A stretch of 36,877 nucleotides of DNA from a virus: the IMG/VR virus record IMGVR_UViG_3300050821_008212, positions 1 to 36,877 of that record; one strand, given 5' to 3'. Below are positions 1 to 36,877 of this stretch, in pieces; within the stretch, counting starts at the first letter, position 1, and every line of letters begins with the position of its first letter. The position numbers were made by a program, and so were the translations under genes. The notes under the pieces are model-generated. The model was not told the DNA's origin. It saw only the letters and a list, made by a program, of their open reading frames with translations, and ran no database searches.

Positions 1-81
1 GTGCAGGTCCAGATAAGCCAACATAAAGATAAGGCCAACAGTAATTGGAACCAGCATAAGGCCGGCAACAAAACTGATCAT
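1..81 (-). CDS. Small membrane protein, 3' end outside window
   Basis: Starts with ATG at 81, behind an AAAGGTG ribosome-binding site, and runs off the left edge after 27 codons. Nearly all visible residues are hydrophobic (SFVAGLMLVPITVG, then LIFMLAYLDL), so it begins with a transmembrane helix. It is the next gene downstream of the 96-287 membrane protein and likely shares its transcript. Function unknown. Confidence 0.5.
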   Translation of the reverse strand, partial: MISFVAGLMLVPITVGLIFMLAYLDLH

Positions 82-95
82 CACGTCACCTTTCC

Positions 96-287
96 CTATA
101 GGCCGTGAACGCTTGCGATCCAGAGCCCATAACACATCCCAAGGACAAAAGTAGCCCCTCCCCAAATGCCTAGCGGCCACAATTTCTCAGGTGGCGGCGA
201 GACGGCCATCAACAAAAAACAGATAACCGCCCACGTGACGGAAAAAATCAGAAATTGCGCGCAATAAAAATCAGCATTAGGGCTCAT
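96..287 (-). CDS. Small two-helix membrane protein
   Basis: 63 codons with two hydrophobic stretches (about residues 12-30, FLIFSVTWAVICFLLMAV, and 40-58, containing GGATFVLGMCYG) separated by a short charged/proline loop, as in a small inner-membrane hairpin protein. The ATG overlaps the TGA of the zinc-ribbon gene upstream (ATGA), so translation is probably coupled. It ends in TAG. I do not recognise the family. A holin-like role is possible from size and topology, but there is no endolysin nearby to support it. Confidence 0.6.
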   Translation of the reverse strand: MSPNADFYCAQFLIFSVTWAVICFLLMAVSPPPEKLWPLGIWGGATFVLGMCYGLWIASVHGL

Positions 288-484
288 CCCGCCCCCCTTC
301 CTTTAACCTCGTGCACCACGTCTCGTTCTCGCTCTCGTTCTGCCCTCTTCACGCGAGCCTCGCCACATTTGGAGCAGGCGTGTCCATAACTCTCGTTCCG
401 TGGTCCGCGCAGCGTTCCGGTCGCTGATTTCCCGCAGACGATACAACGGCCGAGAGTGTCAAACCATCTTACTTGATCAGCCAT
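284..484 (-). CDS. Small zinc-ribbon protein
   Basis: 66 residues with two CxxC knuckles (CIVC near residue 14 and CSKC near residue 37), a classical zinc-ribbon spacing, followed by a very basic/acidic helix (RVKRAERERERD). Such proteins usually bind nucleic acid or a protein partner; nothing here fixes the target. It lies between two membrane-protein genes and the 494-748 gene in one leftward unit. Confidence 0.6.
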   Translation of the reverse strand: MADQVRWFDTLGRCIVCGKSATGTLRGPRNESYGHACSKCGEARVKRAERERERDVVHEVKGRGAG

Positions 485-493
485 TAAACTCGC

Positions 494-748
494 TCACTCC
501 GCCACCCCTTGCCTTTGGACCTCGTGCACCGCTTCCTCCAGCGCCTTGACGATGGCTTCCTTGAGATAGGCGCGGGCTTCGTGAAGATCGGCAATCTTCG
601 ACCCAGAAGGGCTGCTTGCTGCAACATTGGCAACGGCCAAGGCGAACATACACCCTTCTGTTTTGATGATGCGCTCGGCAGTTTCCGCGAAATTCATCCC
701 GTCACCACGCTGTAAGACCTGCTGTAAGACTTGATCAAAAAATATCAT
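494..748 (-). CDS. Hypothetical helical protein
   Basis: 84 residues. The ATG at 748 follows a strong GAGGGG site seven bases upstream, which decides the start. The N-terminus contains a small tandem duplication (QVLQQVLQ, encoded by a repeated GGTCTTACAGC-type unit). The remainder is predicted amphipathic helix rich in Ala and Glu. It is the first gene after the promoter candidate at 905-933. Family not recognised. Confidence 0.55.
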   Translation of the reverse strand: MIFFDQVLQQVLQRGDGMNFAETAERIIKTEGCMFALAVANVAASSPSGSKIADLHEARAYLKEAIVKALEEAVHEVQRQGVAE

Positions 749-904
749 CGTTTCCCCTCTATGAGGTAGCGGACACTGTTTCCGAAACTTTGGAGGCTCA
801 TGTTGCCTCTGGATGCCCCTTCCCGTCTCACGCCGCCTTGCTTAATTCTCACGATGTCTCACAATTTCTCTTATTGTCGCATTCCGGAGTAAGATAAAAA
901 GTAA

Positions 905-933
905 GATTTACGATATTGCTAAGCTTTAGTCAA
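905..933 (-). promoter_or_regulatory. Candidate sigma70-type promoter, leftward
   Basis: On the minus strand TTGACT (928-933) is followed by a 17-base spacer and TAAATC (905-910). The -35 matches consensus at five of six bases; the -10 is weak. It lies in the 749-954 gap, the longest non-coding stretch of the left end, where I see no gene. A short direct repeat (ATCTTAC twice) sits just downstream and could bind a regulator. It would drive the genes from 748 leftward. Confidence 0.4.
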
Positions 934-954
934 AAACTCGTCTCTCCCCTATGT

Positions 955-1128
955 TCACGATACTCCCCTTTCGATCAGGCTATGAAGCGCCTTGGCCGAA
1001 ACGAGCCGGACGGCTCCCACCTTGACTGTTTTCAGCTTCCCGGATGCTATCCACCTGTACAACGTCGCGCGAGAAATCCCGATGCTTTTTGCCGCATCAT
1101 CGACCCGGTAGGCGAGCTTCTCGTTCAT
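955..1128 (-). CDS. Excisionase/MerR-type helix-turn-helix protein
   Basis: 57 residues starting MNEKLAYRVDDAAKSIGISR, then a recognition region ATLYRWIASGKLKTVKVG and VRLVSAKAL. This is the pattern of the short HTH_17/excisionase DNA-binding fold (HTH, then a wing). Phage proteins of this size act as excisionases or small repressors; no integrase is visible to choose between them. The ATG immediately follows the TAA stop of the 1129-1449 gene, in the same frame. Confidence 0.75.
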   Translation of the reverse strand: MNEKLAYRVDDAAKSIGISRATLYRWIASGKLKTVKVGAVRLVSAKALHSLIERGVS

Positions 1129-1449
1129 TTAACGAGACTCCGGGGTTTTAGTGAGGTCGCCAGTGGTAGACATGGCTTTCCAGACCTGACCCCATGGCGT
1201 TGGCAATCCTTTTGCCTTGTCGGATTCTCGTCTCTCCTTCGCAGCAACGTGCATTTCCTCCGTCGCCTCGATCGGATTAACACGCGCGATACCGCGAAGG
1301 GCGTCGAAGGCGGCGGTCATGATCACGATCCAATTGTCCCGCGTGAATAGCAACTCCTTCGGATTTTCATCGGCGTAAATGACCTTCCCGGCGAGTGCCA
1401 GGTCTGCCATCGCCTCGATGCACTTTGCGCGGTATTCGTCGCGGGTCAT
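1129..1449 (-). CDS. Hypothetical protein with MTRDE start
   Basis: 106 residues from ATG at 1449 (longer versions to 1491 would overlap the preceding small gene). It begins MTRDEYRAKC, the same first five codons as the two genes upstream. The body includes two helices (IEAMADLALAGKV, ALRGIARVNPIEA). It ends in TAA, which abuts the ATG of the HTH gene in frame. No family recognised. Confidence 0.6.
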   Translation of the reverse strand: MTRDEYRAKCIEAMADLALAGKVIYADENPKELLFTRDNWIVIMTAAFDALRGIARVNPIEATEEMHVAAKERRESDKAKGLPTPWGQVWKAMSTTGDLTKTPESR

Positions 1450-1544
1450 TGTGCCAGCCATAGGCCTATCGCCATTCCAATCAGCGCGCATCCTGTGAGG
1501 ACCATGCTTGCGGCAAGTAACTGGCGGTGTTCGTCGCGGGTCAT
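1446..1544 (-). CDS. 32-residue membrane peptide with MTRDE start
   Basis: A complete short ORF beginning MTRDEHRQLLAAS, followed by one hydrophobic segment (MVLTGCALIGMAIGLWLA). Both ends overlap neighbours by ATGA, so it sits neatly in the operon. Its first 15 bases are identical to those of the genes on both sides. Probably a single-pass membrane peptide; function unknown. Confidence 0.5.
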   Translation of the reverse strand: MTRDEHRQLLAASMVLTGCALIGMAIGLWLAQ

Positions 1545-1705
1545 GGTCGCGACCTCATTACTAGCCAGATCATTAGAATCATCCCCAACACGATTGGCGT
1601 CGCGCCAAGTAGGAATGCCTTGGCAAACGCTGGGCCTAGGCCACCAAGTTGCTCGTCAGTAAGATGTGTCGCCGCCCAATCATATAGCTGTTCGTCGCGG
1701 GTCAT
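1541..1705 (-). CDS. 54-residue membrane protein with MTRDE start
   Basis: Begins MTRDEQLYDWAATHLTD and has a C-terminal transmembrane helix (FLLGATPIVLGMILMIWLV) ending in a basic tail (RSRP). It overlaps the 1702-2199 gene at its start and the next MTRDE gene at its end by ATGA, with GGAGGCGCC just upstream as ribosome-binding site. First of three consecutive genes sharing the same start cassette. Confidence 0.55.
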   Translation of the reverse strand: MTRDEQLYDWAATHLTDEQLGGLGPAFAKAFLLGATPIVLGMILMIWLVMRSRP

Positions 1706-2199
1706 GGCGCCTCCTGGTTACGTAGAAGAGCCATGAGAGTTTCCTTAATAGGAAGGCTTTTAGAAGATCCACCCAACACCTGAACTGCTTGAACAGCGCG
1801 ATCTGAAACAAGCGATTTCATGGTCAGGAAAATTGACATTTCGGCCGTGGCTCTTAATTGCATTGTTGTTGACAAGAGGGCATGATTTATGGTATTCAAC
1901 TCTTTGGCCGCACGTCCTGCCTTGTTTCTTAGATATTTTCTATGTGCGGCTGTTGCCGCCACCTTTTCGTCATCTGTCAATCGCTTTAGACCAACTTTGC
2001 GTACAACCCCGAAGACAAGCCCTTCTTCTCGCAGCGCGATGCGCCGGGCCGTTTGTAGCGCGCCGCGCGCCGAAGCGATTGGCTTGCCGATAGCCTTAGA
2101 CAGATTGGAATATTCCAGAAGCTCGCCGTCGCCAGCTTTCAATAGGAACTGACTGAGCAACCTGGCATCTTCACTCATTTCAAATGTTAGTTTAGGCAT
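1702..2199 (-). CDS. Hypothetical phage protein, helical
   Basis: 165 residues starting MPKLTFEMSEDARLLSQ behind AGGAAATCACA. The first 60 residues (YSNLSKAIGKPI, ARGALQTARRIALREEG) resemble a helix-turn-helix with a wing-like GVVRKVG. The C-terminal half is a long helical region (NTINHALLSTTMQLRATAEM). A DNA-binding role is a reasonable guess, not shown. It is preceded by a 360-base pentanucleotide-repeat leader, and its first codons (ATGCCTAAA) match those of the other gene with such a leader. Confidence 0.6.
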   Translation of the reverse strand: MPKLTFEMSEDARLLSQFLLKAGDGELLEYSNLSKAIGKPIASARGALQTARRIALREEGLVFGVVRKVGLKRLTDDEKVAATAAHRKYLRNKAGRAAKELNTINHALLSTTMQLRATAEMSIFLTMKSLVSDRAVQAVQVLGGSSKSLPIKETLMALLRNQEAP

Positions 2200-2202
2200 T
2201 GT

Positions 2203-2560
2203 GATTTCCTAGCGTTGTGATGCGATGCACAGTGCGGCGGGGCAACGCGATGCGCTGCATCGTAGTGACACGATAACTTATCCTAGCGTTGTGTTGAGTC
2301 GCAGAGAGGCGCGTGGAGCATCGGCGTTGCGTTGTGTAGTGTGGTATTGCGACGTGCTGCGGAGCGCAGTGGAGCGTTGCGGGGTGCAGCGAGATCGTTG
2401 CGTTGCGGAGCAGTACGATGCGGAGCGACGCATTGCAGTGCGGCATAGTGCGCTGCGTGGCGATGCGACGCGAAGCGAAGCGGCGCGGTACGTTGCATAG
2501 CGTGGTGCAGCAGCGAGGCGCTGAGCGTAGCGCGACGTCGAGATGCGCTGCGGCGGCATT
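2203..2560 (-). repeat. Degenerate pentanucleotide repeat leader, copy 1
   Basis: On the minus strand the stretch is a decayed (CAACG)n array, with runs such as CAACGCAACG and CGCTCCGCAT. The plus strand is G-rich (G roughly three times C in the middle). It separates the 2563-3135 gene from the 1702-2199 gene. Every frame is open because stop codons are rare in this repeat; the predicted peptides are Arg/Thr/Ala/His-rich low complexity and I do not call them genes. A matching stretch lies at 3136-3362. The transcript would be C-rich, G-poor and probably unstructured, as Rho loading sites are. Confidence 0.75.
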
Positions 2561-2562
2561 CA

Positions 2563-3135
2563 TTATATATCCTCATATGTGCATCTAATAACTTCAAACC
2601 TTCCGTTTAATCCGCCATTCTCAGGACGGAATCTCCCAATCCCGATAAACCTTCCAGCCTCTTTGAGATGGCGTTCAAAAACACTTTTTGTAATCGTATC
2701 ATCCAATATTGCAAACCTTGCCGTGCCTTCCCAATGCGGCACTTGGGGGAATGTGCGATTGACACGCTTCCCCGAGCCTCGAACGCCATCGGAATTGGCA
2801 GAAATCGTGATGCCTGGCACGTCGGCCTTTTTCCAGCCGATCGCAACGTCTGCCTCGCATATAACCCCGCCCTTGAAATGCTTCGTGTAGGTCGCCTTGC
2901 CTTTGCCTGGTATCTGATCACCAAGGCGTTTGGCCACGGCGTCCAGGGCCTGCTTAAAGCCCATGGCTGGAATAACAATCTCGTCATTATCCCCAACCGT
3001 GCATTTTTCCCGCCACGTGCGAGCCTCGTGAGCGTCGTGACTTTCCTTGCCATCATGCAACCTTGGTGTATCATGTTTACGAGATTGCGAATATGGGGCC
3101 GTGCTCTTTAGTTTGACGGTTACGATTTTAGGCAT
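2563..3135 (-). CDS. Conserved-looking phage protein of unknown function
   Basis: 190 residues starting MPKIVTVKLKSTAPYSQS. Distinctive segments are ARTWREKC, IVIPAMGFKQALDAVAKRL, PGKGKATYTKHF, and a Gly-rich C-terminus FIGIGRFRPENGGLNGRF. The segments look like a conserved phage family adjoining recombination genes, but I cannot name it. It stops at TAA. The gene is bracketed by the two pentanucleotide-repeat stretches, the upstream one forming its leader. Confidence 0.65.
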   Translation of the reverse strand: MPKIVTVKLKSTAPYSQSRKHDTPRLHDGKESHDAHEARTWREKCTVGDNDEIVIPAMGFKQALDAVAKRLGDQIPGKGKATYTKHFKGGVICEADVAIGWKKADVPGITISANSDGVRGSGKRVNRTFPQVPHWEGTARFAILDDTITKSVFERHLKEAGRFIGIGRFRPENGGLNGRFEVIRCTYEDI

Positions 3136-3362
3136 TTGTTACCTTTGCGTTGCGTCGAGTGGAGGTGCGCGGCCATGCATCGTGTCGAGTGGTATTGCGT
3201 TGCGTCGCGGAAAGATGCGGAGCGTAGCAGCGTGTAGCGATGCGGTGGGAAGCGTTGCGTTGCGGGGATGAGCGGGGAGAAGCGAAGCGCAGTACTGCGA
3301 TGCAGTGCGTTGCGGGGCCCTGTGACGCGGAGCGCAGCGTTGCGCAGTGTCGTTTCCATTAC
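3136..3362 (-). repeat. Degenerate pentanucleotide repeat leader, copy 2
   Basis: Same character as 2203-2560: on the minus strand repeated CGCAACGC, CGCATCGC and CGCTACAC units, ending CAACGCAAAGGTAACAA directly before the ATG of the 2563-3135 gene. Both copies therefore end at an ATGCCTAAA start. An ORF extends through it only because the repeat lacks stops. Likely an untranslated or regulatory leader; function unproven. Confidence 0.7.
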
Positions 3363-3372
3363 TGTACTGCCC

Positions 3373-3747
3373 CTATTGATAAAGCTGACGCGGCGGAAGA
3401 TGCGGACGCGGCTCACGTTTAGGCTTTTCTGACTTCGGAAATCCGCGGTTTCTGATTGTTGGCTTAGGCCAAGGCACACCAACATTCTTAGCTTCCCGGC
3501 GCTTGGCTTCCGCAAGATAAGCGCTGCCGATCGACGTCGCGGCCTTGTGGCATGGAATGCATAGGCAGCGTGCATTAGCGACGGTTGGCTTTCCGCCCAT
3601 TGAATCCGGAATTTCATGGTGACATTCCCAACGAGCCAATTTGACATCGCAGCGTTTGCCTGTCTCTGGACGAATGCCCTCGCACCGGCCGCCGCAAAAT
3701 TGGAAGCGAGCGAGCATGACTGGCTTGGGGAAATTGTGGCGGGTCAT
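3373..3747 (-). CDS. HNH endonuclease
   Basis: 124 residues. Zinc-binding cysteines (CGGRC, later CLCIPC) surround the nuclease core WECHHEIPDSMGG, followed by VANARCLCIPCHKAAT, the usual HNH pattern (His-His, Asn, His). The tail is basic and proline-rich (KSEKPKREPRPHLPPR), probably DNA binding. It sits in the recombination operon with ATGA overlap to the next gene; it may be a homing-type or packaging-type nuclease. The homing role is inferred from position among non-terminase genes. Confidence 0.85.
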   Translation of the reverse strand: MTRHNFPKPVMLARFQFCGGRCEGIRPETGKRCDVKLARWECHHEIPDSMGGKPTVANARCLCIPCHKAATSIGSAYLAEAKRREAKNVGVPWPKPTIRNRGFPKSEKPKREPRPHLPPRQLYQ

Positions 3748-3986
3748 GTTTTTTCGTCTTTGCTGAATTCGACGAAATTGACCCGCGCGGCCTCCGTGTG
3801 CTGCCTCATAATGCTATCAATGAGGTTGTCCATCCATTCTCCAGCCAAGCGACATTGTTGCTTCGTCTTGGCGTAGCTTGTCCCTCCAATTCCGCTTGCG
3901 CCGAAAGAAAGGATTACGACCGCATCGGCTTCTGCAACCTTAGCTAGACGCTTCGCTTCCGATATCGCAATCTTGCGTAAGGTCAT
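3744..3986 (-). CDS. Hypothetical small protein
   Basis: 80 residues when started at the ATG overlapping the upstream TGA (MTLRKIAISEAKRLAKV); a GTG nine bases earlier is possible. It has an N-terminal Lys/Arg helix, a hydrophobic strand VVILSFGASG and a C-terminal region REGION-like SYAKTKQQCRLAGEWMDNL. The alpha-beta character suggests a soluble protein, but I do not recognise a family. Confidence 0.55.
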   Translation of the reverse strand: MTLRKIAISEAKRLAKVAEADAVVILSFGASGIGGTSYAKTKQQCRLAGEWMDNLIDSIMRQHTEAARVNFVEFSKDEKT

Positions 3987-4198
3987 ACAAGCCACTCGCG
4001 TTCCGCAAGCCAGCGCTCTACTGATATAGTAATATGATCGCCTCTGCGTAATGCCGACTCGTCATCATATTCGATTTTGGATTTCGGCAGCCACCTTGCG
4101 TTATCCTCGTCGCCATCCTCGGAAACTAGAATTGCTTTCTCGGTTTCCGTGTGGTAGATACAGTCTATATCTATGAGTTCGTAGTCCAGGCCGCTCAT
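3983..4198 (-). CDS. Small acidic phage protein
   Basis: 71 residues, rich in Asp and Glu. The core ARWLPKSKIEYDD followed by a C-terminal WLAEREWLV resembles small accessory proteins common in phage early operons (pattern WLPKS-x-IE ... WLA-x-x-x-LV). No catalytic motif. ATGA overlaps on both sides place it firmly in the operon. Confidence 0.6.
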   Translation of the reverse strand: MSGLDYELIDIDCIYHTETEKAILVSEDGDEDNARWLPKSKIEYDDESALRRGDHITISVERWLAEREWLV

Positions 4199-4476
4199 GT
4201 GGCCCTCTCAGAAATTGGTGGCCAATTGCTGGTTTCCTCCGGAGAGGCAGCCCTGATTAGCGCATCGCTAATCGGGAGGTGTTCGCGAACAAAGCTTATG
4301 TGAATTGCCAATAATGGCTCACGTATTACCGGGTTATGCCCGGCGATCCACTTGGAGAGGACGTCGGCTAGCGCTGCGCCGATTACTTCCGAGCGATGAC
4401 CGGCCAGGACACGCGAAAGTTCCTCTGTGAGAGCCATAGATTCCGTAGCTGATTTTCGCGCGCGATCTTTGCTCAT
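4195..4476 (-). CDS. Hypothetical protein, helical
   Basis: 93 residues with a mid-section HRSEVIGAALADVLSKWIAGH followed by REPLLAIHISFVREHLP. This looks like a helical domain seen in many phage early regions (aALAdl...WlAGH), function unknown. N-terminus basic. Overlaps both neighbours by ATGA. Confidence 0.55.
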   Translation of the reverse strand: MSKDRARKSATESMALTEELSRVLAGHRSEVIGAALADVLSKWIAGHNPVIREPLLAIHISFVREHLPISDALIRAASPEETSNWPPISERAT

Positions 4477-4949
4477 GCCGCCTCCGACTTTATGTGTGGC
4501 CAGCGCTGCCGACTCCTAATTTTTGATATACATCCTTTTGAAACGCCATATCGGCCCATCAAATATTTCAAGTCTGGAGGAGCGGCGCGGATCGCTCTAA
4601 TGTCGTCGGCCGTGAGCGCGGTCTTTCCACTTTTCTCTCCATAGATAATTGTCCCGTGATTGTACCTATCATCTGAATTTTCTTTTGGCGTCGCCCATCT
4701 TAGATGATCCGGATTGATACAGGAAGGATGTCCGCATGAATGTGCCGCATGATATTCATCGTTTGGTGGCGCCCCGTGCGCCAGAATGCACGCCCACCTG
4801 TGCGCATGCATTTGGACGCTAGCAAGAACAGCAAGGCCATAGCCAGATGGCCTAAGCTTAAATGGCCACAAAATGCATTTATCAGTGTGATCACGTAAAT
4901 GCGCGCGTAGAAATGCCTCGCTGGATCCTTTTGGCGCAGTCTTCTTCAT
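4473..4949 (-). CDS. HNH endonuclease with C-terminal helix-turn-helix
   Basis: 158 residues. The HNH_3-type core reads MHAHRWACILAHG, then AAHSCGHPSCINPDHL with zinc ligands and catalytic His/Asn, then WATPKENSDD. The C-terminal part (LTADDIRAIRA ... LMGRYGVSKGCISKIRSRQRW) is a helix-turn-helix, the usual DNA-recognition module of homing HNH enzymes. Lies directly upstream of NinB in the leftward operon. Confidence 0.85.
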   Translation of the reverse strand: MKKTAPKGSSEAFLRAHLRDHTDKCILWPFKLRPSGYGLAVLASVQMHAHRWACILAHGAPPNDEYHAAHSCGHPSCINPDHLRWATPKENSDDRYNHGTIIYGEKSGKTALTADDIRAIRAAPPDLKYLMGRYGVSKGCISKIRSRQRWPHIKSEAA

Positions 4950-5338
4950 ATCACCTCGCGCATTTCCTTAAAGGTTACGCCACGTTCGGCGGCGAATGCA
5001 TCGATAAGATCAAGCAAATTTCCAATTTCCTCTTTGCTCATATCCGACGTGTGCATCCCAAGCACAACATAAGTACCGGCATCTAGGCCAGGGACAACAT
5101 GCGCTTTGCGTAGGGACGCCGTAAATATATCTTTCCAATCAGTTGATGTAAGTTTTTCTCCATACCATACGACTTGACACGCGATTTCAGTTAGCCTGCA
5201 CCACATTAGAGCATTTTGATCCAAACTTCGTTTCGTCTCCTTAAATTCCACGCGGGTCATCGCCGGCGCTTGCCAAGCCCACTTGGCCGCACGCTCCCGG
5301 TCAGACTTATCGCGAATTGTAATTAACGCGCGAGTCAT
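4946..5338 (-). CDS. ninB: NinB-like recombination protein
   Basis: 130 residues, close to the usual 140 of the lambda NinB/Orf family. Recognised by VEFKETKRSLDQNALMWC near residue 30, the hallmark of NinB, followed by W-K-D-I-F and a C-terminal helix. In lambda the homologue binds single-stranded DNA and helps RecA-type recombination (family knowledge). Starts at the ATG overlapping the previous TGA. It works with the YqaJ-like exonuclease and ERF protein encoded upstream. Confidence 0.85.
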   Translation of the reverse strand: MTRALITIRDKSDRERAAKWAWQAPAMTRVEFKETKRSLDQNALMWCRLTEIACQVVWYGEKLTSTDWKDIFTASLRKAHVVPGLDAGTYVVLGMHTSDMSKEEIGNLLDLIDAFAAERGVTFKEMREVI

Positions 5339-5535
5339 TTTGGTGACCCTATCTTTTTGCGCGCATAATAACGAAGAGAGCGCTTGGCTTTTGCTCGTGC
5401 TTCTTCGATGGTAGTTGCGAAAAAGCAAAAGCGAGGCGTTGTTTCGGACGCAATAAGAAATCCTCCATATTCCGCTGGAGAAACGAAAAAGCCGGATTGC
5501 AAATCCTCGGTCCAAGATGGCTGCCATTCACTCAT
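5335..5535 (-). CDS. Divergent DUF551-start protein
   Basis: 66 residues beginning MSEWQPSWTEDLQSG. Its start matches the WQP opening of the four DUF551 proteins just upstream, but the body (GFLIASETTPRFCFFATTIEEARAKAKRSLRYY) differs and lacks the THWMPLPEPP ending. It may be a recombinant that kept the shared start cassette. Function unknown. Confidence 0.6.
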   Translation of the reverse strand: MSEWQPSWTEDLQSGFFVSPAEYGGFLIASETTPRFCFFATTIEEARAKAKRSLRYYARKKIGSPK

Positions 5536-5810
5536 TTTGGTGGCTCCGGAAGCGGCATCCAATGAGTTGGCCTGAAAAAATACTGGCCAATAGGTTGCCA
5601 CCTTTCCAAGATACGCTCTGGCACTTTCCGGAATAGACCATTTCCAGCATCTTCAAGACGCTCACCATCGTGCCATGTCCACCAAATAACACACATCATG
5701 AACGGCATTTCGTCATTTGCTGGCCATGCCATTTGTTCTGTGCCGCGACCATAGCCGAGGATTTTTGTTCCATCCTTCGGCACCGTCTCGATTGGTTGCC
5801 ACCCGCTCAT
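5532..5810 (-). CDS. DUF551 family protein, copy 1
   Basis: 92 residues from MSGWQPIETVPKDGT (start overlapping the upstream stop) to THWMPLPEPPK, the two signature ends of DUF551. The middle has an aromatic-rich stretch CVIWWTWHDGE. The family is small and soluble with unknown role in phages. One of four adjacent complete copies. Confidence 0.8.
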   Translation of the reverse strand: MSGWQPIETVPKDGTKILGYGRGTEQMAWPANDEMPFMMCVIWWTWHDGERLEDAGNGLFRKVPERILERWQPIGQYFFRPTHWMPLPEPPK

Positions 5811-6028
5811 TGCGACCCCCGCGGCGGCTCCGGACTCTTCATCCAATGCGTTATATATTCACACTGCACTCTCTTAATCTCACCATCTAAAACATGATAC
5901 CATATTCCAGCGACGCGCCAGCAATTTGTAATTCTACTGCTAACCCATAAATCAACAAACTCCATCTCATCATCGGCATGAGCACTTATGTTCTTCGGCG
6001 CCGTCTCGATCGGTTGCCAGTCAGTCAT
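5807..6028 (-). CDS. DUF551 family protein, copy 2
   Basis: 73 residues, MTDWQPIETAPKN to THWMKSPEPPRGSQ. The central part (FVDLWVSSRITNCWRVAG) differs from its neighbours, while the ends are conserved. The start overlaps the stop of copy 3 by eight bases. Confidence 0.78.
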   Translation of the reverse strand: MTDWQPIETAPKNISAHADDEMEFVDLWVSSRITNCWRVAGIWYHVLDGEIKRVQCEYITHWMKSPEPPRGSQ

Positions 6029-6242
6029 AATGACCCCCCGCAATTTTTGGCGGTTCCGGAAGCGGCATCCAGTGGGTGATGCCGTCAATAAAGGAGCCAT
6101 AAATTCCAAAAGGACCATTCCATCCACTTAAGCCATGCCAGCTTGTCCACCATCGCGTAATGAAAGGCCCATGAACTTGTCTAGCAATAGCTAAGATTCG
6201 CGTCCCGTCCCTTGGTGCCGTCTCGATTGGTTGCAATTTCAT
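6021..6242 (-). CDS. DUF551 family protein, copy 3
   Basis: 73 residues, MKLQPIETAPRDGTRI to THWMPLPEPPK followed by a short IAGGHYD tail. The middle carries FITRWWTSWHGLSGW, the aromatic centre typical of DUF551. Conserved termini and variable middle suggest duplication followed by diversification. Confidence 0.78.
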   Translation of the reverse strand: MKLQPIETAPRDGTRILAIARQVHGPFITRWWTSWHGLSGWNGPFGIYGSFIDGITHWMPLPEPPKIAGGHYD

Positions 6243-6451
6243 TTTGGTGGCTCCGGGAGCGGCATCCAATGGGTAGCGCGATATTCCGGCGAGAGCCCTA
6301 TCCACCGGTTGGCAGCGGCGGACCAATGGCAATCAGCAAATCGCCTTGATTCGAACCTGTCTGTCTCTGGGTTCCAGTGTTTTGCCCAAATATCTACGTC
6401 TTTCATACTGCCATTTCTCTGCGCCGTCTCAATTGGTTGCCAGCAGTTCAT
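6239..6451 (-). CDS. DUF551 family protein, copy 4
   Basis: 70 residues, MNCWQPIETAQRNGS to THWMPLPEPPK. Central residues FESRRFADCHWSAAANRW. First DUF551 copy after the exonuclease gene, overlapping it by ATGA. Confidence 0.78.
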   Translation of the reverse strand: MNCWQPIETAQRNGSMKDVDIWAKHWNPETDRFESRRFADCHWSAAANRWIGLSPEYRATHWMPLPEPPK

Positions 6452-7158
6452 ATCGATCCCCGCAATTCCTCCATCAGCCGCGACTGGCCGCCGCAATATA
6501 GCTGTTCGAGGTCCGTGATTTTCCCGACTAATTCCGCAAGAAACTCTTTGACCATGACCTCAAGTTGCGCTATCATTAAATCGTCGCGCTCGACGCGGCG
6601 CAAGAATATGCGCATTGGCTCCGGGACACGGCGGTCATAAGAGACAAAATCCCACCATTGACGCTGTGTGCATCCCATCGTGAATTGAATTTGCGTGGTG
6701 TGCTTGGCTGGAATTGTCCCGCTTAACAATGTCTCCAGATGGGTCGCGGTGTTTGGGCATTTGATCTCGATGCCGCCGTCACCCCCAACTAGCCCGTCCG
6801 GACTACATCCAGCCATGGCGATCGTCGGATGCGGCACAAAGCCAATAAGTTCGACGTCTGAATCTGTGCGGAATGAATATGCGGCGCGCGCCTCCGATTC
6901 CATCTCTGTGCCGTATTGCATGGGGGCGCTAATATAATGCTCGGCGGGGGTGCCGGTCAGGCGTTCGCAAAGCAATTCGGACATGTAATTGGCGCGAGAC
7001 GCTCCCCAACCAGTTTTTGTCCGCGCGATCATATCAGAAATCCGCGATGCCGTAACCTTGCCAAGGCGTGCGGCTTTCCATTCCTCGCTCCCCTGAATTA
7101 GATTGCGTGGATCAATCGGCGGCACTTCGGTGTTATCGATAGCTAGCATCATAATCAT
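6448..7158 (-). CDS. YqaJ-like viral recombinase exonuclease
   Basis: 236 residues from ATG at 7158 (other in-frame ATGs at 7152 and 7149). Motifs of the lambda Exo/YqaJ fold follow in order: QGSEEWKAARLGKVTAS near residue 24, GTEMESEARAAY, CSPDGLVG (catalytic Asp), then GGIEIKCPNTATH with the E-x-K pair, and HTTQIQFTM. It is a 5'-3' double-strand exonuclease working with a single-strand annealing protein, here ERF immediately upstream. The start overlaps the end of the ERF gene by about 26 bases. Confidence 0.92.
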   Translation of the reverse strand: MIMMLAIDNTEVPPIDPRNLIQGSEEWKAARLGKVTASRISDMIARTKTGWGASRANYMSELLCERLTGTPAEHYISAPMQYGTEMESEARAAYSFRTDSDVELIGFVPHPTIAMAGCSPDGLVGGDGGIEIKCPNTATHLETLLSGTIPAKHTTQIQFTMGCTQRQWWDFVSYDRRVPEPMRIFLRRVERDDLMIAQLEVMVKEFLAELVGKITDLEQLYCGGQSRLMEELRGSI

Positions 7159-7963
7159 CTGTCGCCATTTTCTGCTGGGGAGCGTCGCGCCGCCTGGCAT
7201 TATTTTGAATAGCCGAGATAACGTCACGATACCGCTTAGCGGGGGTTTCCGCGACGCTCCGTAAGTTCATATATTTCAGAAATTTCTCTTTATTTGTCTT
7301 GGTGTCTATGATAAGGTTTTCAATAGTGGCGATTTGCTCATCGGTGATATAGGCGCCACCAGCCGCATTGCCGTCGTCATCGTCTTTCCCGCCACCAATC
7401 GCAAGGTTGAAGATCATCTTGAGGAGATAGCGCATTCCATATGTTGCTGCGCTTCCCAAGGCGTGCGTCTTGGTCATCACATCGCCGCCCTTGGCCCCCT
7501 TGCCGTCGGCCGGCATTGGAATATCGTAATCGCGGGCAAAGCCGCACTTGTTCCCGACGCGGCAATTGATGCGGATCATTTCGGAAGTTCCTGAAATCTC
7601 CTTCGCGGAAAAACTTAGGGTAAATCCGTGCTTCGTATAAATCGCCCTGATCGCTTTATCGAGCGCATAATACGAGGCGTAATCACTTCTGGTTTGATCA
7701 TTGCGCCTATCGACTGCGATTGCTCGCATTTCCCCCTGCGCGGAAGACATCGCCGCATCAAACTCACGTTCACGGACTTGGTTTTCCATTTCTCGATGCA
7801 TCATGAAAAGGCGTTCCATGCGATCAAGATCGCAACGCGGGTCCATTGCCGCCCGATAGATAACAGCAAGGAGTGAATCAGCTCCGCGGTCCTCGACGGG
7901 CGCGAGTTGCCCATTGGGGAACATTTCGGCTTGATCCTCTCGACACGGCTCTATGTCATTCAT
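7133..7963 (-). CDS. erf: ERF family single-strand annealing protein
   Basis: 276 residues. After an N-terminal helix (MERLFMMHREMENQ) comes the ERF core: FDAAMSSAQGEM, DYASYYALDKAIR, YTKHGFTLSFSA, ALGSAATYGMRYLLKMIFNL and GGKDDDDGNA. The C-terminus is a flexible basic region. ERF proteins anneal complementary strands during phage recombination and genome circularisation. Stop codon is TAA. Confidence 0.93.
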   Translation of the reverse strand: MNDIEPCREDQAEMFPNGQLAPVEDRGADSLLAVIYRAAMDPRCDLDRMERLFMMHREMENQVREREFDAAMSSAQGEMRAIAVDRRNDQTRSDYASYYALDKAIRAIYTKHGFTLSFSAKEISGTSEMIRINCRVGNKCGFARDYDIPMPADGKGAKGGDVMTKTHALGSAATYGMRYLLKMIFNLAIGGGKDDDDGNAAGGAYITDEQIATIENLIIDTKTNKEKFLKYMNLRSVAETPAKRYRDVISAIQNNARRRDAPQQKMATDDYDASYR

Positions 7964-8138
7964 TTGTCATTTCCTCCATGATTCCATCGAGCGTGGTCTT
8001 CTCACACGCAAGCCAATCCTCGATTGCATCTTGAATATGCTGGGCGAGCTCTGCCAACAATCGCTCTGCCTGCGGTGATGGCAAATCCTCGGGCAGAAAC
8101 CACGCGGCAAGGTCGTGACATTTTGAGTCGTAGCTCAC
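7956..8138 (-). CDS. Hypothetical small acidic protein
   Basis: 60 residues, MSYDSKCHDLAAWFLPED, then a helix AERLLAELAQHIQDAIEDW. Conserved-looking helix LLAELAQ-x-IQDAIEDWL is common in small phage early proteins of unknown role. Overlaps the ERF start. Confidence 0.6.
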   Translation of the reverse strand: MSYDSKCHDLAAWFLPEDLPSPQAERLLAELAQHIQDAIEDWLACEKTTLDGIMEEMTNE

Positions 8139-8446
8139 GGCGCGAGTTCCTCGGCCTTGGCGATGGCGGCGCGCAGGGCTTTTGCGGTGGGTCCATCATT
8201 GGGCATGAATGTGTTAGCGGCGATACCGGTGAGAGCCTGCTTCGCCGCCGCGAGCAGCGCGTCGTGCGAGGCGCGGAGGCGGACCACTTCGGTGTTTAAG
8301 GTTACGAGAGCGATGTTTATCCGGGACGCAGGAAGTTCCGCGTGTTTTTGTTTAGGCTCTTCTTCGGCCTCGGCTAGTCGCTCAGCTCCGTCGTCCGGCT
8401 CGGTTGTTTTCCGATGATCGTAAAATCCTCCGGCGCTGCTCATCAT
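8135..8446 (-). CDS. Helical protein sharing a C-terminal domain with the 12391 gene
   Basis: 103 residues from MMSSAGGFYDH. The last 50 residues (RASHDALLAAAKQAL ... AKALRAAIAKAEEL) match the plus-strand gene at 12391-12594, including a 36-base stretch identical at DNA level. This is probably a short coiled-coil or helical-hairpin module. Function unknown. Confidence 0.6.
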   Translation of the reverse strand: MMSSAGGFYDHRKTTEPDDGAERLAEAEEEPKQKHAELPASRINIALVTLNTEVVRLRASHDALLAAAKQALTGIAANTFMPNDGPTAKALRAAIAKAEELAP

Positions 8447-8817
8447 GCCGCCGCCCTCCGTGCGAGTTGGCGTGCCTTGAAACTGTTCGCCTTCCAATTC
8501 ATGAGTCCATTCTCGCCATGTCTCTGGTAGCGTCCGACGACTATTGCCGCCTTCGCGTTGATTAGCTTGATTGGCACAAGCTCAAAACGAGGCACGGCTC
8601 CCTCAAGCCGTAAGATTTCTTTCGCGAACGCGATAAGCTGGCATGGCGTCATCAGCGAGCCTTGCGCGAAAAATCCAGTATGCCAGCCGAGGAAATCGAG
8701 CTGTTTAGGCTCACGAAGATAATCCCTAGCCCGACCTTTGAGGACGCGGCAGGCGGTGCGCTGGGCCTGCGCTCTGAGCGCGGCATAGGCGGCGTCGCGG
8801 GCGGGAGAGTGTGTCAT
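8443..8817 (-). CDS. Hypothetical protein
   Basis: 124 residues beginning MTHSPARDAAYAALRAQ. Middle segment FLGWHTGFFAQGSLMTPCQLIAFAKEIL, then a conserved-looking FELVPIKLINAKAAIVVGRYQRHGENGLMNW region. Only the SPARDA start resembles its upstream neighbour. No family recognised. Confidence 0.55.
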   Translation of the reverse strand: MTHSPARDAAYAALRAQAQRTACRVLKGRARDYLREPKQLDFLGWHTGFFAQGSLMTPCQLIAFAKEILRLEGAVPRFELVPIKLINAKAAIVVGRYQRHGENGLMNWKANSFKARQLARRAAA

Positions 8818-9110
8818 GACGTGGCCTCGATCGTAACATCAGGCCAATAAACAACCATATCTCGCCCCATAGCATCGGTGCGAGGGATTGGAGGTCTTAA
8901 GACATGCTCAAATGCGTCGGTTCTCGCTAGAGCGTACCCAATCTCAAACAGATCGAGCACATCGGCAACTATCGCGAGACATTCGGCTCGATGCATTCCG
9001 CGCCCTGAATAAGGGCGAACTAGAAAATTAAAGTCGCCAGAGTCCAGCAATTCTTGTAATCCGTCGCGTAGAGTCTCTGCGTCGCGGGCGGGGGAGGGGC
9101 GCGCAGTCAT
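8814..9110 (-). CDS. Hypothetical protein
   Basis: 98 residues, MTARPSPARDAETLRDGLQELLDSG, sharing the SPARDA opening with the 8443-8817 product. Rest alpha-beta (FLVRPYSGRG, CLAIVADVLDLFEIGY). Overlaps both neighbours by ATGA in the leftward operon. Function not recognised. Confidence 0.5.
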   Translation of the reverse strand: MTARPSPARDAETLRDGLQELLDSGDFNFLVRPYSGRGMHRAECLAIVADVLDLFEIGYALARTDAFEHVLRPPIPRTDAMGRDMVVYWPDVTIEATS

Positions 9111-9397
9111 GGCAGTAACCTCCCGCGCCCAGCGTCGCGCATAGCGGCGCGGTATGATGGGCTTTGCTCGGCGGCTGTGGGATGAGTGGCGTGCGGTGGG
9201 CTGGTCGCTCTGATATGCTGCGCGTCGAACACGACGCGCGAGCTGTCAGGAAATTGGACGGTTGCCCGATGTTCGCTGCGCATAGTGACGATCTTCGCCT
9301 TGCGCCAGCCGTCGAGGGGATTCATCCACACCTCAACTTGCTGCCCTTCGTGAAACTGGCTCTGCCCAGGCTCATTGAATTGATGATCGTCGCTCAT
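9107..9397 (-). CDS. Small beta-rich (SH3/KOW-like) protein, paralogue of 22783 gene
   Basis: 96 residues. The core FHEGQQVEVWMNPLDGWRKAKIV, then TVQFPDSSRVVFDAQHIRA, is a compact beta-barrel pattern (charged turn, WRKAKIV strand, V-F-D strand). The protein encoded at 22783-23049 has the same sequence of motifs (EGQEVEI, WRKAKIV, VFDVELIRA). Probably a small SH3-like adaptor. First gene of the leftward operon after the 9494-9522 promoter. Confidence 0.6.
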   Translation of the reverse strand: MSDDHQFNEPGQSQFHEGQQVEVWMNPLDGWRKAKIVTMRSEHRATVQFPDSSRVVFDAQHIRATSPPHATHPTAAEQSPSYRAAMRDAGRGRLLP

Positions 9398-9493
9398 TTT
9401 TGCTCTCCATTCCTGCTTCGCGAGGGGCCGACTGGCCGCCCTTGGCTGCTACTGCCAGGCTTGTCCCTCCCGCTTCAACCGCGAATGATGGAG

Positions 9494-9522
9494 ACTGTAC
9501 AGGAAAAAAAATCGGAATGCAA
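9494..9522 (-). promoter_or_regulatory. Leftward early promoter candidate
   Basis: Minus-strand TTGCAT (9517-9522), 17-base spacer, TACAGT (9494-9499), about 95 bases before the first leftward gene. The spacer and upstream DNA carry two near-identical A8/T8 tracts and a CTGTACAG palindrome (9495-9502), a plausible repressor site. The whole 9398-9665 gap is AT-rich in its middle and holds no gene I can support. This is the likely counterpart of lambda pL. Confidence 0.55.
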
Positions 9523-9665
9523 GAAAAAAAATCATGCTGTAAAAGATTTTTTATCCAACTCGCCCATTTGGCGCTTGTCACAAAAATTAAAAATGTTAAC
9601 AATTGCGCAAGAACAAATGCTCAGGGGGGGGTGGACACGAATGGGGATGTCGATCCGGAAGGCCG

Positions 9666-10103
9666 CTATTTCCGTTGTAGACCAACGGCTTGCTGAGCTA
9701 AATATTTTGCGATCGCGCGGGCACGTTCCAGCGGATTGGGAGATGGATCGCCGTATTCTGGTGTATCAATCACTTTTAAAACAGTTACAGCAAGCGCCTG
9801 AGCCATCATCTGATCATGGCCCACGCCCTCGAAGGCTCCCTCTAGTGCTCCTCTGAGCACGTCACGCCCAAAATCCTCAAATCCCAGCAGCTCATTCGGG
9901 CTTCGACGAAGAACTTCCGCCAACTGCGCCAACTTTGCAAATTGGGTGGTGCTCTTTCCCTGTCGAATCTTATCGAGGGCGCCGGCACTCATGCAAAGCA
10001 GGTCCGCGATATCCGCGGCCGGACGAGGATCGTCCTTGACCGCCGCGTCAATGCGGTCGCCGATTTCCTGTTCGAGACGCTCTGTGTCGCTCGTAATTGT
10101 CAT
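9666..10103 (-). CDS. Phage repressor-like HTH protein (CI-type, no protease domain)
   Basis: 145 residues from the ATG at 10103 (a TTG at 10112 is less likely). The helix-turn-helix reads ADIADLLCMSAGALDKIRQGKST, followed by LAQLAEVLRRSPNELLGF, typical of XRE repressors. The C-terminal half is helical and has no LexA/CI Ser-Lys peptidase signature, so induction would not be by RecA self-cleavage. It is divergent from the Cro-like gene across a 100-base operator region. Confidence 0.75.
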   Translation of the reverse strand: MTITSDTERLEQEIGDRIDAAVKDDPRPAADIADLLCMSAGALDKIRQGKSTTQFAKLAQLAEVLRRSPNELLGFEDFGRDVLRGALEGAFEGVGHDQMMAQALAVTVLKVIDTPEYGDPSPNPLERARAIAKYLAQQAVGLQRK

Positions 10104-10204
10104 CGAAGCCAACGAAAATGTTTCCTATTTATAAGCTACTAATTGATTTTTAAAAAGAGATAAAAAGTCTTGACGAAAGAGAAAATTAATCGTACAAGGG
10201 CTGC
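10104..10204. promoter_or_regulatory. Divergent immunity promoter/operator region
   Basis: The AT-rich gap between the repressor and the Cro-like gene. Plus strand: TTGACG (10170-10175), 17-base spacer, TACAAG (10193-10198), placing the start near the ATG at 10205. Minus strand: a TATAAA block near 10127-10133 would serve repressor transcription, but its -35 is poor. Arrangement matches a CI/Cro switch; exact operators not resolved. Confidence 0.45.
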
Positions 10205-10447
10205 ATGTTCAGCATCTTCAAAAAGCTCGGCGGGGAAAATTTATCCCTTGACATCATTGCGGCGGCCAGGGGCAAGCGGCCATCGGCCGACCTCCTTAAC
10301 AAGTGGCGCCGCGAGCGTCGCATCCCGCCTATCCGGGCCGTGGTGCTCTTGGATGAATGCGGGCGGCGTGGCATTGCGGCAAGCTACGGTGAAGATTGCG
10401 TTTCCCCTCCGGCTCCAGAGCAAATACTTACCGAGGCGGCTGAATGA
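10205..10447 (+). CDS. Cro-like DNA-binding protein
   Basis: 80 residues. The stretch LSLDIIAAARGKRPSADLL then NKWRRERRIPPIRAVVLLDECG fits the YdaS/Cro-like helix-turn-helix (scaffold helix, basic turn, IPP before the final helix). Short, with a disordered tail. Divergent from the repressor and first gene of the rightward operon; an AAGGG ribosome-binding site sits just before the ATG. ATGA overlap to the next gene. Confidence 0.65.
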   Translation: MFSIFKKLGGENLSLDIIAAARGKRPSADLLNKWRRERRIPPIRAVVLLDECGRRGIAASYGEDCVSPPAPEQILTEAAE

Positions 10448-10797
10448 GCAGCAACTCAATAAACGGCTTCCGCAAGTCCCAAATGAGTAAATCTCCCGCG
10501 GAACGAGCGCGGCACCGCGCGGCGGCGCTAGCACGCAGCCCATGGACGCCGGAAAAGATAGCCCAGCTCACAGAACTAGCCGACGCTGGCCGTACGGCGC
10601 AAGAGATAGGGGAGGTTTTCGGGGTTTCCCGACAAACCGCTCGAATAAAGGCGACAAGAATTGGCCTCAATCTAAAGCAGGGGAAACGCGGTAGTCCGCA
10701 GGGTCGCAAGAACAGCAAGGAAACCATCGCCCGAATGTCAGATGCGCAGCACTGTTGGCGCGAACTAAGAAAGTGGCCATCACTAGCTAGAGGTTGA
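10444..10797 (+). CDS. GcrA-like regulator, copy 1
   Basis: 117 residues. WTPEKIAQLTELADAGRTAQ then EIGEVFGVSRQTARIKATRI is the Myb-like/GcrA N-terminal helix-turn-helix (W-T-x-E ... G-x-S/T-A-x-x-I). GcrA in alphaproteobacteria activates transcription at methylated GANTC promoters with sigma70; phage versions are common. The tail is basic. Together with the Cro-like gene it forms an early regulatory pair. Confidence 0.7.
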   Translation: MSSNSINGFRKSQMSKSPAERARHRAAALARSPWTPEKIAQLTELADAGRTAQEIGEVFGVSRQTARIKATRIGLNLKQGKRGSPQGRKNSKETIARMSDAQHCWRELRKWPSLARG

Positions 10798-10804
10798 AGC
10801 GTTT

Positions 10805-11061
10805 CCGGTGCCGTTTTGCTCTCTTTCCGGCATCGGCCTTGCGGGTCTTCTGATCTCCCCCGCAAGATAACTGGCGGCCTTTGGCATAGCCTGGCCGTCC
10901 TCTTTGTTGCCTAACGGCGCGCCCGCGCTTTGGACGCCTCGAAAATATGGAAGGTTTCGGTTAGCCCCGTGTCTTGAAGCCGCGCGGGGCTAAATAGGGC
11001 GCTTTTTGCTCATTTTTAGCGCCCGGCGGCGCGAGCGGATTTCCTCCCTAGCTCGCGCCGC
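10805..11061 (+). other. Array of strong stem-loops in gene-free stretch
   Basis: The 10798-11092 gap has no gene but at least five hairpins: CCGGTGCCG/CGGCATCGG (10805-10836), CTTGCGGG/CCCGCAAG (10838-10866), TTAGCCCCG/CGGGGCTAA (10961-10993), GGGCGCT/AGCGCCC (10997-11024) and GCGGCGCGAGC/GCTCGCGCCGC (11026-11061). The last has 11 perfect pairs. None has a typical U-tract, so simple termination is unlikely except partially. It lies where lambda has nutR/tR1; an RNA antitermination (put-like) element, ncRNA or replication structure are possible. Confidence 0.6.
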
Positions 11062-11092
11062 TCTTGAGCAACTAGCTTGAGGGGAAACGCCA

Positions 11093-11239
11093 ATGAAGGA
11101 CGACCTTCGCAACCTTTCCGATGAAGAGTTGGCGCGCCGTCTCCGCGAAGCTGCGACGGCCTGGTGCAACAACTCAGAATTGCTGATGCTTGAAGAGCTG
11201 ATTAGGCGCGCCAGCGTTCGGCGGAATGCATTGTTATGA
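11093..11239 (+). CDS. 48-residue helical protein
   Basis: Begins MKDDLRNLSDEELARRLREA behind TGAGGGG eight bases upstream and ends RRNALL. It is a small acidic/basic helical peptide (LSDEELARRLREAATAW) of a kind common in phages; function unknown. It opens the long rightward operon directly after the hairpin array. A 17-codon ORF overlapping its stop is too short to call. Confidence 0.6.
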   Translation: MKDDLRNLSDEELARRLREAATAWCNNSELLMLEELIRRASVRRNALL

Positions 11240-11447
11240 ATCCGCGTCAAGACGATCCTCCCCGGCAGCCGCGTTCATCAACGGGCTAGGGTTCAAGGCC
11301 CTACAAGGTAAAGCACGGTAGTCTTGGCGCGAAGCGAACATCGAGCCGCGATGCTTTGCAAGGTGAACAACTAACCAGGTTTTTCGCTGGATGTCAGTGG
11401 TGCGTGCCACATAGCGGAGAATTTATTTTCATGACGGCGTTTCGCGC
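11240..11447. other. Gene-free gap
   Basis: About 200 bases between the small helical gene and the VRR-NUC gene. I see no ORF above 20 codons, no clear promoter and only weak inverted repeats. It may be the leader of the VRR-NUC gene. Confidence 0.4.
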
Positions 11448-11897
11448 ATGAATACACTTCCGCCTCTTATTGCATTGGCTGATGGGCGCAGAGTCCGCCC
11501 TCGTCGCGCCCCAATAATCCGGCCAAAAGAAATCGAGCTGCATATGACCGTCGCAAAACTTTTGCGCGAGCATTGCTTAGAAGGCTGGGATTGGACGCAC
11601 GTTGCCACGGGCGAGCTAGAAAATATGCGTAAGCCTGGACGCATGAAACAACTCGGCGTTCGACAAGGGTGGCCTGATTTCATTCTCTTATCTCCTAGTG
11701 ATCAGCCACATTTTTTAGAATTGAAGCGCATCGGAGAGTCATTGTCTAGTGCTCAGCATGAATTTCGGCTAAGGCGTATTGCGCACGGAACTCCATTTGC
11801 AATTTGTAATACAATAGATCAAGTATTAGCTGCCTTTGACTTGTGGAAATGTACCCGCTTATCATTATCTGATGGAGCGCATTTATGGCAATCCTAA
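11448..11897 (+). CDS. VRR-NUC domain nuclease
   Basis: 149 residues. The PD-(D/E)xK core of VRR-NUC is visible: IRPKEIELHMTVAKLLREH, then MKQLGVRQGWPDFILLSP (G-x-P-D, catalytic Asp), then HFLELKRIGESLSSAQHEF (E-x-K). Family members cut branched DNA or act as stand-alone phage resolvases. The gene ends in TAA and overlaps the next gene by 13 bases. Confidence 0.88.
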   Translation: MNTLPPLIALADGRRVRPRRAPIIRPKEIELHMTVAKLLREHCLEGWDWTHVATGELENMRKPGRMKQLGVRQGWPDFILLSPSDQPHFLELKRIGESLSSAQHEFRLRRIAHGTPFAICNTIDQVLAAFDLWKCTRLSLSDGAHLWQS

Positions 11898-12394
11898 CGG
11901 CAAGTCGCGTGCGTGAATTGCTGCATTATGATGATATAACAGGTGTTGTTACGCGCCGGACGGAGCGACATGGAGTTCGCAACGGAGGCATAGGTTGCAG
12001 AGCTGGGTCTTCCCATAGTGCTGGATATCGAGAAATTGGAATTGATGGTCGTCACTATCTTGAACATCGCATTATATGGCTTTGGAAAACTGGCGAATTT
12101 CCGAAAAATGAAATAGACCATATCAATTCTAATCGCTCTGATAATCGGTGGTGTAACCTGCGGCCTGCAACACGATTACAACAAATGGCGAATACGCCAC
12201 TTCGTAAGGATAACATTATCCGTCTTAAGGGCGTTTCCAGACATCACCGCGGTAAATGGATTGCAAGAGTTAGATTAAAAGGAAAACTTGTTTTTCGCGG
12301 CACATTCCACACGCCGGAAGCAGCTCATGCCGCCTATTGCGCTGTGTCCTCTTGGCATTTCGGAGAGTATGCGCGATCCGGAGCGCAGCCATGA
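11885..12394 (+). CDS. HNH endonuclease with AP2 domain
   Basis: 169 residues. HNH_3-type core: HRIIWLWKTGEFPKNEIDHINSN, RSDNRWCNLRPATRLQQMAN. A C-terminal AP2 DNA-binding module follows (GVSRHHRGKWIARVRLKGK, FRGTFHTPEAAHAAYCA). This two-domain form is typical of phage homing endonucleases. Base composition is more AT-rich than its neighbours, suggesting acquisition. Confidence 0.9.
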   Translation: MAILTASRVRELLHYDDITGVVTRRTERHGVRNGGIGCRAGSSHSAGYREIGIDGRHYLEHRIIWLWKTGEFPKNEIDHINSNRSDNRWCNLRPATRLQQMANTPLRKDNIIRLKGVSRHHRGKWIARVRLKGKLVFRGTFHTPEAAHAAYCAVSSWHFGEYARSGAQP

Positions 12395-12594
12395 GTATTC
12401 GAAACGACCAGCATATTTATGTGACACAAAGCGAAAAATTAGAGCGTCTCCAGTTGTCGCACGACGCGCTGCTCGCGGCGGCGAAGCAGGCTTATAAAAC
12501 TCTTTGCGTATACATTGATCCACTCAGCGATGTTACGCAAGCTCTGAAAGCCGCGATTGCCAAAGCCGAAGATATTTCCGGAACGCAGCCATGA
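12391..12594 (+). CDS. Small helical protein, paralogue of 8135 gene
   Basis: 67 residues from MSIRNDQHIYVTQSEK, with ATGA overlaps at both ends. LSHDALLAAAKQAYK and QALKAAIAKAED repeat the C-terminal domain of the minus-strand gene 8135-8446; 36 bases are identical (12457-12492 against 8234-8269, inverted). Likely a short helical hairpin. Function unknown. Confidence 0.6.
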   Translation: MSIRNDQHIYVTQSEKLERLQLSHDALLAAAKQAYKTLCVYIDPLSDVTQALKAAIAKAEDISGTQP

Positions 12595-13064
12595 GAACGC
12601 CGTCTTGCATATTTCCTCCATTACCATCCCAGCCAATCAAGTCTCTTGATGAACGGCTAGCCGAAGCTGACGCGGTTTGTCAAGATGACCCCCCTCTAAG
12701 AAGACAGATTAAAAAGGTGATCCGCAAAAGTGCCGCCACAGAGTGTGGTGAAATCGCATATGACCAACCCATCAAGCAACCCAAGATATCTGATATTCAA
12801 AAGCTAGTTGCTCGTCATTTCGGCGTAAATATCATGTATCTTATTTCCCATCGCAGGACCGCAAACGTAGCTTTACCGCGCATAATAGCTATGTATTTAT
12901 GCGCGCAATTAACTACGCGCACAACCACGGAAATCAGTCGGCATTTCGATGATCGTGACCATACGACCATCCTCAATGCCGTGCGAAAGATAACACGATT
13001 ATTGGAAACAGACAAGCGGCTTGTTGAGGAAATCGCAGCTCTGCGCGGGATGCTGGAATTATGA
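12591..13064 (+). CDS. DnaA domain IV (DnaA-box-binding) protein
   Basis: 157 residues. The C-terminal 95 residues match the DnaA helix-turn-helix domain: ISDIQKLVARHFGVN, SHRRTANVALPRIIAMYLC, then EISRHFDDRDHTTILNAVRKI, including the conserved D-H-T-T signature that reads the DnaA box. The AAA+ domain is absent. Family knowledge: stand-alone domain IV proteins occur in alphaproteobacterial phages. It may target host or phage origins or compete with DnaA. Confidence 0.88.
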   Translation: MRTPSCIFPPLPSQPIKSLDERLAEADAVCQDDPPLRRQIKKVIRKSAATECGEIAYDQPIKQPKISDIQKLVARHFGVNIMYLISHRRTANVALPRIIAMYLCAQLTTRTTTEISRHFDDRDHTTILNAVRKITRLLETDKRLVEEIAALRGMLEL

Positions 13065-13357
13065 ACTGGAAGCACTCAGAATTGTTCTTAGGCAAGCTAT
13101 ATCTTGGGTGCGTGATGCGTATTGTTCCGGAGGGCTGGCGCGAGTTTTCTTCCTACAAAAAACCATATGACGGCAAGGAAGAATTCATAAAAAGCAATAT
13201 TGAAAAATCTAGAAAATATTACGAAGCAAATGAAGCGGCTCCGTGGCGTGGTTGGATCATGTCAAGTGAAGACGGGGAAGAGGTCGGCAAGTATGCATTT
13301 CGCGAAGATGCTATGGCCGCCCTCGAACACAAGGCCAACGAGTTGATGAAAGAATAG
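13061..13357 (+). CDS. Hypothetical protein
   Basis: 98 residues, MNWKHSELFLGKLYLGCV, with an aromatic- and charge-rich middle (WREFSSYKKPYDGKEEF) and C-terminal YAFREDAMAALEHKANEL. The SS-x-DGEE-x-G-x-YAFREDAM segment suggests a small alpha-beta fold. Starts inside the DnaA-like gene's stop. Not recognised. Confidence 0.55.
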   Translation: MNWKHSELFLGKLYLGCVMRIVPEGWREFSSYKKPYDGKEEFIKSNIEKSRKYYEANEAAPWRGWIMSSEDGEEVGKYAFREDAMAALEHKANELMKE

Positions 13358-13359
13358 CG

Positions 13360-13614
13360 ATGAGTAGGTTTTTCGAGCCTTGGACAAAAGAATCGGCGCT
13401 TCGCCTCGGCAGAATGGCGGCGATTGGATATACCTGTGAAATGGCCGCTCAAGAACTTGGGCGTACACGTTCAGCTATTGCCGGCAAGGCAAAGAGGCTC
13501 GGCATTGCATTTAAGGGCGGCGGTGCCTGCGGACATAAGCAAGATTTGGAGACGCGCATCAAAATCGGAGCTGGGGTTCGCGCGGCTCGCCAGAAACGGG
13601 CATCGGCACAATGA
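13360..13614 (+). CDS. GcrA-like regulator, copy 2
   Basis: 84 residues. FFEPWTKESALRLGRMAAIG then TCEMAAQELGRTRSAIAGKAKRLGI is the GcrA/SANT-like DNA-binding domain; the tail is short and basic. It overlaps the methyltransferase start by ATGA. In the host family, GcrA reads adenine methylation made by CcrM, so the pairing with a CcrM-order methyltransferase is suggestive. Confidence 0.7.
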   Translation: MSRFFEPWTKESALRLGRMAAIGYTCEMAAQELGRTRSAIAGKAKRLGIAFKGGGACGHKQDLETRIKIGAGVRAARQKRASAQ

Positions 13615-15377
13615 GCGAGCCGCGCACATTTCTCAACGGCCGCGTCATTTTGCACGCAGGCGATTGTCGCGAAATATTGCTAGGAATGGCGGATAACTCT
13701 GTTGATAGTGTTGTAACTGATCCGCCTTATTGCTTAACATCGATTCAAAAGCGGTTTGGCAAAAACGGATCTGCTGCTTGTAAGCACGGGAAAGACGGCT
13801 CATTCGCGAGGTTGAGCGGCGGTTTCATGAATTCGAAGTGGGATGATGACGTTGCATTCCATACAGAACTTTGGGTCGAAGTTTTGCGCGTGCTCAAGCC
13901 AGGTGGCTACATCATGGCGTTCTCTGGATGTCGCACATACCACAGGATGGCATGCGCTATCGAGGATGCTGGATTTATTACGCATCCGATGTTCTACTGG
14001 GCATTCGGGAGCGGATTTCCTAAAGCGCATTCGGTTAGTAAGCAGATTGATAAGGAGCAACGCAGAGAATATGTCCAGGCGGCAATTAAACTTGGATTAA
14101 ATATTCCTGGTAACAGCTTGCACGATTGGACGAAGGCTGAGCATTCCCCTTCAGATAAGTGGTGGGAGAAATTCAAGGCGTTTTTATCCCATGAACAATG
14201 GATGCAGATCGAACGTGGTGTTGTAGGCCACATCGAACGCGGACCGGGTTGGTTTACGGCGCAGAACGGGCATGACATCACCGCCCCTGCCACCGACGCT
14301 GCGCGCGAATGGGATGGCTGGTTCTATGGAACCCAAAGCCTTAAGCCTAGCGTTGAGCCGGTGTACTTCGGTCAGAAGCCGTTTGAGAAGGGACTTAACG
14401 GCGCGCAGAATGTCCAGAAGTGGGGAACTGGCGCGATAAATGTGGGGGCGTGTAAAATTCCAAGCGGTGACAAGAGCAAATTTCCTGCTGGAGTGGTTAG
14501 CGATACTGAGTCAGTGTTTGGGAATGGAGTTGGGCTATACTCAAATTCACCGCGTCCAGCCGATTGTGATCCTACCGCCCGCTGGCCTGCCAATCTTATC
14601 CATGACAACAGCGAGGAAGTCCTGGCGTGCTTTCCGGAGACGATACAAAGTGGCAACGTAAAACCTCACGCCAATAATGGGCATGGGGAAGTTAACTTTA
14701 CACATGTGGAAAATAGCACATCAACACATAATGCAGACTCCGGTTCTGCTGCGCGATTCTTTGCGAGCTTTCCGGAAGAAGGGGAGCGCGAATATGTAAG
14801 AAATAATGTTGAATGTAATGAAGGATATAAGCGGCCTGAACATTCGATGTTTACCGACAAGCCGAAGGATAGGAGTGGCCCAGATAATGGCGGCTCACCA
14901 GCACGCTATTTTGCCTCCTTTCCGCAAGACGTAAAACGCATTTGGTACGGTTCGAAAGCGGATGCTGACGATCGGCTCGGCTCCAAACATCCAACCGTAA
15001 AACCACTTGCGCTTATACAATATCTAGTCCGGCTTGTCACGCCAAAAAACGGAACTTGCCTTGATTTATTTGCCGGCACAGGAACTTTAGGCGAATCCGC
15101 CTTTCGCGAAGGTTTCCGCTCCATCCTAATTGAACGCGAGGCAGAATATATCGCCGACATCGAGCGCCGGATGAGTCTTGTCATGGAAGGCCAGGACACA
15201 CGCGCATATGCAAGCATGAAAGCACGGAATAGGCCAAGAGATGACGGGCCGCTGTTTGGCGGGAGCGGCGATGTCGGTATTGATCGGCGCTCGCTCAATG
15301 CTATCGATGGCAGTTTGGATAAGGACAGGCATGTACGCAAGCATGTTGCCGGTGGTTATGACGAGGTCGCCAAATGA
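13611..15377 (+). CDS. DNA methyltransferase (beta-class order, DPPY)
   Basis: 588 residues. Catalytic motif IV SVVTDPPYCL lies near residue 38, and the S-adenosylmethionine-binding motif LDLFAGTGTLGESAF near residue 480, preceded by KHPTVKPLALIQYLV. Motif order IV...I is that of beta-class amino-methyltransferases such as CcrM. The long middle is the target-recognition region; it contains a short internal repeat (ARFFASFP and ARYFASFP). Probably an N6-adenine or N4-cytosine enzyme protecting phage DNA. Specificity cannot be read here. Confidence 0.93.
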   Translation: MSEPRTFLNGRVILHAGDCREILLGMADNSVDSVVTDPPYCLTSIQKRFGKNGSAACKHGKDGSFARLSGGFMNSKWDDDVAFHTELWVEVLRVLKPGGYIMAFSGCRTYHRMACAIEDAGFITHPMFYWAFGSGFPKAHSVSKQIDKEQRREYVQAAIKLGLNIPGNSLHDWTKAEHSPSDKWWEKFKAFLSHEQWMQIERGVVGHIERGPGWFTAQNGHDITAPATDAAREWDGWFYGTQSLKPSVEPVYFGQKPFEKGLNGAQNVQKWGTGAINVGACKIPSGDKSKFPAGVVSDTESVFGNGVGLYSNSPRPADCDPTARWPANLIHDNSEEVLACFPETIQSGNVKPHANNGHGEVNFTHVENSTSTHNADSGSAARFFASFPEEGEREYVRNNVECNEGYKRPEHSMFTDKPKDRSGPDNGGSPARYFASFPQDVKRIWYGSKADADDRLGSKHPTVKPLALIQYLVRLVTPKNGTCLDLFAGTGTLGESAFREGFRSILIEREAEYIADIERRMSLVMEGQDTRAYASMKARNRPRDDGPLFGGSGDVGIDRRSLNAIDGSLDKDRHVRKHVAGGYDEVAK

Positions 15378-15586
15378 CCGCCCAGCTGCGCAGCACCTCC
15401 GCAATCGAAGCGGCAACCCAAGCCGCCATTGGCTCGATTATCGGCTGGATAGTGTGTTTTGCCGTTGGACTCCTCGACCTGTCTGCCGCCGCGGCCGCAA
15501 CATTGATTGTCTGTTTGATGTTCGTTCTTTCTGTTTTACGCGGTTATGTCATCCGTCGCTTATATGAAGGAAGGCGCATCCTATGA
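15374..15586 (+). CDS. DUF7220-like small membrane protein
   Basis: 70 residues, RSTSAIEAATQAAIGSIIGW then a hydrophobic pair of helices (VCFAVGLLDL, AAATLIVCLMFVLSV) and a basic YVIRRLYEGRR end. The E-A-x-x-x-x-A-I-G ... S-V-x-R-x-Y-x-x-R-R-x-x-E pattern fits the DUF7220 phage membrane family. Role unknown. ATGA overlaps on both sides. Confidence 0.7.
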   Translation: MTAQLRSTSAIEAATQAAIGSIIGWIVCFAVGLLDLSAAAAATLIVCLMFVLSVLRGYVIRRLYEGRRIL

Positions 15587-15678
15587 ATGCTGATCGCATT
15601 ATCTTTGGCACGTTAAAAGTACTGATTTGGTCAACTCCGGTCGTGATTATCGTTGAATTGTGGCGTGATCTGACATGA
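15583..15678 (+). CDS. 31-residue membrane peptide
   Basis: MNADRIIFGTLKVLIW, then a hydrophobic STPVVIIVELW and RDLT. The ATG overlaps the DUF7220 stop and the TGA overlaps the next ATG. The precise couplings and single hydrophobic helix argue that it is translated. Function unknown. Confidence 0.5.
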   Translation: MNADRIIFGTLKVLIWSTPVVIIVELWRDLT

Positions 15679-15824
15679 CCTACCGCAAACGCCTTTGGTT
15701 AGCGCGGCGGTTCCCGCTATGGACACATCGCTGGTTTTTGTCACGCGAGGAAATCCTAGCGTGGAACGAACAAGCATATAACGATTGGCGTGAATTGGCA
15801 GGACTTCCATTCACTAAGCACTGA
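15675..15824 (+). CDS. 49-residue Trp/Arg-rich protein
   Basis: MTYRKRLWLARRFPLWTHRW, then FLSREEILAWNEQAYNDWRELAG. Strongly basic, aromatic N-terminus and amphipathic C-terminal helix. Starts at ATGA overlap. No recognised family; could bind membrane or nucleic acid. Confidence 0.5.
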   Translation: MTYRKRLWLARRFPLWTHRWFLSREEILAWNEQAYNDWRELAGLPFTKH

Positions 15825-15834
15825 ATGTGGCGTC

Positions 15835-16194
15835 ATGACAGATTGGTTATTGCGGAAAACTTTCATGATGCACAGCGGTGAAACATCCGATTTCAGGATC
15901 GAGTGTGATGCGCTTACTGACGGGGAAATTAAGACTTTTGCAATGCTGATCTCGCGGCGGTTCCAATTCAAGGGCGTTTCAGGAATCCCGCGCGGTGGCT
16001 CCAGAATAGCCATAGCGCTAGAACAATTCCGCGATCCTAAACAATCTAGATGGATGATTGTCGACGACGTATTGACGACTGGCGATAGCATGAACAGGTA
16101 CCGCCTTACATCCTCGGATATCGGCGTTGTGCTGTTTGCGCGCGGGCCATGTCCGGATTGGGTGCATCCGGTATTTCAGCTTTGGGGGGCGTGA
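15835..16194 (+). CDS. Orotate phosphoribosyltransferase-like protein
   Basis: 119 residues from MTDWLLRKTFMMHSGE. It has the type I phosphoribosyltransferase signature: VSGIPRGGSRIAIAL near residue 50, and the PRPP-binding loop MIVDDVLTTGDSM near residue 75. Then IGVVLFARGPCPDWV closes the fold. It is shorter than cellular OPRTases (about 200) and lacks their dimer arm, so it is probably a phage salvage or modified-nucleotide enzyme. The start is the ATG after the preceding stop. Confidence 0.85.
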   Translation: MTDWLLRKTFMMHSGETSDFRIECDALTDGEIKTFAMLISRRFQFKGVSGIPRGGSRIAIALEQFRDPKQSRWMIVDDVLTTGDSMNRYRLTSSDIGVVLFARGPCPDWVHPVFQLWGA

Positions 16195-16195
16195 A

Positions 16196-16282
16196 ATGTA
16201 TTATCACTGGGTTTTCAAAGAAGGCGATTTGTGGTGGTGGGAGGAATCCGAGTTGCTATTCCCAGGCTATTGGGGGGCGTGA
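16196..16282 (+). CDS. 28-residue Trp-rich peptide
   Basis: MYYHWVFKEGDLWWWEESEL then LFPGYWGA. Preceded by the same TGGGGGGCGTGAA stretch that precedes the DUF1376 gene, so both starts use a G-run ribosome-binding site. Very short; coding call rests on that signal and tight spacing. Confidence 0.4.
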   Translation: MYYHWVFKEGDLWWWEESELLFPGYWGA

Positions 16283-17038
16283 ATGAGCCATCCGTGGATG
16301 CCTCTTTACATCGGGGATTACGCCAAGGACACGCGGCGCTTGACTACGCTTCAGCACGGAGCCTACATTCTCTTGATTATGGATTATTGGTGCAACGGTG
16401 GGCTCCCGGACGATGATGGAATGCTTGCGCGGATCGCCGGGTTGTCGGACGAGGAATGGCGATGCGTTCGCATTGCGATTGCCCCTCTTTTCAGGCCAGG
16501 GTGGCACCATAAGAGGATAGACGAAGAGCTGAAAAAAGCAAGCGAAAAATCGAGAAAAGCAAAGGAATCTGCTTGTAACCGATGGAAAGATAAGGTAAAT
16601 TTGAAAAATGCGAAGGCAATGCAAACGGAATGCTACACTAGCATTCCAAAGGCAATGCTACCACAACCATTATCAAATATAAAAAAAGAAAAAATATATA
16701 AAAAAGAAAAAGTTTTCAAGCACGAGTTGCCGGAGGGCTGGCAGCCGGACGAGAGCGACCTCGCCTATGGCAAAAAGCTCGGCCTCTTGAATGGCCACTT
16801 TGAAGGCCAACTAGAGGCGTTACGCCTGTGGGCAAAAGCCAACAAAATCCTTAAGGTTGACTGGCATGCGACCTTGAAGGGATTTTTACGCCGAGACGCG
16901 GAAAAGCACGGAATTATGGCAACTGCTAACGGCCACGATCCGACCGCCGATCCTTTCGCCGCCCAGGTCGCCTATTGGCGGAAGGAGGGGCTTAGCGAGG
17001 AACGCATCGAGGAACTCAAGGCGCGTCTAAATGGTTGA
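16283..17038 (+). CDS. DUF1376 (YdaU-type) replication-region protein
   Basis: 251 residues. The N-terminal 90 residues are DUF1376: HPWMPLYIGDYAKDTRRLTT, HGAYILLIMDYWCNGGLPDD, then DEEWRCVRIAIAPLF. A Lys-rich linker (KIYKKEKVFKHE) joins a C-terminal domain (DESDLAYGKKLGLL, FEGQLEALRLWAKANKILKVDWHATLKGF) like those of phage replication or helicase-loader proteins. Probably helps initiate phage replication. The next gene starts inside its end. Confidence 0.85.
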   Translation: MSHPWMPLYIGDYAKDTRRLTTLQHGAYILLIMDYWCNGGLPDDDGMLARIAGLSDEEWRCVRIAIAPLFRPGWHHKRIDEELKKASEKSRKAKESACNRWKDKVNLKNAKAMQTECYTSIPKAMLPQPLSNIKKEKIYKKEKVFKHELPEGWQPDESDLAYGKKLGLLNGHFEGQLEALRLWAKANKILKVDWHATLKGFLRRDAEKHGIMATANGHDPTADPFAAQVAYWRKEGLSEERIEELKARLNG

Positions 17039-17627
17039 CATTACACGAGAAAACTTCCATAGTGAGGTCGTGGAATTTCGTAAACGCTGTCCCGACAGCT
17101 ATGTCATGATTAGGCCCGATCGGCCGTTCGACCAGGAAGGGCATCGCTATCACAGCGACGACGAGCGGCGCAAAGGCAACATCGTGATGAAGGCCTGGTT
17201 TGAATATCTTGCCGCGAAAGGGTTTGTGACAACCTTCAATTCTTGGCGTGCGATCCTCAAGGCCGGAAAGTCGATTGCGGTTGTATGCCCGGACCCAATC
17301 GCGTTCGATATGAGTTTTATGCCGCCGTCGAAGTCTGTTTTGGCGCCGGATTTCTGGGATGAATTCGAGCGCTCACGCGCTTCAATCGATCGCCGTTACG
17401 ATTCTCCGGAAAACCGTGCACGCCTTGCCAAGATTGCCAGAGATTGCGCTTATGAGATGCGCATGGTTGCCGCAAAGTGCACGCCAAATATCGCGCCGCC
17501 GGTTCGGCCATTGCGCGAATGGAAATCTACGCCGCTAAAAGATATCGATGCAACAAATCCGATTCCGGAATTTTCTGAAGAGCTACGGGCAAAGCTTGGA
17601 TGCGGAGCGCGGGAGGTTGCGGAATGA
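17031..17627 (+). CDS. Hypothetical protein
   Basis: 198 residues, MVDITRENFHSEVVEFRKRC. Conserved-looking centre RRKGNIVMKAWFEYLAAKGF, then FVTTFNSWRAILKAGKSI (a helix-turn-helix-like stretch). The C-terminus is Pro-rich. Possibly a replication accessory given its place after DUF1376. No family recognised. Confidence 0.6.
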   Translation: MVDITRENFHSEVVEFRKRCPDSYVMIRPDRPFDQEGHRYHSDDERRKGNIVMKAWFEYLAAKGFVTTFNSWRAILKAGKSIAVVCPDPIAFDMSFMPPSKSVLAPDFWDEFERSRASIDRRYDSPENRARLAKIARDCAYEMRMVAAKCTPNIAPPVRPLREWKSTPLKDIDATNPIPEFSEELRAKLGCGAREVAE

Positions 17628-17848
17628 AAATTGATATTCAAGACTTTAATTCAGGAACTGTGCGTTATAAATTACCCGCATTTGATAAACTACCAAACCT
17701 AGCAGCGCGTCTTGGCGTCGATCTTTGCGCAGATACTAAAGGAAAGTGGCTTGCTGTTACTCCGGGTGGTGAAGAATATGACATCTTCGAGATTTTAAAC
17801 AAATTATTGGATCGTTTAGATGTGGCGCGGGAGGAAGCGGCCGAATGA
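17624..17848 (+). CDS. Hypothetical small protein
   Basis: 74 residues: beta-like MKIDIQDFNSGTVRYKLPAF, then LAARLGVDLCADTKGKWLAVTPGG and a C-terminal helix EILNKLLDRLDVAREEA. The same C-terminal pattern (LDRL near the end) occurs in the gene at 19731. ATGA overlaps both ways. Confidence 0.55.
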   Translation: MKIDIQDFNSGTVRYKLPAFDKLPNLAARLGVDLCADTKGKWLAVTPGGEEYDIFEILNKLLDRLDVAREEAAE

Positions 17849-19734
17849 GTGTGCGCATCATTCAAGGTGATATTCGCACAATATTACCGACATTGCAAGC
17901 GGATTCGTTTGACTGCATCGTGACGAGCCCTCCGTACTACGGTTTGCGCGATTACGGGACGGCGACCTGGGAAGGCGGCGATCCGGCGTGCGATCACGTT
18001 GGACCGCCTATTATGAGCGACAAAACTGGCCTTAGCCATCCGGAACTAAAGAGCCGAGAGAAATTATTAGCTGAGCCGTACCGCAACGTTGGCGTTCCTT
18101 ATCGCAACGTCTGCGCCAAATGCGGCGCTCGTCGCGTCGACGCGCAGATAGGCCTTGAGCCCACGCTCGCCGCATATCTCGAAACGATTGTTGCCGTATG
18201 CCGCGAGCTGCGGCGCGTGCTCAAGCCGAGTGGAATTATGTTTTTGAACATAGGCGACTCTTATGCTGGCAGCGGCAAAGGTGGGAACCCGCCAGAAAGC
18301 AAGCACAAGAAGCAGGCCACGAATGCTGGAAGCCTTATTAAGCGAGGTCGCAAGAAGACACTAGATTTCGGCGATATTGTTTGGGAACATGGGCCGCCGC
18401 ATGAAGGTCCGATTGACGCACGCGCACGAGAATTTGGCATCAAGCAAAAAGACCTCATGCTCGTTCCCGAGCGCCTTGGCATTGCGCTGCAGGCCGATGG
18501 CTGGTGGGTACGCTCGCACATCATTTGGGCCAAGAAAAATTGCATGCCCGAGAGCTGCGCAGATCGCCCGACTAGCGCACATGAAACTGTCTGGATGTTA
18601 ACCAAGAGGGCGCGATATTTCTGGGATACCGAGGCGGTGAAGGAAGAAAGTGCTGGGCCTGGTAAGATATGCGGACCAAAAAGTGATGCAAGCCGGAATG
18701 ATGGGGACACATGCGGGACAGTTAGGGGCGATGGGCAATCCCGCAACCTCCGCAACGTCTGGCATATGGCCTCGTACCCATATCCAGACGCGCATTTCGC
18801 AACATTTCCGCCGGATCTCGCAGCGCGCTGCATCAAGGCCGGATCGAGCGAGCGCGGATGCTGCCATGAATGCGGCGCGCCGTGGGTGCGTGACAAGCAA
18901 GAGAAAGCGTGCTATAAATCTCGGCATGTTCCTATGCAGGAAATGCAACCGAACGCTCCCGCGGGAATCGTTCGCAAACGACAGCCAAAAGATGGATGGC
19001 CGGAGACGGCACTGTCGGGAGTGCGATGCAGTTCGGGGGAAGATGTCTCGGTTGGTGGACCCGATGCCAGCGAGATTGAGAGCAAAGAAGTATCGCGAAA
19101 TGCACGTCGAAGAGACGGCGGAGCGGAAGCGGAAATATCAAGCTGCCGAGGGCAAAGAGTTGATGCTTGCGGCCGGTCGCAAATACCGGAAGACGAAGAG
19201 GGGGCGCGAGTTAGCCCGCTTAGCCCAACAACGACGGGCGAAGACGGAGGCGGGGCGGATTGCTGGTCGGATGAGATGCAGCAAAAGGCGCGCGATCCTT
19301 ATCGGTGCGCAGGGGGCATTTTCGAAGGAAGAGTGGCAGGCGACAATCCTGCGTCAGAAGAAACGATGCTTCCACTGCAAGAAGAAGTTTTCTCCTCACA
19401 TACAACCTACGATGGACCATATTATCCCACTCAGCAAGGGAGGGGCTCACAACCAAGCGAACATCGTGGCGGCGTGTCGGCCATGCAACTCGCGAAAACA
19501 CAACCGCCTAACACATCTGTTATAGGATGGCATCCCTCTTGTGCATGCACACCAGCGAATCCGGTTCCCAGCAAAATCTTAGATTGTTTTGCCGGTGCCG
19601 GCACAACCGGCCTCGTTGCGGATCGCCTCGGCCGCGATTGCACGCTGATCGATCTTAACACGGAATACGCCGAAATGGCGCTTAATCGCATCAAGGACGA
19701 TTGCCCTATGTTTGCGGAGGTTGCGGCGGAATGA
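17845..19734 (+). CDS. DNA methyltransferase (SPPY) containing a nested HNH insert
   Basis: 629 residues, longer than the usual about 400-450. Residues 1-350 carry IVTSPPYYGLRDYG, a zinc pair CAKCGARR, RRVLKPSGIMFLNIGDSY, RSHIIWAKKN, HETVWMLTKRARYFWD, and HFATFPPDLAARCIKAG. The end has GWHPSCACTPANPVPSKILD then CFAGAGTTGLVADRLGR (SAM motif I). Between GAPWVRDKQ and GWHPSC lie some 200 residues of unconvincing Gly/Glu/Ser-rich sequence. That block is the +1-frame shadow of the HNH gene at 18926-19525, yet it remains stop-free. Likely modifies phage DNA at an N4-C or N6-A. Confidence 0.88.
   Translation: MSVRIIQGDIRTILPTLQADSFDCIVTSPPYYGLRDYGTATWEGGDPACDHVGPPIMSDKTGLSHPELKSREKLLAEPYRNVGVPYRNVCAKCGARRVDAQIGLEPTLAAYLETIVAVCRELRRVLKPSGIMFLNIGDSYAGSGKGGNPPESKHKKQATNAGSLIKRGRKKTLDFGDIVWEHGPPHEGPIDARAREFGIKQKDLMLVPERLGIALQADGWWVRSHIIWAKKNCMPESCADRPTSAHETVWMLTKRARYFWDTEAVKEESAGPGKICGPKSDASRNDGDTCGTVRGDGQSRNLRNVWHMASYPYPDAHFATFPPDLAARCIKAGSSERGCCHECGAPWVRDKQEKACYKSRHVPMQEMQPNAPAGIVRKRQPKDGWPETALSGVRCSSGEDVSVGGPDASEIESKEVSRNARRRDGGAEAEISSCRGQRVDACGRSQIPEDEEGARVSPLSPTTTGEDGGGADCWSDEMQQKARDPYRCAGGIFEGRVAGDNPASEETMLPLQEEVFSSHTTYDGPYYPTQQGRGSQPSEHRGGVSAMQLAKTQPPNTSVIGWHPSCACTPANPVPSKILDCFAGAGTTGLVADRLGRDCTLIDLNTEYAEMALNRIKDDCPMFAEVAAE
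18926..19525 (+). CDS. HNH endonuclease nested out of frame in the methyltransferase
   Basis: 199 residues, one frame ahead of the methyltransferase. N-terminal zinc knuckles MFLCRKCNRTLP and RRHCRECDAVRG, a highly basic helical linker (KYRKTKRGRELARLAQQRR), then CFHCKKKFSPHIQPT, MDHIIPLSKGGAHNQ and IVAACRPCNSRKHN, a complete HNH/N site with zinc cysteines. Start chosen as the first ATG past the conserved methyltransferase CHECGAPW; no strong ribosome-binding site is visible. The stop lies just before the conserved GWHPSC of the host gene. Probably a homing-type invader of the methyltransferase spacer. Confidence 0.85.
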   Translation: MFLCRKCNRTLPRESFANDSQKMDGRRRHCRECDAVRGKMSRLVDPMPARLRAKKYREMHVEETAERKRKYQAAEGKELMLAAGRKYRKTKRGRELARLAQQRRAKTEAGRIAGRMRCSKRRAILIGAQGAFSKEEWQATILRQKKRCFHCKKKFSPHIQPTMDHIIPLSKGGAHNQANIVAACRPCNSRKHNRLTHLL

Positions 19735-19955
19735 CTGACGGAGATCTCGATTATGGGCTGGCAGACGAAAAAATGTCCTGGATGTTAACGGGTGAAGAGA
19801 GATGGATTGTGGCAAGCGCATTATCGCGGCAAATCGGAATATATGAACAGAATTCAAACCTACCACAATTCAACGATGAAGACAAGGTAAATATGGAAAG
19901 ATTGAAAAATATGCTTTCCATGGTTTTGGATCGTCTGCAGGAAAAGCCGAGGTGA
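19731..19955 (+). CDS. Hypothetical small protein
   Basis: 74 residues, MTDGDLDYGLADEKMSWMLT, then GEERWIVASALSRQIGIYEQ and C-terminal helix MERLKNMLSMVLDRLQEK. The helical pattern suggests a small regulatory or adaptor protein; no family recognised. Overlaps methyltransferase stop. Confidence 0.55.
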   Translation: MTDGDLDYGLADEKMSWMLTGEERWIVASALSRQIGIYEQNSNLPQFNDEDKVNMERLKNMLSMVLDRLQEKPR

Positions 19956-20212
19956 CTTCGCGGGTTGATCCGGCGGCAATCCGTGATGCGGCGGGAGATG
20001 TGGAACTAGGGGACGTGTTCAGAAAGGCTCAGAAACGGCCGGTGGCTGGGGAAGGCGAGCAGCCAGGCTACCGTACTGGCCTGGAAGAAGCCAGGGCCTT
20101 CCCTGGCCTCCCTAGGCGGCTCCCTGTTGAGCGGCGATGGATTGCAGTTGAACGAGGCGGGGAAATAAGGCAGGTTTTGGTGGAACGGGAGAAAAGGCGT
20201 GGGCGGAGATGA
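19952..20212 (+). CDS. Hypothetical protein, GTG start
   Basis: 86 residues from a GTG that overlaps the preceding TGA (GTGA). The sequence is Arg/Glu/Pro-rich (RAFPGLPRRLPVERRWIAVERG) with low conservation signals. The DNA contains a 7-bp perfect hairpin (GCCAGGG, CCTT loop, CCCTGGC at 20090-20107). The overlaps at both ends support coding, but composition is atypical, so confidence is moderate. Confidence 0.4.
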   Translation: MTSRVDPAAIRDAAGDVELGDVFRKAQKRPVAGEGEQPGYRTGLEEARAFPGLPRRLPVERRWIAVERGGEIRQVLVEREKRRGRR

Positions 20213-20550
20213 GCCAGATCATTAAAGTTGGTGAAACTGATGTGGTGGCGTTAATGGCTCCGCCATATCGTGGAACGGGAGGAGCCGCCAAAATGAGCGA
20301 TCCGGTTGAGCGCATCGCCAAGGCGATAGAGAAAAGCATGTTCGCGCCACATGAGACGCCGGTGCCTACCAAGCTTCATGCGCAGTGTCTCGCAGCTGCC
20401 CGCGCTGCGGTTGCCGCCATTCGTGAGCCAACGACCGCAATGGCTACCGCTGCGCACCGTATAGTTACAGACACAGATCGCGGAGGAGAGGTCCGCATAA
20501 ATCTCGCAACATCGGTTTGGCAAGCAATGATTGATGAGATGTTAAAATGA
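20209..20550 (+). CDS. Hypothetical phage protein
   Basis: 113 residues. The second half resembles a common alphaproteobacterial phage module: VERIAKAIEKSMF, CLAAARAAVAAIREPTTAMA, then VWQAMIDEMLK. An internal ATG (MSDPVERIAK) at residue 29 could be the true start. Function unknown. Confidence 0.55.
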   Translation: MSQIIKVGETDVVALMAPPYRGTGGAAKMSDPVERIAKAIEKSMFAPHETPVPTKLHAQCLAAARAAVAAIREPTTAMATAAHRIVTDTDRGGEVRINLATSVWQAMIDEMLK

Positions 20551-20768
20551 CGGCAACGAGTGAATATGAAATGCTTGACGGATATTTTGACGGGCTCGAT
20601 CTGAATAGTCCGGAGCCGTCTGGGAACCGTTCGGCTAGTTATAGACATGGATTTTGGAATGGGCGTGACGATCGAAGAGGACGCCCGCGCGATACTTATG
20701 CAAACCTCCGCCGCCAAGCGGACGAGGCAATTATGGCGGACGCAAAAAAGTCGATGGATTTGTCATGA
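20547..20768 (+). CDS. Small phage protein
   Basis: 73 residues. NRSASYRHGFWNGRDDRRGRP then TYANLRRQADEAIMADA is a recognisable pattern of short phage proteins (S-x-x-Y-x-x-G-x-x-N-G-R-D-D). No enzymatic motif. ATGA overlaps on both sides. Confidence 0.65.
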   Translation: MTATSEYEMLDGYFDGLDLNSPEPSGNRSASYRHGFWNGRDDRRGRPRDTYANLRRQADEAIMADAKKSMDLS

Positions 20769-21376
20769 AAAACGCACCAGAAGCAAAAAGGCTCCTTGCG
20801 GAGCTGAAAATAAAAGTGCGCAATGCATGGCTTGTGCTGGAACGATTGCCGGACTTGGACGCAAGATTCCGGAGGGGGCTAAGTGGTGGTGGATGGTGCT
20901 TAACGGTTGTGCGTGGATGGCAGGCTATTGAATCGTCCGATGATACTTTTGCAACCGATAAGATTCGAACTCGGCCGCCAACCCCGTCCCCGCATGAAAT
21001 AACCGAGGCCGAGGGCATCATGACCTGGATGGTTTGGCTGCGGCAAAAGGAGGGGAAGGCGGCGGTAAGTAGGATTATAGCTTGGGCGAGAGGTGCACCA
21101 TGGTGCAATATGAGTGCACGGGAAGGGTGTTCGGATCGAACGGTCAGGAATCGGTTGGATCGCTCGATGGCCGCGGTTATGCTGGAATTCCGGGAGGAAA
21201 GGCTTGATATTCCGGTCGTCGACGAGCCGGCGCTGTCGAACAGACGCGCGCGGTATTTTGCGGCGCCGTTAGGTGCTGGCGACGGCAATGGGGAGGTTCG
21301 AGTCGGGAAATGCTTCATTGGCGGCCATGGTTTTCGTTTTGGCGGGAAGTCATATGAGTCAGCGCAATTGCGTTAA
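20765..21376 (+). CDS. DUF6362-like DNA-binding protein
   Basis: 203 residues. Central part TRPPTPSPHEITEAEGIMTW, RIIAWARGAPWCNMSAREGC then SDRTVRNRLDRSMAAVMLEF is a sigma-like/HTH arrangement seen in DUF6362 phage proteins (P-x-P-s-x-x-x-I-x-x-x-E ... W-a-x-G-x-P-W). N-terminal helix LAELKIKVRNAWLVLERLP. Likely a transcriptional regulator of later genes. Confidence 0.7.
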   Translation: MKNAPEAKRLLAELKIKVRNAWLVLERLPDLDARFRRGLSGGGWCLTVVRGWQAIESSDDTFATDKIRTRPPTPSPHEITEAEGIMTWMVWLRQKEGKAAVSRIIAWARGAPWCNMSAREGCSDRTVRNRLDRSMAAVMLEFREERLDIPVVDEPALSNRRARYFAAPLGAGDGNGEVRVGKCFIGGHGFRFGGKSYESAQLR

Positions 21377-21869
21377 CTTAATTCACAGTTGGAACAGTGA
21401 GGACGCTGATCCTGATTGTCAGGATAAGCTCGAACGGCTTAACTTCAGTGAAGAAGAAGAGCTAGTTTTTCCGCTTGACACTAGCATATACGACAGTTTC
21501 GTCAAGAGAAATCCACTTGCGCGTAATGGTCAATCTGCGATTTATGCCATTGCTGCGAAGGCTCGAACACCAACAAAAATCGGTGTTTCGTCAGATTTAA
21601 GCACGCTATTGGCATCGATACAGCGCGGAAATTGGCTCGACTTGTACTGCTATTATGCGCTATGGTTTCCGGGGCCGGAACTGGCAGAATGCGTAAACAC
21701 ATGGGTGCATCTTCAGCTTGAGAATATTCACATAACCAATAAATGGTTTCGGACTAATCCTACGGAAGCCAAGAAAATTATTGTCGGAACGGCATCGCGG
21801 ACCTTTCCCAACGTGACGGTGGCCGACCACGGCGCGATCATTGAGGCGTTGAAACGTGGGAGAAAATGA
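21354..21869 (+). CDS. GIY-YIG-type (T5orf172-like) nuclease
   Basis: 171 residues from the ATG at 21354 behind GGCGGGAAG. The domain reads SAIYAIAAKARTPTKIGVSS, LSTLLASIQRGNWLDLY, then PGPELAECVNTWVH and ITNKWFRTNP, matching the GIY-YIG layout (aromatic strand, KIG loop, Q-x-G-N, catalytic Glu, NEWF-like end). The first Gly-Ile-Tyr is degenerate (AIYAI). Possibly a homing or repair-type nuclease; activity uncertain. Confidence 0.7.
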   Translation: MSQRNCVNLIHSWNSEDADPDCQDKLERLNFSEEEELVFPLDTSIYDSFVKRNPLARNGQSAIYAIAAKARTPTKIGVSSDLSTLLASIQRGNWLDLYCYYALWFPGPELAECVNTWVHLQLENIHITNKWFRTNPTEAKKIIVGTASRTFPNVTVADHGAIIEALKRGRK

Positions 21870-22204
21870 CTATTCCAGTCCGCCTGCAACTTTCGCGCCG
21901 CAAGGGTTTCAACCTGCAGGAACACTCGCGCGCGGTGAATGGGCTTCCGGCGGTCAATTGCGCGCGGCCTGGAATGTGGGGCAATTATGCCGCAGTAAGG
22001 GACGGCCAATTGACCGGGCCTTCGGCGGTTGCGTCCTTTCTCCGATGGATCGACGAGGAGGCATCATGGGCATGGAAAGACCGCGCGACAATTGATCTGC
22101 AGGGCAAGAACTTGGCTTGCTGGTGCGATCTTGGCGAACCGTGCCATGCCGATGTGCTTTTGGAGTTTGCTCTCTCTGTGAGGAAGGACAAAATAGCCCC
22201 TTGA
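21866..22204 (+). CDS. DUF4326 family protein
   Basis: 112 residues. PVRLQLSRRKGFNLQEHSRA, NCARPGMWGNYAAV and the terminal GKNLACWCDLGEPCHADVLL are the DUF4326 signature with its Cys/His pair. The family occurs in phages and may bind metal; the function is unknown. Last gene of the rightward operon. Its stop overlaps a promoter-like TTGACA. Confidence 0.88.
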   Translation: MTIPVRLQLSRRKGFNLQEHSRAVNGLPAVNCARPGMWGNYAAVRDGQLTGPSAVASFLRWIDEEASWAWKDRATIDLQGKNLACWCDLGEPCHADVLLEFALSVRKDKIAP

Positions 22205-22229
22205 CATTTCCTTCGATTGCGAATTGAAT
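22201..22229 (+). promoter_or_regulatory. Rightward promoter candidate
   Basis: Perfect TTGACA (22201-22206), 17-base spacer, TTGAAT (22224-22229). It would transcribe the strand opposite the tRNA, through the structured region to the T8 tract at 22590-22597. That makes a plus-strand structured RNA possible. No protein gene follows directly. Confidence 0.45.
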
Positions 22230-22318
22230 GGAGCGAATCAGTAAAAATGAACGGTTTGCGCCTCGGGAGGTAGCGACACCTGCTATAAGGTACCTTAATG
22301 GTACCGTAAGGTAGCCTT

Positions 22319-22405
22319 TGGTGCCCGCAGTGGGATTCGAACCAACAATCCCGGGTAGGAGGCGGTTTTAAAGACCGCTGTGTTTACCAGTTCCACCATG
22401 CGGGC
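22319..22405 (-). tRNA. tRNA with UUA anticodon (ochre suppressor, Leu-type body)
   Basis: 87 bases with CCA encoded. Acceptor stem GCCCGCA/TGCGGGC is perfect, the discriminator is A, D-arm stem GTG/CAC, anticodon stem GCGGT/ACCGC with loop CTTTAAA, a long variable arm (15 bases) and T-loop TTCGAAT. In the seven-base loop the anticodon is TTA, pairing with UAA. A normal Leu(UAA) loop would be CTTAAAA, one base different (position 35). A73 and the long arm suggest leucine charging. The T-stem has one T-C mismatch. The acceptor stem is extended by seven more pairs into the flanks (22316-22322 with 22406-22412). Confidence 0.85.
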
Positions 22406-22424
22406 ACCAAAGACGATGATGCGA

Positions 22425-22552
22425 CCTTGAGGCCCGCGACGGATCGGAACCTCAAGGCTTTAGGTGCGCCAGCCAAGAGTTACCGCGATGGTAAACTTGA
22501 GGGTCGAGCAGCTTTGCAACGGTGATGCTCGACCCTCTCCGTCGTCTTGGCT
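22425..22552. ncRNA. Predicted hairpin plus three-way-junction RNA
   Basis: Hairpin CCTTGAGG/CCTCAAGG (22425-22457) is followed by a closed structure: outer stem AGCCAAGA (22471-22478) with TCTTGGCT (22545-22552), enclosing TTACC/GGTAA (22480-22494, 5-base loop) and a perfect 12-bp stem (22499-22510 with 22526-22537, 15-base loop). This folds on either strand. On plus it is followed by T8 (22590-22597); on minus it precedes the suppressor tRNA in the same direction. No known RNA family recognised. Confidence 0.6.
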
Positions 22553-22782
22553 ACGCAGAACCACCACTCGGCCGCCGCGAGGTCAATCGTTTTTTTTGGC
22601 CAAAACCGCAAATGAACGCATCGGAAAATAAGGGCGCTTTAGCTGACCATGTTAGACTTAAATATAGTCCGTCTCTCGCTTAGTGGCGTATTGCTTATTA
22701 TCGTCCTAGCCGGCTTGTTTTTCGGTATGAGGTAGTGCTCCTCAGGCATCCGGAGGCCGTGTTGTCCCGGCGATAACGGGGC
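22553..22782. other. Gap with T8 tract and two micro-ORFs
   Basis: About 230 bases with no confident gene. It contains the T8 run at 22590-22597, a plus-strand 28-codon hydrophobic ORF (22649-22735, LLIIVLAGLFFGM) and a minus-strand 36-codon ORF from 22749. Neither has a good ribosome-binding site, so neither is called as a gene. Confidence 0.4.
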
Positions 22783-23049
22783 TTAGCCGGGGTTGCGTTC
22801 GGTCGGATCGAAATTGTCCACGCTCGCCCTGATAAGCTCTACGTCGAATACAGCGCTGGTGCCATCATCGGCGAATTTGACAATCCACCATTCCTCTCCG
22901 CCACGCGCGCGGGGCTTGGCGCAGCAAACGATCTTCGCCTTGCGCCAGTCTATCATTTGAACGGTCTCGCGTCCGTCTTGGTGGATCGTGAGTTTTGGAC
23001 GCACGAAAGTTTTGATTTCGACTTCTTGGCCCTCGTAAAATTTGCTCAT
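22783..23049 (-). CDS. Small beta-rich (SH3/KOW-like) protein, paralogue of 9107 gene
   Basis: 88 residues from MSKFYEGQEVEIKTFVRP. Shared motifs with the 9107-9397 product: EGQ-x-VE, W-R-K-A-K-I-V, then VKFADDGTSAVFDVELIRA. It ends in TAA. Transcribed leftward from the operator-containing promoter at 23097-23124, with the suppressor tRNA about 380 bases downstream in the same direction. A small binding domain rather than an enzyme. Confidence 0.65.
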   Translation of the reverse strand: MSKFYEGQEVEIKTFVRPKLTIHQDGRETVQMIDWRKAKIVCCAKPRARGGEEWWIVKFADDGTSAVFDVELIRASVDNFDPTERNPG

Positions 23050-23090
23050 TGGACCGAGCCTTTTTGGTTGCTTTTGGCTCTTGTTTATGG

Positions 23091-23124
23091 TACGTAGGCA
23101 TACTACGTATGCGATAAATGTCAA
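23091..23124 (-). promoter_or_regulatory. Operator/promoter 1 of the TACGTA set
   Basis: Minus-strand TTGACA (23119-23124), 16-base spacer, TATGCC (23097-23102). The spacer holds the inverted repeat GCATAC/GTATGC (23098-23112) centred on TACGTA, with another TACGTA at 23091-23096. It lies between the divergent 22783 and 23132 genes, so one regulator could control both. Confidence 0.55.
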
Positions 23125-23131
23125 GCGATAA

Positions 23132-23281
23132 ATGGAAGGCAAGGCCCCTTTTTCAATTCGGCTTGAGCCAGCGATAAGGGCCGCGCTCGAAAGGGCCGCG
23201 AAGGATGACGCACGAACAGTTTCGTCGCTTGTGCAAAAGATCATTGCTGACTGGCTTAAGGCAAGGAAATATCTGAAATGA
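23132..23281 (+). CDS. Ribbon-helix-helix DNA-binding protein
   Basis: 49 residues: MEGKAPFSIRLEPAIRAALE, RAAKDDARTVSSLVQKIIAD, then WLKARKYLK. The PFSIRLE strand, alternating helix and S-S-L-V-Q-K-I-I second helix are the Arc/CopG ribbon-helix-helix pattern. It is transcribed away from the TACGTA operator and overlaps the Tad2 gene by ATGA, so it probably regulates this two-gene operon. Confidence 0.8.
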   Translation: MEGKAPFSIRLEPAIRAALERAAKDDARTVSSLVQKIIADWLKARKYLK

Positions 23282-23550
23282 CATTCGGCGAAGCCATTGA
23301 GGCCATGAAAGGCGGGGCTAGCGTAACGCGCGCAGCTTGGACCGGCATGTCGCTGTTTCTTGTCACAATGCCTTCCAGCGTTCAGGTGAGCGCGCAGCCA
23401 TATATTGCGATCGCGACCGGGAATTATAATTCGCTGCATATCACGCAGGAAGTTCCGCCTTATGTCGAATCGGAGAAAACCGTCCCTGACATCGTTCCGT
23501 GGGTCGCGTCTCATGCCGACATGCTCGCCGACGATTGGCAGAAACTATGA
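23278..23550 (+). CDS. tad2: DUF2829 / Tad2-like anti-Thoeris protein
   Basis: 90 residues. FGEAIEAMKGGASVTRAAWT, MSLFLVT, then a central beta region and the diagnostic ending VPWVASHADMLADDWQKL (W-x-a-S-x-a-D-M-l-A-x-D-W) identify DUF2829. Family knowledge: Tad2 proteins sequester cyclic ADP-ribose-type signals of Thoeris and related defence systems. It is a small soluble tetramer-forming sponge, needing no partner. Co-transcribed with the ribbon-helix-helix gene. Confidence 0.88.
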   Translation: MTFGEAIEAMKGGASVTRAAWTGMSLFLVTMPSSVQVSAQPYIAIATGNYNSLHITQEVPPYVESEKTVPDIVPWVASHADMLADDWQKL

Positions 23551-23591
23551 GAGTTGGTTGAAAGGACGGCGCTATGAACGTCGTCCTGACT

Positions 23592-23825
23592 TCATTGTGT
23601 GTGCCGCATACCACCTAACAGGCGAATAATCGTGTCCTCGATTGTTTCGCCTGGAAAGGCATGATCTAGCAGCCAAACTACTGTCCTGGGCTCAAGCTTT
23701 ACTTCCCATTGCCCATCAGGAAGGCGCCGCTCGGTTGATGGATCAACAACCGCTCCTTTGCGTTCTTGTCCAAAGAAGGTTTGGAGGGCCTGGCGCGTAC
23801 TGCCGTTGATAGTGATCCAGGCCAT
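23592..23825 (-). CDS. Hypothetical small protein
   Basis: 77 residues from the ATG at 23825 behind GAGGCAAGG. MAWITINGSTRQALQTFFGQ, then WEVKLEPRTVVWLLDHAFPG and ETIEDTIIRLL. Mixed alpha-beta. Last gene of the leftward accessory unit and convergent with Tad2. Not recognised. Confidence 0.55.
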   Translation of the reverse strand: MAWITINGSTRQALQTFFGQERKGAVVDPSTERRLPDGQWEVKLEPRTVVWLLDHAFPGETIEDTIIRLLGGMRHTQ

Positions 23826-23832
23826 CCTTGCC

Positions 23833-24090
23833 TCAATCGTGAGTCGTGATCGCGAAGTCATCACCTTTGAATTCGAAGGTTTTCTTGCCGACCTTGATGA
23901 GGGCAGAAAAGTCTTCGCCAGCGCTGACGAGCTGTAAAGACCGCTGATGGCCATTGGGGAGCGAGGCGGCAATCCTCTCTCCTTCGGCCATCAGCGCGCC
24001 TAGGCGCCGCCCGACAACGCCGGCAACGGCAATCTGCCGCCCGGCTTGCTTTGCGGCTTCGGTAACTGCTAGGTTCTTAGACTTAGACAT
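23833..24090 (-). CDS. Hypothetical protein
   Basis: 85 residues, MSKSKNLAVTEAAKQAGRQI, VAGVVGRRLGALMAEGERI and C-terminal beta ALIKVGKKTFEFKGDDFAIT. Starts overlapping the previous TAA region (GATGTCTAAG). Possibly a small DNA- or membrane-associated protein; no family recognised. Confidence 0.55.
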   Translation of the reverse strand: MSKSKNLAVTEAAKQAGRQIAVAGVVGRRLGALMAEGERIAASLPNGHQRSLQLVSAGEDFSALIKVGKKTFEFKGDDFAITTHD

Positions 24091-24271
24091 CGTGGGCTCC
24101 TTTTGACGTTTTGATCGCTTCTGCTACGGTAGCAGCAGCTAGCGGTCTGCGCTCCTTTTGTTTTTCTTTATTTGCCTCAAGTTGGCGATGGAATTTGAAG
24201 CGCGGGCTTTTTGGCGCGTGCCCACTTATTCCGTGTTTGTGAGACCCCATGCCACGCTTTCCAGTTTCCAT
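24083..24271 (-). CDS. Small basic protein
   Basis: 62 residues from METGKRGMGSHKHGISGHA. A very strong AAGGAGGAGG site precedes the ATG at 24271, deciding the start. His/Lys/Arg-rich N-terminus (PKSPRFKFHRQLE), then a helix EKQKERRPLAAATVAEAIK. Ends in TAA. Preceded by structured leader element 1. Function unknown. Confidence 0.6.
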   Translation of the reverse strand: METGKRGMGSHKHGISGHAPKSPRFKFHRQLEANKEKQKERRPLAAATVAEAIKTSKGAHDV

Positions 24272-24288
24272 ATTTTCCTCCTCCTTCA

Positions 24289-24427
24289 GTGAAGCGTCGC
24301 GGGGCAAACATCCGCGCATTTGGATTGACGCATTTCTGCGGCTTCTCGACGCTCCTCCATTTCTGGCGCTTCGCGATGTAGCGTTCTGGCGCCTGCCTGG
24401 TCAGGCTCGCTACATGCCGAAGGGTCA
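24289..24427 (-). repeat. Structured leader element, copy 1
   Basis: Minus-strand leader of the 24083-24271 gene, homologous to copy 2. Shared blocks: about 20 bases ending CTGGCGCTTCGCG (24355-24375), GCCGAAGGGTCA (24416-24427) and GTGAAGCGTCGCGGG (24289-24303), as read on plus. Between the first two lies a variable hairpin ATGTAGCG/CGCTACAT (24376-24383, 24408-24415) with an inner GCCTG/CAGGC. The flanks pair as CTTCG/CGAAG around a 2x2 internal loop. Confidence 0.7.
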
Positions 24428-24625
24428 TTACCGAGTTGTAACTGTTTCCATCGTCACCCGTAGTAAGTGATCGTAATTGCCTGTTGTCGCATCTTTGCGA
24501 TAAGTATCGATGTCCTCTTTCTGGAGACCGGCCCTTCGCATCGCCGATGTTACGCGGCCCATAATCGCAAAGGCGTTTCCATCTTCATTGACCAGCTTGA
24601 CTTTTATTTCCGGGAATTTTGGCAT
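24428..24625 (-). CDS. Small phage protein (MPKFPEI type)
   Basis: 65 residues: MPKFPEIKVKLVNEDGNAFA, IMGRVTSAMRRAGLQKEDID, then NYDHLLRVTMETV. The K-F-P-E-I-x-V-x-L-x-x-E-D-G-N-A-F opening is a widespread phage protein of unknown function. Starts behind GGAGACGACA, stops at TAA, directly followed by leader element 1. Confidence 0.75.
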   Translation of the reverse strand: MPKFPEIKVKLVNEDGNAFAIMGRVTSAMRRAGLQKEDIDTYRKDATTGNYDHLLRVTMETVTTR

Positions 24626-24646
24626 TGTCGTCTCCTATGGCGATTG

Positions 24647-24762
24647 GTGAAGCGTCGCGGGCCTGATCCGCACATTCTCCATAACTGCTCTGTGGCTATC
24701 CGGCTAAGGCTCCATTTCTGGCGCTTCGCGCTAGCGGTCGTAACCGCTAGGCCGAAGGGTCA
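24647..24762 (-). repeat. Structured leader element, copy 2
   Basis: Leader of the 24428-24625 gene with the same shared blocks as copy 1 (24710-24730, 24751-24762, 24647-24661). The variable hairpin here is CTAGCGGT/ACCGCTAG (24731-24738, 24743-24750) with a CGTA loop. Hairpin sequence differs entirely from copy 1 while pairing is kept. The element sits the same distance (about 83 bases) from its gene in both cases. Confidence 0.7.
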
Positions 24763-24825
24763 GTATTCCTTGCAGTTATATTTTCGCACGCAATCCTGAG
24801 AGCAAAGAGCAATCTTGCCGGTCAT
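24760..24825 (-). CDS. 21-residue Cys-containing peptide
   Basis: MTGKIALCSQDCVRKYNCKE, ending Y-stop, with three cysteines. It overlaps the stop of a 10-codon ORF (ATGA) that has a strong AAGGAG site, and its own stop coincides with the edge of leader element 2. The C-x-x-x-C-x-x-x-x-x-C spacing could bind metal. Too short for certainty. Confidence 0.4.
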   Translation of the reverse strand: MTGKIALCSQDCVRKYNCKEY

Positions 24826-24854
24826 TGCGGACCAGCCGAGCTGGGGGTTAGCAT
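24822..24854 (-). CDS. Ten-residue leader peptide candidate
   Basis: ATG at 24854 follows AAGGAG by seven bases. It encodes MLTPSSAGPQ, and its stop overlaps the ATG of the 21-residue peptide. It probably serves as an upstream coupling ORF rather than a product. Confidence 0.3.
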   Translation of the reverse strand: MLTPSSAGPQ

Positions 24855-25123
24855 TTTCGTTCTCCTTGGTTTGGCTTACTGTTAAGTTTGCGTATGATAT
24901 GATCGAAACAGCCTGGCTAAAGAGGGTTGGACACAACGGGTTTTCACCGCCACAATCCCATTTCTGGGGCCCGGCCGCGCTGTATGGCAGCTAGGGAGGT
25001 ACCAATCTCTCGGTTGGCCTTGTGCCCTAGCTCCGCGCTTGTTTAAGGCGCGCGCTCATCGGTCGGATTCTCTAAAAGCGTTCCGGTCTCTTTCATGCTC
25101 AAGCTGTTCGGATCGTATCATTT
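24855..25123. other. Structured gene-free stretch (third, divergent leader)
   Basis: About 270 bases without a gene. It contains CCATTTCTGG (also in leader copies 1 and 2) near 24956 and a long stem AGCTAGGG (24989-24996) with CCCTAGCT (25025-25032). Inner AGG/CCT and CCAA/TTGG pairs extend it. Probably a diverged third copy of the structured leader ahead of the small Cys peptide. Confidence 0.45.
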
Positions 25124-25377
25124 ACAAGCTTTGCTAGGCCGCCGGTTGGATATTTCGTCATCCTCTATTTCCGTAGTTCCATGGGTCTTTCCCATCGTTG
25201 GCAACGCGGGTGGCGTTTTTCAATTCCGCAACCAATTCATTTTCGGAAGAGAACTCATATTGTGAGTATGGCTCATGATAGAAGCGGGCGCGAAAGTCGT
25301 TTAGCTTTTTGAGATTTGCGAAGGTTGATTTCGTCATCGTCTTTCTCCGGTTGGTTTGACGGCCTAGCAAAGCTTGT
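25124..25377. repeat. 254-bp segment bounded by perfect 18-bp inverted repeats
   Basis: ACAAGCTTTGCTAGGCCG at 25124-25141 is exactly complementary to 25360-25377. The pair encloses one complete gene (25158-25337) with its ribosome-binding site. CCGGTTGG is also directly repeated just inside each end. No transposase is present and target duplication is at most three bases (TTT), so this is either a mini-cassette or an mRNA end-to-end stem. Confidence 0.65.
25158..25337 (-). CDS. 59-residue protein inside inverted repeats
   Basis: MTKSTFANLKKLNDFRARFY, HEPYSQYEFSSENELVAELK, then NATRVANDGKDPWNYGNRG. The ATG at 25337 follows GGAGAAAGACG. Transcribed from the TATATT promoter at 25487-25514 through a 140-base leader. 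Amphipathic, acidic C-terminus. Not recognised. Confidence 0.6.
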   Translation of the reverse strand: MTKSTFANLKKLNDFRARFYHEPYSQYEFSSENELVAELKNATRVANDGKDPWNYGNRG

Positions 25378-25486
25378 TTTCTTTTCTTTCGGCCCGGCTC
25401 AGTGGAGGGGCTCTGCGGGGATCCTCTTGTGTCCCCCTGGCTTGCCCCTTTATCCCTGGGGCGCGGTGTCTCTTGTCTATGATTAG

Positions 25487-25514
25487 AATATACGCTACGT
25501 AGCGCGTATGTCAA
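25487..25514 (-). promoter_or_regulatory. Operator/promoter 2 of the TACGTA set
   Basis: Minus-strand TTGACA (25509-25514), 16-base spacer, TATATT (25487-25492): the best promoter of the set. The spacer contains the palindrome CGCTACGTAGCG (25493-25504), so a bound repressor would block polymerase. The 14-base TACGTAGCGCGTAT here recurs exactly at 25841-25854. Confidence 0.7.
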
Positions 25515-25555
25515 GGCCTAAAGCAAGATATTAGAAAAATAATTATCACAATATA

Positions 25556-25825
25556 TTACAGCCGACGTGATAGATGCTCCGCTTCCCATAGGTCATAGTC
25601 TGCCTGCCAAGCAAGCCAAGTTTTTGGAGATGTATCAAAAACACGGCTTAGCCTAATAGCGGTGTCTGCGGATATGCCACGGCGTCCGCGAATAATGTCA
25701 CTAATGCGGTTTCCCGGAACGCCGATTGAATCGGCTAGAGCTTGGGCTGACATGCCGCGCGGGGTCATATAATTGGCGAGGATCTCGCCTGGGTGTTGAA
25801 CGTGCTGGGGCTTCGTGGTCATCAT
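25556..25825 (-). CDS. higA: HigA-type antitoxin/regulator
   Basis: 89 residues. HPGEILANYMTPRGMSAQAL, ADSIGVPGNRISDIIRGRRG, then ADTAIRLSRVFDTSPKTWLAWQ, the full VapI/HigA XRE-type helix-turn-helix with the signature HPGE start. HigA normally represses its own operon and neutralises HigB. No HigB toxin is adjacent, so it is probably a solitary regulator. Stop TAA; the promoter upstream carries the TACGTA operator. Confidence 0.9.
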   Translation of the reverse strand: MMTTKPQHVQHPGEILANYMTPRGMSAQALADSIGVPGNRISDIIRGRRGISADTAIRLSRVFDTSPKTWLAWQADYDLWEAEHLSRRL

Positions 25826-25831
25826 AGTGTC

Positions 25832-25860
25832 CGTCTATCATACGTAGCGCGTATTGTCAA
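25832..25860 (-). promoter_or_regulatory. Operator/promoter 3 of the TACGTA set
   Basis: TTGACA (25855-25860) on minus with the 14-base TACGTAGCGCGTAT (25841-25854) directly next to it. The -10 (TAGACG at 17 bases or ATAGAC at 16) is weak. On plus, TATCAT (25836-25841) could be a -10 for the late operon starting at 25879. A HigA autoregulatory site is the simplest reading. Confidence 0.6.
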
Positions 25861-25878
25861 GACTTTTTTGGAGTGACC

Positions 25879-26364
25879 ATGACCGTCGAGCAATTCGGTC
25901 TTGCGCTTCTCCTGGTTCTAAACCGCATTGCCGACAACCTAACCAAGCCTAACCCTGCAACCAAAATAGCCCTAGGGCTCCCAGCCCTCACAAGGAACGG
26001 AACAATCATGAATTTCGAGCTTACAAACGACGCCGTGGCGGCCATTGCAATCCATACCGTTGATGGTCCCGGCGACGTAGTGCCGGCCCCGAGTGGCGAT
26101 GTGTTCAGCGCCGTTTCCAGCGATCCCGCTAAAATGACCGCGGCAATCGGCACAATGCCATCTGGCCTTATGGCCGGCAAGGTCGCGCTTATTCTCACTC
26201 CCCTTGTCAAGCTAGCGCCTGGCCTCACCGCTACGGTAACCGATACCGCTGCGCTTACCATGGATGTGCTCACCGTGGACATCGTCGGCGATCTCACCCC
26301 GAAGGCCATTTCTCTTGATACCGTCGATGCCGTTTTTACCCCACAAGCCGTTCCAGCGAGCTAA
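25879..26364 (+). CDS. Ig-like-domain phage protein, first late gene
   Basis: 161 residues from MTVEQFGLALLLVLNRIADN (ATG behind GGAG). The second part, from MNFELTNDAVAAIAIHTVDG, with repeated beta segments (DTAALTMDVLTVDIVGDLTP, ISLDTVDAVFTPQAV), resembles the bacterial Ig-like domains of phage surface or decoration proteins. An internal ATG at 26008 with AAGGAACGG may be a second start. Stop TAA. Confidence 0.65.
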   Translation: MTVEQFGLALLLVLNRIADNLTKPNPATKIALGLPALTRNGTIMNFELTNDAVAAIAIHTVDGPGDVVPAPSGDVFSAVSSDPAKMTAAIGTMPSGLMAGKVALILTPLVKLAPGLTATVTDTAALTMDVLTVDIVGDLTPKAISLDTVDAVFTPQAVPAS

Positions 26365-26608
26365 TACTCTTTCTCCTGGGTTAGCTGGATACGGGCTTAC
26401 AACCGCGTCGATTCTTTACAGGTTGCCGGACTATCAATCGCTTTTGCAAACCTTTATCTGGCAGGATTGCGATACAGAGCCCGAATTTCCAAAACTGAGA
26501 GCTTTTATTGCATATTGGGAAGCCAATCTGGCCGGCCCGATATATTCGGTTGATGTTGTTCATAAATGCCTGCTTTCTCCAGATGATTTTACAAAGCGAC
26601 TTAATTGA
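26327..26608 (+). CDS. Hypothetical late protein, start uncertain
   Basis: The convincing part is LPDYQSLLQTFIWQDCDTEP, FPKLRAFIAYWEANLAGPIY, then VVHKCLLSPDDF, a compact helical protein. Possible starts are ATG 26327 (used here), ATG 26264 or TTG 26423; all overlap the previous gene or lack a ribosome-binding site. The next gene begins at its stop. Confidence 0.45.
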   Translation: MPFLPHKPFQRANTLSPGLAGYGLTTASILYRLPDYQSLLQTFIWQDCDTEPEFPKLRAFIAYWEANLAGPIYSVDVVHKCLLSPDDFTKRLN

Positions 26609-26613
26609 ATGAT

Positions 26614-27075
26614 ATGGGAAGCAGGAAGTACGATTTTACCGAAGATATCGCTGATATTATATGCGACAGATTGATGGATGGGGAAAGCCTTAGAGCCATT
26701 TGCCGCGACCCTGAAATGCCAGCCAAGATCACCGTTCTGAAATGGCTCGCTGCGCATCCACATTTTGCTACCCAATATGCGCGCGCGCGAGATGAACAAG
26801 CTGATTCATTGTTCGACGAAATGGTTGACATAGCCAATACGCCTCAACAAGGCATTAAGGTCGTTACCCGGCCTGGTGGTACTGAAACCACAGTAGCAGA
26901 TATGATCGAGCATCGTAAGCTCCAGATCGATACCCGCAAATGGGTCATCGGCAAGCTGCGCCCGAAAAAATATGGCGATGTTGGGCGTGGCGATCAGCCA
27001 CAGGAAGGCGGCAAGGAGACAGTCGTGCGTGTTGAGGGAGCGCTTCCTGGAGAATTCGAAGACAGCGCCAAATAG
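26614..27075 (+). CDS. Terminase small subunit
   Basis: 153 residues (a TTG at 26605 would add three). DIADIICDRLMDGESLRAIC, RDPEMPAKITVLKWLAAHP, then ATQYARARDEQADSLFDEM is the terminase small subunit/packaging HTH pattern. C-terminal KWVIGKLRPKKYGD is typical of this family. It recognises packaging sites and partners the large subunit. Ends TAG, immediately followed in frame by the large subunit ATG. Confidence 0.85.
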   Translation: MGSRKYDFTEDIADIICDRLMDGESLRAICRDPEMPAKITVLKWLAAHPHFATQYARARDEQADSLFDEMVDIANTPQQGIKVVTRPGGTETTVADMIEHRKLQIDTRKWVIGKLRPKKYGDVGRGDQPQEGGKETVVRVEGALPGEFEDSAK

Positions 27076-28395
27076 ATGTTTCACACTACAGATGCCGGAT
27101 TTAGAGTCAAGCTTCCTGTTCCGCATTTTGATCAACTTCGCGCCTATGAGCAATTCCGCTGGATTAGAGATAGCGTCCGGTTCGCAATTGTGCGATGTGG
27201 ACGAAGGTGGGGGAAGACAGAGCTACTTGGGCGTATAGCCTGCAGCGACGCCATGAAGGGCAAGCTTGTTGGTTATTTTGCCCCAGACTATAAACGCATG
27301 TTGCCTTTTTACAGATTTTGTGAAAAGCTGCTTTTGCCTATTACGGTTTCCGCGTCTCAACAATCCCGTATCATTACCGTCCTTGGGGGTGGCGCCATTG
27401 AGCATTGGACGCTAAATGATCCACATGCCGGGAGGTCGAGAAAATATCATACCGTCTTGATTGACGAGGCAGCATTTGCCGGTCCAGATATGGTAGATAT
27501 TTGGCGTAATGCTATTAAGCCAACGCTGCTTGATTATGGCGGGCGTTGCATCGTGGCTAGCAATACTTATGGAATTGATCCTGATCAATGGTTCTGGAAA
27601 ATCTGCAATGGGCAGATGGAAGGAACCATTTTTCAGGAGTTTCATGCGCCTAGTAGTGGTAATCCATATCTGTCAAGAGGGGAGCTTGCAGACCTAGAAA
27701 GAAATGAGCATCCGCTAGTTTGGAAACAGGAATATCTTGCCGAGTTTGTTGACTGGTCCGGTGATGCGTTTTTCCGCGTTGAGGATATGTTGGTTGATGG
27801 TAGCCCAATCGAGGTTCCAAAGCGCACTGATGGGGTTTTCTGCACAATAGACACGGCGACTAAGACTGGCCGTGAGAATGATGCCACAGCCGTAATTTAT
27901 TGGGCCTGGAACAAGATTGGCGATAATTTTCCGCTGATCATTCTTGATTGGGATATAACCCAAATAGAGGGGGCGCACCTTGAAATTTGGCTTCCAAAAG
28001 TTTTGGACATCTGCGAGGATTATGCAAGGGAATGTCATTCTCGCGGCGGAGTTGCTGGCGCGTTCATAGAGGACAAGGCGTCCGGCATGGTGTTGTTGCA
28101 GAATGCAGAACGACGCTGGCCTGGGCGTGCACATGGAATTAGCTCCGATCTCACCGCGCTTGGTAAGGATGGTCGTGCCCTCAATATATCAGGATATGTC
28201 ACGCGTGGCCAGGTAAAAATCACCAAGCACGCATTCGACAAGGTTGTGGTTTACAAAAAGACCTCGCGAAATCACTTGACGAGCCAAGTATCCGGGTATA
28301 GATATGCGGAGAAAAATCCGTCGCGCGAGGATGACCTTTTGGACGCGTTCTGCTATGGGCCTGCAATCGCGCTAGGTAATCCGGAGGGGTTTTGA
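27076..28395 (+). CDS. terL: Terminase large subunit
   Basis: 439 residues. Walker A CGRRWGKTELL near residue 42, Walker B VLIDEAAFAGP near residue 130, coupling motif ASNTYG, then the RuvC-like nuclease with CTIDTATKTG near residue 257 and catalytic acids in FIEDKASG and REDDLLDAF. An ATPase-nuclease that packages DNA into heads. Starts directly after the TAG stop of the small subunit, same frame. Confidence 0.95.
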   Translation: MFHTTDAGFRVKLPVPHFDQLRAYEQFRWIRDSVRFAIVRCGRRWGKTELLGRIACSDAMKGKLVGYFAPDYKRMLPFYRFCEKLLLPITVSASQQSRIITVLGGGAIEHWTLNDPHAGRSRKYHTVLIDEAAFAGPDMVDIWRNAIKPTLLDYGGRCIVASNTYGIDPDQWFWKICNGQMEGTIFQEFHAPSSGNPYLSRGELADLERNEHPLVWKQEYLAEFVDWSGDAFFRVEDMLVDGSPIEVPKRTDGVFCTIDTATKTGRENDATAVIYWAWNKIGDNFPLIILDWDITQIEGAHLEIWLPKVLDICEDYARECHSRGGVAGAFIEDKASGMVLLQNAERRWPGRAHGISSDLTALGKDGRALNISGYVTRGQVKITKHAFDKVVVYKKTSRNHLTSQVSGYRYAEKNPSREDDLLDAFCYGPAIALGNPEGF

Positions 28396-28617
28396 GTGTC
28401 GGCTTTCACAGACCTGGCGGCATATATATCGCGTATTCGCGCCAATCGTGCCAATGGAGTTCGCGCGTTAGATGAACTCACAACAGAGGAACAGGCCGAT
28501 AAGATTATTGCGGAGTTAAACATTTACGGAGCGGGGGTTCGCGAGCGAGTTATTGCTCATCTTGAGGCGGCGGAAGAGCGTGGGTTTGATTCATATCCAT
28601 CATATTGTGATGATTAA
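28396..28617 (+). CDS. Hypothetical helical protein, GTG start
   Basis: 73 residues from a GTG preceded by GGAGGGG. LDELTTEEQADKIIAELNIY then VRERVIAHLEAAEERGFDS. The segment EEQADKI-I-AE ... EAAEERG is repeated in the gene at 29302 (EEYADKIVAE ... YIAEERG), indicating paralogues. Stop TAA, next ATG in the same frame with no gap. Confidence 0.65.
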   Translation: MSAFTDLAAYISRIRANRANGVRALDELTTEEQADKIIAELNIYGAGVRERVIAHLEAAEERGFDSYPSYCDD

Positions 28618-29037
28618 ATGCGTGTTTATGGCCGGACAACTGACGAGCTAGGCAATAAATCTTGGGTCGTTGTCCAAACCGATTCATCTGGCAACAATGA
28701 ATATGTTTATGTTACCGCCCTCGTCCAGGTTCTTAAGCTTAATCTCGGGGAATCGCCCTTCTATGCAAACTACGGCATCCCCGCTAAAAACAGTGTTATC
28801 CAACAAATCGCCCCGGACTTCTATATCGCATTCACTCAGATGCAATATGCAAAATATTTTGCCAGCTTGATCATTACCAAGGCAGCGGCGACATTCCCAC
28901 CACGGCCGACGTATAATGTGAGCGTGCTGATGACCACAGGAACAAAGTTCCAGGTGGCGATCGACAATGAACAGGTGCCATTCCCGCCGGCTCCATATCC
29001 GGTGAATACGATTATACCTTCACTCACGGCGAGCTAA
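28618..29037 (+). CDS. Baseplate gp25-like/structural protein
   Basis: 139 residues: MRVYGRTTDELGNKSWVVVQ, LVQVLKLNLGESPFYANYGI, then APDFYIAFTQMQYAKYFASL and beta segments. The L-x-L-N-L-G-E-S-P-F-Y-A-N-Y-G motif is a recurrent phage protein resembling gp25-type baseplate proteins. Family assignment is by similarity of pattern only. Tandem TAA-TGA at the end. Confidence 0.6.
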   Translation: MRVYGRTTDELGNKSWVVVQTDSSGNNEYVYVTALVQVLKLNLGESPFYANYGIPAKNSVIQQIAPDFYIAFTQMQYAKYFASLIITKAAATFPPRPTYNVSVLMTTGTKFQVAIDNEQVPFPPAPYPVNTIIPSLTAS

Positions 29038-29254
29038 TGACCAAAGAATCAGCAACTAGCGCCGTCACTTCTGATTTTCCGGAAGCGGCTGGCGCGCCCG
29101 AAAACGAAATTGAAATCACGCCCGAAATGCTTGATGCTGGGTGCGCGGCTATTTCTCGGTTTTTTGTTTTGAGTTGGATGACCCCGAGAAGGTCGTATCT
29201 TTGGTTTTTTCGGAGATGTGGCGGGCGGGGGCCATGGCGGACCTTGTTGGATAA
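29037..29254 (+). pseudogene. Frameshifted small phage protein
   Basis: The frame starting MTKESATSAVTSDFPEAAGA continues to EIEITPEMLDAGCAAISRFF and then becomes aromatic nonsense (SWMTPRRSYLWFF). One frame back, the DNA encodes ELDDPEKVVSLVFSEMWRAG then AMADLVG-stop (TAA at 29252-29254), which fits the family ending. The break lies at a T6 run (29160-29165): one missing T would explain it. Uninterrupted translation needs slippage or a sequence correction. Confidence 0.7.
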
Positions 29255-29301
29255 AACATAGAAAAAAGGGCCGCTCTCGCGGAAGTTTCGAAAGTCCTCA
29301 T

Positions 29302-29514
29302 ATGCAACAAGCCTCACTTCACCAACAGCTCGATATCGAAGAATACGCCGATAAGATAGTTGCAGAAATATGTGAGTTCATAGGGATTGATCTAGCTCAG
29401 AAAGAGCAATTACATAAAATGCTGATGGTGCATCTTTATATTGCTGAAGAGCGCGGCGAGGAACGTCAGCGTCAATCCGAATATGATGCTAAAGCTTTCG
29501 CGACGGGTGATTAA
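29302..29514 (+). CDS. Helical protein, paralogue of the 28396 gene
   Basis: 70 residues from MQQASLHQQLDIEEYADKIV. AEICEFIGIDLAQKEQLHKM then LMVHLYIAEERGEERQRQ. Similar to the 28396 product in EEYADKIVAE and AEERG. First of three genes sharing an ATGCARCAAGCCTC start. Confidence 0.6.
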   Translation: MQQASLHQQLDIEEYADKIVAEICEFIGIDLAQKEQLHKMLMVHLYIAEERGEERQRQSEYDAKAFATGD

Positions 29515-29648
29515 TGCAGCAAGCCTCGCATACTAAATGGGATGATCTTAAGTCATCCGAAAAGTTTAACGTTGTCATAAACGGCATCGGCCTTGCTGGA
29601 GCGCTCGGCATGGTTCTGTTTGCCATAGTCTGTTACCTGTGGCCGTGA
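29514..29648 (+). CDS. 44-residue membrane protein
   Basis: MQQASHTKWDDLKSSEKFNV, then a helix INGIGLAGALGMVLFAIVCY and LWP. ATG overlaps the previous TAA. Shares its first 18 bases with the next gene. A single-pass membrane protein; could be a holin-type peptide, but no lysis partner is near. Confidence 0.55.
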   Translation: MQQASHTKWDDLKSSEKFNVVINGIGLAGALGMVLFAIVCYLWP

Positions 29649-29655
29649 TCTAGTT

Positions 29656-29904
29656 ATGCAGCAAGCCTCGCATGGCCAGCAGCTTACCGGCAATGTCGGC
29701 TTATGGGTTAACGGGGTCCTCGGCTATGCTTACCAGCTTAGCCGCAATGGTGTGGTATTCCAATCCGGCAATTGGAGCGCGGGTCCGCTATATACCGTGC
29801 AAGCGTCAGATATCGGCAGCGTGATTGCTCTCATTGTGACGGCAAGCAATCGAAGCGGGGCGGGGCCGCCAGCTAGCAGTACGCCTGTGTTGATTGTTTC
29901 ATGA
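29656..29904 (+). CDS. Ig/fibronectin-like small protein
   Basis: 82 residues: MQQASHGQQLTGNVGLWVNG, VLGYAYQLSRNGVVFQSGNW, then IGSVIALIVTASNRSGAGPP. The Y-x-x-S-R-N-G ... V-x-A-S-D-I-G-S ... V-T-A-S-N-R-S-G pattern is an Ig-like domain found in phage decoration or tail proteins. Stop TGA is followed in frame by the portal ATG. Confidence 0.65.
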   Translation: MQQASHGQQLTGNVGLWVNGVLGYAYQLSRNGVVFQSGNWSAGPLYTVQASDIGSVIALIVTASNRSGAGPPASSTPVLIVS

Positions 29905-31539
29905 ATGGCGCAGCTCACAACGACTAGTTCACAAGTAGGAAATTCACTTAGAGAAATCCTGCTTAGCGGCGACATTCAACCAGGAGACGAGCCGTCCTAT
30001 CAAGTCTGCAAGCTTCTCTACGAATATCACCCCATCGGCAAGAAGATGGTGGATGCGCCAGTTGCCATGGCGCAATGCCAAAAGCGTATCATCAATATTC
30101 AGAAAGGCCCAGAGGAAAAAGTCAGGAACGCCTTTCTTGATGAGTGGAGGAATATCAGCGCCGATCGTTACATTGCCAACACAGCCAGGCTGTCGAGAGT
30201 CTACGGCATAGCGGCTATCGCGGCGAAGATTAAGGGGGAAGACGACGCTAAGCCTCTTGATTTTGACAAGTTGCAGGATGCCGAGCTATCCTTCAGCGTA
30301 TTTGATCCGCTTAATATTGCTGGCTCGGTTGTTCTCAATCTCAACCCGAATGCATTCGATTTTCTAAAAACCACAGGAATTGCAGTTCAAGGGCAGGCCT
30401 ATCATTCGTCACGCACGATGATCCTTATGAATGAGGATCCGCTATATTTATCATATACGTCTGCCGGGTTCGGGTTTAATGGCCGCTCGGTTTATCAGAG
30501 AGCGCTGTTTGCGCTTAAGTCATTTATCCAATCGATGATCACCGACGATATGATCACGCTGAAAGCCGGCGTGCTCGTTGCCAAGATGAAACCGCCAGGC
30601 GGGATTATCGATCAGGTGATGCAGTTGGCGGCCGGGCTCAAGCGCAGTATAGTGCAAGAAGCGCAAACCGGCAACGTGATTTCGGTTGGCCTCGAAGATG
30701 CGATTGAAACGCTGAACATGCAGAATATTGATGGCGCCTATGGAATGGCGCGCAAGGATATTCTGGAAAATATTGCGCTTAGCGCTGATATGCCAGCAAA
30801 GATTCTCAATTCGGAATCGTTTGCTGACGCGCTGCACGAAGGCGAGGAGGATGCAAAGCTTATCGCCCAGTTTGTGGATCGTATGCGGATTACGATGGAT
30901 CCGCTGTATAGGTTCTTTGACAAGATAGTCCAATACCGGGCCTGGAACAAGGATTTTTACGAGACCATTCAAAACCAGTTCCCCGAGGAATATAGCGGCG
31001 TCGATTATAAGACAGCGTTCATGGAATGGCAGAATAGCTTTATCGCGACTTGGCCCAATCTATTAGAGGAGCCGGATAGCGAGAAAGTCAAGGTTGATGA
31101 AGTCAAGCTCAAGGCGATTATTGCGATTGATGAAGTGTGGTTGCCTGCTCTTGATCCTGAAAATAAAGCCAGGCTTCTTGAGTGGACGCAAGATAATTTG
31201 AATGATTACGAAATGTTGTTCGGGTCGCCGTTAGATTTGGATATAGAGGCGTTTGCGAAATATGAGCCTCCATTGCCGGAAGCAGGGGGGCCGCAAGAGC
31301 CGAAGCCGCAAGCGCCGTTCAGCTCGAAGGATAGTGATAATTATCAAGATGCTACTATGAGCACGTTTGTTACATTTTTGAAGGAAAACGAGGGGAAGAT
31401 TCCAAAGTCCGTTTTTTCCTCAATTAAACGAGAAGGCCAACAAAGAGCAAGAGAAAGAATGCAAGGTGGTCGCGCAGAAGGGATTTTAGATTTTAGTGAT
31501 CTCATTCTACGTGGTGAGAGAGCGATTAGTCCACAGTGA
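29905..31539 (+). CDS. Portal protein (DUF1073 type)
   Basis: 544 residues. Characteristic DUF1073/portal segments: YHPIGKKMVDAPVAMAQC, DKLQDAELSFSVFDPLNIAG, GRSVYQRALFALKSF, then AGLKRSIVQEAQTGNVISV and ADMPAKILNSESFADALHEG. It forms the dodecameric DNA gate. The Pfam family is also annotated as Acb1-like N-terminal; I see no HxT...HxT (2H phosphoesterase) motif in the C-terminal part, so no anti-CBASS activity is inferred. Confidence 0.9.
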   Translation: MAQLTTTSSQVGNSLREILLSGDIQPGDEPSYQVCKLLYEYHPIGKKMVDAPVAMAQCQKRIINIQKGPEEKVRNAFLDEWRNISADRYIANTARLSRVYGIAAIAAKIKGEDDAKPLDFDKLQDAELSFSVFDPLNIAGSVVLNLNPNAFDFLKTTGIAVQGQAYHSSRTMILMNEDPLYLSYTSAGFGFNGRSVYQRALFALKSFIQSMITDDMITLKAGVLVAKMKPPGGIIDQVMQLAAGLKRSIVQEAQTGNVISVGLEDAIETLNMQNIDGAYGMARKDILENIALSADMPAKILNSESFADALHEGEEDAKLIAQFVDRMRITMDPLYRFFDKIVQYRAWNKDFYETIQNQFPEEYSGVDYKTAFMEWQNSFIATWPNLLEEPDSEKVKVDEVKLKAIIAIDEVWLPALDPENKARLLEWTQDNLNDYEMLFGSPLDLDIEAFAKYEPPLPEAGGPQEPKPQAPFSSKDSDNYQDATMSTFVTFLKENEGKIPKSVFSSIKREGQQRARERMQGGRAEGILDFSDLILRGERAISPQ

Positions 31540-32366
31540 TGGATCGGAGCACTCGCCGCGGCTTTTATGAAACTCTCTCAGCTGCAATTAACGACATCAC
31601 AGAGCATGGATTTGACCAGGCCGGCCGCATAGAATATTGGACAATGATGTTGCGCGAGGCGGCGGAGCGTGCTGCAACGCCAGTCTGGCGTATGGAGGAA
31701 ATGCTTCGTGCGGGCCTTAGCGCGATTTATCGACGTCTTGTGGATCGTGGCGGGATTGCTCGCTATCATCCTGGTGTTGCAAGATTTACGCTGCAAAGAA
31801 TCGCGCCACACTTGCGCGCCGAGCTGGATCGACGTATACTCGCGTCTGCCAATTTAATCAAGCTCAATCGGCAGCAAGCGATTGCCAAGACGCTGCAAAG
31901 ATTCCAGGGATGGTCGACGTCGATACCTGCCGGCGGTTCCGATGCAACAGGCAAAAGAGAATCTAGTAGGAATATACGCAAAGCTCTCGCTTCACTCCCA
32001 TTCGAGGACCGGCGAGTTCTCATTGATCAAGGTCACAAGCTCAACGCATCCATCAACGCGGTGGTCGCGCAGCAAGGTAGTGCGATTGCCATCACCTGGA
32101 AATCCCACTGGCGACAGGCTGGTTACGATTACCGCGAAGATCATAAGGAGCGTGACGGTAAGGTTTATGCTATCCGAGGATCGTGGGCGCTTGCGGGCGG
32201 GCTTATGAAAGCAGGCGTCGCTGGCTACTATGAAGACATTACGGCAGTTGGCGAGGAAATCAATTGCCGCTGCTATGCGGAATATATCTATTCTCTCAGG
32301 AATTTGCCAGTGGATATGTTAACGAAGAAGGGCATTGAAGAATTGTCGCATGTTCACGGGGCATAA
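31539..32366 (+). CDS. MuF-like head morphogenesis protein
   Basis: 275 residues from the ATG overlapping the portal TGA. Helical N-terminus (AAERAATPVWRMEEMLRAGL). C-terminal minor head motif: ITWKSHWRQAGYDYREDHKE, then EEINCRCYAEYIYSLRNLP, with the D-x-R-x-x-H and N-C-R-C pair of MuF-type proteins. Final DMLTKKGIEELSHVHGA is repeated beyond the antisense insertion (32588-32638). Confidence 0.85.
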   Translation: MDRSTRRGFYETLSAAINDITEHGFDQAGRIEYWTMMLREAAERAATPVWRMEEMLRAGLSAIYRRLVDRGGIARYHPGVARFTLQRIAPHLRAELDRRILASANLIKLNRQQAIAKTLQRFQGWSTSIPAGGSDATGKRESSRNIRKALASLPFEDRRVLIDQGHKLNASINAVVAQQGSAIAITWKSHWRQAGYDYREDHKERDGKVYAIRGSWALAGGLMKAGVAGYYEDITAVGEEINCRCYAEYIYSLRNLPVDMLTKKGIEELSHVHGA

Positions 32367-32367
32367 G

Positions 32368-32547
32368 TTAGAATAATATATCGTAGGCAATGGCAATCCA
32401 ATTACAAATCTTTATAGCTTGGGATTCGTTTCCGGTAAAAGTGCTTTCTTCCTGTGTTGTCTCGTCTCTAATAGAGATTTCGAATCCATTTGCAGTCTTT
32501 ATAAAAGTGATATATTCATTATTCGTCACTAGCTTAAGTGGATCCAT
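32368..32547 (-). CDS. Antisense accessory gene inserted behind the MuF-like gene
   Basis: 59 residues from MDPLKLVTNNEYITFIKTAN (ATG at 32547, AGGAAT upstream). Small beta-rich protein (FEISIRDETTQEESTFTGNE) ending IKICNWIAIAYDILF. It lies opposite the late operon between the two copies of the MLTKKG tail. No family recognised; a moron is the best description. Confidence 0.6.
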   Translation of the reverse strand: MDPLKLVTNNEYITFIKTANGFEISIRDETTQEESTFTGNESQAIKICNWIAIAYDILF

Positions 32548-32587
32548 TTGTCTGATTCCTATTCTCTTCGCGCCCTTCCCAAGTGAG

Positions 32588-32638
32588 ATGCTCACCAAGA
32601 AGGGCGTCGAAGAATTAGCAAAGGCACGCGCGGCCTAA
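32588..32638 (+). repeat. Duplicate of the MuF-like gene's 3' end
   Basis: Reads MLTKKGVEELAKARAA and stop (TAA), parallel to MLTKKGIEELSHVHGA at 32316-32366: 51 bases each, similar but not identical. There is no upstream frame for it, so it is a leftover tail. It most likely marks the original gene end, with the insertion bringing a replacement tail. Confidence 0.8.
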
Positions 32639-33162
32639 TATGCGTTGGCGTCGGGATGTTCCGTTTCGGAATTGCCGATATCGTGCTGTGCCTCAAGCGC
32701 AGATGATCCGCGCATATAGGTCCAAACCCTGCCGTCTCGCGAAACAAGACCGTCTTTCTGGAGCTTCTGAAGTGTTCCTGCCACAGAGGCATCCTTGAAG
32801 CCGGTCAACTCTACGAGCTTGGCCTGCGTTAATCCATCTGGGTTACCGGACATCAAAGACACGATCGCGTCCTTGACGCCCTTGGCGCGTGGCACGGGGG
32901 CCGTCTTGACGTCGCGGGAGACAGTCGTGGTCTTGGGCGCCCCAACTGGGCCGGCCTTGGCCTTGCGGCCAGGACGCCAACGGGTGCCGTTGCCTGGGGA
33001 AGATCCTACAGGTCCAGGCATAGAGCCGGCGACCATATCCAGCTCGGCGTGCGTCAGTGTGCGGACCGCGGTGCCGCTAGTGATAAGCATTTCATATTTT
33101 GCCGTAGCTAGGCCTACTTCATAAGCCGCCTGCTCGACGGCGTTTCGCATATTCGTAGTCAC
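32635..33162 (-). CDS. Antisense winged-helix regulator
   Basis: 175 residues from GTG 33162 behind AAGGAG. N-terminal helix (NAVEQAAYEVGLATAKYEML), then a Gly/Pro/Lys linker (RWRPGRKAKAGPVGAP) like an AT-hook, and a C-terminal winged helix: VKDAIVSLMSGNPDGLTQAK, VELTGFKDASVAGTLQKLQK then DGLVSRDGRVW. Own promoter upstream (33199-33227). It runs against the head genes. Confidence 0.75.
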   Translation of the reverse strand: MTTNMRNAVEQAAYEVGLATAKYEMLITSGTAVRTLTHAELDMVAGSMPGPVGSSPGNGTRWRPGRKAKAGPVGAPKTTTVSRDVKTAPVPRAKGVKDAIVSLMSGNPDGLTQAKLVELTGFKDASVAGTLQKLQKDGLVSRDGRVWTYMRGSSALEAQHDIGNSETEHPDANAY

Positions 33163-33198
33163 AGTTAACTCCTTGTGCTGAATGGGTTGGTTTTAAGT

Positions 33199-33227
33199 TT
33201 AATAATTCTCCTAAGCGGGAATGTCAA
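33199..33227 (-). promoter_or_regulatory. Strong promoter of the antisense regulator
   Basis: TTGACA (33222-33227), 17-base spacer, TATTAA (33199-33204), about 35 bases before the GTG start. A perfect -35 with optimal spacing supports expression independent of the late operon, as expected for a moron expressed in the lysogen. Confidence 0.7.
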
Positions 33228-33240
33228 GAGGGCAAAATAA

Positions 33241-33444
33241 ATGACATTGCCTTTTTGGCGCACAAGACCTCCCGAACATTTCGTGGAGTTCCATCATCAC
33301 GAACGCCGCATTGCCGATCTTGAGGCCAAGCAGCGCATGGTGCACAAGGCCATCCTTGCCTATGTCGAGGCGGATATTGCCAGTACATGGTTAGCAACGG
33401 CGAGGGAGCTATCCGAAGCTTTGAAGGAAGCGTTGAAAGAGTGA
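33241..33444 (+). CDS. Small His/Glu-rich protein
   Basis: 67 residues: MTLPFWRTRPPEHFVEFHHH, ERRIADLEAKQRMVHKAILA, then SEALKEALKE. A short helical coiled-coil-like protein resuming the late operon after the antisense genes. Function unknown. Stop overlaps the next GTG. Confidence 0.55.
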   Translation: MTLPFWRTRPPEHFVEFHHHERRIADLEAKQRMVHKAILAYVEADIASTWLATARELSEALKEALKE

Positions 33445-33563
33445 GCGTGGCGCAACGGAAGGCTGCGGCGCGCCGGATCAAGCTACGATATCCGCCGCCT
33501 AGACGGAAATCAGGCACAGGAAATGAGCCGCTGATCAAGGGCAAGAAGTTGAGCAAGCGATGA
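33441..33563 (+). CDS. 40-residue basic peptide, GTG start
   Basis: MSVAQRKAAARRIKLRYPPP then RRKSGTGNEPLIKGKKLSKR. GTGA overlap at its start and ATGA at its end, so it fits the operon. Highly basic: likely binds DNA or RNA. Function unknown. Confidence 0.45.
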   Translation: MSVAQRKAAARRIKLRYPPPRRKSGTGNEPLIKGKKLSKR

Positions 33564-33766
33564 CACAGGTTAAATGCAGGACAGCGGGCGGCAATGGAAT
33601 GACCCAGGCGGCGTGGAAATATATTCTGAAGCGGGAATGTGCCATTGAAAATGCGGTCGCCTGGTCGCGCAAGAAAAAGGAAATTGCGGATGCCGAGGCC
33701 AAAGCGAAGATAACGCTTCCAAAGCTCAAGTGGATGGAACGCAATGCCCCTGACAGCCAAGGGTGA
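33560..33766 (+). CDS. Small hypothetical protein
   Basis: 68 residues: GGNGMTQAAWKYILKRECAI, then ENAVAWSRKKKEIADAEAKA. A charged helix dominates. The next gene starts inside its end. Function unknown. Confidence 0.5.
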   Translation: MTQVKCRTAGGNGMTQAAWKYILKRECAIENAVAWSRKKKEIADAEAKAKITLPKLKWMERNAPDSQG

Positions 33767-34115
33767 GGAGATCAAGGGCGCGCTCACCAAAGAGTATGGC
33801 GAGAAAAAGGGCGAGCAGGTCCTATATGCTGGAAAAAACAAAGGGACATTTACGGGCATAGATAGTGATACGCTAAACCGCATTGCCGACGCCGTTGGAA
33901 GGCTTGTCGCGCGGTTCGATGCAATGTGTGCAAAGCGTGATTCTGATGAATCCATTAGAAAAGCAGCTTTGGCAAAAGTGACATTGGCGCATCCAACGAA
34001 CCCCGGACGGACTGAAGAATTCAAGAAGACATTAGAACGTGCATTAACAATTGCAGCCAGGACGCCAAACCAAAATGATCCACGCGGCGGGCGTTCTCTT
34101 TCTAGCCCCGGATGA
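33744..34115 (+). CDS. Small phage protein (EYGEKKGEQ type)
   Basis: 123 residues. LTAKGEEIKGALTKEYGEKK, GEQVLYAGKNKGTFTGI is a recurring phage motif (K-G-x-K-I ... Y-G-x-K-K-G-E-x-V-x-Y-A-x-x-N). The C-terminus is helical. Overlaps the Nudix-fusion start by 41 bases. Probably a head-associated protein. Confidence 0.65.
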   Translation: MPLTAKGEEIKGALTKEYGEKKGEQVLYAGKNKGTFTGIDSDTLNRIADAVGRLVARFDAMCAKRDSDESIRKAALAKVTLAHPTNPGRTEEFKKTLERALTIAARTPNQNDPRGGRSLSSPG

Positions 34116-35865
34116 CAAAGCCCTCTTTCTCAAACGTGACCATAAGAGCGATCATCCTGGCGAATGGTGCCTTCCCGGAGGGAAGCTTAAAAAGAACGAA
34201 TTGCCGGAAGACGCAGCGACCCGCGAGGCCAAGGAAGAAATCGGCTTTCTGCCTGAAGGGGTGCTGGTCGAGCACACCCGAACCCAAGCCGATAACGTAG
34301 ACTATACCACATTTCGTCAGCATGTCCAAGAGGAATTCCACCCTACCCCTACCGACATTTACGAGGAACATTCCGGCTACGCTTGGGCGCCCGTAGGAAG
34401 CCCGCCTGAGCCCCTACATCCAGGATGCGCTATAGCCCTGGCGCGCCTGTCGATGGACGAGCTGGGCGTGGCCCGTGCGATCGCCGCCGGGCAACTTACG
34501 AGCCCGCAGCGGATAGACACCCTCCCTCTCTATGCCATGCGAGTTTCTGGCACTGGGGTCAGCTATCGCCGCGGGCTGGACGAGTTCGTTTGGCGTGATC
34601 CGGACCTGTATCTTTCGCAGGATATGATTGACCGCTGCGCCGGGCTCCCGGTCATTATGGAGCATCCGGAAGCCAACACACTTAACTCGGAAGAATTTGC
34701 AGATCGCATCGTTGGCGCAGTCATGTTTGGCTATGTCAAAGATGACGAGCTGTGGTGTGTTGCCCGTATCTATGATGATGAAGCGATTGCGATGATGGAG
34801 AAAGATCAGCTCTCCACGTCGCCGGCTGTCGTATTCAAAGACCCGACCGTCAATAGCAAAAAGACGATTGAAGGCAAGACCGTATTAATCGAAGGAAAGC
34901 CCAGCTTATTAGACCATCTCGCAATTTGCCAGCATGGCGTGTGGGATAAGGGCGGCGCGCCAACTGGGATAGATGTTGTCAGAAAGGACAGCGTAATGAC
35001 CGAGGACGAAAAGAAGGCTGATGCGGCCAAAAAAGACGCAGAGGAAAAAGAGGCCAAGGAAAAGGCTGATGCCGCTGCCAAGGCCGACGCCGACGCTGGC
35101 CAGAAGATTGATAAAATCCTCACCCACCTCGATTCTCTAGGCAGGCGCATGGACGCTTGGGACGAGAAGGAAAAAGCCAAGGCGGACGCTGCCAAGGCCG
35201 ATGAGGAAGAGAAGGAAAAAGAGGAAAAGGAACGGGCTGACAAAGCCAAGAAGGACGCCGCGGAAGAGAAAGAGGAAAAAGGCGATCCTGAAAAGCTCGC
35301 TGCCGATAAGGCCAAAAAGGATGCGGAGGACGAGAAGGAGCGCGAGGAGAAGGAAAAAGCCGACGCTGCGCGCAAGGATTCTCTCACCGATATGCAACGG
35401 CAAATTGCGGACATCAACGCCAAGATGCCGAAGGCGCGTTCCGATTCCGAATTTGCCGCCATCTATGATGCCCAAAACCGCTGGGACAAGGCCTATTCCG
35501 GCTTTGGCCAGCAAAGCGCGCCGCGTCCTTGGGAAGGCGAGACTACGCTCGCCTATGAGCGCCGTTGTGCAAAGGAAATGAAAAAGCATAGTGCACAATG
35601 GAAGGAATCGGATTTGGACGTTCTCTCGGTGGACCCGAAGACGTTCAAAATCGTCACGGATGCAATTTACGCCGATGCGCTCGCCGCGGCCAACGATCCG
35701 ATAAATATTCCGGAAGATACGCTGATCGAGCGTGTCAATGTCGACCGTCTCACCGGGCAGCGGACGATTTCTTTTCATGGCAGCCCCAGCGCGTGGACAA
35801 ACCAGTTCAAGAGCGGGAAACAATATGTTGGCCAATTCCGCACCGGAAATAGGGGTGACAGATAA
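34075..35865 (+). CDS. Nud-DUF2213-scaffold fusion (prohead protease-like)
   Basis: 596 residues from MIHAAGVLFLAPDD. Three parts: a Nudix hydrolase domain with a complete Nudix box (GKLKKNELPED, then REAKEEIGF, near residues 38-60); DUF2213, the head maturation protease family (VWRDPDLYLSQDMIDRCAGL, PVIMEHPEANTL, DQLSTSPAVVF); and a 120-residue Lys/Glu/Asp/Ala coiled-coil scaffold, ending in a short globular tail. Maturation and scaffolding in one polypeptide is usual; the Nudix head is unusual. Stop TAA overlaps the next ATG. Confidence 0.85.
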   Translation: MIHAAGVLFLAPDDKALFLKRDHKSDHPGEWCLPGGKLKKNELPEDAATREAKEEIGFLPEGVLVEHTRTQADNVDYTTFRQHVQEEFHPTPTDIYEEHSGYAWAPVGSPPEPLHPGCAIALARLSMDELGVARAIAAGQLTSPQRIDTLPLYAMRVSGTGVSYRRGLDEFVWRDPDLYLSQDMIDRCAGLPVIMEHPEANTLNSEEFADRIVGAVMFGYVKDDELWCVARIYDDEAIAMMEKDQLSTSPAVVFKDPTVNSKKTIEGKTVLIEGKPSLLDHLAICQHGVWDKGGAPTGIDVVRKDSVMTEDEKKADAAKKDAEEKEAKEKADAAAKADADAGQKIDKILTHLDSLGRRMDAWDEKEKAKADAAKADEEEKEKEEKERADKAKKDAAEEKEEKGDPEKLAADKAKKDAEDEKEREEKEKADAARKDSLTDMQRQIADINAKMPKARSDSEFAAIYDAQNRWDKAYSGFGQQSAPRPWEGETTLAYERRCAKEMKKHSAQWKESDLDVLSVDPKTFKIVTDAIYADALAAANDPINIPEDTLIERVNVDRLTGQRTISFHGSPSAWTNQFKSGKQYVGQFRTGNRGDR

Positions 35866-36761
35866 TGACCGCTCAAGTTTCAATTAACCCGCTTGTTACT
35901 ACAACCGCTGCGGGGCTGTTTAATACCACATCACGTGGGTTCATTCAGGGCTTTGCGATTGATGATCCGGTCATTCGCTATCAGCTTGTCGGCGGCGTTT
36001 TGGCATCAACCGAGACGCTTCCCATGTGGGGCGGCGTTGCGATCTCAGAGTATATTCCAAAATTTGGCACAACGCTATCGGAAAAATCTCTGGGGCCGGC
36101 GATTGTTCGCGCGACGTCACTGTCAAGCACGATTCCACTCACTGGGTTTTCCGTCTTCGGCCAAGCACATGCGGCGATCAATTCTCCGCAGAGCCAGGTG
36201 CCACTTATCCCGACCGGCGGCCATGTTAATTTCTATAGACTCGGCTCGCGCGCGCGCATTGTGGTTGCCTGCGATCCGTCATTGGTGAGCTTGGAAGGAG
36301 GGCTGATCAATGCGAATGTCTCCTGGGACTTCAACGATTCCATGCTTCAGCCCTATGTGGCATCGGGAGCGACGGAAGCGGTGACCTCTATGACCTGGTC
36401 GTCTACCAATGGCGGGCAGGTCGCGGTGGTCATGACCGGTGCTGCTATCTATGCCAAAGTCGGCGATATTATCAACGTTAGCGGCGTTACCAATACCGGC
36501 ACTGGCGCGGTAGGGCTGATCAATACGGCGCAGACAATCAATACGTGGACTGACAGCACGCACTTTACATTCCTCCTCCCCGGCACCTCGACGCTTTGGG
36601 GAACGTTTGGCGGAACCATCGTGCTGAATGTCGGCACCGGGGCATTGGCGGTCAAAATTCTCTATGTCAATGTCGGTAATTGTCTAACCGTGAACTACAA
36701 TGCATCGAACACCTTCGCGAACTGGAACACTAACGGTTCCTGCGCGGTTATTGAAATCTGA
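35865..36761 (+). CDS. Structural (head/decoration-type) protein
   Basis: 298 residues: MTAQVSINPLVTTTAAGLFN, SRGFIQGFAIDDPVIRYQLV, IPLTGFSVFGQAHAAINSPQ then a region of beta segments. Residues about 165-260 (VAVVMTGAAIYAKVGDIINV, INTWTDSTHFTFLLPGTST) look like an inserted Ig-like/phage beta domain. Position between scaffold-protease and the next gene suggests a capsid-associated protein, possibly decoration; the major capsid is likely encoded just past the terminator. Confidence 0.65.
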   Translation: MTAQVSINPLVTTTAAGLFNTTSRGFIQGFAIDDPVIRYQLVGGVLASTETLPMWGGVAISEYIPKFGTTLSEKSLGPAIVRATSLSSTIPLTGFSVFGQAHAAINSPQSQVPLIPTGGHVNFYRLGSRARIVVACDPSLVSLEGGLINANVSWDFNDSMLQPYVASGATEAVTSMTWSSTNGGQVAVVMTGAAIYAKVGDIINVSGVTNTGTGAVGLINTAQTINTWTDSTHFTFLLPGTSTLWGTFGGTIVLNVGTGALAVKILYVNVGNCLTVNYNASNTFANWNTNGSCAVIEI

Positions 36762-36793
36762 TTCAGCAGCGTAATACCCCAACCGAATATGCG

Positions 36794-36816
36794 GCCCCCT
36801 TCTGGGGGCTTTTTTA
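36794..36816 (+). terminator. Intrinsic terminator
   Basis: Stem GCCCCC/GGGGGC (36794-36799 and 36804-36809) with TTCT loop, followed directly by six T. Clean rho-independent terminator after the structural gene; it would at least partly limit transcription into the following gene. Confidence 0.9.
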
Positions 36817-36848
36817 TTGCTTGCCTTTGAGGAGCAGAAAGAAGTACA

Positions 36849-36877
36849 ATGCCCAGCAATGCACCTGCCTTTGTGAG
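36849..36877 (+). CDS. Next late gene, truncated by window edge
   Basis: ATG at 36849 with GAGGAGCAG and GAAG upstream; visible MPSNAPAFV. Probably the major capsid protein by order in DUF1073/DUF2213 phages (inference). Confidence 0.4.

Follow-up and report, generated by a model that had tools for sequence, protein, structure and literature searches.

The tRNA gene and its anatomy

The window, by which we mean the whole stretch of 36,877 nucleotides analysed here, is an IMG/VR virus record that is not marked complete. It encodes a recombination module (Erf-like and RecE/YqaJ-like), two DNA methyltransferases, a primosomal protein, terminase, portal and head genes, and it contains a single tRNA gene at 22319–22405, in a gap flanked by the early rightward genes on one side and the terminase on the other. 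This gene lies on the minus strand, which the first-pass annotation had left out, and ARAGORN calls it with exactly these coordinates as tRNA-Stop(tta) (hereafter Sup-TTA). The Rfam model RF00005 matches positions 22322–22405 with 54.8 bits (E = 2.7e-9) against a gathering score of 29, the cloverleaf being complete except for one mismatch in the T stem.

The anticodon arm GCGGT-CTTTAAA-ACCGC (22362–22378, minus strand) has all five stem pairs and a seven-nucleotide loop, both in the sequence and in the ARAGORN drawing, with the anticodon UUA and the cognate codon UAA. The ochre anticodon, the loop CTTTAAA and the perfect 5-bp stem proposed in the first-pass annotation are therefore confirmed, and the frame that it had set against its own reading, a loop with the anticodon UAA, fails because CGGTC would face CCGCC and no pairs would form. 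The body, read from the sequence, is of the class II leucine type with A73, A14, A15-U48, G18G19 and an encoded CCA, and the leucine features are borne out by alignment with the tRNA-Leu of phage phiKZ; the acceptor, D and anticodon stems are intact. The locus is a tRNA gene with an ochre anticodon and leucine identity features.

Among annotated phage sequences, tRNA-Leu genes from phages of the phiKZ group come closest, and with these the window gene shares the class II leucine body at ∼79% identity. The phiKZ tRNA-Leu(taa) is a sense tRNA with the loop CTTAAAA, from which the window loop differs solely at position 35 (A to U). The earlier description of the gene as tRNA-Leu(UAA) with one change at position 35 consequently holds for the loop; the stem and body differ more extensively.

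Structural defects and expression signals

The T stem (GTTGG/CCCAC) carries a U51-C63 mismatch in the ARAGORN drawing, which was absent from the first-pass annotation, and the T stems of the other leucine-type Sup-TTA tRNAs inspected, those of L191 and L006 among them, are fully paired at this and all other positions. The mismatched position is a contact site for EF-Tu. The CCA end and the 3′ trailer are complementary to the 5′ leader, an arrangement that gives a 14-nt perfect inverted repeat (22316–22412; repeat search and RNA fold) extending the acceptor stem, and the precursor at 22310–22414 is very stable (RNA fold z = -4.84), so that the extended stem could hinder maturation. A short GGTACC-type repeat directly 3′ of the tRNA (22286–22318; TRF and RNA fold) can form a small hairpin with no T run, and its folding is unremarkable (z = -1.4). 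No sigma-70-like promoter and no terminator pattern was recognised in a sigma-70 scan near the tRNA. The window copy may be weak or decaying.

Relatives of the window

Relatives by terminase large subunit (TerL) among isolates include Shewanella and enterobacterial phages (41–49% identity), the sole genome match belongs to a Bacteroidetes MAG, in one contig (47% identity), and a plasmid search gave no match. No intact tRNA was found in locus L009 (82% TerL identity), in eight more viral loci or in the one genome contig, much of this DNA being fragmentary. Locus L010 (69% TerL identity) contains a broken remnant, a 42-nt match covering the T arm, the variable arm and the anticodon loop including TTTAAA, with an alignment score reached by 0 of 1000 shuffles. 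This one short match suggests that the UUA loop may be older than the split between the window and L010. Alignments suggesting tRNA remnants in L009 and L131 are weak and were not counted.

Use of TAA as a stop codon

The first-pass annotation had held that TAA is used mainly in late and accessory genes and that their readthrough could be regulated. In the window, 10 of the 40 called genes end in TAA (25%), compared with 19% and 47% in two relatives lacking the tRNA, counts that come from a simple gene caller and small numbers; TAA is neither restricted to late and accessory genes nor depleted, and several structural genes end in TAA without special protection. Comparison with the same two relatives likewise revealed no depletion of TAA and no excess of TAA followed by TGA. 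No internal TAA occurs in the terminase, portal and head genes, and no conserved protein frame in the window was found to continue across a TAA. Reading through TAA lengthens open frames less than reading through TGA, the longer ORFs that result look like shadows or abutting genes, and a tblastx comparison of window TAA codons with sense codons of the relatives returned off-frame shadows among the matches listed.

Two in-frame abutments of TAA with ATG are present in the window, and the sole one that can be tested in relatives, a potential readthrough fusion at 28396/28618, is not conserved in L009 or L010. Tandem TAATGA stops, considered as an adaptation to the suppressor, arise from TAATG gene overlaps. 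The DUF2213 gene has its TAATGA in common with L130, where no tRNA was found, so that this stop does not reflect adaptation to the tRNA. There is thus no support for regulated readthrough of late genes, given that no conserved frame is bridged by TAA and that this tandem stop is common to L130.

Recurrence of Sup-TTA tRNAs in other phages

Pattern scans of IMG/VR (anticodon arm, T arm and leucine D arm) combined with ARAGORN identified, in other phages, at least about ten Sup-TTA tRNAs that are well formed, seven of leucine type, two of serine type and a few others, a mix of bodies that is partly ascertained since leucine and serine bodies were the targets of two of the pattern searches. The search with the 17-base anticodon arm gave two (L003, serine-like, and L006, leucine-like, the latter from a sequenced isolate according to its IMG number). 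The T-arm pattern gave, among the matches listed, L027, L028, L047, L075 and L095 together with the weaker cases L030, L093 and L113, and the leucine D-arm pattern, which leaves the anticodon stem unspecified, gave L173, L178, L186 and one phage present in four contigs (L191, L192, L194 and L196). The UUA anticodon is found on leucine-type bodies in L006, L075, L173, L178, L186 and the L191 group, as well as on L028, and on serine-type bodies in L003 and L095. Rfam recovers every Sup-TTA tRNA submitted to it (46–60 bits), the best model for L095 being tRNA-Sec (50.9 bits). Several matches to the TTA patterns without an ARAGORN call turned out to be leucine tRNAs with an intron-like interruption after the loop, or else other sequence. 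As in the window, the Sup-TTA tRNA is the lone tRNA found in at least six other records (G001, G002, G015, G017, G020 and G021).

Leucine and serine tRNAs belong to the classes whose synthetases ignore the anticodon. The recurrence of UUA on these bodies therefore fits the argument that such a tRNA could be charged, and with it selection for a chargeable suppressor. As a control, the UGA anticodon was sought on leucine-type bodies and was found in three tRNAs versus seven distinct tRNAs with UUA (window included), and because this difference is only seven to three, drift is also compatible with the recurrence.

Two further observations concern the recurrence set. The tRNAs at L173:3569-3655, L178:2154-2239 and L186:233-318 have a G-A mismatch at 27-43, which leaves a 4-bp anticodon stem and is absent from the window gene; anticodon stems of 4 bp have been linked with stop codon readthrough (PMC13092985). 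In addition, homologous IS1-like transposase genes lie ∼130–140 bp downstream of the Sup-TTA tRNA at L028:10304-11365 and L191:10817-11876 in phages that are otherwise different, the match to the Pfam family DDE_Tnp_IS1 having been tested on the L028 copy. It is possible that the tRNA is mobile cargo with the transposase at these two loci; no such transposase was seen at the window.

Comparison with known phage suppressor tRNAs

Phage-encoded tRNAs with stop anticodons are known from crAss-like, Lak and jumbo recoded phages (PMC11210395, PMC13037316, PMC12386605). The codons read by these suppressors are UAG or UGA, and most of the phages concerned are large, with recoded stops in frame, whereas the window tRNA reads UAA in a small record in which TAA still terminates genes. 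One of these studies reports that it found no recoded TAA in its large sets of phages (PMC13037316), while TAA reassignment has been predicted in cold-seep viruses (PMC10504277). The Xanthomonas phage XacN1 is similar to the window in combining suppressor tRNAs with the standard code and no identifiable target gene, but its suppressors are orphan amber tRNAs (anticodon CUA) in a jumbo phage with 56 tRNA genes, whereas the window has a lone tRNA (PMC5852040). A tRNA-Sup-TTA has also been reported in the prophage-rich genome of Lactobacillus plantarum BDGP2, but as a bare annotation with no statement of a prophage location and no discussion of function (PMC5637513). In the literature searched, which included few subscription papers, no description of phage Sup-TTA tRNAs as a class was found.

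Origin and possible function

Phage suppressor tRNAs have so far mostly been discussed as tools for TAG or TGA recoding in large phages. Code reassignment cannot explain a recurrent, often solitary tRNA that reads UAA in small phages that stop at TAA, and this recurrence points instead to one of two things, disturbed host termination or tRNA decay that is tolerated. We consider it moderately probable that the window gene is a genuine ochre suppressor, chargeable with leucine and of modest efficiency, that operates with no switch of the code. The gene would then be a phage tRNA-Leu derivative with the anticodon UUA, one of a recurrent and often solitary set in small to mid-size standard-code phages. 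If expressed, it would presumably be charged with leucine by the host LeuRS, and the charged tRNA would then compete against release factors for UAA and, weakly, for UAG, so that UAA-ended proteins of both host and phage would be partially extended at their C-termini while UAA itself would not be reassigned. Because no phage target was found, the likeliest benefit, if any, would be to perturb host termination at a low level in the course of infection. The functional claim is weakened because TAA is an ordinary stop in this phage, no promoter was found in the sigma-70 scan and the T stem carries the U51-C63 mismatch.

The main rival, which we regard as a serious if less probable account, is that the gene is a decaying phage tRNA-Leu(UAA) that has changed at position 35 and has no function, and that the recurrence is mutational noise among the many tRNA-Leu genes of phages. 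Decay would agree with a T-stem mismatch confined to the window copy among the leucine-type tRNAs inspected, with the broken remnant in L010 and the failure to see an intact copy in L009 and the other relatives, with TAA usage that shows no adaptation, and with the presence in viral contigs of leucine bodies bearing another odd anticodon (UGA). It is less easily reconciled with acceptor, D and anticodon stems that are intact, with the retention of all leucine identity positions, and with UUA on intact tRNAs of two body types in at least about ten unrelated phages.

Counter-defence or host takeover, in which readthrough of host UAA codons during infection would damage host proteins, is rather unlikely; it is compatible with the suppressor reading, for which it is a possible purpose. 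Such a role, which a review mentions as having been proposed for phage suppressors, in the form of disturbed host protein production (PMC11025619), is consistent with a tRNA that is often solitary and with the lack of a phage target; set against it are its entirely inferential character and the unprotected use of TAA in the structural genes of the phage itself. We regard it as likewise rather unlikely that small standard-code phages have repeatedly acquired lone ochre-suppressor tRNAs on anticodon-blind leucine and serine bodies as a translational weapon or counter-defence; were this true, UAA-ended host proteins would be lengthened during infection with the code of the phage unchanged.

It is very improbable that the tRNA is kept as an attachment site for an integrase: an integrase gene does lie ∼0.9 kb from the tRNA in L006/G002, but in the window and most other records no integrase was seen next to the tRNA, and such a site does not account for a stop anticodon. 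Reassignment of UAA to leucine throughout the genome has nothing but the cognate tRNA in its favour and is contradicted by the many genes whose expected end is a TAA, by homologues that end at about the same positions and by the smaller gain in frame length from reading through TAA than TGA.

Other features of the window

The genes at window 21273-21869, L159:2268-2654 and L159:4633-5223 show similarity, ranging from weak to clear, to MUG113, T5orf172 or GIY-YIG domains. Genes of this kind lie near the Sup-TTA tRNA in both the window and G001, and since they are common in phages this may be coincidence. A HigA-like antitoxin or HTH regulator is encoded at 25556–25825 (phrog_1381, E = 3e-22), with no toxin partner identified. 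Degenerate GCG-rich repeat blocks occupy 2207–2553 and 3146–3343, with spacings between copies that are mostly multiples of five bases, and the Arg/His-rich ORFs within them are probably artefacts. Upstream of the portal gene, three successive small ORFs (at 29302, 29514 and 29656) begin with the 18-base sequence ATGCAGCAAGCCTCGCAT or a near-copy of it.
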